A DNA stretch of 47,763 bases from Bacteroidota bacterium (GTDB lineage: Bacteria > Bacteroidota > Bacteroidia > Chitinophagales > Chitinophagaceae). Position numbers and translations under genes: made by a program. Where the stretch lies: positions 1 through 47,763 of the forward strand of contig JAUZOD010000029.1 in the NCBI GenBank assembly GCA_030706635.1, in the 5' to 3' direction. This document shows positions 1 through 47,763 of the stretch, piece by piece. How positions within the stretch are numbered: the stretch's first letter is position 1; every line of letters begins with the position of its first letter. The notes beneath the pieces are model-generated. The model did no database searches and was not told where the DNA came from. It was given only the letters and a program-made list of their open reading frames with translations.

Positions 1-810
1 CACGATGGCATCAAAAACAACTGAGAGATTTCCGGTGGCGGCGGCTGCGGGCAGCGTGGCGGAATTGCTGCTGAAATATCCGCTGAAGGGGCATCCCCTG
101 TAGCAGAGATTCCTGAACTGGCAGGGACCGCGGTCCTTCCATCCCCGGGTTAAATTCGCCACCCGCGCCGGGGTGACGATGCGTTCCCGGTAATGACTGC
201 GGACGCTGGATGCAAAATGATCTTCAATGCAGTTCATTTCAATGGGTGGAAGAAATTGTCCGTCGGGCAGATGCGGCAGACCCTCTGCCTGTCCGCTGAT
301 GCCTGCGAAAGATTCCACGTAATCATACCAGGGCTCAATATCCCTGTACCGGATCGGCCAGTCCACCCCATGCCCGTCTTTTACATTGGCTTCAAAATCC
401 AGATCGCTGAGGCGGTAACATTGTCTGCCCCAGGTCAGCGACCTTCCGCCGACCTGGTAACCGCGAACCCAGTGAAAGGGTTTGTCCTGGATATAAGGAT
501 GCTCGCGATCACTCGCATAAAACGCTTTATTGCCGGGATCATAGTTGCGGGATGCCACCGGATCATCCTGAATATCCTGCACAGTGTTATTTAATCCGTG
601 CGGAAATTCCCAGGGCGCCTTCATGGCGGTTGTGTAATCTTTGATATGCACCACATTCCTGCCTCTTTCGATCACCAGGGTCTTCAATCCTTTTTCGCAA
701 AGTTCTTTGGCGGCCCAGCCTCCACTGATGCCGGACCCGACCACGATGGCATCGAAGCTATGCTGGTCCAGTCCCCTGGTGTTTACGTAAACCTGTTTTG
801 GATCACCCAT
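1..810 (-). CDS. GMC family oxidoreductase (partial, C-terminus beyond the window)
   Basis: FAD-dependent oxidoreductase of the GMC family, the class that oxidises sugars or alcohols together with a small subunit-3 partner. Seen: reading leftward from the ATG at 810, the first 270 residues are open, with a Rossmann FAD motif GSGISGG near residues 24-30, followed by LVIERG (the end of the FAD-ribose-binding strand), a GGRSLTWGRQ segment typical of GMC proteins, and a cysteine cluster ending in LCYRGCPFSG. There is no signal peptide of its own. It starts 6 bp after the stop of the Tat-type subunit-3 gene, so the two are probably co-transcribed and co-exported, the GMC subunit riding on its partner. 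Family knowledge suggests a glucoside 3-dehydrogenase or gluconate dehydrogenase activity; the substrate cannot be read from this fragment. The flavin-proximal His pair of GMC enzymes lies in the missing part. Confidence 0.9.
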   Translation of the reverse strand, partial: MGDPKQVYVNTRGLDQHSFDAIVVGSGISGGWAAKELCEKGLKTLVIERGRNVVHIKDYTTAMKAPWEFPHGLNNTVQDIQDDPVASRNYDPGNKAFYASDREHPYIQDKPFHWVRGYQVGGRSLTWGRQCYRLSDLDFEANVKDGHGVDWPIRYRDIEPWYDYVESFAGISGQAEGLPHLPDGQFLPPIEMNCIEDHFASSVRSHYRERIVTPARVANLTRGWKDRGPCQFRNLCYRGCPFSGYFSSNSATLPAAAATGNLSVVFDAIV

Positions 811-816
811 GGGTTT

Positions 817-1392
817 TTAGTTGGTGGCCCAGGCTTTTTGATCTGTCTCCATCGGCAGGCAACCCTGATACCTGCCGGGTACCGGGATATACCTAAGCGC
901 CTGGCTGGCGCCTTTCTCCGATATGCAGTAGCTCTCCACGGTGTACTGCCGGAGTGTTTCAAAAAAGGATCTGCCGAGTACTCTGTCTCTGGCCCTGCCG
1001 AGGGTTTCGTTTACTGACTGTGACCGGTCTTCAATATACCGGAGTATCTGATCTCTTTCCTGAGCCGTACACTGCAGGAAATCCTTTTCGTAACGCGAAT
1101 GGGTATGCGCTTCAAGATCCCGGAGCCCTTCGATGAACCGGTTGAGTGTCTTCGTATCCGTGCATTCAGTGAGCAGAGGCATCATGAAATCCATCACCCC
1201 GGCCTCTTTGGCTCCCGGCGTATCGGTTTCGGGAATCAGGGTTTCCGCCAGTTCAGCGAGTAATGAAGTTTTACTTAGCAGATAGCTGAGTTCAGGCTTT
1301 TTGGTCAGTTCAAACCATTCGTAACCGCCATAAGCTGCGGCTGTTGCTCCGCTGGCAATCAGGATGCGACCAATGGCTTTACGTCTTTTCAT
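817..1392 (-). CDS. Gluconate 2-dehydrogenase subunit 3 family protein
   Basis: Small partner subunit of a periplasmic GMC dehydrogenase (191 aa). The N-terminus MKRRKAIGRILIASGATAAA has a twin-arginine and a hydrophobic stretch, resembling a Tat signal or anchor, then a soluble helical domain (LAELAETLIPETDTPGAKEAGVMDF) that is the hallmark of the subunit-3 family, where IPxTDTPGA recurs. The GMC catalytic subunit begins 6 bp downstream, the usual order in Bacteroidota. In this family the subunit escorts the folded flavoprotein through the Tat pathway and stabilises it; that role here is inferred. The gene lies 95 bp after exbD, and a weak -7-like TAAATTTC can be seen on the minus strand in that gap. 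Confidence 0.88.
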   Translation of the reverse strand: MKRRKAIGRILIASGATAAAYGGYEWFELTKKPELSYLLSKTSLLAELAETLIPETDTPGAKEAGVMDFMMPLLTECTDTKTLNRFIEGLRDLEAHTHSRYEKDFLQCTAQERDQILRYIEDRSQSVNETLGRARDRVLGRSFFETLRQYTVESYCISEKGASQALRYIPVPGRYQGCLPMETDQKAWATN

Positions 1393-1473
1393 CCGTCCTG
1401 TTGATTTATGATTTTCCGGCCAGATCCTGTTCCGAAGAAATTTACACTAGTTTGAACGGGGATCAGAATTTTA

Positions 1474-1485
1474 TGCCGGCCGGCA
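1474..1485. repeat. 12-bp GC-rich palindrome just past the exbD stop
   Basis: TGCCGGCCGGCA is a perfect palindrome 2 bp beyond the exbD stop codon. It could fold as a four-pair stem with a GGCC loop, but no T-run follows on either strand, so a role as a terminator is doubtful. It might equally be an operator for the subunit-3/GMC pair downstream. Confidence 0.35.
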
Positions 1486-1487
1486 AA

Positions 1488-1892
1488 TTACTGAACACCG
1501 GTTTTATCCACTGCCAGCACTGTTCTGGCGCCCAGTTCCCGGGCCACCCGCATCACGGCCACCACATCGTCGATGGGTACGGTTTTATCCGCGTTGATCA
1601 CGATGGATGGCTGATCCCTTTCCTTGGCGAGAAAAGGCGCCAGATGGGCCTTGAGTTCTGCTACGGTCACCTTGGTGGTTCCTACATAAAACTGCTTGTT
1701 GGCATCAATGGATACCACTACGGTTTGTTTTGCCTTGGTATCGCTTTTGGATTTGGGCTGGGATAGTTTCACCACGTTGGGATTGGCCATTGTGGAAACG
1801 ATCAGAAAGAACAACAGCAGGATGAACAGAATATCGTTCAGGGGCCCGGTGTGGACTTCGCCTTCTTCTCTATGTTTATTGCGTAGGTTCAT
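1488..1892 (-). CDS. ExbD/TolR family biopolymer transport protein
   Basis: Proton-channel partner protein of the ExbD/TolR family, 134 aa. One N-terminal transmembrane helix (about residues 20-37, DILFILLLFFLIVSTM) begins with the conserved membrane Asp (D20) that carries protons in ExbD and TolR. The rest is a periplasmic domain of the usual size (VVVSIDANKQFYVG through VLAVDKTG). It follows the ExbB-type gene on the same strand after 97 bp, most of which is a family A repeat ending 13 bp before this start codon. With the ExbB homologue it would use the proton gradient to energise TonB-dependent outer membrane receptors or a Tol-like system. No tonB or tolB gene lies nearby, so ExbD and TolR cannot be told apart. 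Confidence 0.93.
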   Translation of the reverse strand: MNLRNKHREEGEVHTGPLNDILFILLLFFLIVSTMANPNVVKLSQPKSKSDTKAKQTVVVSIDANKQFYVGTTKVTVAELKAHLAPFLAKERDQPSIVINADKTVPIDDVVAVMRVARELGARTVLAVDKTGVQ

Positions 1893-1905
1893 GTTGTTAA
1901 TTAAT

Positions 1906-1991
1906 GATGTGGAAATGTGATAATGTGTAAATGAAATACAAGGGTCCTGTCTCTAATTTCCACATTTCCACATTTTCACATTTCCACATTA
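1906..1991. repeat. Family A inverted repeat, copy 1 (8-bp AATGTGnn units)
   Basis: Left arm: GATGTGGA AATGTGAT, then AATGTGTA and a partial AATG (1906-1933). Right arm: four inverted units, CCACATTT twice, TCACATTT and CCACATTA (1960-1991), with a 26-bp unrelated middle. It fills the gap between the ExbB-type and ExbD-type genes. The ExbB stop codon TAA (1991-1989) is the first three bases of the element read on the minus strand (TAATGTGG). The transcript could fold into a long imperfect stem. Related copies lie at 3886-4007 and 12968-13084. Confidence 0.85.
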
Positions 1992-2693
1992 TCTCGTCGG
2001 CTCCTGCAAAATATCAATAAAATCAGCGCTCGCCACTTCCATCCGGTTGGTTGTTTTATCAATCCTGGAATTTAGGTATCGGAACCCGATATAGGCAATG
2101 ATACCGATGATGAGACCACCCGCGGAGGAAATCATTTTCACATAAATACCGCCCGCGATATTGGAAATGCTGTATTCTCCCGTAGAGGCAATATTGTAAA
2201 ACAGTTCGAACATCCCGATGATGGTTCCCAAAAAGCCGAATAAAGGAGCGATATAACCGATAACCGATAAAATGGACACGTTTTTTTCCATTTTATACAG
2301 TTCGAGCTTGCCTACATTCTCCATGCTTTTTTCAATGGCGTCAATGGGTTTGCCGATCCGCTGGATGCCTTTGTCGATCATCCGGGCAACGGCATTGTTG
2401 GTATTTTTGGCCAGGCTCCTGGCCGCCATCACGTTGCTGTTGACGATATGATCCCGGATGATATTCATGAAATTATCGTCCATTTTGGATGCCTTATTGA
2501 TGGCCATCACCCTTTCGATAAACACAAAAATGGCAATCACCAGGAGGATTGCCAACGGGATCATCAGGGGGCCGCCCTTCTCGAATATGTCCCAGAGGGT
2601 CTGTTTATCCGAAGTGACCAATACGCCGGCGCGGGCAAGACTGTCCTTAATTTTTGCTGAATCTATGATAACCTGCAGAAAGAATAAGTTCAT
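1989..2693 (-). CDS. MotA/TolQ/ExbB family proton channel protein
   Basis: Inner-membrane proton channel subunit, 234 aa. Three transmembrane segments are visible, at about 42-60 (PLMIPLAILLVIAIFVFIERV), 141-165 (LSVIGYIAPLFGFLGTIIGMF) and 191-205. The conserved PLFGFLGTIIGMFE block (150-163) contains the pore Thr/Gly residues of ExbB and TolQ. The cytoplasmic loop between helices 1 and 2 has the usual length. The ExbD-type gene follows. The ATG at 2693 has a -7-like TACTTTTA on the minus strand at 2722-2715. The stop codon is formed by family A repeat copy 1. Whether the pair serves TonB or Tol is not decided by the sequence. Confidence 0.93.
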   Translation of the reverse strand: MNLFFLQVIIDSAKIKDSLARAGVLVTSDKQTLWDIFEKGGPLMIPLAILLVIAIFVFIERVMAINKASKMDDNFMNIIRDHIVNSNVMAARSLAKNTNNAVARMIDKGIQRIGKPIDAIEKSMENVGKLELYKMEKNVSILSVIGYIAPLFGFLGTIIGMFELFYNIASTGEYSISNIAGGIYVKMISSAGGLIIGIIAYIGFRYLNSRIDKTTNRMEVASADFIDILQEPTR

Positions 2694-2909
2694 CCAATAC
2701 TGGTTTTTGTGCGGTAAAAGTAAAACTTTCGGGTTATAACGGTCGGAGCCGTTCTGTATTTTTTAACAAAATGCTAAATCTCTGCTTTCCGCCAAACCGC
2801 GATTCCTGCGTTCAGCCAACCACCTTTCTGTTTCGTCTGCAGATCAGGGGTGAATGTACTCCTTTTTGGATGATCGCTGAGGGAAATCAGGAGCTGGTTT
2901 AATATGTTT

Positions 2910-2917
2910 TAACTTTG
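2910..2917 (+). promoter_or_regulatory. Bacteroidota -7 element for ypdA
   Basis: TAACTTTG matches the Bacteroidota TAnnTTTG consensus exactly. It ends only 6 bp before the ypdA ATG at 2924, so the transcript would start at or a few bases before the start codon. No clear -33 TTTG is seen at the usual distance. Confidence 0.55.
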
Positions 2918-2923
2918 TGGATA

Positions 2924-3895
2924 ATGGATCAAATTTTAGATATCGTGGTCATCGGTGGAGGACCCATCGGACTGGCCTGCGGACTGGAAGCAAAAAAGGC
3001 GGGATTGAGTTATCTGATTCTCGAAAAAGGCGTGCTGGTGAATTCGCTTTACCACTACCCTGCAAATATGACTTTCTTCTCTACTTCAGAAAGAATTGAA
3101 ATTGGCGAGGTTCCCTTTGTAAGCAACAATGCAAAGCCAACGCGGGCAGAAGCGCTGGAATATTACCGGCGGATCGCGGTGTCAAACCACCTGAACATCC
3201 ATCTCCAGGAACCGGTTGAACAATTGATCCCGGCTGGCGATCAGTACGAGGTGCTGACGCCCAAAGGCCGTTACAAGGCCAGGCACGTGATCATTGCCAC
3301 CGGTTTTTATGATATCCCAAACCTGATGCATATTCCCGGGGAGGAGCTCCCCAAGCTTACCCATTATTACAAAGAGCCGCATTTTTATGCCATGCAGAAA
3401 GTGGTGGTGGTTGGTGCAAACAACTCTGCTGTTGACGCCGCGCTGGAAACCTGGCGTAAGGGAGCAGAAGTCACCATGGTCATACAAGGCGATGGCATCG
3501 GGAAGCGGGTGAAATACTGGGTGAAACCCGATATTGAAAACCGGATCGCGGAAGGGACCATCAAAGCCTATACGCATTCCAGGCTCGCGGCCGTTCGCGA
3601 AAAAGAAGTGGATATCCAAACGCCTGAAGGAATCATCACGATCCCCAACGATTATGTACTGGCGATGACGGGTTACCAGCCCAATTTTGAGTTTTTAGAA
3701 AACATGGGGATCGAGCTTTCAGCGGATGCAAAACGTTGTCCCGTCTACAACAGCGAAACCATGGAGAGCAATAAAAAAAATATCTATCTCGCCGGCGTTG
3801 TATGCGGCGGCATGGACACGCATATCTGGTTCATCGAGAACTCCAGGGAGCATGCGCGGAAGATTGTTGCGCACATTGTGCGCGCAATGTGCTAA
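2924..3895 (+). CDS. ypdA: YpdA family putative bacillithiol disulfide reductase
   Basis: FAD/NAD(P)-dependent oxidoreductase, 323 aa, related to thioredoxin reductase but without its CxxC pair, as expected for YpdA, which recycles oxidised bacillithiol. Seen: FAD motif GGGPIGLACGLEA from residue 11, a second nucleotide-binding motif GANNSAVDAAL at 164-174, and the ATGFYDIP segment typical of the family. The ATG at 2924 is chosen over an in-frame TTG at 2915 because the latter lies inside the -7 element. The last codons (RAMC and stop) come from family A repeat copy 2, so the native C-terminus has probably been replaced by repeat sequence. It converges with pepT across that repeat. Bacillithiol biosynthesis genes are not in this window. 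Confidence 0.88.
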   Translation: MDQILDIVVIGGGPIGLACGLEAKKAGLSYLILEKGVLVNSLYHYPANMTFFSTSERIEIGEVPFVSNNAKPTRAEALEYYRRIAVSNHLNIHLQEPVEQLIPAGDQYEVLTPKGRYKARHVIIATGFYDIPNLMHIPGEELPKLTHYYKEPHFYAMQKVVVVGANNSAVDAALETWRKGAEVTMVIQGDGIGKRVKYWVKPDIENRIAEGTIKAYTHSRLAAVREKEVDIQTPEGIITIPNDYVLAMTGYQPNFEFLENMGIELSADAKRCPVYNSETMESNKKNIYLAGVVCGGMDTHIWFIENSREHARKIVAHIVRAMC

Positions 3896-4007
3896 TGTGC
3901 TAATGTGCTAATGTGCTGATGTGCTAATGTGCTGATGTGAAAATGTGTAGACGTGCTGATGACTTCGACACATTTACACATTACCACATCAGCACATTTA
4001 CACATTA
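3886..4007. repeat. Family A inverted repeat, copy 2, between convergent ypdA and pepT
   Basis: Left arm: nine 8-bp units, AATGTGCT (3886-3917, four copies) followed by GATGTGCT, AATGTGCT, GATGTGAA, AATGTGTA and GACGTGCT. Right arm: five inverted units (3968-4007) of the ACACATTT or GCACATTT type. It covers the whole gap between two convergent genes and contains both stop codons: ypdA TAA at 3893-3895 and pepT TAA at 4007-4005. A nearby inverted pair GCACATTG/CAATGTGC (3871-3892) extends the structure into ypdA. It could act as a bidirectional transcript end. Confidence 0.88.
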
Positions 4008-5252
4008 TCCCCTCTCCTCCCAGATCTCACACAACTTCACTAAGGTTTCCAGGCTTTTCTCCATATCCTGCACGCTCACGTATTCGTGTTTTCCATGGAA
4101 AGCCATTTCGCCGGTGAAAATATTCGGACAGGGAAGACCCATAAAAGACAGGCGTGATCCGTCGGTGCCGCCCCGGGCAGCAGATTCCTTCAGCTCAATA
4201 CCGGCGCGTTGGATGGCTTCGCGGGCATATTCCGACACCTGCGGATGTTTTTCCAGCACCTCTTTCATATTCCGGTATTGTTCTTTTACTTCATATTCGT
4301 AACGGGCCGATGGGAAAGCGCCCATAACCGTTTCTGCTTTGTCTATCAGGTATTCTTCGTAGGGTTTTAGTTTGGAGGTCATGAAGTCCCGGATAATAAA
4401 TTCAACAGATACTTTTTCCGCATTGCCTTCTATACGCACCGGATGAACAAATCCATAACGTCCCTCCGTGGTTTCGGGGGAAAGTTCGTCGTCGGGGAGC
4501 GAGTCTATAAATGCCGAGGCCAGTTTGATGGCATTGACGAGTTTGTCTTTCGCGTGTCCCGGATGGGCGGCCACACCATGAAAAATGAATTTCATGCCAT
4601 CGGCAGAAAAAGTTTCTTCTTCGAAAGAACCCAGCTCCGCACCATCGAGGGTATACCCGAAATCTGCCCCCAGACGTGATATGTTTACCTTGTTTACTCC
4701 CCTGCCAATTTCTTCATCGGGCGTAAACAGGATCCGGATCTTTCCGTGTTTTATATCCGGATTTTCACGAAGCCGGTCAACCAGTTCCATGATGATGGTC
4801 ACACCGGCTTTGTCATCCGCGCCCAGCAGGGTTTTACCGGAAGCGGTGATGATGTCGTCACCGATTTTCTCAAGGAGGTAAGGATGGTCCCGCGTTGAAA
4901 TGATCTGCTCCGGATCATCGGGTAATACCAGGTCGGACCCATCATAATTCTTATGTAAGATGGGCCTGACGCCGGTTCCGCTGCAATCTGGCGCCGTATC
5001 CATGTGTGCGCAGAAACAAATGACCGGCACGCTCCTGGAAGAATTGGAAGGGATCGTGGCATATACATAACCGAATTCGTCGAGTTCCGCATCTGTGATT
5101 CCCGCGACACGTAATTCTTCTACGAGTATACGGGCCAGGTTTTTTTGTTTTTCTGTGGACGGTTGCGTTTTGGAAGAAGGATCACTTTGAGTGTCTGTCT
5201 GAACGTACCGGAAAAACCGGTCTGCGATACCGGAAGCCTGCCCTGTTAACAT
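4005..5252 (-). CDS. pepT: Peptidase T (tripeptide aminopeptidase)
   Basis: Cytoplasmic dinuclear-zinc M20 metallopeptidase that removes the N-terminal residue of tripeptides; 415 aa, the normal PepT length. Metal and catalytic motifs: HMDTAPD (H83 and D85), GADDKAGV with the bridging Asp, PDEEIGRG with the catalytic Glu pair, YTLDGAELG, and near the C-terminus GGTDGSRLSFMGLPCPNIFTG with HGKHEYV. The dimerisation domain starts near AAHPGHAKDKLVNA. The ATG at 5252 gives a standard N-terminus. The final codon GGA is followed by TAA, which belongs to family A repeat copy 2. Stands alone, divergent from the CPBP protease. Confidence 0.97.
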   Translation of the reverse strand: MLTGQASGIADRFFRYVQTDTQSDPSSKTQPSTEKQKNLARILVEELRVAGITDAELDEFGYVYATIPSNSSRSVPVICFCAHMDTAPDCSGTGVRPILHKNYDGSDLVLPDDPEQIISTRDHPYLLEKIGDDIITASGKTLLGADDKAGVTIIMELVDRLRENPDIKHGKIRILFTPDEEIGRGVNKVNISRLGADFGYTLDGAELGSFEEETFSADGMKFIFHGVAAHPGHAKDKLVNAIKLASAFIDSLPDDELSPETTEGRYGFVHPVRIEGNAEKVSVEFIIRDFMTSKLKPYEEYLIDKAETVMGAFPSARYEYEVKEQYRNMKEVLEKHPQVSEYAREAIQRAGIELKESAARGGTDGSRLSFMGLPCPNIFTGEMAFHGKHEYVSVQDMEKSLETLVKLCEIWEERG

Positions 5253-5383
5253 AATGATATATTAAAAATGAATTGCAAGGTTAAAAATATTCCGTTTACG
5301 ATGAGCTGCCATAAAATTTCTTTTGAAATGTTTATGACGGCTTTACGATATTCGCAGCGTGATTGTTCATTAATCTTATTTTC

Positions 5384-6277
5384 ATGACCACCACCGGAAC
5401 GCTCAGGCCACGTATTCATGCCGGCTGGCTGCGTGTGCTTATTTTTTGCGTTGCTTACCTGCTGCTGATCCTGGCGGGCGTTTTTGTGATGAGTCTGATC
5501 ATTCACCGGGTAAAAGGAGAAGCTGCCGATGCCGATCAGTTAATGAAGGGAGAACTGCTCTGGGCGGTGATCCTGGCGATTTTTGCGGGATCGCTGGCCA
5601 TAGTGTATATCTTCCGGCGCTGGGTTGACCGGAAACCTTTTTTATCCCTCGGACTAAAATACCGGAAACACGGGGCCGATGCAGTTGCCGGAGTTTCTCT
5701 GGCAGTTTCCATGCTGGGGCTTGCCACGCTGATTCTGCGGGCAACCGGTCACCTGAAATGGACCGATATTATTTTTGACGGCCGAACGCTTTTTATTGCC
5801 CTGATCAACCTGCTTTTCGTGGCCGTTTACGAGGAAGTCGTTTTCAGGGGGTATATCCTGGGCAACCTGATGGAATCTTTCAACCCATGGGCTTCACTGG
5901 CGATATCCGCCGGATTGTTTACCGTGTTCCACCTGGCGAATCCCGGATTTGATTTTTTCTCTGTCGTAAATCTTTTTGCTTTTGGCCTTCTGCTGGGCAT
6001 GAACTATATCTATACCCGCAATCTCTGGTTTGCCATCAGTTTTCATTTCGCGTGGAATTTTCTGGAGGGCCCCGTCATGGGCTACCCCGTCAGCGGCATT
6101 CACTTCGGCACCCTGTTGCAAACAGAAATGAAAGGGGATGACAACATAACCGGAGGTACTTTTGGCCTGGAGGGATCGTTCATCGTCATGGCGATTTGTA
6201 TCCTTGCCATTCTGGCGCTGTATTTTATCCTGCAAAGAAAATTCAGTCAGGGACCCCGGTTGGTCCGGAATTTATAG
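5384..6277 (+). CDS. CPBP family intramembrane glutamic endopeptidase
   Basis: Membrane-embedded protease of the CAAX/CPBP (Abi) family, 297 aa with about eight hydrophobic helices. Signature motifs: EEVVFRG (E150, E151, R155), FxxxH in FTVFHLAN (H183) and HFAWNF (HxxxN). The start is the ATG at 5384; an in-frame TTG 21 bp upstream is less likely. Members in bacteria are mostly of unknown substrate; some process peptides or confer bacteriocin immunity. Its TAG stop is the start of a half copy of the family B repeat (TAGTTGACC). It stands alone, convergent with the FKBP gene. Confidence 0.9.
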   Translation: MTTTGTLRPRIHAGWLRVLIFCVAYLLLILAGVFVMSLIIHRVKGEAADADQLMKGELLWAVILAIFAGSLAIVYIFRRWVDRKPFLSLGLKYRKHGADAVAGVSLAVSMLGLATLILRATGHLKWTDIIFDGRTLFIALINLLFVAVYEEVVFRGYILGNLMESFNPWASLAISAGLFTVFHLANPGFDFFSVVNLFAFGLLLGMNYIYTRNLWFAISFHFAWNFLEGPVMGYPVSGIHFGTLLQTEMKGDDNITGGTFGLEGSFIVMAICILAILALYFILQRKFSQGPRLVRNL

Positions 6278-6304
6278 TTGACCGTTGACGGTTGATAGTT
6301 GACC
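6277..6304 (+). repeat. Family B half element (GTTGACn units, left arm only)
   Basis: Four 7-bp units in a row: GTTGACC, GTTGACG, GTTGATA, GTTGACC. The G at 6277 is the last base of the CPBP protease stop codon TAG. No inverted right arm or central loop follows, unlike the full copies at 6788 and 45626. It lies between convergent genes. Confidence 0.8.
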
Positions 6305-6324
6305 GATCGATGCTGTCAGGAAAA

Positions 6325-6753
6325 TTAATCCAGAATCTCCACCAGTTCCAGGTCGAAAATGAGATCTTTCCCCGCTAAGGGGTGATTGGCATTCAGGACA
6401 ATGGAATCAGGATTCACCCCGGTGACCACGACCGGGAACTGATCGCCGGTTGAATTGTTCATATTCAGCTGCATGCCCACTTCCGGATGCAGGTCCGCCG
6501 GCAGTTGCTCTTTTGGAAATTCGATGATCATGGAAGGGTCTTCCGGGCCGTAGGCTTCCGGAAAAGGAATCTCGATGGTTTTTTTATCACCCACCGTCAT
6601 CCCTTTTACGCCTTCATCAAAACCTCTGATCACCGAACCGGCGCCAACGGTAAATTCCAGCGGATCACGGCCATTGGAAGAATCAAATACGGTGCCGTCT
6701 GTCAGGCGGCCATGATAATGAATTTTAATTGTGTTTCCGGATTGTACGGGCAT
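6325..6753 (-). CDS. FKBP-type peptidyl-prolyl cis-trans isomerase, SlyD-like
   Basis: Cytoplasmic prolyl isomerase/chaperone, 142 aa. FKBP strands are clear: IHYHGRLTDGTVFDSS, then PLEFTVGAGSVIRGFDEGVKGMTVGDKKTIEIP, interrupted by an insert-in-flap segment (EDPSMIIEFPKEQLPADLHPEVGMQL), then VNPDSIVLNANHPLAGKDLIFDLELVEI. The NHPLAGK motif and the inserted flap are SlyD-type features. The His-rich metal-binding tail of E. coli SlyD is absent, as is usual outside Proteobacteria. No signal peptide. Divergent from fmt across a family B repeat. Confidence 0.93.
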   Translation of the reverse strand: MPVQSGNTIKIHYHGRLTDGTVFDSSNGRDPLEFTVGAGSVIRGFDEGVKGMTVGDKKTIEIPFPEAYGPEDPSMIIEFPKEQLPADLHPEVGMQLNMNNSTGDQFPVVVTGVNPDSIVLNANHPLAGKDLIFDLELVEILD

Positions 6754-6787
6754 ATGAGTGATTTTAGTGCAAAAATAAGATAAAAAG

Positions 6788-6873
6788 GTTGACGGTTGAC
6801 CGTTGACTGTTGACGGAGTTTAGTTGCGAATTCGCATCGGATATCGGTCAACCGTCAACCGTCAACCGTCAAC
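6788..6873. repeat. Family B inverted repeat, copy 1 (GTTGACn units with conserved loop)
   Basis: Left arm: GTTGACG, GTTGACC, GTTGACT, GTTGACG from 6788. Right arm: inverted units of the GGTCAAC/CGTCAAC type, ending at 6873. The loop (about 6815-6846) contains a perfect 12-bp palindrome TGCGAATTCGCA (6825-6836). The loop is nearly the same in the copy at 45626-45711. It lies between the divergent FKBP and fmt genes and ends where the fmt -7 element begins. Confidence 0.88.
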
Positions 6874-6881
6874 TATATTTG
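6874..6881 (+). promoter_or_regulatory. Bacteroidota -7 element for fmt
   Basis: TATATTTG, an exact TAnnTTTG match, 7 bp before the fmt ATG at 6889. It directly follows the last unit of the family B repeat, so any -33 contacts must fall inside the repeat's right arm. Confidence 0.55.
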
Positions 6882-6888
6882 CAGTCAC

Positions 6889-7821
6889 ATGCACCAAAAC
6901 CACCCTCCCCGCATCATCTTCATGGGCACGCCGGATTTTGCTCTTGCTACGCTCGAGGCCCTGCTGCAGCACGGATATTCCGTTGTGGCAGTGGTGACCG
7001 CTCCGGACAAACCGGCGGGCCGGGGATTGAAGCTTTCTGAGTCCGCCGTTAAACAATTTGCGGTGGCAAAGGGGATACCCGTGTTACAACCGGCTAAATT
7101 AAAGGATCCGGAATTTATCGCTCAGCTGAAATCTTTTAAGGCCGATGTACAGATTGTGGTTGCCTTCCGCATGCTTCCGGAACTGGTGTGGAGTATGCCT
7201 CCGCTGGGCACCATCAATCTGCATGGTTCCCTTCTGCCCCAGTATCGTGGCGCTGCACCCATCAACCGGGCCATCATGAACGGGGAGACGGAAACCGGGG
7301 TGACCACATTTAAACTTCAACAGGAAATTGATACGGGAAATATTCTGCTCATGGAAAAATTGCCGATCGGACCTGATGAGACGGCCGGCGAATTGCACGA
7401 CAGGATGAAAATAGCGGGAGCCGGACTGGTCGTCCGCACCTTGCAAGGCCTTGGAGACGGCACATTAAAAGAACAGCCCCAGTCAATCCCTGAAGGAGCT
7501 ATATTAAAAATGGCTCCGAAGATTTTTGCGGCCGATTGTGAAATCAACTGGAGCCTACCGGTTGCCGTTATCCACAATCATATCCGCGGTTTGTCTCCAT
7601 ATCCGGGGGCGTTCACCCGGTTTCATGAAAAGATGCTGAAGATATTCCGGTCACGCCCGGAGATCATCCCACATGATCAGACACCGGGTAGTTCCGGAAC
7701 CGATGGCAGATCCTGGTTGAGATTTGCAGCGGCGGATGGATTTATCTATGCGGAAGAAATGCAGCTGGAAGGGAAAAAACGTTTGCCTGTAGCTGATTTC
7801 CTCCGGGGCCACCGACCCTGA
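6889..7821 (+). CDS. fmt: Methionyl-tRNA formyltransferase
   Basis: Formylates initiator Met-tRNA using 10-formyl-tetrahydrofolate; 310 aa, close to the usual 310-315. The N-terminal Rossmann-like domain (1-200) begins IIFMGTPDFALATLEAL. The active-site block INLHGSLLPQYRGAAP carries N110 and H112, with the catalytic Asp at D148 in EIDTGNIL. The C-terminal OB-like tRNA-binding domain follows (INWSLPVAVIHNHIRGLSPYPGAFT). The short spacing from the -7 element to the ATG suggests a leaderless or nearly leaderless message. Ends 34 bp before the convergent GT39-like gene. Confidence 0.97.
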   Translation: MHQNHPPRIIFMGTPDFALATLEALLQHGYSVVAVVTAPDKPAGRGLKLSESAVKQFAVAKGIPVLQPAKLKDPEFIAQLKSFKADVQIVVAFRMLPELVWSMPPLGTINLHGSLLPQYRGAAPINRAIMNGETETGVTTFKLQQEIDTGNILLMEKLPIGPDETAGELHDRMKIAGAGLVVRTLQGLGDGTLKEQPQSIPEGAILKMAPKIFAADCEINWSLPVAVIHNHIRGLSPYPGAFTRFHEKMLKIFRSRPEIIPHDQTPGSSGTDGRSWLRFAAADGFIYAEEMQLEGKKRLPVADFLRGHRP

Positions 7822-7855
7822 AGAAATAAAAAAACAGGATTGAGCTCCATCCAAT

Positions 7856-9268
7856 TTATTCCGGCTGTTCTTTTATATACCTGTTTCTCCGGGTTCGCAG
7901 GATGCTGATGGCCTGGGCCGCCAGAATTAAAAACAGCGGTTCGGTTTCAAAACGGAAACGCATATTCTCGTAATGTTCGAATAAAGAACTGATGGCGAAA
8001 ACAAATCCGATGGTCAGCAGGATAAAAACATTCCAGCACGATATGGACCGTATGCGCAGGGCCTGCCGGATGATGATAAAGAAAACGAACGCATAGATCA
8101 GCAGTTTGGGTATGGCCGATACCGTCAGGGCGATTCGCCGTTGTTGTTTGCCCCTTGCGAAATGCGAGAGGTTGAAAGAATAAACCAGATCGTACGTCCT
8201 GATCTTTGCTGCGCGGTCCAGGGCCAGGGAGTAGATGGTGGCCGGGGTAAAATAAATGATCGCTGACTGCAATACATTTTCCAGATAAGCCATGGGTTTT
8301 GATCTGATGCGGGCAAGACTTGCTTTCTGGTATAAATCGGAAACCGGTATATAATTCACATTATTTTCATTGATAAAACTGTCGTTCTTCATCTCCTGCA
8401 AAAGATCGCGGTCGTTCAGTCCCTCAAATTTCTTTTCAAACTGCGGATCAATGAATTTTTTGTACAGGCTGATCCGGCTAAAAGAGCCGTAAGCCTCTAT
8501 CCGGGATGAATCCTTTATTTCGTTATCGTGAAAAACATTCCTGGCCAGAGTCATCCCGATCCAGGTGGAAACAGACAGTTTATCAAAGAGTATTTTATTC
8601 TTTATATACCAGCTGCCCAGCAAAAGCAGGCTCAGGATGCCGGCGGTTAGTATTTTATAGAAGACGGGCTTGGTCCGGAAATAAAACAAAAACACTCCGG
8701 CGACGGCCGATAGCCATAGAATATGATATACACTCCGGGTAAGACCAAGCAATACCAGGGGCAGAAAGAAACCGATGGTATTTGACCAGGACGATTTCCC
8801 CGGGATCCGGATCAGGAAATACACAGAGATCAGTAAGAGCAGGGAGATGAAACTAGTGTAGAACAATTCACATTCATAGATCAGCGTTGCCGGGCTCAGC
8901 AGGTAGGCCAGCGAGAGCAGTAATGGAAGGAAAGGTGAATGGGTTATTTTTCTCACGATGGACATCAGCAACAATCCATTGATAAGGGATATGATTTTAA
9001 AGCTGACCGCGAAAGCCAGGAGGCTGCGGCTTCCGAAAACCTTCAGCATCAGGCCCAGGAACAAATTAAAAACGGGCGGTTGTGCGTGATCAAACCAAAC
9101 GCCCCGGAGCAGATGGTGCCTGAGTGTTTCCAGATCCAGGTACTGCCAGTAAGCATACAGGGGCCCGATATTCATCCGGATCCCCAGGGAGATGACGATC
9201 AGCCGGGATATGACGAAAGCCAGCAGAAGTATCCAAAAATCACGGAGCCTGATGTTTTTTTTTATCAT
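7856..9268 (-). CDS. GT39-like membrane glycosyltransferase (ArnT/PMT superfamily)
   Basis: Multi-pass membrane protein, 470 aa, with about ten hydrophobic segments. An early extracytoplasmic loop holds FDHAQPPVFNLFLGLMLKVFG, which resembles the D..PP.. catalytic loop of polyprenol-phosphate-sugar glycosyltransferases. The C-terminal part has no recognisable domain. The start is the ATG at 9268; an in-frame TTG upstream is less likely. Such proteins usually move a sugar from a lipid carrier to a lipid or protein on the outer face of the inner membrane. Donor and acceptor are unknown and no polysaccharide cluster surrounds it. Confidence 0.72.
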   Translation of the reverse strand: MIKKNIRLRDFWILLLAFVISRLIVISLGIRMNIGPLYAYWQYLDLETLRHHLLRGVWFDHAQPPVFNLFLGLMLKVFGSRSLLAFAVSFKIISLINGLLLMSIVRKITHSPFLPLLLSLAYLLSPATLIYECELFYTSFISLLLLISVYFLIRIPGKSSWSNTIGFFLPLVLLGLTRSVYHILWLSAVAGVFLFYFRTKPVFYKILTAGILSLLLLGSWYIKNKILFDKLSVSTWIGMTLARNVFHDNEIKDSSRIEAYGSFSRISLYKKFIDPQFEKKFEGLNDRDLLQEMKNDSFINENNVNYIPVSDLYQKASLARIRSKPMAYLENVLQSAIIYFTPATIYSLALDRAAKIRTYDLVYSFNLSHFARGKQQRRIALTVSAIPKLLIYAFVFFIIIRQALRIRSISCWNVFILLTIGFVFAISSLFEHYENMRFRFETEPLFLILAAQAISILRTRRNRYIKEQPE

Positions 9269-9350
9269 CTGTGCCTGATGGGTGTACAAAGTAGAGAAAA
9301 TTCATATCATATTGAAGGGATGGTTGCACTGATCGGGTTAATTTTAGAAG

Positions 9351-9824
9351 ATGAAAATAGAATTCTGGGCGCTGGGGAAAAACCATGAAGCCTATGTGAA
9401 AAGCGGCGTGGAGGATTTCACAGCGCGCATTCAGAATTATCACGCAGCGGAATGGCGCATATTCACGCCTAAAAAAAATGCTGGCGCCGCTGCCTCCGAA
9501 AAATCAAAACAGCTGGAATCTGCCCTGGTGCTGGCGGCTTTAAAACCGGACGATTACCTGGTTGCCCTGGATGAAAAGGGAAAATCATTCAGTTCGGTGA
9601 AGCTGGCCGGTTTTATCCAGGACCGGGCCAATGAAAGCGTGAAACGGCTGATATTTCTCATCGGGGGCGCCTACGGACTTGACGAAAGGATTTTTTCCAT
9701 AGCCAAAACCAGTTGGTCGCTTTCCGCGCTTACCTTCCCGCATCAGCTGGTTCGACTAATTCTTGCGGAGCAGGTTTACCGTGCCTGCAGCATACTCCGG
9801 AATGAAAGATATCACCACGGCTGA
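9351..9824 (+). CDS. rlmH: 23S rRNA (pseudouridine(1915)-N3)-methyltransferase RlmH
   Basis: SPOUT-class methyltransferase that methylates pseudouridine 1915 in helix 69 of 23S rRNA; 157 aa as usual. Family signatures: an LDEKGK segment, the SAM-knot motif FLIGGAYGLD, and the C-terminal block SLSALTFPHQLVRLILAEQ ending NERYHHG. A -7-like TAATTTTA sits at 9339-9346, 4 bp before the ATG, which would make the message leaderless. Divergent from the GT39-like gene. Confidence 0.97.
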   Translation: MKIEFWALGKNHEAYVKSGVEDFTARIQNYHAAEWRIFTPKKNAGAAASEKSKQLESALVLAALKPDDYLVALDEKGKSFSSVKLAGFIQDRANESVKRLIFLIGGAYGLDERIFSIAKTSWSLSALTFPHQLVRLILAEQVYRACSILRNERYHHG

Positions 9825-9876
9825 AACGTTTCCATTTTTGGAATTATACCCTATCTTTAAACCCTTATCAACCGGC

Positions 9877-10497
9877 ATGTTTACCATCACACTCAGTATC
9901 ATTATTATCACTTCCGTTATTTCGATTGCAGCTTTCAGGAATGGCAAAATAGTAGACGATCTCATTTTCTGGCCCCCGGCCATTACGAAGAAATACCAGT
10001 ATTACCGCTTTATAACCTGCGGGCTCATTCATGCGGATTACATGCATCTGGCATTCAATATGCTTACCCTGTATTTTTTTGGCCGGATCATGGAGGTCTA
10101 TTATATGGGGATGCTGGGTCTGCAGAATTATTATTATCTGGCCCTTTATATCGGCGCCCTGATCGTATCCAATATACCCACCTATATAAAACACCGGAAC
10201 GATTACAATTACAGGAGCCTCGGCGCTTCGGGAGCGGTATCCGCCGTTCTTTTTGCCTTCATTTTATTAAAACCCTGGGTAACCATCTACATCATTTTCA
10301 TTCCGGTTCCGGCGATTATTTACGGAGTGCTTTTCCTGGTTTATTCCGCTTACATGTCCAGAAAGGGCGGAGATCATATCAACCACGATGCCCATTTTTA
10401 CGGGGCACTCTTCGGGATTCTGTTCACCATCCTCCTGCATCCGGATGTGGTGAATGTATTTTTAAACGAGCTGAAGCATCCGCAATTCGATTTTTAA
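9877..10497 (+). CDS. Rhomboid family intramembrane serine protease
   Basis: Six-helix intramembrane protease, 206 aa from the ATG at 9877. Catalytic signature GASG in SLGASGAVSAV (Ser118) and the helix-6 His in HDAHFYGALFGILFT. The conserved HADYMHLAFNM segment before helix 2 supplies the oxyanion Asn. An ATG at 9802, inside the end of rlmH, is a possible longer start; 9877 is preferred because rhomboids of this group open directly with the first helix and a -7-like TATCTTTA lies about 20 bp upstream. Substrate unknown. Its last 36 bp overlap the 3' end of the convergent tilS gene. Confidence 0.9.
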   Translation: MFTITLSIIIITSVISIAAFRNGKIVDDLIFWPPAITKKYQYYRFITCGLIHADYMHLAFNMLTLYFFGRIMEVYYMGMLGLQNYYYLALYIGALIVSNIPTYIKHRNDYNYRSLGASGAVSAVLFAFILLKPWVTIYIIFIPVPAIIYGVLFLVYSAYMSRKGGDHINHDAHFYGALFGILFTILLHPDVVNVFLNELKHPQFDF

Positions 10498-11811
10498 TAT
10501 CTTTTTCGCGGCAGGGGAAACAGCAAGGCGGTCGTCTATCCGGTGGCCGACTACCCAGAGTATGCGCTGATCCGATTCGAGAACCCAGACTTTTTCTTTG
10601 GCGGTTTTGGAAAGTTTCAGGTCAATCAGAAACCGGGCAATTTTCTTTTTCTTTTTCATTCCCAGCGGATAAAAATAATCTCCAGCCTTCCATTTCCGCA
10701 GCATCAGGGGGAAACGTATCTTATCCTCATCCAGCATGGCAACCGCGGGGTCCTTTACTATTTCTGCTTTTCCCTGCGGTTGAAAAGTCTTTAATAAAAG
10801 TGTTCCTTCCGGAAAATCAATTACGGACTGATCAGAACCAATGATAATATGTTCGGAAATGTTTTGCTGCGACGGGGCGATGATCAGCCAGGCCCGGTTC
10901 CGGATGATGCGATGAAAATGGCTGGAAACATATTTTCCATTTTCGGCGTCGAGGAGTTTCAGGCAATCTTCTAGCTGCCCGGAGGAAAATCCATAGTGGC
11001 GTATGATTTCGTAGAATATGCTGCGGACCGGCTCTGATTTTTTCAATAAGAGAACGGGGATATGCATTTCCGTTCCCACAGGCTTCAGCAGTTTCTTTTT
11101 GTGTTGTTCTATGGCTTGCGCGTACAGGATCTCCGTTTCTGCAAAACGCTGAAGATTTTCTTCGAGATTGTGCAGGGTCCCGGGGAAAACAGCTTCCACA
11201 TCCGGGATGAGTTTATGCCTGAAATAGTTCCGCGTGTATTTATCCGATTCATTGGAGCTGTCTTCCACCCAGGCCAGGGATTGTGCTTTTGCAAAGCTGC
11301 TTAGTTCGGATCTTGGAAAAGCCAGCAAGGGTCTGACCAGCTTACCCTGTTTGGGAATCATGCCTCTCAATCCTGCAATTCCCGTTCCCCGGAAAAAATG
11401 CATCAGCATCGTTTCTATGTTGTCATCCAGGTGATGAGCTGTTAGAATAAAATTGAATTTTTCTTTTTCCAGCAGCGATTCAAACCAGCGGTAGCGCAGG
11501 TCTCTCGCGGCGACCTGAATGGAGACGCCCTGCTGATCAGCATAGTCCTTCGTGTCGAATTTTCTGATCCAGATGGATTTCTGGTATTTATCCGCCAGCG
11601 CTTTTACAAATTGTTCATCCCTTTCGCTCTCGGCTCCGCGCATCTGAAAATTGGCATGGGCAATGCCAAAATCAAAACCCGCCTGCTGGCAGCAGGCGGC
11701 CAGCACCACGGAATCCATGCCGCCGCTCACAGCGAGCAGCAGTCTGTCTGCTTTGGTAAACAGCGATTGCCGTTTCACCGAGGCCTGAAAACGGGAAATA
11801 AAATTGTCCAT
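10462..11811 (-). CDS. tilS: tRNA(Ile)-lysidine synthase
   Basis: Converts C34 of the CAU-anticodon tRNA-Ile to lysidine, so that it reads AUA codons; essential. 449 aa. PP-loop motif SGGMDS at 29-34, then HANFQMRGAESERDEQFV, LTAHHLDDNIETMLMHFFRGTG and the VEDSSNESDKYTRNYFRH segment shared by TilS enzymes. The C-terminal TilS domains end in RKWKAGDYFYPLGMKKKKK. A small TPR gene lies 8 bp upstream, so the two are probably one transcript. The 3' end overlaps the rhomboid gene. Confidence 0.96.
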   Translation of the reverse strand: MDNFISRFQASVKRQSLFTKADRLLLAVSGGMDSVVLAACCQQAGFDFGIAHANFQMRGAESERDEQFVKALADKYQKSIWIRKFDTKDYADQQGVSIQVAARDLRYRWFESLLEKEKFNFILTAHHLDDNIETMLMHFFRGTGIAGLRGMIPKQGKLVRPLLAFPRSELSSFAKAQSLAWVEDSSNESDKYTRNYFRHKLIPDVEAVFPGTLHNLEENLQRFAETEILYAQAIEQHKKKLLKPVGTEMHIPVLLLKKSEPVRSIFYEIIRHYGFSSGQLEDCLKLLDAENGKYVSSHFHRIIRNRAWLIIAPSQQNISEHIIIGSDQSVIDFPEGTLLLKTFQPQGKAEIVKDPAVAMLDEDKIRFPLMLRKWKAGDYFYPLGMKKKKKIARFLIDLKLSKTAKEKVWVLESDQRILWVVGHRIDDRLAVSPAAKKILKIELRMLQLV

Positions 11812-11819
11812 GCTTTCTT

Positions 11820-12128
11820 TTAAATAAGGTCTTCGTAAGCAGCCTGCAATTCGTTATAAGCATGCTGATCTCCTGTTTCCCTGGCCATGGCCATCCCCTT
11901 TTCATACCAATTTATGGCGGAGGAAGTATCTCCTGTTCTTTCCAGCAAACGGGCGAGGTGATAGTAAGATCCGATATAGCGGGGCTCCCGCGCAAGTATT
12001 TCCAGAAATAATTGCTTTGCCGTTTCATCTGCTCCCTGTTTGATATATTCCAGGGCCAACGCATGGTTTAAAAAAGGATCATCCGGCGCGTCTTTTAAAA
12101 ATTCCAGCAGCTTTTCCACTTTCTCCAT
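11820..12128 (-). CDS. Small tetratricopeptide-repeat protein
   Basis: 102 aa, cytoplasmic (no signal peptide). About two and a half TPR units are visible: PFLNHALALEYIKQGADETA, then YIGSYYHLARLLERTGDTSS followed by AINWYEKGMAMARETGD. No catalytic motif. It precedes tilS by 8 bp on the same strand, as is common in this lineage. Presumably a protein-protein adaptor; its partner is unknown. Confidence 0.8.
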   Translation of the reverse strand: MEKVEKLLEFLKDAPDDPFLNHALALEYIKQGADETAKQLFLEILAREPRYIGSYYHLARLLERTGDTSSAINWYEKGMAMARETGDQHAYNELQAAYEDLI

Positions 12129-12152
12129 ACAGCCCGATTTTACTGTTTAGTT

Positions 12153-12186
12153 TTTGATCTTTACTTTTAATTCTTCTTATCTTTGG
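12153..12186 (+). promoter_or_regulatory. Promoter of the etfB-etfA operon
   Basis: TTTG at 12153-12156 and TATCTTTG (exact TAnnTTTG) at 12179-12186, separated by 22 bp. The leader to the etfB ATG at 12231 is about 40 bases. Confidence 0.55.
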
Positions 12187-12230
12187 TTTAGTTGCATAAA
12201 CAACTTTAATTAGACGTTCATCAAATCAAT

Positions 12231-12974
12231 ATGAAAATTTTAGTCTGTATCAGTAAAACGCCGGATACCACGGCAAAAATAGCCTTCACAGATAACAACA
12301 GGAAATTTGCTGCTGACGGGGTTCAATGGATAATCAACCCCTACGATGAATGGTATGCGCTGGTGCGTGCCATTGAATTGAAGGAGAAAGATCCCTCCGC
12401 CGTTATTCATCTGATTACGGTAGGTACGGCGGATGCCGATCCCATCATCCGCAAAGCTCTGGCTTTAGGCGGGGACGAAGCCCTGCGGGTGAATGCCGAT
12501 GGTCAGGACAGCTTTTTTATTGCTTCCCAGATTGCAGCGGTTGCGAAGGACGGAGGATACGATCTGATTTTTACGGGAAAAGAAACCATAGACTACAACG
12601 GATCTTCCGTTGGCGGCATGATAGCCGCCCTGCTTGATCTTCCCTATATTTCTCTGGCGGCAAAGTTTGACCTGGCCGGAAACAGCGCGACCATCGTCCG
12701 CGAAGTGGAGGGTGGTGAAGAAACGGAAGAAGTATCCCTGCCCCTGGTGGTCAGTTGTCAGAAAGGCATGGCCGAACAACGGATCCCGAATATGAAAGGC
12801 ATCATGGGCGCGCGTACGAAACCGTTGAAGGTGCTGGATCCACAGCCGGTGGAAGCACTTACGGAGATTGTTTCCTTCGAATTGCCCCCGACAAAAAAAG
12901 GCGTCAAAATGATCCCCGCGGAAAATGCAGAAGAGTTGATCAGGCTGTTACATGAAGAAGCGAAGTTAATGTGA
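12231..12974 (+). CDS. etfB: Electron transfer flavoprotein, beta subunit
   Basis: AMP-binding subunit of the ETF heterodimer, which carries electrons from acyl-CoA and other dehydrogenases to the quinone pool. 247 aa. Family blocks: MKILVCISKTPDT, the EWYALVRAIELKE helix, LIFTGKETIDYNGSSVGGMIAALLDLPYIS, and the signature VVSCQKGMAEQRIPNMKGIMGARTKP. etfA follows after 144 bp containing family A repeat copy 3. The stop codon TGA and the last Met codon come from that repeat (AATGTGAT). The downstream spacing is unusually long for etfBA. Confidence 0.96.
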   Translation: MKILVCISKTPDTTAKIAFTDNNRKFAADGVQWIINPYDEWYALVRAIELKEKDPSAVIHLITVGTADADPIIRKALALGGDEALRVNADGQDSFFIASQIAAVAKDGGYDLIFTGKETIDYNGSSVGGMIAALLDLPYISLAAKFDLAGNSATIVREVEGGEETEEVSLPLVVSCQKGMAEQRIPNMKGIMGARTKPLKVLDPQPVEALTEIVSFELPPTKKGVKMIPAENAEELIRLLHEEAKLM

Positions 12975-13084
12975 TAATGTGCTAATGTGGAAATGTGTAA
13001 ATGAGGGCATGATGAGATTCATGAGAATTTTAAAATGAAATGTATTTAATCTCCACATCAGCACATTAGCACATTTCCACATCT
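12968..13084. repeat. Family A inverted repeat, copy 3, between etfB and etfA
   Basis: Left arm: AATGTGAT, AATGTGCT, AATGTGGA, AATGTGTA (12968-12999) and a decayed AATGAGGG. Right arm: CCACATCA, GCACATTA, GCACATTT, CCACATCT (13053-13084). The middle of about 45 bp shows no similarity to the other copies. It separates two genes of one operon and supplies the etfB stop codon. Its stem could shape relative expression of the two subunits. Confidence 0.87.
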
Positions 13085-13118
13085 GTTCCCAAATTTTTGA
13101 ATCCAAAAAATTCACCCC

Positions 13119-14084
13119 ATGTCAATCCTTGTATTCATTGATCACGCAGATGGCCATTTCAAGAAAACAACGTATGAGGCGCTGAGTTATGGCGCCGCGC
13201 TGGCGAAACAAACCGGCACGCAGGCGGAAGCAGTTCTGTTGGGAACTGTTTCGGAAGATGCGGCCTCTCTCGGGAAGTATGGTATTCAGAAGGTGCATCA
13301 GGTGAACCAGGAGGCGCTGAATGCCTTTGATCCGCAGACCTATATCCGGATCATCGCCGGCATTGCGCAAGCCATACAGGCAACCGTGATTGTTTTTTCC
13401 CATAATAGTTCGGGTAAAGCCATTGCCCCGGGTTTGTCTGCCCGGTTAAAAGCCGGCCTTGTTACCGGAGCCATCGCCCTGCCGGATACCAGCCAGGGAT
13501 TTCTGGTAAAGAAAAATGTTTTTTCCGGAAAAGCTTTCGCCATCGTATCCATAAAGACTCCTGTCAGGATTATCTCCCTTAATCCCAACGCCTATCCGGT
13601 GGTTGCCGGGGAAGGGTCTGCAGAAGTTGTACAGGAAGCGCTCGCTCCGGAAGCCGCCAAAGTGAAATTGAAATCCGTTGTCAGGGCATCCGGCGAAATA
13701 CCGCTTACCGAAGCAGAGATTGTGGTGAGTGGCGGTCGCGGAATGAAAGGACCGGAAAACTGGGGTCCTATTGAAGAGCTGGCAAAATTGCTGCATGCTG
13801 CTACAGCCTGTAGCCGTCCTGTGGCAGATGCGGGATGGAGGCCGCATGGGGAACATGTGGGCCAGACCGGCGTAGCGATTGCCCCCAATCTGTATATTGC
13901 AGTCGGCATTTCGGGTGCCATCCAGCACCTCGCCGGCGTGAACCGGAGCAAGGTGATTGTGGTAATCAACAAAGACCCGGAAGCTCCTTTTTTTAAGGCC
14001 GCAGACTATGGAATCGCCGGAGATGCATTTGAGGTGCTGCCCAAACTCATCGGGGCTGTGAAAAAGCTGAGGGGGCTGGCCTGA
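13119..14084 (+). CDS. etfA: Electron transfer flavoprotein, alpha subunit
   Basis: FAD-binding subunit of ETF, 321 aa. The C-terminal FAD domain is diagnostic: VSGGRGMKGPENW, SRPVADAGWRPHGEHVGQTG, NLYIAVGISGAIQHLAGVN, then VVINKDPEAPFFKAADYGI. The N-terminal domain is an adenine-nucleotide-hydrolase-like fold matching EtfB. The ATG lies 34 bp after family A repeat copy 3. A hairpin terminator follows the stop codon. Confidence 0.96.
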   Translation: MSILVFIDHADGHFKKTTYEALSYGAALAKQTGTQAEAVLLGTVSEDAASLGKYGIQKVHQVNQEALNAFDPQTYIRIIAGIAQAIQATVIVFSHNSSGKAIAPGLSARLKAGLVTGAIALPDTSQGFLVKKNVFSGKAFAIVSIKTPVRIISLNPNAYPVVAGEGSAEVVQEALAPEAAKVKLKSVVRASGEIPLTEAEIVVSGGRGMKGPENWGPIEELAKLLHAATACSRPVADAGWRPHGEHVGQTGVAIAPNLYIAVGISGAIQHLAGVNRSKVIVVINKDPEAPFFKAADYGIAGDAFEVLPKLIGAVKKLRGLA

Positions 14085-14123
14085 ATATGGAATTAATCCT
14101 TTGATTCTCCCTAAATTATATTT

Positions 14124-14160
14124 AAAGCCTTCTGAAATTTTTGGAAGGCTTTAGTTTTTT
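14124..14160 (+). terminator. Rho-independent terminator of etfBA
   Basis: AAAGCCTTC (14124-14132) pairs perfectly with GAAGGCTTT (14144-14152) around an 11-base loop, followed by AGTTTTTT (14153-14160). It lies 40 bp after the etfA stop codon. The T-run runs straight into the next -7 element. Confidence 0.85.
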
Positions 14161-14167
14161 ATATTTG
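14160..14167 (+). promoter_or_regulatory. -7 element for the bifunctional nuclease-ispE pair
   Basis: TATATTTG, an exact TAnnTTTG match whose first T is the last base of the etfA terminator's T-run. A TTTG at 14140-14143, inside the terminator loop, is 16 bp upstream, a little closer than usual. The leader would be about 50 bases. Confidence 0.5.
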
Positions 14168-14217
14168 TCCTTTTAATACGCTATCAAATAATTTCGGCCC
14201 GTGGGCAGATCCGTTTT

Positions 14218-14817
14218 ATGAAGAAAATCGAATTGGAAATTGTAGCCTTGTCTCATAGCATTACACAAACGCATTCCTATGCTGTCGTATTGGGTGAGAT
14301 CAACGGCCTTCGCCGGCTGCCGATCGTGATTGGTGGTTTTGAAGCACAGGCTATTGCCGTGGCCCTGGAGAAAATGCATCCCAGCCGGCCCCTCACGCAT
14401 GACCTCATGAAGAACTTCATGAGTGCATTCACGATTGACCTGCAGGAGATCATCATTTCGGATCTGCAGGAAGGTATTTTTTATTCCAAACTCATCTGTA
14501 CCAGCGAACATGATACGGTTGAAATAGATTCCCGCACTTCTGACGCACTGGCTCTGGCGGTGAGATTCGGATGCCCCATTTTCACTTATGAAAACATCAT
14601 TGAAAGCGCGGGTATCCTGATGGAAGACAGCGCAGGAAAGAAAAAATTGCCCAAGGAAACGGTGACGACGGAGGGCGGAGCCAAGGAAGATCTCGGGGGT
14701 CTTTCCCTGGAAGATCTGAATAACCTGCTTTCAGAAGTGCTGGAACAGGAAGATTATATCCGGGCCATCAAGATCAGGGACGAGATCAACGCCAGAAGAA
14801 AAGGCCGCCACGAATGA
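14218..14817 (+). CDS. Bifunctional nuclease family protein with UVR domain
   Basis: 199 aa. Residues 1-135 form the DUF151/bifunctional nuclease domain (ALSHSITQTHSYAVVLGE, LPIVIGGFEAQAIAVALE, RPLTHDLMKNFM, DSRTSDALALAVRFGCPIF). A C-terminal UVR-like helical pair spans about 160-197 (LNNLLSEVLEQEDYIRAIKIRDE), the motif found in UvrB/UvrC and Clp ATPase partners. This domain pairing is usual in Bacteroidota. The nuclease activity is known from few relatives, so the function is uncertain. Its stop codon overlaps the start of ispE by 4 bp (ATGA), indicating translational coupling. Confidence 0.9.
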   Translation: MKKIELEIVALSHSITQTHSYAVVLGEINGLRRLPIVIGGFEAQAIAVALEKMHPSRPLTHDLMKNFMSAFTIDLQEIIISDLQEGIFYSKLICTSEHDTVEIDSRTSDALALAVRFGCPIFTYENIIESAGILMEDSAGKKKLPKETVTTEGGAKEDLGGLSLEDLNNLLSEVLEQEDYIRAIKIRDEINARRKGRHE

Positions 14818-15623
14818 TCGGGTTCCCCCATGCCAAGATCAATCTCGGTCTTTCTATTATCTCCAAAAGAACCGACGGATTTCATAATCTGGAATCAGTC
14901 TTTTATCCCCTTCCTTTCAGGGATATCCTGGAAATAGTTCCGGCGGATTCAACCACGTTAATTTTATCCGGGATCACTTTACCGGGCAGTCCTGGCGACA
15001 ACCTGGTGATCCGGGCATATCAGCTGTTAAAAGATCATTTTCCGCAAATCGCTGCAACCCGAATCTATTTGCATAAGAATATTCCCTGCGGAGCCGGACT
15101 GGGTGGCGGCTCATCGGATGCGGGCTGCATGCTGAAGCTTTTGAATGAATATTTCGGGTTGCAGATCAGTCGGGAGGATCTGAATGCTTATGCGCTGGAG
15201 CTGGGCAGCGATTGCCCTTTCTTTCTGCAGGAATCGCCCTGCCATGCCTCCGGACGCGGAGAAATACTGGAGCCCGTCGGCCTGGATCTGTCAGGCTATT
15301 CCATGCTGCTCGTTCATTCCGGAATGCCTGTTTCCACTGCCTGGGCTTACGCTCAGATCCAACCTTCGGAGTCAAGATTTAATATCAGGGCAATCATACA
15401 GGAGCCTGTAAAAAACTGGCGTGGGCGGCTCGTGAATGATTTTGAAATTCCCGTATTCCGGCAATATGCGGAACTGGAAAAAATAAAAGCGCAATTGTAT
15501 GAAGCCGGCGCTCTGTACGCTTCCATGACCGGTAGTGGTTCCAGCTTTTATGGAATTTTTGAGAAGGGCCGGATTCCGGAGAATGGGATTTCCAGTGAGG
15601 CGCGACAGAGTTTTCTGCCCTGA
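14814..15623 (+). CDS. ispE: 4-diphosphocytidyl-2-C-methyl-D-erythritol kinase
   Basis: GHMP kinase of the MEP isoprenoid pathway; phosphorylates CDP-methylerythritol. 269 aa, slightly short of the usual 280-290. Motifs: AKINLGL with catalytic K8, the ATP-binding loop PCGAGLGGGSSDAG at 91-104 with D102, and a third GHMP motif MTGSGSSFYGIFE near the C-terminus. The ATG overlaps the preceding stop codon. The MEP pathway is the expected isoprenoid route in this lineage. Confidence 0.96.
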   Translation: MIGFPHAKINLGLSIISKRTDGFHNLESVFYPLPFRDILEIVPADSTTLILSGITLPGSPGDNLVIRAYQLLKDHFPQIAATRIYLHKNIPCGAGLGGGSSDAGCMLKLLNEYFGLQISREDLNAYALELGSDCPFFLQESPCHASGRGEILEPVGLDLSGYSMLLVHSGMPVSTAWAYAQIQPSESRFNIRAIIQEPVKNWRGRLVNDFEIPVFRQYAELEKIKAQLYEAGALYASMTGSGSSFYGIFEKGRIPENGISSEARQSFLP

Positions 15624-15837
15624 GCCCTGTTTAATTTTAAAACCGGTGTATTAAAAGAACGGCCGATTTCGTATCTTGCAGCCACAAGCTTATTTTATTT
15701 TCGCAGCATCCTCCATAGCTTTTCTCGCCGGCAACCTCGATTTTCTCGATCATCGATGAGTCCCAGCCGTTTTCTGTTCCGGATATCGCCGGCCTGAACC
15801 TTTTTTTCATCCTATTTCTCCATTCATCGCTATTGTT

Positions 15838-17073
15838 ATGCAAATGACTACATCATATTCTGAAACGACAGATCGCTTCCTGGAACTGGAAAACGAATAC
15901 AGCGCCCACAATTATCATCCCATTCCCGTAGTGCTCAGCAAGGGCGAGGGCGTACACGTGTGGGATGTGGACGGGAAAAAATACTATGATTTCCTGAGTG
16001 GGTATTCGGCCCTGAACCAGGGGCACCGGCATCCTGAAATTATGGCCAGCCTGATTCAGCAGGCGCAGAAGCTCACGCTTACCTCGAGAGCTTTTTGCAA
16101 TGATCAGTTCGGTGCATTTGCCCAATACATTACAACGTATTTCGGATATAACCGGGTGTTGCCCATGAACAGCGGTGTGGAAGCGGTGGAAACAGCTATT
16201 AAACTCTGCCGACGCTGGGGGTATTCTGTAAAGGGGATTCCTGAAAATAAAGCGAGGATCATCGTATGTGCCGGCAATTTTCATGGACGCACCAGCACCG
16301 TGATCTCTTTCAGCAGTGATCCTGCATCTTATGCCGGGTTTGGGCCTTATATGCCGGGATTTGATGTAATTCCCTATAATGATCTGGCCGCGTTGGCGGA
16401 AGCCCTGCAGAATAAAGAGGTAGCCGGATTCCTGGTGGAACCCATCCAGGGAGAAGCCGGTGTTGTGGTGCCCGACGAAGGATATCTGAAAACAGCGGCG
16501 CAATACTGTAAGGATGCCCGGGTATTATTTATGGCCGATGAAATTCAAACCGGTTTGGGCCGGACCGGCAAAATGCTGGCCTGTGATCATGAGATGGTGC
16601 GGCCGGATGTTCTGATTCTGGGTAAAGCCCTGAGCGGTGGTGTATTACCCGTTTCTGCCGTACTGGCCGACGACGAAATCATGCTGACCATCAAACCTGG
16701 CGAACACGGTTCCACCTATGGTGGGAATCCGCTCGCCTGCGCCATTGCCATTACTTCCCTCCGGGTAATCCGGGATGAACATATGACTGAGAACGCTGCA
16801 ATCCAGGGAGCTTATCTAAGAAAAGGTATCGAATCCCTGCATTCTCCTTTTATTGAAACGGTTCGTGGAAAGGGGTTGCTGAACGCCATAGTTATCCGTC
16901 ATCCAAACCCCGAGGCCGCCTGGGATGTTTGCCTCGAACTGAAAGAAAATGGTCTGCTTGCCAAACCAACCCATGGAGATAAGATCAGGTTTGCCCCTCC
17001 GCTGACCATTACCCGGGTTCAAATGGACGAATGTCTGGAAATTATAGCGGATGGTCTCAGCATCTTAAAATAG
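15838..17073 (+). CDS. rocD: Ornithine--oxo-acid transaminase
   Basis: Class III PLP aminotransferase converting ornithine and 2-oxoglutarate to glutamate semialdehyde and glutamate; 411 aa. Motifs: [65 protein letters not shown] and the PLP lysine K263 in [10 protein letters not shown]-terminal [21 protein letters not shown] is typical of ornithine rather than acetylornithine aminotransferase. A second ATG two codons in (15844) is also possible. The 214-bp upstream gap holds a weak -7-like TATCTTGC and no other clear feature. Confidence 0.95.
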
Positions 17074-17115
17074 AAGGCCTGATTAATGCCTATCTTGAGC
17101 ATGTAAATTTTTTGA

Positions 17116-17856
17116 ATGAGTAGCCCGGACAAGGCAGATTTACCAGCAAAACCGCATGATCATCACAGGGAATCGCATATTGTAAAGGCCGATTTGCTGA
17201 GGGACGTGGTGATCGGCATGTCCGACGGGCTCACGGTTCCTTTTGCGCTGGCGGCGGGATTAAGTGGTGCGGTGTCCAGCACCAACCTGATCATTATAGC
17301 CGGTCTGGCCGAAATCGCCGCTGGCTCCATTGCGATGGGTCTCGGCGGATACCTGGCCGGTAAAACGGAAACGGATCATTACAATTCCGAATTAAAAAGG
17401 GAATATGAAGAAGTGGAAACCGTTCCGGAGGTGGAGAAGCAGGAACTGAGAACTTTTTTTTCTTCCCTGGGACTCAGCAGTGTTGTGCAGGAACAAGCCG
17501 TGGAGGAAGTGAGTAAGGATAAAGAAAAATGGGTCGAACTCATGATGAAGTATGAACTGGGCCTGGAAAAGCCGGATCCGCTCAGGGCAAAGAAAAGCGC
17601 TTTTAATATCGGGTTCTCCTATGTCATCGGCGGACTGATCCCGCTCAGTCCCTATTTTTTTGTATCCAATGGAATACAGGGGTTAAAAATCTCAACCGTC
17701 ATCACGCTGATCTGTTTATTTGTTTTTGGATATTTCAAAAGCAAACTCACGGGCGTAAATCGTTGGGAAGGTGCCGTTAGGGTAATGATCATCGGCGCCA
17801 TAGCCGCCGGTTGTGCATTCGCCATAGCGCGTCTGATCCAAACGGGACATTATTGA
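17116..17856 (+). CDS. VIT1/CCC1 transporter family protein
   Basis: Membrane transporter related to yeast CCC1 and plant VIT1, which move Fe2+ or Mn2+ out of the cytosol; 246 aa. First helix region: VVIGMSDGLTVPFALAAGLS; then AEIAAGSIAMGLGGYLAGKTETDHY, where the conserved Met and Gly residues of helix 2 are present. A cytoplasmic acidic helical segment (about 90-150, rich in Glu, including EYEEVETVPEVEKQELRTFF) corresponds to the metal-binding domain of VIT1. Two or three helices close the protein. Ion specificity is inferred from the family. Its 3' end overlaps the convergent small membrane gene by 7 bp. Confidence 0.92.
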   Translation: MSSPDKADLPAKPHDHHRESHIVKADLLRDVVIGMSDGLTVPFALAAGLSGAVSSTNLIIIAGLAEIAAGSIAMGLGGYLAGKTETDHYNSELKREYEEVETVPEVEKQELRTFFSSLGLSSVVQEQAVEEVSKDKEKWVELMMKYELGLEKPDPLRAKKSAFNIGFSYVIGGLIPLSPYFFVSNGIQGLKISTVITLICLFVFGYFKSKLTGVNRWEGAVRVMIIGAIAAGCAFAIARLIQTGHY

Positions 17857-18251
17857 TTTTTGGGTTCTTCCGGCATCTTCACGCCGGTAAACAGGCTGGC
17901 AATCAAGATTAAAACAGCAGAAATCAACACGAGGAAGAGGCCGGGTTTTTTATCGGGACAGATGCCCTGGTAGCAGGATGAAAAAAGAATAAAAGTTTTA
18001 ACCGCAAAGGCGAGAATGATCACTCCGGTAAACTGACTGACGCGTTTTGCCCATATTTTTGGAATAAGAAATAAAGCGGCACTCAGCACGGCCAGGAAAA
18101 TAAATGCTTTTGCAGGTTTCCCGTAATTATTCTGATGGGAATAGAATCCCGTGAAGGTCTGATGGATGTCAGGGTAATAAGCCCATGGCATATAGCAGGC
18201 AATGATGAGCAGGATGGCGGCGAGGATACCGGTATATGGAGCAAACTTCAT
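17850..18251 (-). CDS. Small four-helix membrane protein, function unknown
   Basis: 133 aa with four hydrophobic segments: about 7-24, 50-66, 74-92 and 105-121. Between helices 1 and 2 lies an outward-type loop rich in aromatic and His residues (YYPDIHQTFTGFYSHQNNYG); two Cys (CYQGIC) follow helix 3. I do not recognise a family. It lies 17 bp after dapF on the same strand, so it may be in the same transcript. Confidence 0.75.
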   Translation of the reverse strand: MKFAPYTGILAAILLIIACYMPWAYYPDIHQTFTGFYSHQNNYGKPAKAFIFLAVLSAALFLIPKIWAKRVSQFTGVIILAFAVKTFILFSSCYQGICPDKKPGLFLVLISAVLILIASLFTGVKMPEEPKNQ

Positions 18252-18268
18252 CGGTGAGGGTGCTTATT

Positions 18269-19060
18269 TTATTCTGCGGTTTCCGTTTTTCCTTCAAATA
18301 CTTTCTCTGCGGGTCCACATAACCAAATATTGGTATAGCTGTTGTCGTTGTGCCTGTCGTATTTCACCACGAGCTTTCCTCCTTTGGTCGTTACCGTTAC
18401 ATCGTTATATCCCACTTCATTGTGATAACAGACAAGGGCGCTGGCGGTCACTCCGGTTCCGCAGGAAAAAGTCTCGTCTTCCACACCGCGTTCGTAGGTT
18501 CGCACGGTAATGGCGTCTGATTTTTCCTGTTCGACAAAATTTACGTTGATCCCCTCTTTGGCAAATTCTTCGCTGTAGCGGATCTCCGTTCCCTTTTTCA
18601 GTACATCATAGTCCATCACATCATCCACGATCTTTACGAAATGCGGAGAGCCTGTATTTAATATATAGTCCCCGTTGGATTCCCGGATGCCCGGAACATC
18701 TTTCATTTTAAGATTAATGATATTGGTGCCATCATCTATCTCCGCCTCGTGCTCCCCGTCAGACGCCAGAAAATGATAGCAGCTCCTGTGAATTCCCAGA
18801 TGATAGGCAAACCGGACCATGCATCGTCCGCCGTTTCCGCACATCGAGCCCAGCCGTCCATCCGCATTGAAATATTTCATTTCAAAATCATAACCTTCTT
18901 TCAGGTTAAGCATCATAAGACCATCAGCACCGATACCGAAGCGGCGTTCGCATAAACGGGAGATTGACTGTTGGGTGAGGCCGGAATAAGCCCCCTGGCG
19001 GTTGTCCAGCAATATAAAATCATTGCCGGTGCCCTGATATTTGTAAAATTGAACGTTCAT
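18269..19060 (-). CDS. dapF: Diaminopimelate epimerase
   Basis: Cofactor-free epimerase making meso-DAP from LL-DAP for lysine and peptidoglycan; 263 aa. The two catalytic cysteines are in SMCGNGGRCM (C74) and ETFSCGTGV (C200). N-terminal YKYQGTGNDFILLDNR and the middle NTGSPHFVKIV and EGINVNFVE blocks are family signatures. The phosphorylase gene upstream on the same strand ends 21 bp before this start. Confidence 0.97.
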   Translation of the reverse strand: MNVQFYKYQGTGNDFILLDNRQGAYSGLTQQSISRLCERRFGIGADGLMMLNLKEGYDFEMKYFNADGRLGSMCGNGGRCMVRFAYHLGIHRSCYHFLASDGEHEAEIDDGTNIINLKMKDVPGIRESNGDYILNTGSPHFVKIVDDVMDYDVLKKGTEIRYSEEFAKEGINVNFVEQEKSDAITVRTYERGVEDETFSCGTGVTASALVCYHNEVGYNDVTVTTKGGKLVVKYDRHNDNSYTNIWLCGPAEKVFEGKTETAE

Positions 19061-19081
19061 ATAAACCTGCGAAGATAATTC

Positions 19082-19963
19082 TTAATGCGGCATGGAACAC
19101 ACGGTGTCCAGGGTTTTCTTAATCAGCCGCTCCACGGCTTGCAGTCCGTTGGCAGAAAATGTTTTGCTGATGCGGTTGGCCACGATCACATTCAGGCTGA
19201 GGCAGCGATGGCCCAGCAGATTTCCTAATCCGTAAATGGCCGATGTTTCCATTTCAAAATTTGTCACCCGATAGGGACCGCACGCAAAGGAGGTTAGTCG
19301 TTCAATCAGTTCAGGCTGGCTAAGGCCAAGTCTTAGTATTCTACCCTGCGGGCCGTAGAAACCCGGACAGGTCACCGTGATGCCATGGATATAACCATCG
19401 GTAAAATGTTTTAACAGGAAGGTGGAGGCGCTGCTGATGCTGGGATGGGCGAATCGCTGCTGGAGTTGGGTATGGGTGATGAAAGCCTGCAGGATCTCCT
19501 GTTCGGCGCCATTGAATTCGAGCCTGTAAAAATTCAGCAGGTTATCAATGCCCAGTCCGTGCGTGCAAGCCACCAGGCTGTCCACCGGGATTTCTTTTTG
19601 CAGTGATCCCGACGTGCCGATGCGTATGATCTGCAAACGGGTTAGTTGCGGTTTGATGGTCCGGCTGCTGAAGTCAATGTTCACCAGCGCGTCCAGCTCA
19701 TTCATCACGATATCAATATTATCCGTGCCGATGCCGGTGGAGATCACCGAATATCTTTCTGTACCGATATAACCGGTATGCGTAATGAATTCGCGGTGTT
19801 GTTGCTTCACTTCGATCCGGTCAAAATATTTGCTCACCTGGGGTACGCGGCCGGGGTCGCCGACCAGAAAGATTTTGAGGGCAAGTTCTTCCGGGAGCAG
19901 GTTAAGGTGATAAATGGCATTCCTCGAATTCAGGATCAATTCGCTTTCTTCAATGGGCTGCAT
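19082..19963 (-). CDS. Nucleoside phosphorylase, uridine phosphorylase-like
   Basis: PNP/UDP family enzyme splitting nucleosides with phosphate to give ribose-1-phosphate and base; 293 aa. Phosphate-binding GDPGRV at 35-40, STGIGTDNIDIVMNEL, RIGTSGSLQKEIPVDS, and ribose-binding FEMETSAIYGLGNLLGH are all present. Length and the FEMETSAIYGL form favour uridine phosphorylase over purine enzymes; the base specificity is not certain. The start is the ATG at 19963; an in-frame TTG 21 bp upstream lies next to the divergent tRNA promoter. Confidence 0.9.
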   Translation of the reverse strand: MQPIEESELILNSRNAIYHLNLLPEELALKIFLVGDPGRVPQVSKYFDRIEVKQQHREFITHTGYIGTERYSVISTGIGTDNIDIVMNELDALVNIDFSSRTIKPQLTRLQIIRIGTSGSLQKEIPVDSLVACTHGLGIDNLLNFYRLEFNGAEQEILQAFITHTQLQQRFAHPSISSASTFLLKHFTDGYIHGITVTCPGFYGPQGRILRLGLSQPELIERLTSFACGPYRVTNFEMETSAIYGLGNLLGHRCLSLNVIVANRISKTFSANGLQAVERLIKKTLDTVCSMPH

Positions 19964-20000
19964 AGTGGATTGCAGGTTAGGCAAATTAATCCGAATATAC

Positions 20001-20008
20001 TACTTTTG
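20001..20008 (+). promoter_or_regulatory. -7 element for tRNA-Cys
   Basis: TACTTTTG, an exact TAnnTTTG match, 13 bp before the mature 5' end of the tRNA. Confidence 0.55.
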
Positions 20009-20021
20009 CCCAACCTCATTG

Positions 20022-20092
20022 GGTTTCGTGGCCGAGTGGCTAGGCAGAGCTCTGCAAAAGCTTCTACAGCAGTTCGAATCTGCTCGAAACCT
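20022..20092 (+). tRNA. tRNA-Cys (GCA anticodon)
   Basis: A full cloverleaf of 71 nt. Acceptor GGTTTCG (20022-20028) pairs with CGAAACC (20085-20091), discriminator U. D-stem GCC/GGC encloses GAGTGGCTA. Anticodon stem GAGCT/AGCTT encloses loop CTGCAAA with anticodon GCA at 20054-20056. T-arm AGCAG-TTCGAAT-CTGCT. The CCA end is not encoded. Confidence 0.96.
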
Positions 20093-20263
20093 CATCCGGA
20101 AGACAAGCAGGCAAGGTGGATATGCATCCATCTGTCTGCTTTTTCTTTGTTTGAGCATCCATCCCGCAAAACAGGGCAAAATGTTTACTTTAGCAAGAAA
20201 TCTTCAGATGGCACGGGTTTATTCCCGCCAGCTTTTGGGTATTTTAATGGCCTAGAAACAAGC

Positions 20264-20869
20264 ATGCAGCAGCATATTGAAGTGAAAGTTAACCAGCGCG
20301 AAGAATCGGCATTATGGGACAGGTTCCGGCGTGGAGACGCTGATGCGTTTGCATGTCTGTACGATCAATATGCCTTTTCCCTGGCGGCTTATGGATACCG
20401 GATTTCGAAGGTCGAACACCTGGTGAAAGATGCTATCCAGGATCTTTTTATAGAGTTGTGGCGGTCCAGGGAAAGTCTGCCGCCGGTAAAATGTCTTAAT
20501 GCTTATCTGTTTAAGGCGATCCGTTATAAGCTGATAAAAAGCGGAAAGCTGAAGGTAAAATACTATACTGATGACAAACTTTCCGATCTTCTGTCTGATG
20601 ATATTTCAGCAGAAACAGCCATTCTCAGGCAGGAAGAAGAAACGATGACCATTCAAAAATTGAGCTCCGCTGTAAAAGAGCTTTCCCTTCGGCAGCAGGA
20701 AGCTGTTTCCCTGAAATTCTATCACGGGTTTACCAATGATCAGATCGCGGAGATCATGGGGGTCCATTATCAGTCAGCCACCAATATTCTTCACCGTGCT
20801 TTGCTTACGCTCCGCCAGCATTATCATCTGCCCGCTCTCCTTTTATTATATTTCCTGGTGGCCGGATAA
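20264..20869 (+). CDS. ECF RNA polymerase sigma factor, FecI-like (Bacteroidota type)
   Basis: Extracytoplasmic-function sigma-70 factor of 201 aa. Region 2: FACLYDQYAFSLAAYGYRIS then DAIQDLFIELWRSRE, which binds the -10. Region 4: LSLRQQEAVSLKFYHGFTN followed by the helix-turn-helix QIAEIMGVHYQSATNILHRA. A longer open frame runs upstream through the tRNA gene and is not real; the ATG at 20264 gives the normal N-terminus. A -7-like TACTTTAG lies at 20186-20193. FecR, SusC and SusD follow, so it most likely drives the SusCD genes when released by FecR. Confidence 0.93.
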   Translation: MQQHIEVKVNQREESALWDRFRRGDADAFACLYDQYAFSLAAYGYRISKVEHLVKDAIQDLFIELWRSRESLPPVKCLNAYLFKAIRYKLIKSGKLKVKYYTDDKLSDLLSDDISAETAILRQEEETMTIQKLSSAVKELSLRQQEAVSLKFYHGFTNDQIAEIMGVHYQSATNILHRALLTLRQHYHLPALLLLYFLVAG

Positions 20870-20951
20870 ATTTTTTTTAAAAAAAGTCTGATGAAACTGA
20901 GTATCGCGCCACGGTTTTAGATACTTAGCAGGAAAATGGCCTCTTACAGCT

Positions 20952-22052
20952 ATGCAGAATTCAGAAACTGAAACGGCGGCTTTGCTTCAGAATGATGATT
21001 TTATCCGCTGGGCAATCTCCCCGGACGAACAATCAAATGCATATTGGGAAAACTGGCAGCAGCAGGATCCTGTGCGGGAGGAGATGTTGCAGAATGCGAA
21101 GAAAATCGTACTGTCGGTCTATCATAACGAAAGGGCGCTGATTGATGGACTGGATAAAGACATCACCCGCAAAGCATGGGAAGAGATCAGCAGGCATGTA
21201 GAGACCAGGACGGCAAAAAGATTTTTGTTGCCCGGTATTTCCGGTTGGATGAAATATGCGGTTGCGGCATCCGTGATTGCGATCGCAGGAATGATATTTT
21301 TCCGGTCGCAGCGTAAACCGGTGAAAGCGTCCATTGCCCTGAATGCCGGCGACATCATGGCAAATGCTTCCGATTCCGAAGAAATACAATTCAGCAACAG
21401 CGCAGAGCTTCATCGTTTGATTAACCTGCCCGACGGAAGCCGGATCGTACTTTCGAAAAATAGCTCGGTTCATTATGCGCGTCTTTTTAATCGTAACAAA
21501 CGGGAGGTATACCTTACGGGGGATGCCTTCTTTGACGTAGCGAAAGATGCCAAAAGGCCTTTTTATGTGTATTCGGGAAATGTGGTGACTAAAGTGTTGG
21601 GAACGAGTTTCCGGATCATTTCAGACGACCAGCTCGGAAAGGTGACGGTTTCCGTAAAGACGGGAAAAGTAAAAGTGTTCCGGCAAAGTGATGCACAACA
21701 TCAGAAGGATCAATATTTATTAATCCGGAATGAACAACTGGTTTTCCTTGACAAGGAAACAAAGCCGGTAAAGGCCAGTATTCAGGACGGTTCCGTGCCT
21801 GCCAGCGAAATACCCGCCAGTCTCAGCTTCAGCTTTGATGAAGCTTCGTTGCAGGATATACTCGGTGCACTCACAAAAACATACCATATAGACATCGTGT
21901 TTGATAAGGCCAAAAATGAGAAATGTCGCGTAACGGTTTCGCTTGACGGGAAGTCGCTCTATGACAAACTGGACCTGCTTTGTATGGTGACGGGCGCGAC
22001 ATACCATACGGAAGGGGGTAAAATCTATATGGACGGCAAAGGGTGTAATTGA
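20952..22052 (+). CDS. FecR family anti-sigma factor with C-terminal DUF4974
   Basis: Membrane anti-sigma factor, 366 aa. A cytoplasmic N-terminal part (about 1-95) that would hold the sigma factor, one transmembrane helix at about 98-116 (YAVAASVIAIAGMIFF), then the periplasmic FecR domain (LPDGSRIVLSKNSSVHYARL, REVYLTGDAFFDVAKDAKRP, VKVFR) and a DUF4974/STN-like C-terminus (FSFDEASLQDILGALTKTYH ... GKSLYDKLDLLCMVTGATY). In this system a loaded SusC receptor signals through FecR to free the sigma factor. It lies 82 bp after the sigma gene and 186 bp before SusC. Confidence 0.95.
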   Translation: MQNSETETAALLQNDDFIRWAISPDEQSNAYWENWQQQDPVREEMLQNAKKIVLSVYHNERALIDGLDKDITRKAWEEISRHVETRTAKRFLLPGISGWMKYAVAASVIAIAGMIFFRSQRKPVKASIALNAGDIMANASDSEEIQFSNSAELHRLINLPDGSRIVLSKNSSVHYARLFNRNKREVYLTGDAFFDVAKDAKRPFYVYSGNVVTKVLGTSFRIISDDQLGKVTVSVKTGKVKVFRQSDAQHQKDQYLLIRNEQLVFLDKETKPVKASIQDGSVPASEIPASLSFSFDEASLQDILGALTKTYHIDIVFDKAKNEKCRVTVSLDGKSLYDKLDLLCMVTGATYHTEGGKIYMDGKGCN

Positions 22053-22133
22053 TCAGACCAAAACACTATAATTCTTCACTAACAAAAACTGCTTATGATT
22101 ATTCACCGGGAAATTTATTGGTAAAAACGAATC

Positions 22134-22195
22134 GGCAGTGCTGCTACACTGCCAATTCCTAAAATGCCCCTGCATCTTTAAAGGCTGCAAGAGGG
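22134..22195 (+). promoter_or_regulatory. Structured leader upstream of susC
   Basis: GGCAGTG (22134-22140) pairs perfectly with CACTGCC (22147-22153) around a 6-base loop. A second pairing follows: CCCCTGCA with TGCA-aga-GGGG, a bulged stem at about 22168-22196. No T-run follows either, so a simple terminator is unlikely. They may form part of a susC 5' leader or bind a regulator. Confidence 0.4.
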
Positions 22196-22238
22196 GTCTG
22201 TCATATTATTTTCCAAATCGACAAAACCATTTCAATTT

Positions 22239-25200
22239 ATGAAAAAAAATGGAGCCCTGAAAAAGTTAATCTTTTATGCTATGCGGGGAACGGTTATACA
22301 GATGGCGTTGATACTGGGTTTCGCGGGAAACCTGCTGGCCAAGGGCGCAGACGGACAGGAACTGTTAGATAAAAAGATCACCCTGACGGTTACTAACCAG
22401 CTTTTCAAAAATGTGCTGCAGAAGATTGAAAAAGCAACCAAAGTGAAATTTGCTTATACCAGCCAGGTTGTTTTCCTTAGGAAAAAAGCTTCGGTAAATG
22501 CCAATAACGAAAGGTTGGGTGATGTGTTGAACAGGATATTCGGGCCGGTCAATATCTCGTACGAGGTTGTTGGCAAACAAATCATCCTGCGGAACAATGC
22601 AAATGCCGGGGAGCCGGTAAACGCAGATGACAAGCCAAATGAATTCATCCGGATCAGCGGTCAGGTGAGATCTGGAAAAGACAATACCCCGCTTGCGGGG
22701 GTCAGCATCAGCGTGAAGGGAACACAGCGGGGTACCGTCACGAACGCCGATGGTTATTTTGAAATCGAAGCAAACGACGGTGAGGTGCTGGTCATCTCTG
22801 CGGTCGGATATGTTTCCCAGGAAGTTGCGGCAAGCAAAGGCGCCGGCCTGGACATCCATTTACTGGAAGCCAATAAAGATCTTGGTGAAGTGGTAGTGAC
22901 CGCGCTGGGAATATCCAAGCAGAAAAGACAACTGGGATTTGCAGTTACTGAGTTAAAAGGATCTGAACTGGCGAAGACCAACGAAGTAAATCCCATTAAT
23001 GCGCTACAGGGCAAAGTAGCGGGTGTACAGATAGACGAAGGTGCGGGCGGCTTATTTGGTTCCACGAAAATCCTGATCCGGGGCAACTCCACGCTGGGCA
23101 ATAATAATCAGCCCATATTTGTAGTGGATGGTGTGATCATGGACAACGATATATTCAATGGGAACGGTCGTGATTTTGGCAACGATTTAAAGAATCTGAA
23201 TCCGGAGGATTTTGAAACGGTTTCCGTTCTGCGGGGATCTTCCGCCGCGGCCCTCTATGGCTCCCGCGCCATCAATGGCGTCATTTTGATTACTACAAAA
23301 AAAGGCACCGCCCGCAAAGGCATAGGCGTTACAGTAAACGAAACCTATAATATCCAGGACCCCTATAAAGGACCCAAATTTCAGAATGATTTTGGAGGTG
23401 GTACGGTGGGTGCGTTTTTTACCGACACCCGGGATCCGAACTATCAGGCGAATCAATCCTGGACAACCAAGGTTTTCCCCACAGATCCTATTACCGGCAA
23501 ACCGTATATAGATCGCGGAATTAACCGGGAACTCGAAAACTGGGGACCCAGGATGCAGGGTCAGCAGGTGGAGAACTATGACGGCACCATGACCACTTAT
23601 TCTCCCCAGCCTAATAATTTCCTGCAATCTTTTCAAACGGGCACCGGATCAAATACCAATGTTGCCCTGGAAGGCGGTACCGAGAAGTCTACTTTCCGGT
23701 TATCCTATAACCATAATCTGGCAACCGGCATAACCTTCAGGAACAAATTTACCAAGGACGCTTTTGATTTCAGGGGCACACAAAATTTCAATAAATTCAT
23801 CAGTGCGGATGTAAGCGTGGCTTACTCCGATTTTGATGGACAGAATCCGCCCAGTTTTGGCGACTTATTCACCTGGCTTATACCCCGTAACTACAATACC
23901 GATTACTGGATACAGCGGCAGCATTATACCAGCATATTTGGCGGTGTACCGGATCTCTCTGATCCCAATGACCCCAATAAAGCGCCCCAGCTTAATCAAT
24001 GGTTCACCCTGTTTGAGAACACCTACCAGCAAAAGGAACAAATGGTCAGGGGCAGGATCGCGCTGACCATGAACCTGGCCAGCTGGGCCAAACTGGTGTT
24101 GGATGGCAGCCTGAACAATATTTATACAAGGAAGGAAACATCGGAACTCGGACAGGGTAAAAACTTTTCCGGGGGTTCTTACAGCCTGGGCTTTACCAAC
24201 AAAACAAGTAATTTTTTGAAGGCCATGCTGATGATGAATAAAGACATCAACAAAGATCTGAGCATCAACGGATATATCGGAGCTGAAGCGCAACGTTATA
24301 AGACCTATTTTGACCTCAACTCTACAGACGGCGGCCTGAACTATCCCGGAAATTATTATCTGGCTAACTCGGTCAATCCGCCACTTGCTTACGGCGGGGT
24401 TTCATCGCGAAAAAGTTTTAATTCAGTATATGCCAGTGCGGACCTGGCGTATAAAAATTTGTTGTTCCTGCAGGCTACGTTCCGGGGAGACTGGTCATCG
24501 GCGCTGACTTATACCAATGGTTCCGGTAACAACTTTTACAACTATCCCGCCGTCAGCCTTTCGTGGATCTTTTCTGAATCGCTCAGGCTTCCCTCCTGGA
24601 TAAGTTTTGGCAAGCTGAGGGGGAACGTGGCTTCACTGGGCAAGGATACGGATCCGTTCATTATTAATTCCGGTTTTAGCTTTAACGGGTTTACTTATGC
24701 CAACGGTACAACGCTGCCAACATCTACCTACAGCCCCGATCCGAATAATCCGGGTGTAATTTCCGTATTGCAACCCAACCTGAAACCGGAAAGGAAATTG
24801 TCTGAAGAGCTTGGTCTTGAAATGCGTTTTTTGCACAACCGGGTAGGTTTCGATCTGTCGGTTTATCAGGACAACACCAAAGATCAGATCATTCCCATCA
24901 CCTCTCCGCAGGAATCCGGCGTGAATTCCATCCTGATCAATGCCGGTAACGTGCAGAACAGGGGTATAGAAATTGCGGTGGATGCTACTCCTGTGAGAAC
25001 AAAGAATTTCAGTTGGAATTCAGCCCTTACCTATTCTAAAAATCAGAATAAGATAATAGCGCTTGCTCCCGGAAGAACGGAGCTTGACCTGGGCGCCAAT
25101 ATCGGGGAAATCAGCACCTGGGCCGTGGTGGGTGGGTCTTACGGACAACTCCGCACCACCATTCATTCCACCGCTTTCGAGGCAACGGATGCCGGCGGCA

Positions 25201-25961
25201 ATAAAATTAATGATCCCAGGAATGGCTTGCCGATTCTTACCTGGCGATCCGATGCGCGGGCTGCTTTTCCTGCCAGGAGCAATGTATGGCAAACGGTTGG
25301 TGACATCAATCCGAAATTCAGGGCCGGATTCAATAATACATTCACCTACAAAAGTTTCAGCCTGAATATATTGCTGGACGCCAAGATCGGCGGTGATTAC
25401 GTGCTCCTCACCTACCGGTATGGAACGCATACCGGCGTGTTTCCGAATACGCTGGCCGGCAGAGATGCCAAAACGGGCGGAATATCCTGGACCAGTGCTT
25501 TTGATGGCATAACCTATGATGATGGCATGATCCCGAAAGGTGTGTTTCCGGCCGGGCAAATGGTGACGAAGGCAGACGGCAGCCAGGTGGATGTTAGCGG
25601 CCTCACCTACAAGGAGGCTTATGATAAAGGTTATGTAGAGCCCACACATACTCCGCAGTTCTTCTACCGGTACGGATCTTCTTCAACCGGCGTGTCTGAC
25701 TACTGGGTGCTGAAAAATTCATGGATATCCCTGCGCCAGGTAGCGCTCAGCTATAATTTACCCAAAAATATTTATCAGAAAATCAAGCTGAACGGTTTAT
25801 CCGTTTCCATCGTGGGTCGGGACCTGCTGTACCTGTATAAGTCGTTGCCGTATGATTTCAATCCGGCCGATAATGGTTCGAACAATACAGCCTATTCGGG
25901 GGAAACAACCAATCTCCCCATGACGAGGAATATCTCGTTCTCATTGAGGGCATCTTTTTAA
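22239..25961 (+). CDS. SusC/RagA family TonB-linked outer membrane receptor
   Basis: Outer-membrane TonB-dependent transporter of the SusC class, 1240 aa. Domains in order: signal peptide (about 1-35); secretin/STN signalling domain (about 45-118, KKITLTVTNQLFKNVLQKIE ... VNISYEVVGKQIIL), which fits control by the FecI/FecR pair; carboxypeptidase-regulatory-like beta-sandwich (ISGQVRSGKDNTPLAGVSIS ... VTNADGYFEI); plug domain (GKVAGVQID, IRGNSTLGNNNQPIFVVDG, LRGSSAAALYGSRAINGVIL); then a long beta-barrel ending in aromatic SFSLRASF. It forms the pore with the SusD lid encoded 46 bp downstream. The substrate is unknown; no glycosidase, lyase or protease lies next to the pair. Confidence 0.97.
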   Translation: MKKNGALKKLIFYAMRGTVIQMALILGFAGNLLAKGADGQELLDKKITLTVTNQLFKNVLQKIEKATKVKFAYTSQVVFLRKKASVNANNERLGDVLNRIFGPVNISYEVVGKQIILRNNANAGEPVNADDKPNEFIRISGQVRSGKDNTPLAGVSISVKGTQRGTVTNADGYFEIEANDGEVLVISAVGYVSQEVAASKGAGLDIHLLEANKDLGEVVVTALGISKQKRQLGFAVTELKGSELAKTNEVNPINALQGKVAGVQIDEGAGGLFGSTKILIRGNSTLGNNNQPIFVVDGVIMDNDIFNGNGRDFGNDLKNLNPEDFETVSVLRGSSAAALYGSRAINGVILITTKKGTARKGIGVTVNETYNIQDPYKGPKFQNDFGGGTVGAFFTDTRDPNYQANQSWTTKVFPTDPITGKPYIDRGINRELENWGPRMQGQQVENYDGTMTTYSPQPNNFLQSFQTGTGSNTNVALEGGTEKSTFRLSYNHNLATGITFRNKFTKDAFDFRGTQNFNKFISADVSVAYSDFDGQNPPSFGDLFTWLIPRNYNTDYWIQRQHYTSIFGGVPDLSDPNDPNKAPQLNQWFTLFENTYQQKEQMVRGRIALTMNLASWAKLVLDGSLNNIYTRKETSELGQGKNFSGGSYSLGFTNKTSNFLKAMLMMNKDINKDLSINGYIGAEAQRYKTYFDLNSTDGGLNYPGNYYLANSVNPPLAYGGVSSRKSFNSVYASADLAYKNLLFLQATFRGDWSSALTYTNGSGNNFYNYPAVSLSWIFSESLRLPSWISFGKLRGNVASLGKDTDPFIINSGFSFNGFTYANGTTLPTSTYSPDPNNPGVISVLQPNLKPERKLSEELGLEMRFLHNRVGFDLSVYQDNTKDQIIPITSPQESGVNSILINAGNVQNRGIEIAVDATPVRTKNFSWNSALTYSKNQNKIIALAPGRTELDLGANIGEISTWAVVGGSYGQLRTTIHSTAFEATDAGGNKINDPRNGLPILTWRSDARAAFPARSNVWQTVGDINPKFRAGFNNTFTYKSFSLNILLDAKIGGDYVLLTYRYGTHTGVFPNTLAGRDAKTGGISWTSAFDGITYDDGMIPKGVFPAGQMVTKADGSQVDVSGLTYKEAYDKGYVEPTHTPQFFYRYGSSSTGVSDYWVLKNSWISLRQVALSYNLPKNIYQKIKLNGLSVSIVGRDLLYLYKSLPYDFNPADNGSNNTAYSGETTNLPMTRNISFSLRASF

Positions 25962-26007
25962 CGTGAGTGGACAGGCAGTTTTAAAAAACTATTTTAATTA
26001 GAATTTC

Positions 26008-27696
26008 ATGAAAAAGGCACCATTAACATATTTACTGCTGTTGATTTTTGCAGGTTCAATGGTATTGATCACGTCCTGTAAAAAAAACTTCGGCGAAACA
26101 AATACGGATCCCAGTGTGGTGGTGAATCCGGACATTAAATTCCTTCTGACTTTTTCCGAGGATAAGCTGGTGACCTATGCTTATGGGGAATATGTTTGGG
26201 AATATATGGAACAATTGTGGCGTTTCACACAGCACATTACTTCAGACCCGTATGAAATCACGAGCAATGTGAACAGCCGCTATTCTGCATTTTACACTTC
26301 TATCCTGCCGAACCTGGTGGAGATCAGAAGGCAGATCGGCATGAAGCCGGACAAGGATGCTTACCGGAATATGGCAGCCATCACCTATATCCTGCAAATA
26401 TTGCAGGGGATCAAGGTTACGGATATGAATGGTTCCATTCCATACAGCGAGGCCGAGGAGGGCCGTTATGATTCCAAATACAACCCGGTATATGATTCGC
26501 AGGATACCCTGTTCACCACCTGGATTTCGGAATTGAATTCCGCCATTTCAGACCTCTCGGGTTCAACGACCGACCAGCAGACTTATGGAACTGCCGATTT
26601 TTATTACAGAAGCGACTGGGTAAAATGGATACAGCTTGCGAATACTTTAAAACTGCGCATTGCCGTAAGATGGGAGAATCAAAACGCAGATAAAACCAGG
26701 GAAATATTTCAGCAGGTCATGAGCGATCCCAACGGCCCTATCAATACAGATGACGCCCAGCTTTCTTATGTAAACAAAAACTATATTGGCATCTCCGATA
26801 TTAATTATCGTTCCACCCGCTATGCAACGGAGTCGATCATAAAATTTATGAAGGCATCGAATGACCCGCGTATCGGCATATATTTCACGCCCAACGACCT
26901 GACGGCGAGCTTTAAGGATTCGCTTGCCAAATACAGCGTAACAGCGCCGTCCTTTATTGATGTCAACGATCCCCTGATCCAATTTCAGGGCGGTCCGGCA
27001 GACTGGACCACAGACCCGGCCCGGGCTGCTTTTCTGAGCAACGCATTTCCTGTAGGCCCTTCGAAATATTTTCTGATCTCTCCGATCAACCGTTATTTGT
27101 TTGCTCCGCGGTGGAACCGGCCGACCGAACTGGATGCCCAGTACACGGAAATGCTGGTATCTAATGCGGAAAGCTGCCTGATGGTGGCAGAGCTTATCGA
27201 AAAGGGTTATGCGGGTGCTGTTGATACCAAGGGCACGGCGGAAGACTGGTATAAGAAAGGCATCGCTTCTTCGATATTAACGATGAATGATATTTCGAAA
27301 ACAGCGGTGAGTACTACGGCATTTACTGACGACGGCAGCAGCGTGATAGACGCATACCTGAACAATAGCGAGGTGAAGTTCAATGGAACCAACGACCTGG
27401 AAAGGATCTACATACAGGAGTACATGAATTTCTTCCGCAACATGAATGAAGGATTTGTGTTGTGCCGGAGAACAGGTTATCCAAAATACGGCTCTGCCTA
27501 TTATGGCCGGGAAACATTCAATGAAGCCATACCGCGGCGGTGGTGGTTAACCGATCCCGGTGAAGTGAACCGGGCAAACTGGAACGCCGCCATGAGCGAT
27601 CAGGGCTTTACACCCAATGCGCAGGATGTGCCTACACTAAGCACCCAAAGGATTTGGTATGATAAAAATGCCCCTGATTTTGGCGGGGGTCAATAA
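26008..27696 (+). CDS. SusD/RagB family nutrient-binding outer membrane lipoprotein
   Basis: Surface lipoprotein that caps the SusC pore and binds substrate; 562 aa. Lipobox LITSC with lipidated C24 after a short signal peptide. The mature start CKKNFGETNTDPSVV resembles the SusD-like group 2 (PF12771-type), whose members begin with a similar NTDP motif. Helical TPR-like content follows (RNMAAITYILQILQGIKVTDMNGSIPYSEA, WVKWIQLANTLKLRIAVRW). C-terminal PRRWWLTDPGEVN fits the family. This group is often linked to peptides or poorly defined ligands rather than glycans; ligand unknown here. Two small stems (27706-27722 and 27723-27736) follow the gene but lack T-runs. Confidence 0.94.
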   Translation: MKKAPLTYLLLLIFAGSMVLITSCKKNFGETNTDPSVVVNPDIKFLLTFSEDKLVTYAYGEYVWEYMEQLWRFTQHITSDPYEITSNVNSRYSAFYTSILPNLVEIRRQIGMKPDKDAYRNMAAITYILQILQGIKVTDMNGSIPYSEAEEGRYDSKYNPVYDSQDTLFTTWISELNSAISDLSGSTTDQQTYGTADFYYRSDWVKWIQLANTLKLRIAVRWENQNADKTREIFQQVMSDPNGPINTDDAQLSYVNKNYIGISDINYRSTRYATESIIKFMKASNDPRIGIYFTPNDLTASFKDSLAKYSVTAPSFIDVNDPLIQFQGGPADWTTDPARAAFLSNAFPVGPSKYFLISPINRYLFAPRWNRPTELDAQYTEMLVSNAESCLMVAELIEKGYAGAVDTKGTAEDWYKKGIASSILTMNDISKTAVSTTAFTDDGSSVIDAYLNNSEVKFNGTNDLERIYIQEYMNFFRNMNEGFVLCRRTGYPKYGSAYYGRETFNEAIPRRWWLTDPGEVNRANWNAAMSDQGFTPNAQDVPTLSTQRIWYDKNAPDFGGGQ

Positions 27697-27872
27697 AGCA
27701 GCCTTCAGCGGCAGACTGAATCCCGGCAAGAGCCGGAAACAGGCGGTCCACCTGCAGGTTTTGATCTATGGTAGTTGACATGCAACCGGGATATCCCTGC
27801 TGTCTCTCCCCTGTGAATATGGGTGATCCATAACCGCGGGAAAGCAGCAGGGCCAATTTCCCGGCACCTGCT

Positions 27873-27903
27873 TTTGAAAAAATCCCGTCGCGGGATATGT
27901 TTG
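27873..27903 (+). promoter_or_regulatory. NUDIX promoter with palindromic operator in the spacer
   Basis: TTTG (27873-27876), a 19-bp spacer and TATGTTTG (27896-27903) form an exact Bacteroidota promoter. The spacer holds the inverted repeat ATCCCG-TCG-CGGGAT (27882-27896), whose last T is the first base of the -7 element. Read on the minus strand the same hairpin is followed by six T's and could be a terminator, but no minus-strand gene ends nearby, so an operator is more likely. Confidence 0.6.
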
Positions 27904-27946
27904 ATTACCGATATTTGCCCACGCGTTCAGTAAGAACGATGGATGC

Positions 27947-28414
27947 ATGAGCCAGTTATTCAACGTCCGCGTTTATGGGATCCTCACCGGGAAAAATCAG
28001 GAAGTACTTGTTTCGGATGAACTGATCCGCGGGGATTATATCACCAAATTCCCTGGCGGTGGATTGGAATTCGGGGAAGGAACCCGGGATTGCCTGAAAA
28101 GAGAATTTAAGGAAGAGATGAACCTGGACGTACGTGTTACGGACCATCTCTATACCACCGATTTTTTTCAGATGAGTGCCTTTAATCCCGAGCACCAGAT
28201 CATTTCGATTTATTATCGCGTGGAAGCGCTGGAAGCGATCAGGGTTCCGCTCAGGACCGCGTTATTTGATTTTGATGAACAGCAAATGGAAGTTTACCGG
28301 AGAACGGGCGAAACGGAAACGTTCCGGTTTATCGACTGGAATATGTTCAGTGATGCGGCCCTCACTCTTCCCATTGACAAAGTGGTGGCGCAGATCGTGA
28401 AAAAGATCAACTGA
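27947..28414 (+). CDS. NUDIX hydrolase
   Basis: 155 aa. A NUDIX box begins at G38: GGLEFGEGTRDCLKREFKEE, with E44, R52, E53, E56 and E57 at the expected spacing; the usual Gly near the end of the box is Asn59. The beta-strands before it (FNVRVYGILTGKNQEVLVSDE) and after (ISIYYRVEAL, FRFIDWNMF) fit a single NUDIX fold. The box gives the chemistry (hydrolysis of a nucleoside diphosphate linked to X) but not the substrate. Its 3' end overlaps the convergent Lrp gene by 8 bp. Confidence 0.92.
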   Translation: MSQLFNVRVYGILTGKNQEVLVSDELIRGDYITKFPGGGLEFGEGTRDCLKREFKEEMNLDVRVTDHLYTTDFFQMSAFNPEHQIISIYYRVEALEAIRVPLRTALFDFDEQQMEVYRRTGETETFRFIDWNMFSDAALTLPIDKVVAQIVKKIN

Positions 28415-28907
28415 TCATCGGTTGGGTTTGTTTGATCACCCCCATTACAAATGTACTTTGCACCTGGCCGATATTTTCCACCTGGCCAAGTTTGTTTACA
28501 TGAAAATTGTAGTAGTCGTCCATGGCTTCCGCCACCACCTTCAGCATAAAATCAAAAGCGCCGGATATAATATAGAATTCAATTACTTCCGGAAATTCCT
28601 GAATGGTTTTGATGAATTTTGCGCCGGATTTTTTGTTGTGCTCTTTGAGTGTTATATAACAGATCGCCATCAGCCCTTTTTTTATTCGCGCGTGATTCAC
28701 CAGGGTGGCGTATTGCAGGATAACGCCTTCATCCTCCATGCGTTTAATGCGCTCATGAACCGGTGTGGTGCTCAGGTGAACGTTTGCGGCAATCTCCCGC
28801 ACGGTCATCTTGGCGTTTGCCTGTAATAGCCGGAGAATGGCCCTGTCCTTTTCGTCCAGGGGAACGGCTTGTGCAGCCGAATTTTCTTTTTCAGCCTCTT
28901 TTTGCAT
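28407..28907 (-). CDS. Lrp/AsnC family transcriptional regulator
   Basis: 166 aa. N-terminal winged helix-turn-helix (about 18-65: LDEKDRAILRLLQANAKMTV, REIAANVHLSTTPVHERIKR, MEDEGVI), then the AsnC/RAM ligand-binding domain (about 80-160: KGLMAICYITLKEH, VIEFYIISGAFDFMLKVVAE). Such proteins form octamers that sense amino acids or related metabolites. It is divergent from ahcY, and a long dyad spans both promoters, so autoregulation and control of ahcY, perhaps by methionine-cycle intermediates, are plausible. The start ATG is at 28907; its own -7 TAGTTTTG is at 28947-28940. Confidence 0.94.
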   Translation of the reverse strand: MQKEAEKENSAAQAVPLDEKDRAILRLLQANAKMTVREIAANVHLSTTPVHERIKRMEDEGVILQYATLVNHARIKKGLMAICYITLKEHNKKSGAKFIKTIQEFPEVIEFYIISGAFDFMLKVVAEAMDDYYNFHVNKLGQVENIGQVQSTFVMGVIKQTQPMIS

Positions 28908-28929
28908 GGCAGACTATTTATTTATCCTC

Positions 28930-28985
28930 AAAATATATCCAAAACTATTACTTTATTCTAAATTAATTGGTATTGGCTATATTTT
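28930..28985. promoter_or_regulatory. Dyad and promoters between lrp and ahcY
   Basis: AAAATATATCCAA (28930-28942) and TTGGCTATATTTT (28973-28985) are inverted copies matching at 12 of 13 positions, 43 bp apart centre to centre. The left arm overlaps the lrp -7 element TAGTTTTG on the minus strand (28947-28940). The right arm lies upstream of the ahcY -7-like TATCTTTA (28999-29006), where a -33 contact is expected. Paired sites at four helical turns are consistent with Lrp binding across both promoters. Confidence 0.55.
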
Positions 28986-29026
28986 TGTTCTGCTAATTTA
29001 TCTTTACAGTCATAAAACCATCATTT

Positions 29027-30352
29027 ATGTCAACGAAAATGAAGAATATAGATCTGGCTTTGCCCTATAAGGTGAAAGACCTGAGTCTGGCTCCCTGGGG
29101 CCGCAAGGAAATCCGGCTGGCGGAAGCTGAAATGCCTGGTCTGATGTCTATCCGGGCGGAATTCGGAAAACAAAAACCTTTAAAGGGAGCCCGCATTGCA
29201 GGATGTCTTCACATGACGATCCAGACCGCGGTATTGATTGAAACTTTAATTGAGCTGGGAGCGGAAGTCCGCTGGAGTTCCTGCAATATTTTCTCTACCC
29301 AGGATCATGCGGCCGCTGCTATTGCCGCTGCAGGTATCGGTGTTTTTGCCTGGAAAGGACAATCCCTCGAGGAAGCTGACTGGTGTATAGAACAGACCCT
29401 GTTTTTCGGAAGCACGGATCGTCCGCTCAATATGATCCTCGACGACGGCGGAGATCTTACGAACATGGTGCTGGACACCTATCCGGAGCTGGTTCAACAC
29501 CTGAAAGGTATATCTGAAGAGACCACCACGGGGGTTCATCGCTTATATGAAAGAGTGGCAAAAGGAACATTACCGGTTCCTGCAATCAATGTGAATGATT
29601 CTGTGACCAAATCAAAGTTTGACAATAAATATGGATGTAAGGAAAGTCTTGTGGACGCCATCCGTCGCGCCACCGATGTGATGCTGGCCGGTAAAGTTGC
29701 TGTTGTGGGTGGTTACGGAGATGTGGGCAAGGGCTCTGCCCAATCCCTGCATGGAGCGGGTTGCCGGGTGATTGTTACCGAAATCGATCCGATATGCGCC
29801 CTGCAGGCCGCCATGGATGGTTTTGAAGTAAAGAAGATGGCTGATGCTGTAAGAGAAGCTGATATTGTAGTGACGGCTTCCGGCTGCCGCGATCTGATTA
29901 CCGAAAAACATTTCCGGTCTTTGAAAGATAAGGCCATTGTTTGTAATATCGGTCATTTCGATATCGAGATAGACATGGCCTGGCTTAATAAAAATTATGG
30001 TCATACCAAAGATACCATCAAGCCGCAGGTTGATCTGTATACCATTGAAGGCAAGGATGTCATCATCCTGGCCGAGGGGCGTTTGGTAAATCTGGGCTGC
30101 GCTACCGGTCACCCCAGTTTTGTGATGAGCAATTCATTCAGTAATCAAACCCTTGCACAGATTGAATTGTGGCTTAACCACGACAAGTATGAGAACAAGG
30201 TATATGTGTTACCAAAACATCTGGATGAAAAAGTGGCGCGTCTGCACCTGGCTAAAATCGGGGTTGAACTGGACGAGCTTACCGAAGCACAAAGCGATTA
30301 TCTTGGAATTCCGAAATCAGGTCCTTTCAAAGCGGATCATTACAGATATTAG
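29027..30352 (+). CDS. ahcY: Adenosylhomocysteinase
   Basis: Hydrolyses S-adenosylhomocysteine to adenosine and homocysteine, removing the inhibitory product of methylation; 441 aa. Motifs: [43 protein letters not shown], the NAD loop [13 protein letters not shown] at 228-240, GHFDIEIDM, and the C-terminal FKADHYRY (the usual form is KPDHYRY) that reaches into the neighbouring subunit's NAD site. NAD stays bound to the enzyme. It is controlled from the lrp-ahcY divergent region. A shared terminator lies downstream. No SAH riboswitch structure was seen in the short leader. Confidence 0.97.
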
Positions 30353-30381
30353 TCCGGAAAAGAATATCCGGCGGCTTATAA

Positions 30382-30426
30382 AAAGTCACGCAGTAAGAGA
30401 AATCTGCTGCGTGGCTTTCATTTTTT
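30382..30426. terminator. Bidirectional terminator between ahcY and the alpha/beta hydrolase
   Basis: GTCACGCAG (30385-30393) pairs with CTGCGTGGC (30407-30415) over nine positions with one G-T pair. AAA precedes and TTT follows the stem, then a T6 run at 30421-30426 on the plus strand and an A-run that reads as T's on the minus strand. It lies 30 bp after the ahcY stop codon. The hydrolase stop codon is at its right edge. Confidence 0.75.
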
Positions 30427-31369
30427 ATATTATCGGGAATGAATTGTTCGGGTAAATGGTTGGGCCCAGCCATGACGGATCATTGAGAGAACTGTTTTCT
30501 TCATCATTGTACAGCGGATCTTCTTCCGTATCCGAACCGACAATAAAGTCGAGCAGATCCTGATTCAGCCTTTCTTTTTGCGTATAAAAAAGACCATGGG
30601 GTTCGTTGTCGTAAATTTTAAATTTCGCCTGCGGAATCAGCTGTGCAGCTTTCTGTCCGCTCATTTCCATAGGAACGATTTTATCGCTGTTGCCATGAAT
30701 AATCAGCGCGGGCACATTGATCTTCGGAAGGTCGGGCCGGAAATCCGTTTCGGAAAAAGAACGGATACAATCGATTGTTGCTTTGGGCGATGCCTGTAAA
30801 ACCAGGGACTGATTCCAGTTCAGGAAGTCCTGGCCGACGGCCTTATTCAACAGGCTGACGCCATAAAACAATTTGCCGAAATGGGCCAGAAATCCGGGTC
30901 TGTCTTCCCGGAGCTGCCCGATAAAATCGTCAAAAGTCTCCTGGCTGATACCATCGGGATTGTCATCTGTTTTAAGCATAAAGGGAGTAACCGAACTGAT
31001 CAGCACCACCTGGTGAATTTTTTCGGTTCCATATTTCCCGATATACCTGGCCACTTCGCCGCCCCCCATGGAGAACCCGACCAGGGTTACTTTTTCCAGA
31101 TTCAATTCATCAATAACACATTTAAGGTCGCCTGCAAGTGTATCGTAGTCATAATTTCCCCATGGTTTGTCAGATTTTCCAAACCCGCGTCTGTCGTAGG
31201 CAATGCAGCGTAATCCATAGCGGGGAAGTTCATTCAACTGGTATTCCCACATGCAGGAGTTTAAAGGCCAGCCATGTATAAAAATAACCGGTTCGCCATG
31301 AAGTGTGTCTTCGTAATATAAATTTACCGGGTTTGCAATTGAACTCTTCGCTGTTTGCAGATAGGGCAT
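30425..31369 (-). CDS. Alpha/beta fold hydrolase
   Basis: 314 aa. Oxyanion-hole motif HGWP at 32-35 and nucleophile elbow GFSMGG with Ser100; the acid Asp lies near NSDKIVPM and the catalytic His in NEPHGLFYTQKERL. The sequence pattern (YDRRGFGKSDKPWGNYDYDT, LISSVTPFML) is that of the chloroperoxidase/arylesterase-like group. About 40 residues after the His form a polar tail (SDTEEDPLYNDEENSSLNDP) not usual in the family. No signal peptide. Substrate unknown. Confidence 0.9.
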   Translation of the reverse strand: MPYLQTAKSSIANPVNLYYEDTLHGEPVIFIHGWPLNSCMWEYQLNELPRYGLRCIAYDRRGFGKSDKPWGNYDYDTLAGDLKCVIDELNLEKVTLVGFSMGGGEVARYIGKYGTEKIHQVVLISSVTPFMLKTDDNPDGISQETFDDFIGQLREDRPGFLAHFGKLFYGVSLLNKAVGQDFLNWNQSLVLQASPKATIDCIRSFSETDFRPDLPKINVPALIIHGNSDKIVPMEMSGQKAAQLIPQAKFKIYDNEPHGLFYTQKERLNQDLLDFIVGSDTEEDPLYNDEENSSLNDPSWLGPTIYPNNSFPII

Positions 31370-31490
31370 AATCCAGATTTTAGTGATTCATCGTTAAAAT
31401 CGTTCAAATGGTCTGCCAGTTTTTTACAGCCCGCTCCTCCCCGATGCAGATGATCAGAGGGCAAAAATTTCTACATTAAAGGAAAAAATA

Positions 31491-32396
31491 TCAGTATCCC
31501 CATTTCTTCATAATCTGAAGATCTTCCCGCGAACTATCCAGCGGGGTCTGACCCTGGTATGATTCCTGTTCGATGATGAAATACCGCGTACCGGATTTTC
31601 TGCCGAAGTCGCAGACCTGCCGGGTCCCGACGATTCCTTTCCCGAGAACAGTGCTTTCGTATTTGTCTTCTCCCTTTGTTGAAAGGATCTCGTCTTTTAC
31701 ATGCATCAACTCGAAACGACCGGGGTATTTTTTTGCAATATCCATTGCTTTCACTCCCCCGTTATACAAATTTCCCATGTCCAGCTGCTGGGCAACCAGG
31801 GCCGGATCTGTGTATTTCATAATGAGGTCATACAGCACTTTCCCATCCAGCTTCGTGTTGAATTCAAAATCATGATTGTGATATCCGAATTTCATTCCGG
31901 ATTTCCGGCAGAGCTCCCCGGATTTATTGAACACATCCATATAAGTTCTGAAATCATTCATGTTCTTGCGGAGACGCTCGTCCAGCCAGGGCGATACCAG
32001 AAATTGCTGGCCGGCAACAGCCGCATCTTCCACTGCCTGTTTCCAGTTATCGGCGAAATCTTTTTTGGCATAGTCGTAGTCTGACGGTGTCATCACCACA
32101 TGACCGCTGGGCATTTTCAGATTGTATCCATCCAGCAATTTTTTGAAATCTGCAGGGCCATATCCATAGAATTTCCTGTCGTGATAGTCGGCATGCTCAA
32201 TGTACCGGTAACCCATATCCGATAATTGTTTTAACGTCCCGGAAGGATCCTTACTCATATCGTCGCGAACGGTATACAATTGTATACCCAGGTAAATCCC
32301 GGCGCCGGCGGCGCCGAATAATTTATGTGACCCGATCGCGAGGGCTGCCATCGACAGGCTTCCGGCCTTCAGGAAATCTCTGCGTGAGGTACTCAT
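31491..32396 (-). CDS. Tat-targeted sugar phosphate isomerase/epimerase family protein
   Basis: 301 aa xylose-isomerase-like TIM barrel. The N-terminus STSRRDFLKAGSLSMAALAI is a classic twin-arginine signal (SRRDFLK), so the protein is exported folded. Barrel features: GIYLGIQLYTVRDDMSKDP, YIEHADYHD, KFGYHNHDFEFN with metal-site His/Glu, QQLDMGNLYNGG with metal-site Asp, and FELMHVKDE; C-terminal YFIIEQESY. In Bacteroidota such proteins often belong with GMC dehydrogenases in 3-keto-sugar metabolism, which links it loosely to the GMC pair at the window's left end. The actual reaction is not known. Confidence 0.88.
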   Translation of the reverse strand: MSTSRRDFLKAGSLSMAALAIGSHKLFGAAGAGIYLGIQLYTVRDDMSKDPSGTLKQLSDMGYRYIEHADYHDRKFYGYGPADFKKLLDGYNLKMPSGHVVMTPSDYDYAKKDFADNWKQAVEDAAVAGQQFLVSPWLDERLRKNMNDFRTYMDVFNKSGELCRKSGMKFGYHNHDFEFNTKLDGKVLYDLIMKYTDPALVAQQLDMGNLYNGGVKAMDIAKKYPGRFELMHVKDEILSTKGEDKYESTVLGKGIVGTRQVCDFGRKSGTRYFIIEQESYQGQTPLDSSREDLQIMKKWGY

Positions 32397-32479
32397 AGCA
32401 AATTATTTGGATGAATGATTTCTTAAAGTTATCGGATTCGGCGCTGCTGTAAAAAACTTTCTCAGTCTTTTATCAGAAC

Positions 32480-32977
32480 CTATTCCGCATTGCGCCTGAT
32501 GCCGGTTTCATTCTTAAATGTGAAGTGTTTCTGCGCAAGGTAACTGAACACGACCACGATGCCGGTGGTAATGATCTTGCCCACGGTGGGATAAATATGA
32601 AACGCCTCGACGAATAGACGGATAAAGATATAATTCAGCAGGATGCAGATCAGCACCAGCAGAAAATACCGGAAAAGCTGTACCCTGCCGTGCAGACTGG
32701 ATCCGGGAAATACCACATAGCGGTTGAGCAGGAATCCGGTCGGAAAACTGATCGTGAAAGACATCATAAAGGCCGCAACATAAGGTTTAAATGCCAGCAG
32801 CCCTATATGTAAAACCTGCTTATGCAGGATATAATTATAGCTGTAGAAAAAAATGAAAATATCCAGCAGGGTGTTGGTGCCCCCACAGGCTGCGTACCGG
32901 AAAGTCTGGATGGGCATTAGCTTTCGAAAGGGCGGGTAAAAGAAATCAATAAATGCAATAATCTGCTTTTTTGGCAT
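32480..32977 (-). CDS. GtrA family membrane protein
   Basis: 165 aa with four transmembrane segments. The GtrA signature is clear: FRYAACGGTNTLLDIFIFFY at the first helix, SFPTGFLLNRYVVFP between helices 2 and 3, and the closing AQKHFTFKN. GtrA proteins take part in moving polyprenyl-phosphate-linked sugars across the membrane or in teichoic/O-antigen glucosylation. No partner glycosyltransferase adjoins it. Divergent from argS. Confidence 0.9.
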   Translation of the reverse strand: MPKKQIIAFIDFFYPPFRKLMPIQTFRYAACGGTNTLLDIFIFFYSYNYILHKQVLHIGLLAFKPYVAAFMMSFTISFPTGFLLNRYVVFPGSSLHGRVQLFRYFLLVLICILLNYIFIRLFVEAFHIYPTVGKIITTGIVVVFSYLAQKHFTFKNETGIRRNAE

Positions 32978-33040
32978 ATAATCCGGAAATTCCCGCGCGA
33001 AGGTAATATAAAGGCCTTATATAGTATACCCAACAAATCC

Positions 33041-33048
33041 TACTTTTG
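33041..33048 (+). promoter_or_regulatory. -7 element for argS
   Basis: TACTTTTG, an exact TAnnTTTG match, 12 bp before the argS ATG. No -33 TTTG is seen at the usual distance. Confidence 0.5.
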
Positions 33049-33060
33049 CGTCATTAATTT

Positions 33061-34842
33061 ATGAAGGAGATTGTTCAGCGGATCAAAGAATCCGTACAGG
33101 TTATTTTAGATCAGAAATACGGGTATAAAACGGAGGTTAACGACATCCTCGTGAATGAAACAAAACCCGAATTCCGGGGTAATTATACCGTTGTGTTGTT
33201 TTCCATCGGCAAAATGCTGAAATCGAATCCTGACAGCCTTGGAAAAGGGCTTGGGGAGTCACTGCTGGAAGCCGATCGGGACTTATTTGCCGGGTTTAAT
33301 GTGATCAAGGGGTTTCTGAACCTGGAGATCAGTGATGGGCTGCTTCTGGATTTTCTGCATGGCCAGTTTCAGAATCCGGAATATGGCGTCAAACCACCCA
33401 ATGGCCGCCGCGTGATGGTGGAATATTCCTCTCCCAACACCAATAAACCTTTACATCTCGGACATCTCCGGAATAATTTTCTGGGGTGGAGTGTGGCGGC
33501 TTTGTATAAAGCTAATGGATATGACGTCATTAAAAGCTGCATCGCCAACGACCGGGGTATTCATATCTGTAAAAGCATGCTGGCCTGGAAATTATATGCC
33601 CATGGCGCCACACCGGAAAGTACCGGAATAAAAGGAGACCATTTTGTAGGTGACTATTACGTGCTGTTCGGCGCCGAATTAAAAAAGCAGGTTGCGGATC
33701 TTGTCGCTACCGGTTTAACCAAAGAGCAGGCTGAAAAAAACGCTCCGCTGACCAAAGGGGCGCAGCAAATGCTGGTTGACTGGGAAGCCGGCGATCCGGA
33801 GACCATCGCTTTGTGGAAGATGATGAATGCCTGGGTATATGCCGGATTCGACGTTACCTACCGGCGCATCGGCAGTGATTTTGATAAGATCTATTATGAA
33901 AGCGAGACCTACCTGCCGGGAAAAGATCTGGTGGAAGAAGGGCTCCGTAAAAATGTATTTTATCAAAAGGATGACGGAAGCGTATGGATTGATCTCCGGG
34001 AGGATGGCCTTGATGAAAAGATCGTTCAGCGCAGCGATGGCACGGCAGTTTACATGACACAGGATATTGGGCTCGCTGTTCGCAAGTACGAAGAATATCA
34101 CATGGATCAGAGCATCTACGTGGTAGCCGATGAGCAGAATTATCATTTCAAAGTGCTGAAACTCATTTGTCAGAAACTCCGGCTTCCATCTGCTGCAGGT
34201 ATTTTCCATTTGTCCTACGGGCTGGTGGAGCTTCCCTCCGGCAGAATGAAGACCCGGGAAGGAACGGTGGTGGATGCAGACGATATCATCGATGAGATGA
34301 ATAAAATTGCGGAGCAGCATACCAATGAGCTGGGCAAAGTGGATGATTTCAATCCGGAGGAAAGAACGGAGTTGTATGATACCATCGGCCTCGGCGCACT
34401 GAAATTTTTTCTTTTGCGGGTAGATCCCAGGAAGCGGATGGTTTTTAATCCCGATGAATCCATAGATTTTCATGGGTTTACCGGACCTTTTGTGCAATAC
34501 ACCCATGCCCGGATAAAATCCATTTTAAGAAAAGAAACCGTTGGATCTTATAGTGCAAATGCATATTCCGCGCTGCTTCCACTGGAAAAAGAGCTGATCA
34601 TCGCGCTTGAAAAATATGCCGCCCTGCTTCAGACCGCCTGCATCGAAATGAACCCTTCCCTGGTAGCGAACTATGCTTTCAGCCTTGCAAAAATATTCAA
34701 TTCGTTTTATGTGGAACATTCCGTAGGCCGCGCAGAATCGGAAGATAAAAAGCAGTTGCGTCTGCGCATTTGTCTGCTCACCGCCAACTCACTGAAATCG
34801 GCCATGGGTATACTGGGTATCAGGGTCCCGGAAAGAATGTAG
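33061..34842 (+). CDS. argS: Arginyl-tRNA synthetase
   Basis: Class I aminoacyl-tRNA synthetase, 593 aa. The N-terminal Arg-tRNA domain occupies about 1-95. The HIGH motif reads HLGH (132-135) in SSPNTNKPLHLGHLRNN; the KMSKS region reads GRMKTREGTVV. The DALR anticodon-binding domain forms the C-terminus (KYAALLQTACIEMNPSLVAN, YAFSLAKIFNSFY, ...GILGIRVPERM). The message leader would be very short. The sirtuin gene follows after 23 bp on the same strand. Confidence 0.97.
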   Translation: MKEIVQRIKESVQVILDQKYGYKTEVNDILVNETKPEFRGNYTVVLFSIGKMLKSNPDSLGKGLGESLLEADRDLFAGFNVIKGFLNLEISDGLLLDFLHGQFQNPEYGVKPPNGRRVMVEYSSPNTNKPLHLGHLRNNFLGWSVAALYKANGYDVIKSCIANDRGIHICKSMLAWKLYAHGATPESTGIKGDHFVGDYYVLFGAELKKQVADLVATGLTKEQAEKNAPLTKGAQQMLVDWEAGDPETIALWKMMNAWVYAGFDVTYRRIGSDFDKIYYESETYLPGKDLVEEGLRKNVFYQKDDGSVWIDLREDGLDEKIVQRSDGTAVYMTQDIGLAVRKYEEYHMDQSIYVVADEQNYHFKVLKLICQKLRLPSAAGIFHLSYGLVELPSGRMKTREGTVVDADDIIDEMNKIAEQHTNELGKVDDFNPEERTELYDTIGLGALKFFLLRVDPRKRMVFNPDESIDFHGFTGPFVQYTHARIKSILRKETVGSYSANAYSALLPLEKELIIALEKYAALLQTACIEMNPSLVANYAFSLAKIFNSFYVEHSVGRAESEDKKQLRLRICLLTANSLKSAMGILGIRVPERM

Positions 34843-34865
34843 CGTTGCTAAAGTTCATATGCATT

Positions 34866-35558
34866 ATGGGTAAAAAAAAGCTGGTTATCCTTAGCGGAGC
34901 GGGCATTAGTGCAGAAAGCGGATTGAAAACTTTCCGTGACAGTGATGGGTTGTGGGAGGGGTATAAAATCACCGAGGTGGCCACGCCGGGGGCCTGGAAG
35001 AATAATCCGGGACTGGTGCTGGACTTTTACAATATGCGTCGCCGGGACGTTTCCGAAGCAATGCCGAACGCTGCACATCTTGGCCTTGCCCGGCTGGAGG
35101 AACATTTTGATGTACAAATCATCACGCAGAATATTGACGACCTTCATGAAAGAGCCGGTTCGTCGAAGGTTCTGCATCTTCACGGCGAAATATTTAAAAT
35201 GCGGAGTGTATTGGATGAGCACCTGATTTACGAAATCAGGACTGATATCCGGTTAGGTGACCAGGCTGCCGATGGGGCGCAGCTGCGTCCGCACATCGTC
35301 TGGTTTGAAGAAGACGTGCCGATGATCGGGCCGGCTGCACAACTGGCCGCATCGGCCGATATCCTTGTCGTCATTGGTACTTCTTTAGTTGTGTATCCTG
35401 CTGCAGGGCTGATTCATCAGGCCGCTGCGCATATTCCCAAATTCATTGTTGATAAAAGAATTCCGTTTACTTCAGAAATTATGAATCTCAGCAAAATTGA
35501 AAAGCCGGCCACCGAGGGTATTTTAGATTTGATAAAGAGTCTAAAAAATCATTTTTAG
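34866..35558 (+). CDS. SIR2 family NAD-dependent protein deacylase lacking zinc cysteines
   Basis: Sirtuin, 230 aa from the ATG at 34866. NAD-binding GAGISAESGL (11-20), TQNIDDLHERAG (87-98) and the catalytic His106 in LHLHGEI are intact. Y55 and R58 (FYNMR) match the Tyr/Arg pair that favours succinyl or malonyl substrates in SIRT5/CobB. The four zinc-binding Cys that normally lie between HGE and LRPHIVWF are all absent: the segment KMRSVLDEHLIYEIRTDIRL to GAQLRPH has no Cys. Related Bacteroidota proteins appear to share this (from memory). It follows argS closely. Likely removes lysine acyl groups from metabolic enzymes. Confidence 0.92.
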   Translation: MGKKKLVILSGAGISAESGLKTFRDSDGLWEGYKITEVATPGAWKNNPGLVLDFYNMRRRDVSEAMPNAAHLGLARLEEHFDVQIITQNIDDLHERAGSSKVLHLHGEIFKMRSVLDEHLIYEIRTDIRLGDQAADGAQLRPHIVWFEEDVPMIGPAAQLAASADILVVIGTSLVVYPAAGLIHQAAAHIPKFIVDKRIPFTSEIMNLSKIEKPATEGILDLIKSLKNHF

Positions 35559-35715
35559 GTTTGTACTTCTTTTTCTTTTATGTTGCGAAAACCAATTCTT
35601 TCTCTGTTCACCCGGGCGGCGGGAATAAGCAATATTTTTTGTTAAAAGGAAGCGAATGGATGATCCATTGAGAAGCCAATCTGGCGCCTCAAGATGCAAT
35701 CAATGATTATTGTTG

Positions 35716-36759
35716 CTATTGTTCCAGTCTGATTTCCGTTTTGAGATTTTTGAGTGAGGGATCCAGGGCAATGGCTTTATCGCAGAGTTCTTTTCCTTTT
35801 TGCGTATCTCCTTTTTTCTGATAGGCCATGCCGATCATATACAGGGCGCGCCCATTTTGTTTGTCATAGGATAGAATCCTATCCCAATATTCAATGGCTT
35901 CATCATATTTTTTTAATTTGTAGCTGGTGAACCCCAGGCTATTCAGCAGTTCCAGATCAGCAGGCTTTTTCGCCACCAGATCCTGTAGTATCTGAAGGCC
36001 TTTTGCAGCCTGCCCCGCGGCGATGTAAGAATCTGCCAGGTTTTCATAAAAATCATTGTCTTTTTTATACCCTCTGGCCGCAGCAATATCGTAATATTTT
36101 ATGGCTGAAACGTCGTCATAAATGGTTGCATATACTAAAGCACATTCGTAGAGCCATTGCACTTTGGATGAATCCAGTGCTATGGCTTTTTGAAAATAAG
36201 GAATGGCCGGTTTGTAATTGCTCATATCCACATAGGCCCTGGCAATCAGATAAGGAATCTCTGCGTTCTTCGGATCTTCTGCTGCTGCGGTGGGCAGATA
36301 GCTGAACGCATGTCCATAGTCTTCCATTTCATAATAACTCTTGCCGAGCATATAGTAATTGTTGCTCCCGGTATGCAGCTGAAGCGCACGGGATGCATAG
36401 TGCACGGCTTTATCCCATTTTTGGGTCCAGAAATATAAAATGGCCAGCTGATTAATGCCGGTGGTATCATTCTGCTGAATCCGGAGTAATCTTTCAAAAA
36501 CGACGATTGCGTTTTCGTATTTTCTCAATGTTACGGCGCTGAGCCCTGTTTCTCTTAAAACATCCGGGTTTGTTGAATCATACTGAAGCGATCGCTGAAA
36601 ATCGTTATAAGCCACCAGGTTTAAGCGATTTGATTTTTCATTCAGGGCTTTCAGGTAAAAAAAGCGGGAGCTGTCGGCCGACTGCGCTTGCGCTTTCAGG
36701 ATGAACGCCAGTGTAATTAAACAGATCACGCCATTTCTTGTGCAGCGATTTATTTTCAT
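35716..36759 (-). CDS. Secreted tetratricopeptide-repeat protein
   Basis: 347 aa. An N-terminal signal peptide (NGVICLITLAFILKAQAQS) predicts export to the periplasm. About eight TPR units fill the rest, for example PDVLRETGLSAVTLRKYENA, IPYFQKAIALDSS, LELLNSLGFTSYKLKKYDEA and ALYMIGMAYQKKGDTQKGKE. No catalytic domain. It lies 51 bp after glgB on the same strand and may be read with the glycogen genes, but no functional link is evident. Confidence 0.85.
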   Translation of the reverse strand: MKINRCTRNGVICLITLAFILKAQAQSADSSRFFYLKALNEKSNRLNLVAYNDFQRSLQYDSTNPDVLRETGLSAVTLRKYENAIVVFERLLRIQQNDTTGINQLAILYFWTQKWDKAVHYASRALQLHTGSNNYYMLGKSYYEMEDYGHAFSYLPTAAAEDPKNAEIPYLIARAYVDMSNYKPAIPYFQKAIALDSSKVQWLYECALVYATIYDDVSAIKYYDIAAARGYKKDNDFYENLADSYIAAGQAAKGLQILQDLVAKKPADLELLNSLGFTSYKLKKYDEAIEYWDRILSYDKQNGRALYMIGMAYQKKGDTQKGKELCDKAIALDPSLKNLKTEIRLEQ

Positions 36760-36810
36760 GATCAGGTCTAAATCTTTATTGCCTGTTGTTCCAGATGAAC
36801 AGCGGGAAAA

Positions 36811-38754
36811 TTATTTCAGAACAATGGCTCCTAACGGAGGCAGGTGTAAATTTATTTCGTACCGGTTTTGGTTTTTATCCACCAGGGTTACGATCGGATC
36901 GGGGTTGAGCGTATCCCCCGTTCCCCAGTACTTTTTCTGGTCACTGTTGAAAATTTCATGCCAGCGGGACTTTCCGTTGGCATAGATTTTCCAGTTGGTT
37001 CTTACCGTAGGGGTCATGTTGAGTATAACAAGCAGATCGTTTTCCGATTTTTTCCCTCTCCTGCTGAAAACGATCACAGATTCTTCGCGGTGGTTCAGAT
37101 CCACCCATTGAAATCCGTATTGATTGAACTGATTTTCATATAAGGCCGGCTCGCTGCGCAGCAGCAAATTCAGGTCCCGCAAACAATCCTTCAGCATCCG
37201 GTGAGAATCGTACTGCAGGAGGTCCCATGGCAGTTCGCTTTTGTGATTCCATTCGGAAGTGGCGCCAAATTCGTTGCCCATGAAAAGCAGTTTGCCGCCC
37301 GGATGCGTAAACATATAGGAATACATCAAACGCAGATTGGCAAATTTCTGCCAGTCATCGCCGGGCATTTTATAAAGCATGGGTGACTTGCCATGAACCA
37401 CTTCATCGTGGCTCAGGGGCAGCATGAAGTTTTCGTCATAATAATACATCATGCTGAAGGTGAATTTATCCTGCAGGTCTTTCCGGAACAGCGGATCGGC
37501 TTTGAAATAATCCAGCGTATCGTGCATCCACCCCATCATCCATTTCATGCCAAACCCCAGCCCTCCGGCAAATGTCGGCTTGCTGATGCCCGGCCAGTCG
37601 GTGGCTTCTTCGGCAATGGTTTGTATGTCAGGAAAATCCCGGAATAAAGTCTCATTCAAATCCTTGATGAAAGCGATGGCTTCAATATTTCCGTCTCCGC
37701 CAAATTCGTTGGGCTCCCATTGTCCTTTCGTGCGGGAATAATTTAATTTCAGCATAGAGCTCACGGCATCTACCCGAAGGCCGTCGGCATGAAAAAGGTC
37801 GCACCAGAATCTTCCGCTGCTGATCAGGAATGATTTTACTTCTCCCCTTTTATAGTTGAATATGTAACTGTTCCAATCGGGGTGAAAGCCTTTTCGCATA
37901 TCTGCATACTCATAGGTATTCGTGCCGTCGAACATAAAAAGACCGTGCGCGTCATAGGGGAAATGAGAAGGAACCCAATCCAGCAGAACGCCAATTCCGG
38001 CATCGTGAAATGCATTCACCAGGGTCATGAAAGACTGGGGATCTCCAAAACGGGAAGTCGGCGCAAAATAGCCTGTACCCTGGTAGCCCCAACTGCCGTC
38101 GTAAGGGAATTCCATTACCGGCATGAGTTCCACGTGAGTGAATCCCATCTCTTTCACATAAGGCACCAGCGTTTCGCGGATCTGATCGTAGGTATTGTAG
38201 GATTCCTCATCGTGTTTGTTCGGTCGCATCCAGCTCGCCAGGTGAACTTCATATACACTCCAGGGTTTATCGAGTGCATTGTGATCCTTCCGGGTCTTCA
38301 TCCATTCCTGATCCTTCCAGGCATACCCGAGTTCCCAGGTTATGGATGCTGTATCCGGGCGCTTTTCCCAGAAATTGGCGAAGGGGTCTCCTTTAACCAT
38401 TTCCTGGTTATTGAATCCGCGGATATGGTATTTGTATACCTCTCCTTTCGGCATATTCGGAATAAAACCTTCCCAGATGCCCGATTTTTCCAGCCGGACA
38501 AACAGGGGATGTGCGGCTGGATCCCAATCGTTGAAGTTCCCGATCACCGATACGTAGGTGGCATTGGGCGCCCATACGGCAAAGTAATATCCGGGGGTAT
38601 CGAGCACGGTACGCGGGTGAGAACCAAAAATCTCATATAAACGATAATGGGTTCCGTTTTGAAAATTGCTGATGTCCGACTCGGAGAATAAGGAGTAATT
38701 CCAGACTGCTTTTCCGGAATCCACAAAATGGGTATGTTCGTAACTGGTTATCAC
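36811..38754 (-). CDS. glgB: 1,4-alpha-glucan branching enzyme
   Basis: Transfers alpha-1,4 chains to make alpha-1,6 branches in glycogen; GH13 family, 647 aa. N-terminal CBM48 (YYFAVWAPNATYVSVIGNFN), then the catalytic barrel: region I LLDWVPSHF, region II GLRVDAV with nucleophile D329, region III AEEATDWPG with the acid/base Glu at 382 or 383, region IV LSHDEVVHGK. The C-terminal all-beta domain follows. Unlike E. coli GlgB it has no extra N1 domain, hence the shorter length. Last gene of the glgA-glgC-MFS-glgB run. Confidence 0.97.
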   Translation of the reverse strand: MITSYEHTHFVDSGKAVWNYSLFSESDISNFQNGTHYRLYEIFGSHPRTVLDTPGYYFAVWAPNATYVSVIGNFNDWDPAAHPLFVRLEKSGIWEGFIPNMPKGEVYKYHIRGFNNQEMVKGDPFANFWEKRPDTASITWELGYAWKDQEWMKTRKDHNALDKPWSVYEVHLASWMRPNKHDEESYNTYDQIRETLVPYVKEMGFTHVELMPVMEFPYDGSWGYQGTGYFAPTSRFGDPQSFMTLVNAFHDAGIGVLLDWVPSHFPYDAHGLFMFDGTNTYEYADMRKGFHPDWNSYIFNYKRGEVKSFLISSGRFWCDLFHADGLRVDAVSSMLKLNYSRTKGQWEPNEFGGDGNIEAIAFIKDLNETLFRDFPDIQTIAEEATDWPGISKPTFAGGLGFGMKWMMGWMHDTLDYFKADPLFRKDLQDKFTFSMMYYYDENFMLPLSHDEVVHGKSPMLYKMPGDDWQKFANLRLMYSYMFTHPGGKLLFMGNEFGATSEWNHKSELPWDLLQYDSHRMLKDCLRDLNLLLRSEPALYENQFNQYGFQWVDLNHREESVIVFSRRGKKSENDLLVILNMTPTVRTNWKIYANGKSRWHEIFNSDQKKYWGTGDTLNPDPIVTLVDKNQNRYEINLHLPPLGAIVLK

Positions 38755-38825
38755 ATTTTTCCCTCTTCTAAATGTACGATCTTATTCCCAGCCCGCTTGG
38801 TTTTTTCAATACAGGGATAACAGTT

Positions 38826-40223
38826 TCAGGCAGCAGCATGTTCTTCCCGTTTTATTTTTATGGCACCGGGATCGTAAACATAAATCACACTCACGGCAGC
38901 GCAGAGCATAAATATACCTGCCAGTACCAGGGCATAGACCGGTTGGTTATGATAAAGGTATTTTACGGCAGGACCGCCGATGACGCCGTTAACGATCTGG
39001 GGAATGGTGATGAAGAAATTGAAAATTCCCATATAGATTCCCATTTTACCTGGCGGGATTGAACTGGAAAGGATCACATAAGGCATAGCCAGTATGCTGG
39101 CCCATGCCACACCCACGCAGGCCATTGAAAAGATCAAAAACTCTTTGCCGGGTGCGAAAAAGAAAGAGATCAGGCCGATACCTCCAATGATCAGGGAAAT
39201 GGAATGTGTTTTCTTGCGGCCGATTTTTCTGGCTATGGCCGGAAGAAATAGTGCATAGATCGCAGATACGCCATTGTAAATGGCAAAAATAACGCCGGTC
39301 CAGTCCTGGGCATCATGATATAACCTGGAACTCTTATCCGTTATCGGTAATCCAAAAATATGGGTCGCTATGGAATCGGTTGTAAATACCCACATGCCGA
39401 ACAGCGCAAACCAACTGAAAAACTGAACCAGCCCCAGCTGTTTCATGGTCCGGGGCATTTTTCTCAGATCATTGAGTATATTTCCCAGGCCTTTCCCATG
39501 ATCTTCATCCAGGCCGTGGTATTTTTCATATTCCGCGGGCGGATACTCTTTTGTTTTCAGGATGGTCCAGAGGATACTGACGACAAATACAGAGGCACCG
39601 ATATAAAAACCGAGTTTGGTATTTCTGGCCACGCTTCCCGCTGGTGCCTCATTGGAAACGTTGAACCAGTGGTGCAGGAGATAGGGGATGAATGATCCGG
39701 CCACCGCACCAATGCCGATCAGGAAGGTCTGTATGGAAAACCCCATGGTTCTCTGTGAATCCGGAAGGTTATCAGCAACGAGCGCCCGGAATGGTTCCAT
39801 GGCCAGGTTAAAACAGGCGTCCATGATCGCCAGAAATCCTGCACCAATAAAAAGAATAGGACCGAAAGCAGTAAAAAGGTTTGCATTGGGCATCAGAACC
39901 AGCGCCGTTGCTGAAAGCAGGGCCCCTGCGAGGAAATAAGGGCGCCTTCTGCCCAACCTGTTCCAGGTGCGGTCACTGTAGTGGCCCACAATGGGCTGTA
40001 CGATAATCCCAACGATGGGTGCCACCAGCCAGAACCAGGAGAGTTTATCTACATCGGCTCCGTAGTTGCGCAGTATCCCACTGGCGTTTCCGTTCTGCAG
40101 CGCGAAACCAAACTGGATGCCCAGGAACCCAAAGCTCATATTGAATATCTGCCAGAAAGACAATCTGGGTTTAGCAACAAGCGCGGCTGTTCCCTTTGTT
40201 CCCGGTTCCGTGGAAACTGACAT
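38826..40223 (-). CDS. SLC45-like MFS sugar transporter
   Basis: Twelve-helix major facilitator protein, 465 aa. The N-terminus FWQIFNMSFGFLGIQFGFAL and the loop motifs GHYSDRTWNRLGRRRPYFLA are those of the SLC45/GPH-like sucrose or maltose transporters. In helix 4-5 the block FNLAMEPFRALVADNLPD is also typical. It lies between glgC and glgB in the glycogen run (18 bp after glgC, 71 bp before glgB), so it probably imports a glucose-containing sugar such as maltose. The direction and substrate are inferred from family and context. Confidence 0.9.
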   Translation of the reverse strand: MSVSTEPGTKGTAALVAKPRLSFWQIFNMSFGFLGIQFGFALQNGNASGILRNYGADVDKLSWFWLVAPIVGIIVQPIVGHYSDRTWNRLGRRRPYFLAGALLSATALVLMPNANLFTAFGPILFIGAGFLAIMDACFNLAMEPFRALVADNLPDSQRTMGFSIQTFLIGIGAVAGSFIPYLLHHWFNVSNEAPAGSVARNTKLGFYIGASVFVVSILWTILKTKEYPPAEYEKYHGLDEDHGKGLGNILNDLRKMPRTMKQLGLVQFFSWFALFGMWVFTTDSIATHIFGLPITDKSSRLYHDAQDWTGVIFAIYNGVSAIYALFLPAIARKIGRKKTHSISLIIGGIGLISFFFAPGKEFLIFSMACVGVAWASILAMPYVILSSSIPPGKMGIYMGIFNFFITIPQIVNGVIGGPAVKYLYHNQPVYALVLAGIFMLCAAVSVIYVYDPGAIKIKREEHAAA

Positions 40224-40241
40224 AAGCAGTGGTTCGTTTGT

Positions 40242-41516
40242 TTAGATCACAAAACCATTCGGAAGCACAGCTCCTTTCTTGATGACCACGATGCCGTCTT
40301 TGACTGTGTATAAAGAATGATCCGTATTTTCCAGATGTGAGCCGCCGTTGATGCGTACATCGTCACCAATGCGGCAGTTTTTATCTACAATGGCATTCCG
40401 CACATAACACCGGCTCCCGATTCCTACGGAAGGAAGACCATGATTCTTATCATGTTCGATTTCTTCGATGGTTTCGTAGAAGTCTATACCCATGAGGTAG
40501 CTGCTGACAATGGTGGTACCGCTGCCGATGCGCGTGCGGATGCCGATTACACTGTTTTCAATCCGGGAAGCATTAATGATGCAGCCCTCCGCAATAATGG
40601 TTTTTTCCAGCGTGGTGCCGCTTATTTTGGCCGGCGGCAGCATACGTGCCCGGGTATAAATGGAATTGTTATTATCAAAAAGATTAAAATCCGGAATATC
40701 ATTGGTCAATCCCAGATTGGCTTCAAAAAACGAATATATATTTCCGATGTCGGTCCAGTAACCGTCGTACTGATAGCTGATGACTTTATATTTTCCGAGG
40801 GACTGCGGCAGGATCTCTTTTCCAAAATCCGTCGCGGTTACATATTCATTCTGCAGCAGGTCCTGCAGCAACTGCCGGTTAAAGATATAGATGCCCATGG
40901 AAGCGAGGTAATGTCTTCCCTGGGACTGCATTACAGCCCCTGTATCACTTACCCAGTCTTTGTGAATTTCCTTTTTTGGTTTCTCGGTGAAAGAAGTGAT
41001 AAATCCGTTTTCATCTTTTTTCATGATGCCGAAGTCAGAAGCCTCCCGGCCTGCCACGGGAATCGTAGCGATGGTGATCTCTGCTTCGTTGTTGATGTGG
41101 TTGTTGATCATATCCATGAAATTCATCTGGTAAAGCTGGTCGCCAGACAGGATCAGGATATAATCTCCCTCGAAAGGTCCGAGATGACGAAGACATTGAC
41201 GGACGGCATCTGCGGTTCCCTGATACCAGGTAGGATTATCCGGGGTTTGCTCAGCCGCCAGGATATCCACAAAGGCCTTGCTGAAAGCGCTGAAATGGTA
41301 GGTGTTTTTGATATGCCGGTTTAGTGAAGCGGAATTAAACTGGGTCAGCACAAACATGCGGTCAATGCCCGAATTCAGACAGTTTGAAATGGGGATGTCC
41401 ACGAGACGGTACTTTCCTGCAATCGGCACGGCCGGTTTGGAGCGACTTGCGGTTAAGGGGTATAAACGGGTTCCTGCGCCTCCACCTAGAATCACAGCTA
41501 ACACTTTATTTGTCAT
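40242..41516 (-). CDS. glgC: Glucose-1-phosphate adenylyltransferase
   Basis: Makes ADP-glucose, the committed step of bacterial glycogen synthesis; 424 aa. Nucleotide-binding GGGAGTRLYPLTASRSKPAV at 11-30, GTADAVRQCL, the SGDQLY metal/substrate loop, FTEKP, YQYDGYWTDIGN, and a C-terminal left-handed beta-helix with hexad repeats (CIINASRIENSVIGIRTRIG). The N-terminal region that forms the fructose-1,6-bisphosphate site in enteric enzymes is not conserved in an obvious way. It starts 23 bp after glgA. Confidence 0.96.
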   Translation of the reverse strand: MTNKVLAVILGGGAGTRLYPLTASRSKPAVPIAGKYRLVDIPISNCLNSGIDRMFVLTQFNSASLNRHIKNTYHFSAFSKAFVDILAAEQTPDNPTWYQGTADAVRQCLRHLGPFEGDYILILSGDQLYQMNFMDMINNHINNEAEITIATIPVAGREASDFGIMKKDENGFITSFTEKPKKEIHKDWVSDTGAVMQSQGRHYLASMGIYIFNRQLLQDLLQNEYVTATDFGKEILPQSLGKYKVISYQYDGYWTDIGNIYSFFEANLGLTNDIPDFNLFDNNNSIYTRARMLPPAKISGTTLEKTIIAEGCIINASRIENSVIGIRTRIGSGTTIVSSYLMGIDFYETIEEIEHDKNHGLPSVGIGSRCYVRNAIVDKNCRIGDDVRINGGSHLENTDHSLYTVKDGIVVIKKGAVLPNGFVI

Positions 41517-41539
41517 ATGAACGTATTTAAAGATGTCTT

Positions 41540-42952
41540 TTATAATGAGGCATAAAGATCAAGGTAATGTTTCATGCTGGATTCCCAGCTAAAATCCAAT
41601 CGCATCATTCTGCGCCGCAATTCATCCATGAGTACAGGGTCATCATACAATTGAACTGCCCGCCAAACAGCCTGGGTAATATCGCCCACTATGGCATTGT
41701 TAAACCGAATTCCGTAACCATCCGGCTCTCCAAAATCCCTGACTGTATCTTTCAGCCCTCCGGTATTCCGCACAATCGGGATCGTTCCATACCGCATCGC
41801 ATACATCTGATTTAATCCGCAGGGCTCAACCCGGGATGGCATCAGGATGAAATCGCTTCCGGCATAGATCAGGTGACTGAGTGTTTCATCATAACCGATG
41901 TAGATACTGCAATCCCCCTCGCTGAGTGTTCTTGCCTTTTCCAGATTTTCTACAATGACCGGCGATCCGCTGCCCAGGATCAGGAAATTCATTTTTCTGC
42001 CGATATAATAAAAGGAGTCTCCGATGGCTGCCGGTAAGAGATCGGCGCCCTTCTCTCCCACCAGTCTTCCGATAAATGAAATCAAAGGTTTTTTTTCATC
42101 CAGCGCGAACCGTTCACAAAGCAATTTCTTATTCTCTGCTTTGCCCCCGGATCTTGATTTTACATTGAAATGATTTTCAATGTAACGATCTGTTTCCGGA
42201 TCCCAGACCTTTGTATCGATGCCGTTCAGGATACCGGTACATTTACCTTTTTCATATTCAAAGAGGGCCTCCAGGCCATTGGCGGACCCGCGGAGTTCTT
42301 CCAGATAGCTGCGGCTTACGGTAGTCACTTTCCACGCACAGCGGATGCCGCAGGCCAGGGCGTTGATGGAATTATTCCATTCCAGTAATCCGGATTTCCA
42401 GGTATCCCATGCCGGTATGAAATAGCTTTTGTCCCATCCCAGCCATCCCTGGTATTCCGCATTGTGAATGGTGAGCACGGTCGGAATATCCCGCAGTTGC
42501 TGATAACGGTATGTATGCTTGATCATGAAGGGGATCAGGGCGGCCTGATGGTCATGAACATGGATTACATCCGGGTGATGCTTCCAGGAAGACAACCAGT
42601 CAACCACAGCGATCTGAAAGGAAATGAACCGCGCAGAATCATCGTCGTATCCGTATATCCTTTCGCGGTCGAGTAATCCATTGATGTCCACCAGGTATAA
42701 ATCAAATCCGAGGGTATTGTGTCTTTCTTTTATAATCGTGTAAATAAACCACCAGTTTCCAAGATTGGTGTACCCTTTATGAACAACATCCCATTCATGG
42801 GTATTGAGAAATTTTGTTTGATACATGGGCATCACCACCTTGGCAATATGCCCCGCCTGATGCTGATATTTGGGTAAGGCACCCACTACATCCCCCAGCC
42901 CCCCGGCTTTTGCCACCGGATAACATTCTGCTGAAACATGTATTACTTCCAT
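41540..42952 (-). CDS. glgA: Glycogen synthase (ADP-glucose type)
   Basis: GT5 glycosyltransferase elongating alpha-1,4-glucan from ADP-glucose; 470 aa. ADP-glucose-binding KAGGLGDVVGALPK from K15; DVIHVHDHQAALIPFMIK; LTIHNAEYQGW; C-terminal SRVEPCGLNQMYAMRYGTIP followed by VRNTGGLKDTV with the catalytic Glu. First gene of the leftward run glgA-glgC-MFS-glgB. Divergent from a sugar MFS across a 145-bp region with a perfect palindrome at 43031-43047. Confidence 0.96.
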   Translation of the reverse strand: MEVIHVSAECYPVAKAGGLGDVVGALPKYQHQAGHIAKVVMPMYQTKFLNTHEWDVVHKGYTNLGNWWFIYTIIKERHNTLGFDLYLVDINGLLDRERIYGYDDDSARFISFQIAVVDWLSSWKHHPDVIHVHDHQAALIPFMIKHTYRYQQLRDIPTVLTIHNAEYQGWLGWDKSYFIPAWDTWKSGLLEWNNSINALACGIRCAWKVTTVSRSYLEELRGSANGLEALFEYEKGKCTGILNGIDTKVWDPETDRYIENHFNVKSRSGGKAENKKLLCERFALDEKKPLISFIGRLVGEKGADLLPAAIGDSFYYIGRKMNFLILGSGSPVIVENLEKARTLSEGDCSIYIGYDETLSHLIYAGSDFILMPSRVEPCGLNQMYAMRYGTIPIVRNTGGLKDTVRDFGEPDGYGIRFNNAIVGDITQAVWRAVQLYDDPVLMDELRRRMMRLDFSWESSMKHYLDLYASL

Positions 42953-43030
42953 TGGGGTGGCATATCTGATTATAGGAGCAAATAGAATTGGTATTCAATT
43001 TATGAAGGATTTGCGTGATTCTCATGAGAT

Positions 43031-43047
43031 ATGAAAAAATTTTTCAT
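43031..43047. promoter_or_regulatory. Perfect palindrome in the glgA / sugar-MFS divergent region
   Basis: ATGAAAAA-A-TTTTTCAT, an inverted repeat of eight matching pairs with one central base. It is 17 bp upstream of a weak -7-like TACTTTC at 43064 and 51 bp before the MFS ATG. A second short palindrome CTCATGAG (43021-43028) precedes it. The position fits an operator that could act on both transcription units. The regulator is unknown and is not encoded nearby. Confidence 0.5.
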
Positions 43048-43097
43048 CAAGCAAAAACTTGACTACTTTCAGCACTTATTTAAATTCTTCCCTGCGC

Positions 43098-44573
43098 ATG
43101 AGCCAGCCTACCAAATGGTCACAATTCAGCGTTCTGATCAGTGTTTTCTTTTTCTGGGGATTTGTTGCTGCAAGTAATGATATTCTGATTCCAGTGTTTA
43201 AAGAAAAGCTCCACTTGCAACAATGGCAATCGCAGATGATTTCCTTTGCTTTTTACGTGGCCTACACGGTTGGTTCGATCATTTATTTTTTTATTTCCAA
43301 AGCAAACGGAGGGGATATTCTTAACCGGCTCGGGTATAAGAACGGCATTTCATTGGGACTGATTATTTCCGCTTTTGGTACACTGCTGTTTTATCCTGCT
43401 GCGCAAACGGCTTCGTTTGCGCTGATGATTACCGGTCTATTTATTGTAGGCCTTGGATTTTCTCTTCAGCAAACGGCAGCTAATCCACTGGCCATTATTA
43501 TGGGTGATCCGAAATCGGGATCGCAGCGACTAAGCATGGCGGGAGGTGTGAATAATTTCGGAACCACCATCGGGCCGCTGCTGGTCAGCTTTGCCATTTT
43601 CGGAACCGTGGCCGTTGGCAGTAAGGGCGTTGCCAGTATTGAAAGCATCAAAACACCCTACCTTATTTTAGGACTTGCATTTTTAGTCGTCGCCGTCGTT
43701 TTTAAATTTTCTTCCCTGCCCAATAAAATAGACCTGGACGCTATCGCAGCAGATGAAGCGGTAGCCGGCGGGGGGAAAGTGGTTGACCGTGGAAGTCCTT
43801 TAAAATATCAGCAATTGGCTCTCGGCATGCTGGGCATATTTGTTTATGTTGGTGTGGAAGTGAGTACGGCCAGTAACCTGCCGGAATTTATGAAGGAACA
43901 TGTTTCAACAGCTGACGGTCTGCCCTTCCCTACTGAAAATATCGCACCCTTTGTATCCCTGTACTGGGCGAGTTTAATGATTGGGCGATGGACTTCTTCC
44001 GTGGGTGCCTTTGGCGTGGGTGAAAGCCTGAAGAAAATATTGAATTTCGTTATGCCTTATCTGGCGTTTGGTGTTTTTCTTGTCGTAACCAAAATCGCCA
44101 GACACGATATTACGCCTTTCTATATATATGCGTTCGTTATCATTGCCATGATCATCGGCACTTTGCTAAGCAGGGGAAACCCTGCCCGTCAGTTACTGAT
44201 CTTTTCGGGCATGGCCATCGTGTCTTTATTCATCGGCATGTTATCTCACGGAATGACCAGCGTATTTGCATTTATCAGTGTGGGTCTGTTTTGCTCAACC
44301 CTCTGGCCATGCATCTTTACGCTGGCGATAGCCGGTTTGGGAAAACATACCAATGAAGGAGCGAGTTTCCTCATAATGATGATCTTTGGCGGCGGTATCA
44401 TCAGTCTGCTCCAGGGCTGGCTGGCCGACAACAGGTATCTGGGCATCCAATGGTCTTATCTGGTGGGTGTGGCCTGCTTCGCTTACCTGATATTTTATGC
44501 CATAAGAGCGAAAGCCATATTGAAGAGTCAGGGAATTGACTATGATGAATTGCAAAGCGCCGGTGGGCATTAA
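43098..44573 (+). CDS. FucP-type sugar MFS transporter
   Basis: Sugar:H+ symporter of the FHS/FucP branch of the MFS, 491 aa with about 12 helices. Hallmarks: FFFWGFVAASNDILIPVFK in helix 1 and GFSLQQTAANPLAIIMGDP at helix 4, then GGVNNFGTTIGPLLVSFAIF in helix 5. It groups with glucose/galactose/fucose carriers. The ATG at 43098 is used; an in-frame TTG 39 bp upstream lies close to the promoter. A ROK sugar kinase follows after 37 bp, suggesting a two-gene unit for hexose uptake and phosphorylation. Confidence 0.93.
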   Translation: MSQPTKWSQFSVLISVFFFWGFVAASNDILIPVFKEKLHLQQWQSQMISFAFYVAYTVGSIIYFFISKANGGDILNRLGYKNGISLGLIISAFGTLLFYPAAQTASFALMITGLFIVGLGFSLQQTAANPLAIIMGDPKSGSQRLSMAGGVNNFGTTIGPLLVSFAIFGTVAVGSKGVASIESIKTPYLILGLAFLVVAVVFKFSSLPNKIDLDAIAADEAVAGGGKVVDRGSPLKYQQLALGMLGIFVYVGVEVSTASNLPEFMKEHVSTADGLPFPTENIAPFVSLYWASLMIGRWTSSVGAFGVGESLKKILNFVMPYLAFGVFLVVTKIARHDITPFYIYAFVIIAMIIGTLLSRGNPARQLLIFSGMAIVSLFIGMLSHGMTSVFAFISVGLFCSTLWPCIFTLAIAGLGKHTNEGASFLIMMIFGGGIISLLQGWLADNRYLGIQWSYLVGVACFAYLIFYAIRAKAILKSQGIDYDELQSAGGH

Positions 44574-44610
44574 CATGAAATTCTGAAGTGATTATCATTA
44601 AATTTAGGGC

Positions 44611-45597
44611 ATGGTAAAAGGAACCTCTTCGCCGGCTTCACTCGAAGCCCTGGCGATCGGAATAGACATCGGCGGAACCGGAACCAAATTTGGCATTGTG
44701 GACCGCGTTGGAAACGTGTTGTTTACCGGCGAGATTTCTACAAAAAAGCACAAACAGGTCGGAACATTCATTGATGAATTGCATGAGAATCTTTCCTCCC
44801 TGATTCAGAATGTTGGGGGCTCCGGCCGCATCCGGGGAATCGGTGTGGGTGCGCCCAACGGGAATTATTATACCGGAACAGTGGAATATGCGCCTAATCT
44901 TCCATGGAAAGGCATTATTCCGCTGGCCCAGCTCATTCAGGATAAATTTCAATTGCCCAGTATACTTACCAACGACGCCAATGCGGCGGCCATTGGAGAA
45001 ATGATGTATGGAGCTGCGCAGGGAATGAAGGATTTCATCATGATCACATTAGGTACCGGTGTTGGCAGTGGCATCGTGGCCAACGGGCACCTCGTGCTGG
45101 GGCATGACGGGTTTGCCGGGGAACTCGGTCATACCATAATCATCCCTGATGGCAGGTTTCACGAAGGAACCGGCAAGTACGGCTCACTGGAAAGTTATGC
45201 ATCGGCTACCGGCGTAACCCTAACGGCCAAGGAGATGCTGGCAAAAACTGATACGGAGAGCCTGCTCCGCCAGATTTCGGTTAAAGATATAGACTCTAAA
45301 AAAGTGTATGATGCTGCTGTTCAGGGTGATGCCGTTGCGCGGGAAATCTTCGAATATACCGGCAAGATCCTGGGTATGGCGCTGGCTAATTTTGTTATGT
45401 TCTCCAGTCCGGAAGCCATTATTTTATTCGGCGGCCTCACCAAATCGGGCGATTTCATCCTTAAACCAACCCGGGAGTACATGGAAGCAAATCTGATCCA
45501 GGTATTCCAGAACCGGGTGAAAATCCTGGTCAGTCATCTGCGGGAATCAGATGCTGCCATTTTGGGTGCAAGTGCGCTGGTATGGGAAATGCCTTAG
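44611..45597 (+). CDS. ROK family sugar kinase (glucokinase-like), zinc motif lost
   Basis: 328 aa. ATP phosphate-1 motif DIGGTGTKFG (19-28), catalytic Asp in LTNDANAAAIGE, TLGTGVGSGIVANG, and GELGH with the metal-site His. The following segment, which in most ROK proteins is the CxCGxxGCxE zinc site, reads DGRFHEGTGKYGSLESYASA without any Cys. No helix-turn-helix domain, so it is a kinase rather than a repressor. With the MFS upstream it would phosphorylate imported glucose or a similar hexose, feeding the glycogen genes next door. Confidence 0.9.
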   Translation: MVKGTSSPASLEALAIGIDIGGTGTKFGIVDRVGNVLFTGEISTKKHKQVGTFIDELHENLSSLIQNVGGSGRIRGIGVGAPNGNYYTGTVEYAPNLPWKGIIPLAQLIQDKFQLPSILTNDANAAAIGEMMYGAAQGMKDFIMITLGTGVGSGIVANGHLVLGHDGFAGELGHTIIIPDGRFHEGTGKYGSLESYASATGVTLTAKEMLAKTDTESLLRQISVKDIDSKKVYDAAVQGDAVAREIFEYTGKILGMALANFVMFSSPEAIILFGGLTKSGDFILKPTREYMEANLIQVFQNRVKILVSHLRESDAAILGASALVWEMP

Positions 45598-45625
45598 GTT
45601 TTATTAAGAGAATACGGTATTTTTT

Positions 45626-45711
45626 GTTGACTGTTGACCGTTGACGGACTTTAGTTGCGAATCCGCACCTGATGCCGGTCAACGGTCAATAGTCAACAAT
45701 CAACAATCAAC
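45626..45711. repeat. Family B inverted repeat, copy 2 (GTTGACn units with conserved loop)
   Basis: Left arm: GTTGACT, GTTGACC, GTTGACG (45626-45646). Right arm: GGTCAAC, GGTCAAT, AGTCAAC, then AATCAAC twice (45677-45711). The loop keeps the TTTAGTTGCGAAT core of copy 1, with TGCGAATCCGCA in place of the perfect palindrome. It lies between the convergent ROK kinase and lipA genes and contains the lipA stop codon (45702-45700). Confidence 0.88.
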
Positions 45712-46629
45712 TTTCTCTGCAAGCCATTGCTTTCTTCCCAGCCCCGCCATCACGTGCCTTTCGCTGTGGTATGATGAACGGACGAGGGGTCCGCTCTCCA
45801 CATAATCGAGGCCGAGCCCATAGCCGATTTCGCGTAACTCGGCGAATTCGTCGGGATGAACAAAGCGGTGAACAGCCAGGTGCTTTTTGGTAGGCTGGAG
45901 ATATTGGCCAATGGTGATCACATCCACGCCCTGATTGGCCAGGTCTTTTAGGGTCTGAATCACTTCTTCTTTGGTTTCGCCAAGTCCCAGCATGATGCCG
46001 CTTTTGGTTCGCATGCCCCCTTTTTTCAAAATGTTGAGGGTTTGCATGCTTCTCCAGTACTTAGCCTGGATCCGCACCTGTTTGGTGAGCCTTTCAACGG
46101 TTTCAATATTATGTGAAACCACGTCCGGAGCCACGTCTATAATGCGTTGGATGTTTTCTTCTTCCGCTTTAAAGTCGGGAATCAGGGTCTCCAGGGTTGT
46201 TTCAGGATTCATCGATTTTATCGCTCGGATGGTATTTTGCCAGATGATGCTGCCGCCGTCCTTGATCTCATCGCGGTCTACGGATGTAATCACCGCATGT
46301 TTTACTTTCATCAGATGGATGGCTTCAGCCACACGCTGGGGCTCGTCCCAGTCAACGGCCAGGGGGCGGCCGGTTGCCACGGCACAAAAACCGCAACTGC
46401 GGGTACAGATATTACCGAGGATCATGAAGGTTGCGGTGCCCGCACCCCAGCATTCACCCATATTGGGGCAGTTTCCGCTTTCACAGATGGTGTGCAGCTT
46501 ATGCTTGTCAACCAGGTTGCGAACCTGTTTGAACGTTTCTCCGATGGGTAATTTAACCCGAAGCCAGGCCGGCTTCTTAACAATACTGTCTGTAGGATTT
46601 ATATCGGGGAGTACAGGAAGTTCTTGCAT
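45700..46629 (-). CDS. lipA: Lipoyl synthase
   Basis: Radical-SAM enzyme inserting two sulfurs into octanoyl groups on lipoyl domains; 309 aa from the ATG at 46629. The auxiliary cluster cysteines are C49, C54 and C60 ([12 protein letters not shown]) and the radical-SAM cluster C75, C79 and C82 (CTRSCGFC). The C-terminal RSSYHSE supplies the Ser ligand of the auxiliary cluster. The last residues VDC and the stop codon are encoded by family B repeat copy 2, so the original C-terminal end has probably been replaced. Confidence 0.96.
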
Positions 46630-46654
46630 AGTCGTAATGAAAGTGCAAAAATAG

Positions 46655-47464
46655 TCACTTTCTCCTGCCAAACATAATGCTGATGTAGGCGTTGAAAAAC
46701 AGGTTTTTCTGTTTAACGAGATAATCCAGGGGGATCTTACTGAAATAATATTCGGCCGTAATCCCGACTTCAATAGCGGTAACGTTCTGATTGAACCGGC
46801 CATAGTCAAACCGGATGGCTGTTTTGGCATTCAGTCCGGGCTTGATGCTTAGTTTGTCCCAGCCCGAGCCAAAGCCGAGGGCATCGTTCACCAGGTATCC
46901 GCTGTCCAGGATTTCCGGATAGGTGCTGGTGGAGAGTTCATTATTGTTCTGGTCTTTGTAAACATGCAATAAGTATGGTTTGAGCAGGCCGATGGAGGCG
47001 CCGCCGCTGTAAAGTGCCGTTACCGCCACGCCGTTTTTATTCCCTTTGCCGCCGATCAGGTATTGTTCTCCGATGGCAGCCTTGAACTGGTAGAAATTAT
47101 TAAGCCTTCCGATGGCGATGGAGTTCAGGGTGTAACCATTAAACCCGCCTACGGCCACTTTATGGTCCTTCGGATCTTTCTTTTCGTTCAATTCAAACTG
47201 GAGAAGCCGGGTTTTCCGGACGCTCTTGAATTTACCCCGTTCATAGAAAATTCCATATCCGTCTGTAGCGATGCGTACCCCGAAAACACTGTGATGGTCA
47301 AAAACGAGATCCCCCTCCTCTTCCATTTTCATCATCCGGTTGATCCGGTCTTTCTTGGCTGAACTCCGGGATTTATTATAAGTGGGTGAAGGGGATTGTT
47401 GGGCAAGGAGGGTAACGGTGGCCGTGGAAAAGCAAATCAGAAACAACAACTTTTTTAACGCCAT
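46655..47464 (-). CDS. Secreted, outer-membrane-like protein of unknown function
   Basis: 269 aa from the ATG at 47464. A signal peptide ([21 protein letters not shown]) is followed by a basic linker ([20 protein letters not shown]) and a chain of amphipathic, aromatic-rich strands ([49 protein letters not shown]) ending in [13 protein letters not shown]. This suggests a small beta-barrel. I recognise no named family. It lies 25 bp upstream of lipA on the same strand. Confidence 0.75.
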
Positions 47465-47481
47465 GATTGAGATTACTGCTG

Positions 47482-47489
47482 TAAATTTA
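47482..47489. promoter_or_regulatory. Palindromic -7-like element between two divergent genes
   Basis: TAAATTTA is its own reverse complement and matches TAnnTTTG at all but the last base on both strands. It lies 17 bp before the ATG of the minus-strand membrane-type gene (47464) and 11 bp before the plus-strand OsmC ATG (47501), so one element could serve both directions. Confidence 0.4.
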
Positions 47490-47500
47490 TGGAAAAATAC

Positions 47501-47763
47501 ATGACCTCTACTGTTATTTACGAGGGAGAACTGAGAACGGTTGCCCGGCATCTTGCTTCAGGCAGCACGATTGAAACGGATGCGCCATTAGACAACCGGG
47601 GAAAAGGTGAAAAATTTTCACCAACTGACCTGGTAGCGACTGCCCTCGGAAGCTGTATGCTGACCATTATGGGTATGAAGGCCCGCGATATGCAGGTTGA
47701 TCTCAAAGACACCCGCATAGAAATACAGAAGCTGATGAAGGCGGATCCACGGCGGATTGGAGG
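47501..47763 (+). CDS. OsmC family protein (partial, C-terminus beyond the window)
   Basis: Start of an OsmC/Ohr-like protein: TSTVIYEGELRTVARHLASG, then SPTDLVATALGSCMLTIMGM with the conserved Cys of the peroxidase site in GSCML. These proteins reduce organic hydroperoxides or act in stress protection; the second Cys is beyond the window edge. The ATG at 47501 is preferred; an in-frame ATG at 47489 overlaps the -7-like element. Confidence 0.88.
   Translation, partial: MTSTVIYEGELRTVARHLASGSTIETDAPLDNRGKGEKFSPTDLVATALGSCMLTIMGMKARDMQVDLKDTRIEIQKLMKADPRRIG

Follow-up and report, generated by a model that had tools for sequence, protein, structure and literature searches.

Palindromes of tandem short units lie mostly just behind stop codons in a Chitinophagaceae genome

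The window, i.e., the whole stretch of 47,763 nt analyzed here, carries copies of two families of non-coding dispersed palindromes in which tandem units are followed by a center and then by the same units inverted. The unit is RATGTGNN (8 nt) in family A and GTTGACN (7 nt) in family B. Their locations are as follows.

1906..1990, no strand assigned: family A element with 3 + 4 octamer cores that takes up most of the spacer between exbB and exbD
3886..4006, no strand assigned: family A element, 9 + 5 cores, between the convergent genes ypdA and pepT
6277..6303, forward strand: family B single array of four heptamers, in which no inverted arm was found
6788..6873, no strand assigned: family B element of 4 + 4 units, lying between the divergent genes slyD and fmt
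12968..13083, no strand assigned: family A element between etfB and etfA, the first unit of which holds the etfB stop
45626..45711, no strand assigned: family B element, the right arm of which holds the lipA stop

We took the outermost unit core as the edge of an element and measured the offset from the end of the stop codon to that edge, negative values indicating overlap. The exbB stop (TAA, 1991-1989) adjoins the first element at offset -2, and the element at 3886..4006 overlaps the stops of both its neighbors, ypdA (TAA, 3893-3895; offset -10) and pepT (TAA, 4007-4005; offset -2). The stop of the CPBP protease gene (TAG, 6275-6277) adjoins the single B array at offset -1, that of etfB (TGA, 12972-12974) falls in the first unit of its A element (offset -7), and that of lipA (TGA, 45702-45700; offset -12), together with the last residues V-D-C, is within the right arm of the last B element. 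A preliminary description had placed these six stops in or at the edge of an element, and all six positions were confirmed. Its wording that this holds at every gene end touched by a repeat has the outcome partly built in, as eight stop-codon sides face elements in the window and two of them make no contact, slyD (21 bp from the B array) and the gene at 44611-45597 (28 bp from the left edge of the last B element). The B element at 6788..6873, in its divergent spacer, has no stop codon beside it. The five two-armed copies are predicted to fold, as RNA, far better than their shuffles (z scores of -5.6 to -8.7), with energies, in the order given above, of -34.3 kcal/mol (z -6.8), -52.6 (z -6.5), -53.0 (z -8.7), -40.7 (z -5.6) and -41.9 (z -6.7). 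No element matched Rfam 15 at the gathering score; the sole match in the whole window was a tRNA gene at 20022-20092.

Both families are abundant in the genome from which the window comes (G000, 4.58 Mb). The three-unit pattern of A was found 22 + 32 times (reversed control, 0 + 0) and the tandem pattern of B 87 + 48 times (reversed control, 17 + 2), while for the palindrome patterns of both families the reversed-reading controls gave 0. A sample of ca. 464 kb, made up of the window and 54 other stretches of G000 picked for holding elements (about a tenth of the genome), contained 98 elements, 49 of A, 46 of B and 3 of a third family, C; the sample counts 2.8 kb twice, contigs after C130 are under-sampled and degraded arrays are missed. 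There were 38 two-armed copies of A and 35 of B, with median lengths of 93 and 86 bp, respectively, and the commonest layout had four units in each arm (18 A, 15 B). Similar centers recur at different loci, most clearly in B (by eye). In the two-armed A and B copies of the G000 stretches, the outer-first arm is the G-bearing one and the other arm is C-bearing. Several known sources of such repeats could be discarded. Canonical REPs moved by a RAYT are ruled out by the scarcity of the GTAG/CGTC tag, found within 5 nt at only 2 of 146 edges of two-armed elements, and by the 0 matches to the Y1 transposase (RAYT, PF01797) in G000 (99.93% complete, 162 contigs), in a search that gave matches in 5 of 14 control genomes. 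U-tract terminators are ruled out as well, since TTTT occurs within 12 nt of the end in 13/146 cases against a background of 7.6%, i.e., with no enrichment. A phage source was rejected from the 0 exact matches in viral contigs to one A center-plus-arm pattern, a search that covered family A.

We then considered where the elements lie with respect to genes; gene starts came from gene calling with a hexamer model, while stop positions are independent of the start. Among 110 stop sides facing A or B elements, 17 had offsets of -5 or lower, 26 of -2 to 0, 30 of 1 to 8 nt and 37 were farther away, so that 43 overlap or adjoin the element and 73 are within 8 nt of it. The 58 A sides split into 8 at -5 or lower, 18 at -2, 2 at -1 or 0, 16 at 1 to 8 and 14 farther, and the 52 B sides, in the same classes, into 9, 0, 6, 14 and 23. 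Start sides (39 for each family) are farther off, with medians of 32 nt (A) and 42 nt (B), and a called start is overlapped by only one A and one B element (offsets -2 and -57). Elements were found in 27 convergent, 54 tandem and 12 divergent pairs, compared with 39, 194 and 57 element-free pairs. The convergent excess (27/93 versus 39/290; p = 0.0009) agrees with a preference for gene 3' ends, and the deficit of divergent pairs does not reach significance (p = 0.16). In 46 of the 54 tandem pairs the element is closer to the stop, and in the other 8 to the start (p = 1.4e-7). This preference falls to 34 to 19 (p = 0.053) when 25 bp are deducted for 5' signals and to 27 to 27 when 40 bp are, and therefore an active attraction to stops is unsupported. 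Uniform placement within the same spacers gave a similar picture. An offset of 0 or less would be expected for 20.9 of 108 sides, against 43 seen (reached in 0/5,000 simulations), but the expectation rises to 34.1 if 25 bp are kept clear of starts (p = 0.0002) and to 42.9 with 40 bp (p = 0.58). Within 7 nt, 73 sides were seen against 45.0, 58.4 and 62.0 expected for reserves of 0, 25 and 40 bp, an excess that survives even the largest reserve (0/5,000 simulations). The even spread of edges across intergenic space that the preliminary description set against its own reading is thus not what these 98 elements, from about a tenth of the genome, display. Element edges are uneven, but the closeness largely follows from short spacers and the sparing of 5' signals.

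Whether the stop is native or comes from the repeat can be judged by the ends of orthologous proteins. In the window, the etfB stop is at the same position in 29/29 orthologues fetched, 20 of them from the genus and 9 from the order (the search matched 34 of 39 genomes, our own included). In the close relatives G006 and G019, an A array lies four nucleotides past the native etfB TGA, and the last codon, ATG in the window versus ATT in both of them, makes the gene end resemble the unit. For exbB and pepT, up to 22 rows per gene were compared. All 21 exbB orthologues shown end in LQEPT[RK]* (30 rows were found, the window included), and pepT ends no more than about five residues away from the orthologue stops shown. 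The tails of ypdA and lipA are unlike those of the orthologues shown, that of ypdA being repeat-encoded, and in the CPBP protease the orthologue tails are too variable to judge the origin of the stop. The earlier statement that the repeat supplies the stop at every gene end it touches is therefore too strong; it is borne out for ypdA and lipA and fails for exbB and etfB, and the pepT stop is near the orthologue position. The spacers point in the same direction. In the relatives with no array detected, the exbB-exbD spacer is 3 to 84 bp long (median 22; 19 relatives), against 96 bp here with an element of 85 bp, and the etfB-etfA spacer is 1 to 76 bp (median 41; 25 relatives), against 144 bp with an element of 116 bp. 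Since the array-free spacers are shorter by about the length of the element, the comparison suggests that at these two sites the element was added to a native spacer and not exchanged for it.

The comparison of C-termini was extended to 87 gene ends in G006, in three sets of 29. Orthologues end at the same residue in 11/14 cases of the offset -2 class (A sides), in 21/25 of the 0 to 8 class (A and B sides; L348, at 55% identity, is a possible paralogue) and in 14/21 of the element-free controls (L369 is perhaps another). Pooling the two abutting classes gives 32/39, indistinguishable from the control (Fisher p = 0.21), while in the repeat-encoded class (offset -5 or lower) only 1 of 10 ends alike (Fisher p = 0.006 versus control). 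Drop-outs through no hit, a weak hit or a contig end were 1/15 for the -2 class, 4/14 for the repeat-encoded class, 4/29 for the 0 to 8 class and 8/29 for the control. Hence a stop that is generally supplied by the repeat is ruled out by etfB, exbB and these orthologue ends. Judging from gene ends aligned between genomes, insertion just behind native stops dominates, and overrun into the gene accounts for about 15% of the stop sides.

In the overruns, the repeat itself offers stop codons, which derive from the TGA of GTTGAC in B and from TAA or TGA at unit junctions in A. Of the arms of two-armed B elements, 62/70 stop all three frames within 30 nt, as do only 5.6% of 1,024 control windows. 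The corresponding figure for A is 11/76 arms, rising to 54/76 within the whole element (41% in control windows of 86 nt), and the all-frame stops of A hang on the variable NN letters of its unit. The nine B overruns have offsets of -5 (two), -12 (four) and -19 (three), one value for each frame, the spread that random-frame entry predicts. Family A has instead a sharp mode at offset -2, with 18 of the 53 arm ends at stops (TAA 13, TGA 5, TAG 0), where the stop codon falls on the TRA belonging to the element itself. This mode is the more telling as A rarely stops all frames within 30 nt. The absence of TAG contrasts with 9/27 at offsets of -1 or more (p = 0.007), but measured against 256 control genes the depletion reaches only p = 0.05. 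A T precedes the outer core at 24 of 34 A start-side ends too. Given that the orthologues mark most -2 stops as native, either insertion makes use of TRA or junctions of this kind are those that do the least harm.

Relatives allow the same gene ends to be followed. Among 33 genomes of the genus, 6 have the A pattern, with many copies in G000, G019 and G006 and few in G014, G042 and G043. In G006, an array lies behind the stop at 28 of 49 gene ends that have an element in G000, versus 5 of 21 control ends (p = 0.018), with a threshold under which some visible short arrays go uncounted in either group. As several gene ends share a spacer, we recounted once per own element or control locus, obtaining 23/40 versus 4/19 (p = 0.012). 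Inspection by eye revealed an unrelated unit in G006 at 7 of these 28 ends, which correspond to 5 own elements. An A element corresponds to AAAAGTA, GTTGATG or CAATGGA at 3 ends of 3 elements (the CAATGGA case is mixed, and the two ends of that element are on different G006 contigs), and B corresponds to AAAAGTA at 4 ends of 2 elements. The units of G006 are GTTGAT, AAAAGTA and AATTTG/AATGTG mixtures, and those of our genome GTTGAC and AATGTG. Doublets of AAAAGTA number 0 in 464 kb of G000 versus 14 in 276 kb of partly overlapping G006 loci, those of GTTGACGGTTGAC 82 versus 2, and those of GTTGATGGTTGAT 7 versus 18. Further units, TGTGGTAG in G017 and GTATAAGA in G005, are known from just one or two sites each. 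Hairpins of different octamers stand behind the same exbB stop in G005 and G017. At this exbB site, the window, G006 and G019 have centers that align but arm units that are different.

As a side observation, the loci of four genomes of the same genus, G006, G019, G017 and G005 (L285-L288), all have arrays of differing units directly behind that exbB stop, and G015 (L289) only a weak one (by eye). Other comparisons involved 26-R-25 and Pinibacter aurantiacus, whose sequences agree at about 90% over 7.7 kb and which share a terminator-like stem at one convergent site (by eye); around this shared center (L153:14968-15131 and L157:14987-15137) the arms are made of 7-mers in one genome and of 8-mers in the other. 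Tandem-unit hairpins were found in 5/80 loci, most of them in these two genomes, and in 4/8 further stretches, with a detector that recovers 3 of the 5 two-armed window elements, and thus blanks in relatives mean little. In ten relatives' loci, two of which are about 90% identical so that not all offsets are independent, 17 of 18 stop-side hairpin offsets fall between -18 and +8, and on the start sides none of the 23 goes under 7. The idea that the G006 array is usually the same inherited copy was unsupported by the centers; matched G000 and G006 centers rank first at 3/27 A and 0/11 B gene ends (3/38 in all), the clear cases being L110:14952 and L082:5856, besides the exbB site.

Repeats behind stop codons are ordinary in principle, but these are unusual in build. 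Like REP/BIME sequences, A and B are dispersed extragenic palindromes, some of them just behind stops. REP ends have been reported to provide the stop codons of neighboring ORFs (PMC3733652), and one account finds 446 of 4,072 Escherichia coli REPs no farther than 15 nt from a stop and, citing earlier work, states that ribosomes can be stalled by REPs lying shortly after a stop (PMC12306157). REP/BIME units are nevertheless short (20 to 40 bp), whereas A and B typically measure 86 to 93 bp with arms of tandem 7- or 8-mers, lack the tag (2/146 edges), have no Y1 transposase found in G000 and differ in unit sequence between species of one genus. The other parallel is the TAACTGA heptamer repeat of Beggiatoaceae, cyanobacteria and some Bacteroidetes (PMC4679880), likewise made of tandem short units and mostly intergenic. 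According to that source, its arrays stop all three forward frames, hence being confined to ORF ends in that orientation, and in the genome studied there they are mostly just upstream of starts, direct, with one inverted case (PMC4679880). The units here, RATGTGNN and GTTGACN, are different and mostly have inverted arms, and stops in all three frames within 30 nt are common in B arms and scarce in A arms. Finally, A and B resemble intrinsic (Rho-independent) terminators in their stable stem behind a stop, often between convergent genes, but they lack U-tract enrichment and also occur inside the exbB-exbD and etfB-etfA pairs. A strong terminator at either place would separate partner genes. Cyanobacterial STRRs are also tandem heptamers located between genes, and to our knowledge they have not been described as paired inverted arms. 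In the open-licence literature of PubMed Central, we found neither a hairpin with arms of tandem 7- or 8-mers nor a change of unit at fixed gene ends, and no report of these units or of such hairpins in Chitinophagaceae.

Putting these data together, A and B elements sit, for the most part, just behind stops that are usually ancestral, with a minority overrunning the gene end; their survival is probably confined to neutral bases, and their stem in the mRNA may serve as a 3' barrier. Insertion, or survival after it, would be limited to the few neutral bases between a stop and the 5' signals of the next gene. When an element overruns (ca. 15% of the stop sides), the first in-frame stop in the repeat closes the protein and its C-terminal residues are changed, and the all-frame stops, strong in B, may render small overruns harmless. 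The stem right behind the stop could protect the mRNA from 3' exonucleases or slow termination; by its predicted folding and by analogy with REP elements, such a role would be closer to theirs than to that of a U-tract terminator. Of the two readings offered in the preliminary description, tolerance only at stops is thus the main one. Against it are the few elements that overlap called starts and the -2 mode of A, which plain tolerance does not predict. The other reading, by which the element generally replaces the native gene end, so that the stop and the last residues derive from the repeat, is very improbable as a rule. It is true by offset for 17/110 stop sides, and nearly all of the G006 orthologues of such ends, like the ypdA and lipA tails in the window, fit it, but exbB and etfB have native stops and the -2 and 0 to 8 classes mostly end where their orthologues do; it stands for a minority and is refuted as a general rule.

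The -2 mode would find a ready explanation if A inserted specifically at TAA or TGA, its terminus (T)RATGTG pairing with or duplicating the TRA of the stop and regenerating it. The lack of TAG among the 18 cases and the T before most start-side cores speak for this, yet B has no such mode, many A elements lie 2 to 16 nt beyond the stop, neither transposase nor target duplication was identified and the TAG depletion weakens against control genes, which together make it unlikely. At the other extreme, the elements could be placed wherever they do no harm, compact spacers forcing the contact with stops without any function. The null with a 40-bp start reserve, which fits the data at offsets of 0 or less, and the shortness of the 39 element-free convergent spacers (median only 24 bp) agree with such an artefact, but the excess within 7 nt outlasts that null and arrays recur behind the same stops in G006 (also after deduplication), and we regard it as possible but rather doubtful. 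A similarly tentative place has to be given to growth or rewriting of the arms in place, by slippage, arm-to-arm conversion or exchange between copies, around an older center and without movement of the whole element. The shared stem of 26-R-25 and P. aurantiacus and the aligned centers at exbB argue for it. Against it, similar centers recur at different loci, as in dispersal, and matched centers seldom rank first between G000 and G006. On a par with it, and also somewhat doubtful, is that in this Chitinophagaceae genus and its neighbors the hairpin is kept behind a fixed stop while its unit is swapped, the arms being overwritten on both sides by a non-Y1 machinery, with the stop and sometimes the center staying.

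The preferred reading, location just behind mostly ancestral stops, separates a repeat that supplies a stop from one that is tolerated behind it, two situations that a reading of one sequence confuses. It also describes palindromes built of periodic arms, on which no REP tags were found and for which no Y1 transposase turned up. Species pairs with hairpins of different units at the same gene end make it possible to ask directly whether it is the stem or its sequence that matters, and anyone calling genes or comparing proteins in this family should be prepared for C-terminal tails encoded by a repeat. As a minor observation, the third unit family consists of CCATTGT heptamers, located at L068:3367-3541 and L087:3520-3644. 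In L087, contig C81 ends just past the array, likely an assembly break, and in L068 the CCATTGT units are interleaved with B units, this C array being the only one with the reverse arm order, i.e., with the C-bearing arm first.
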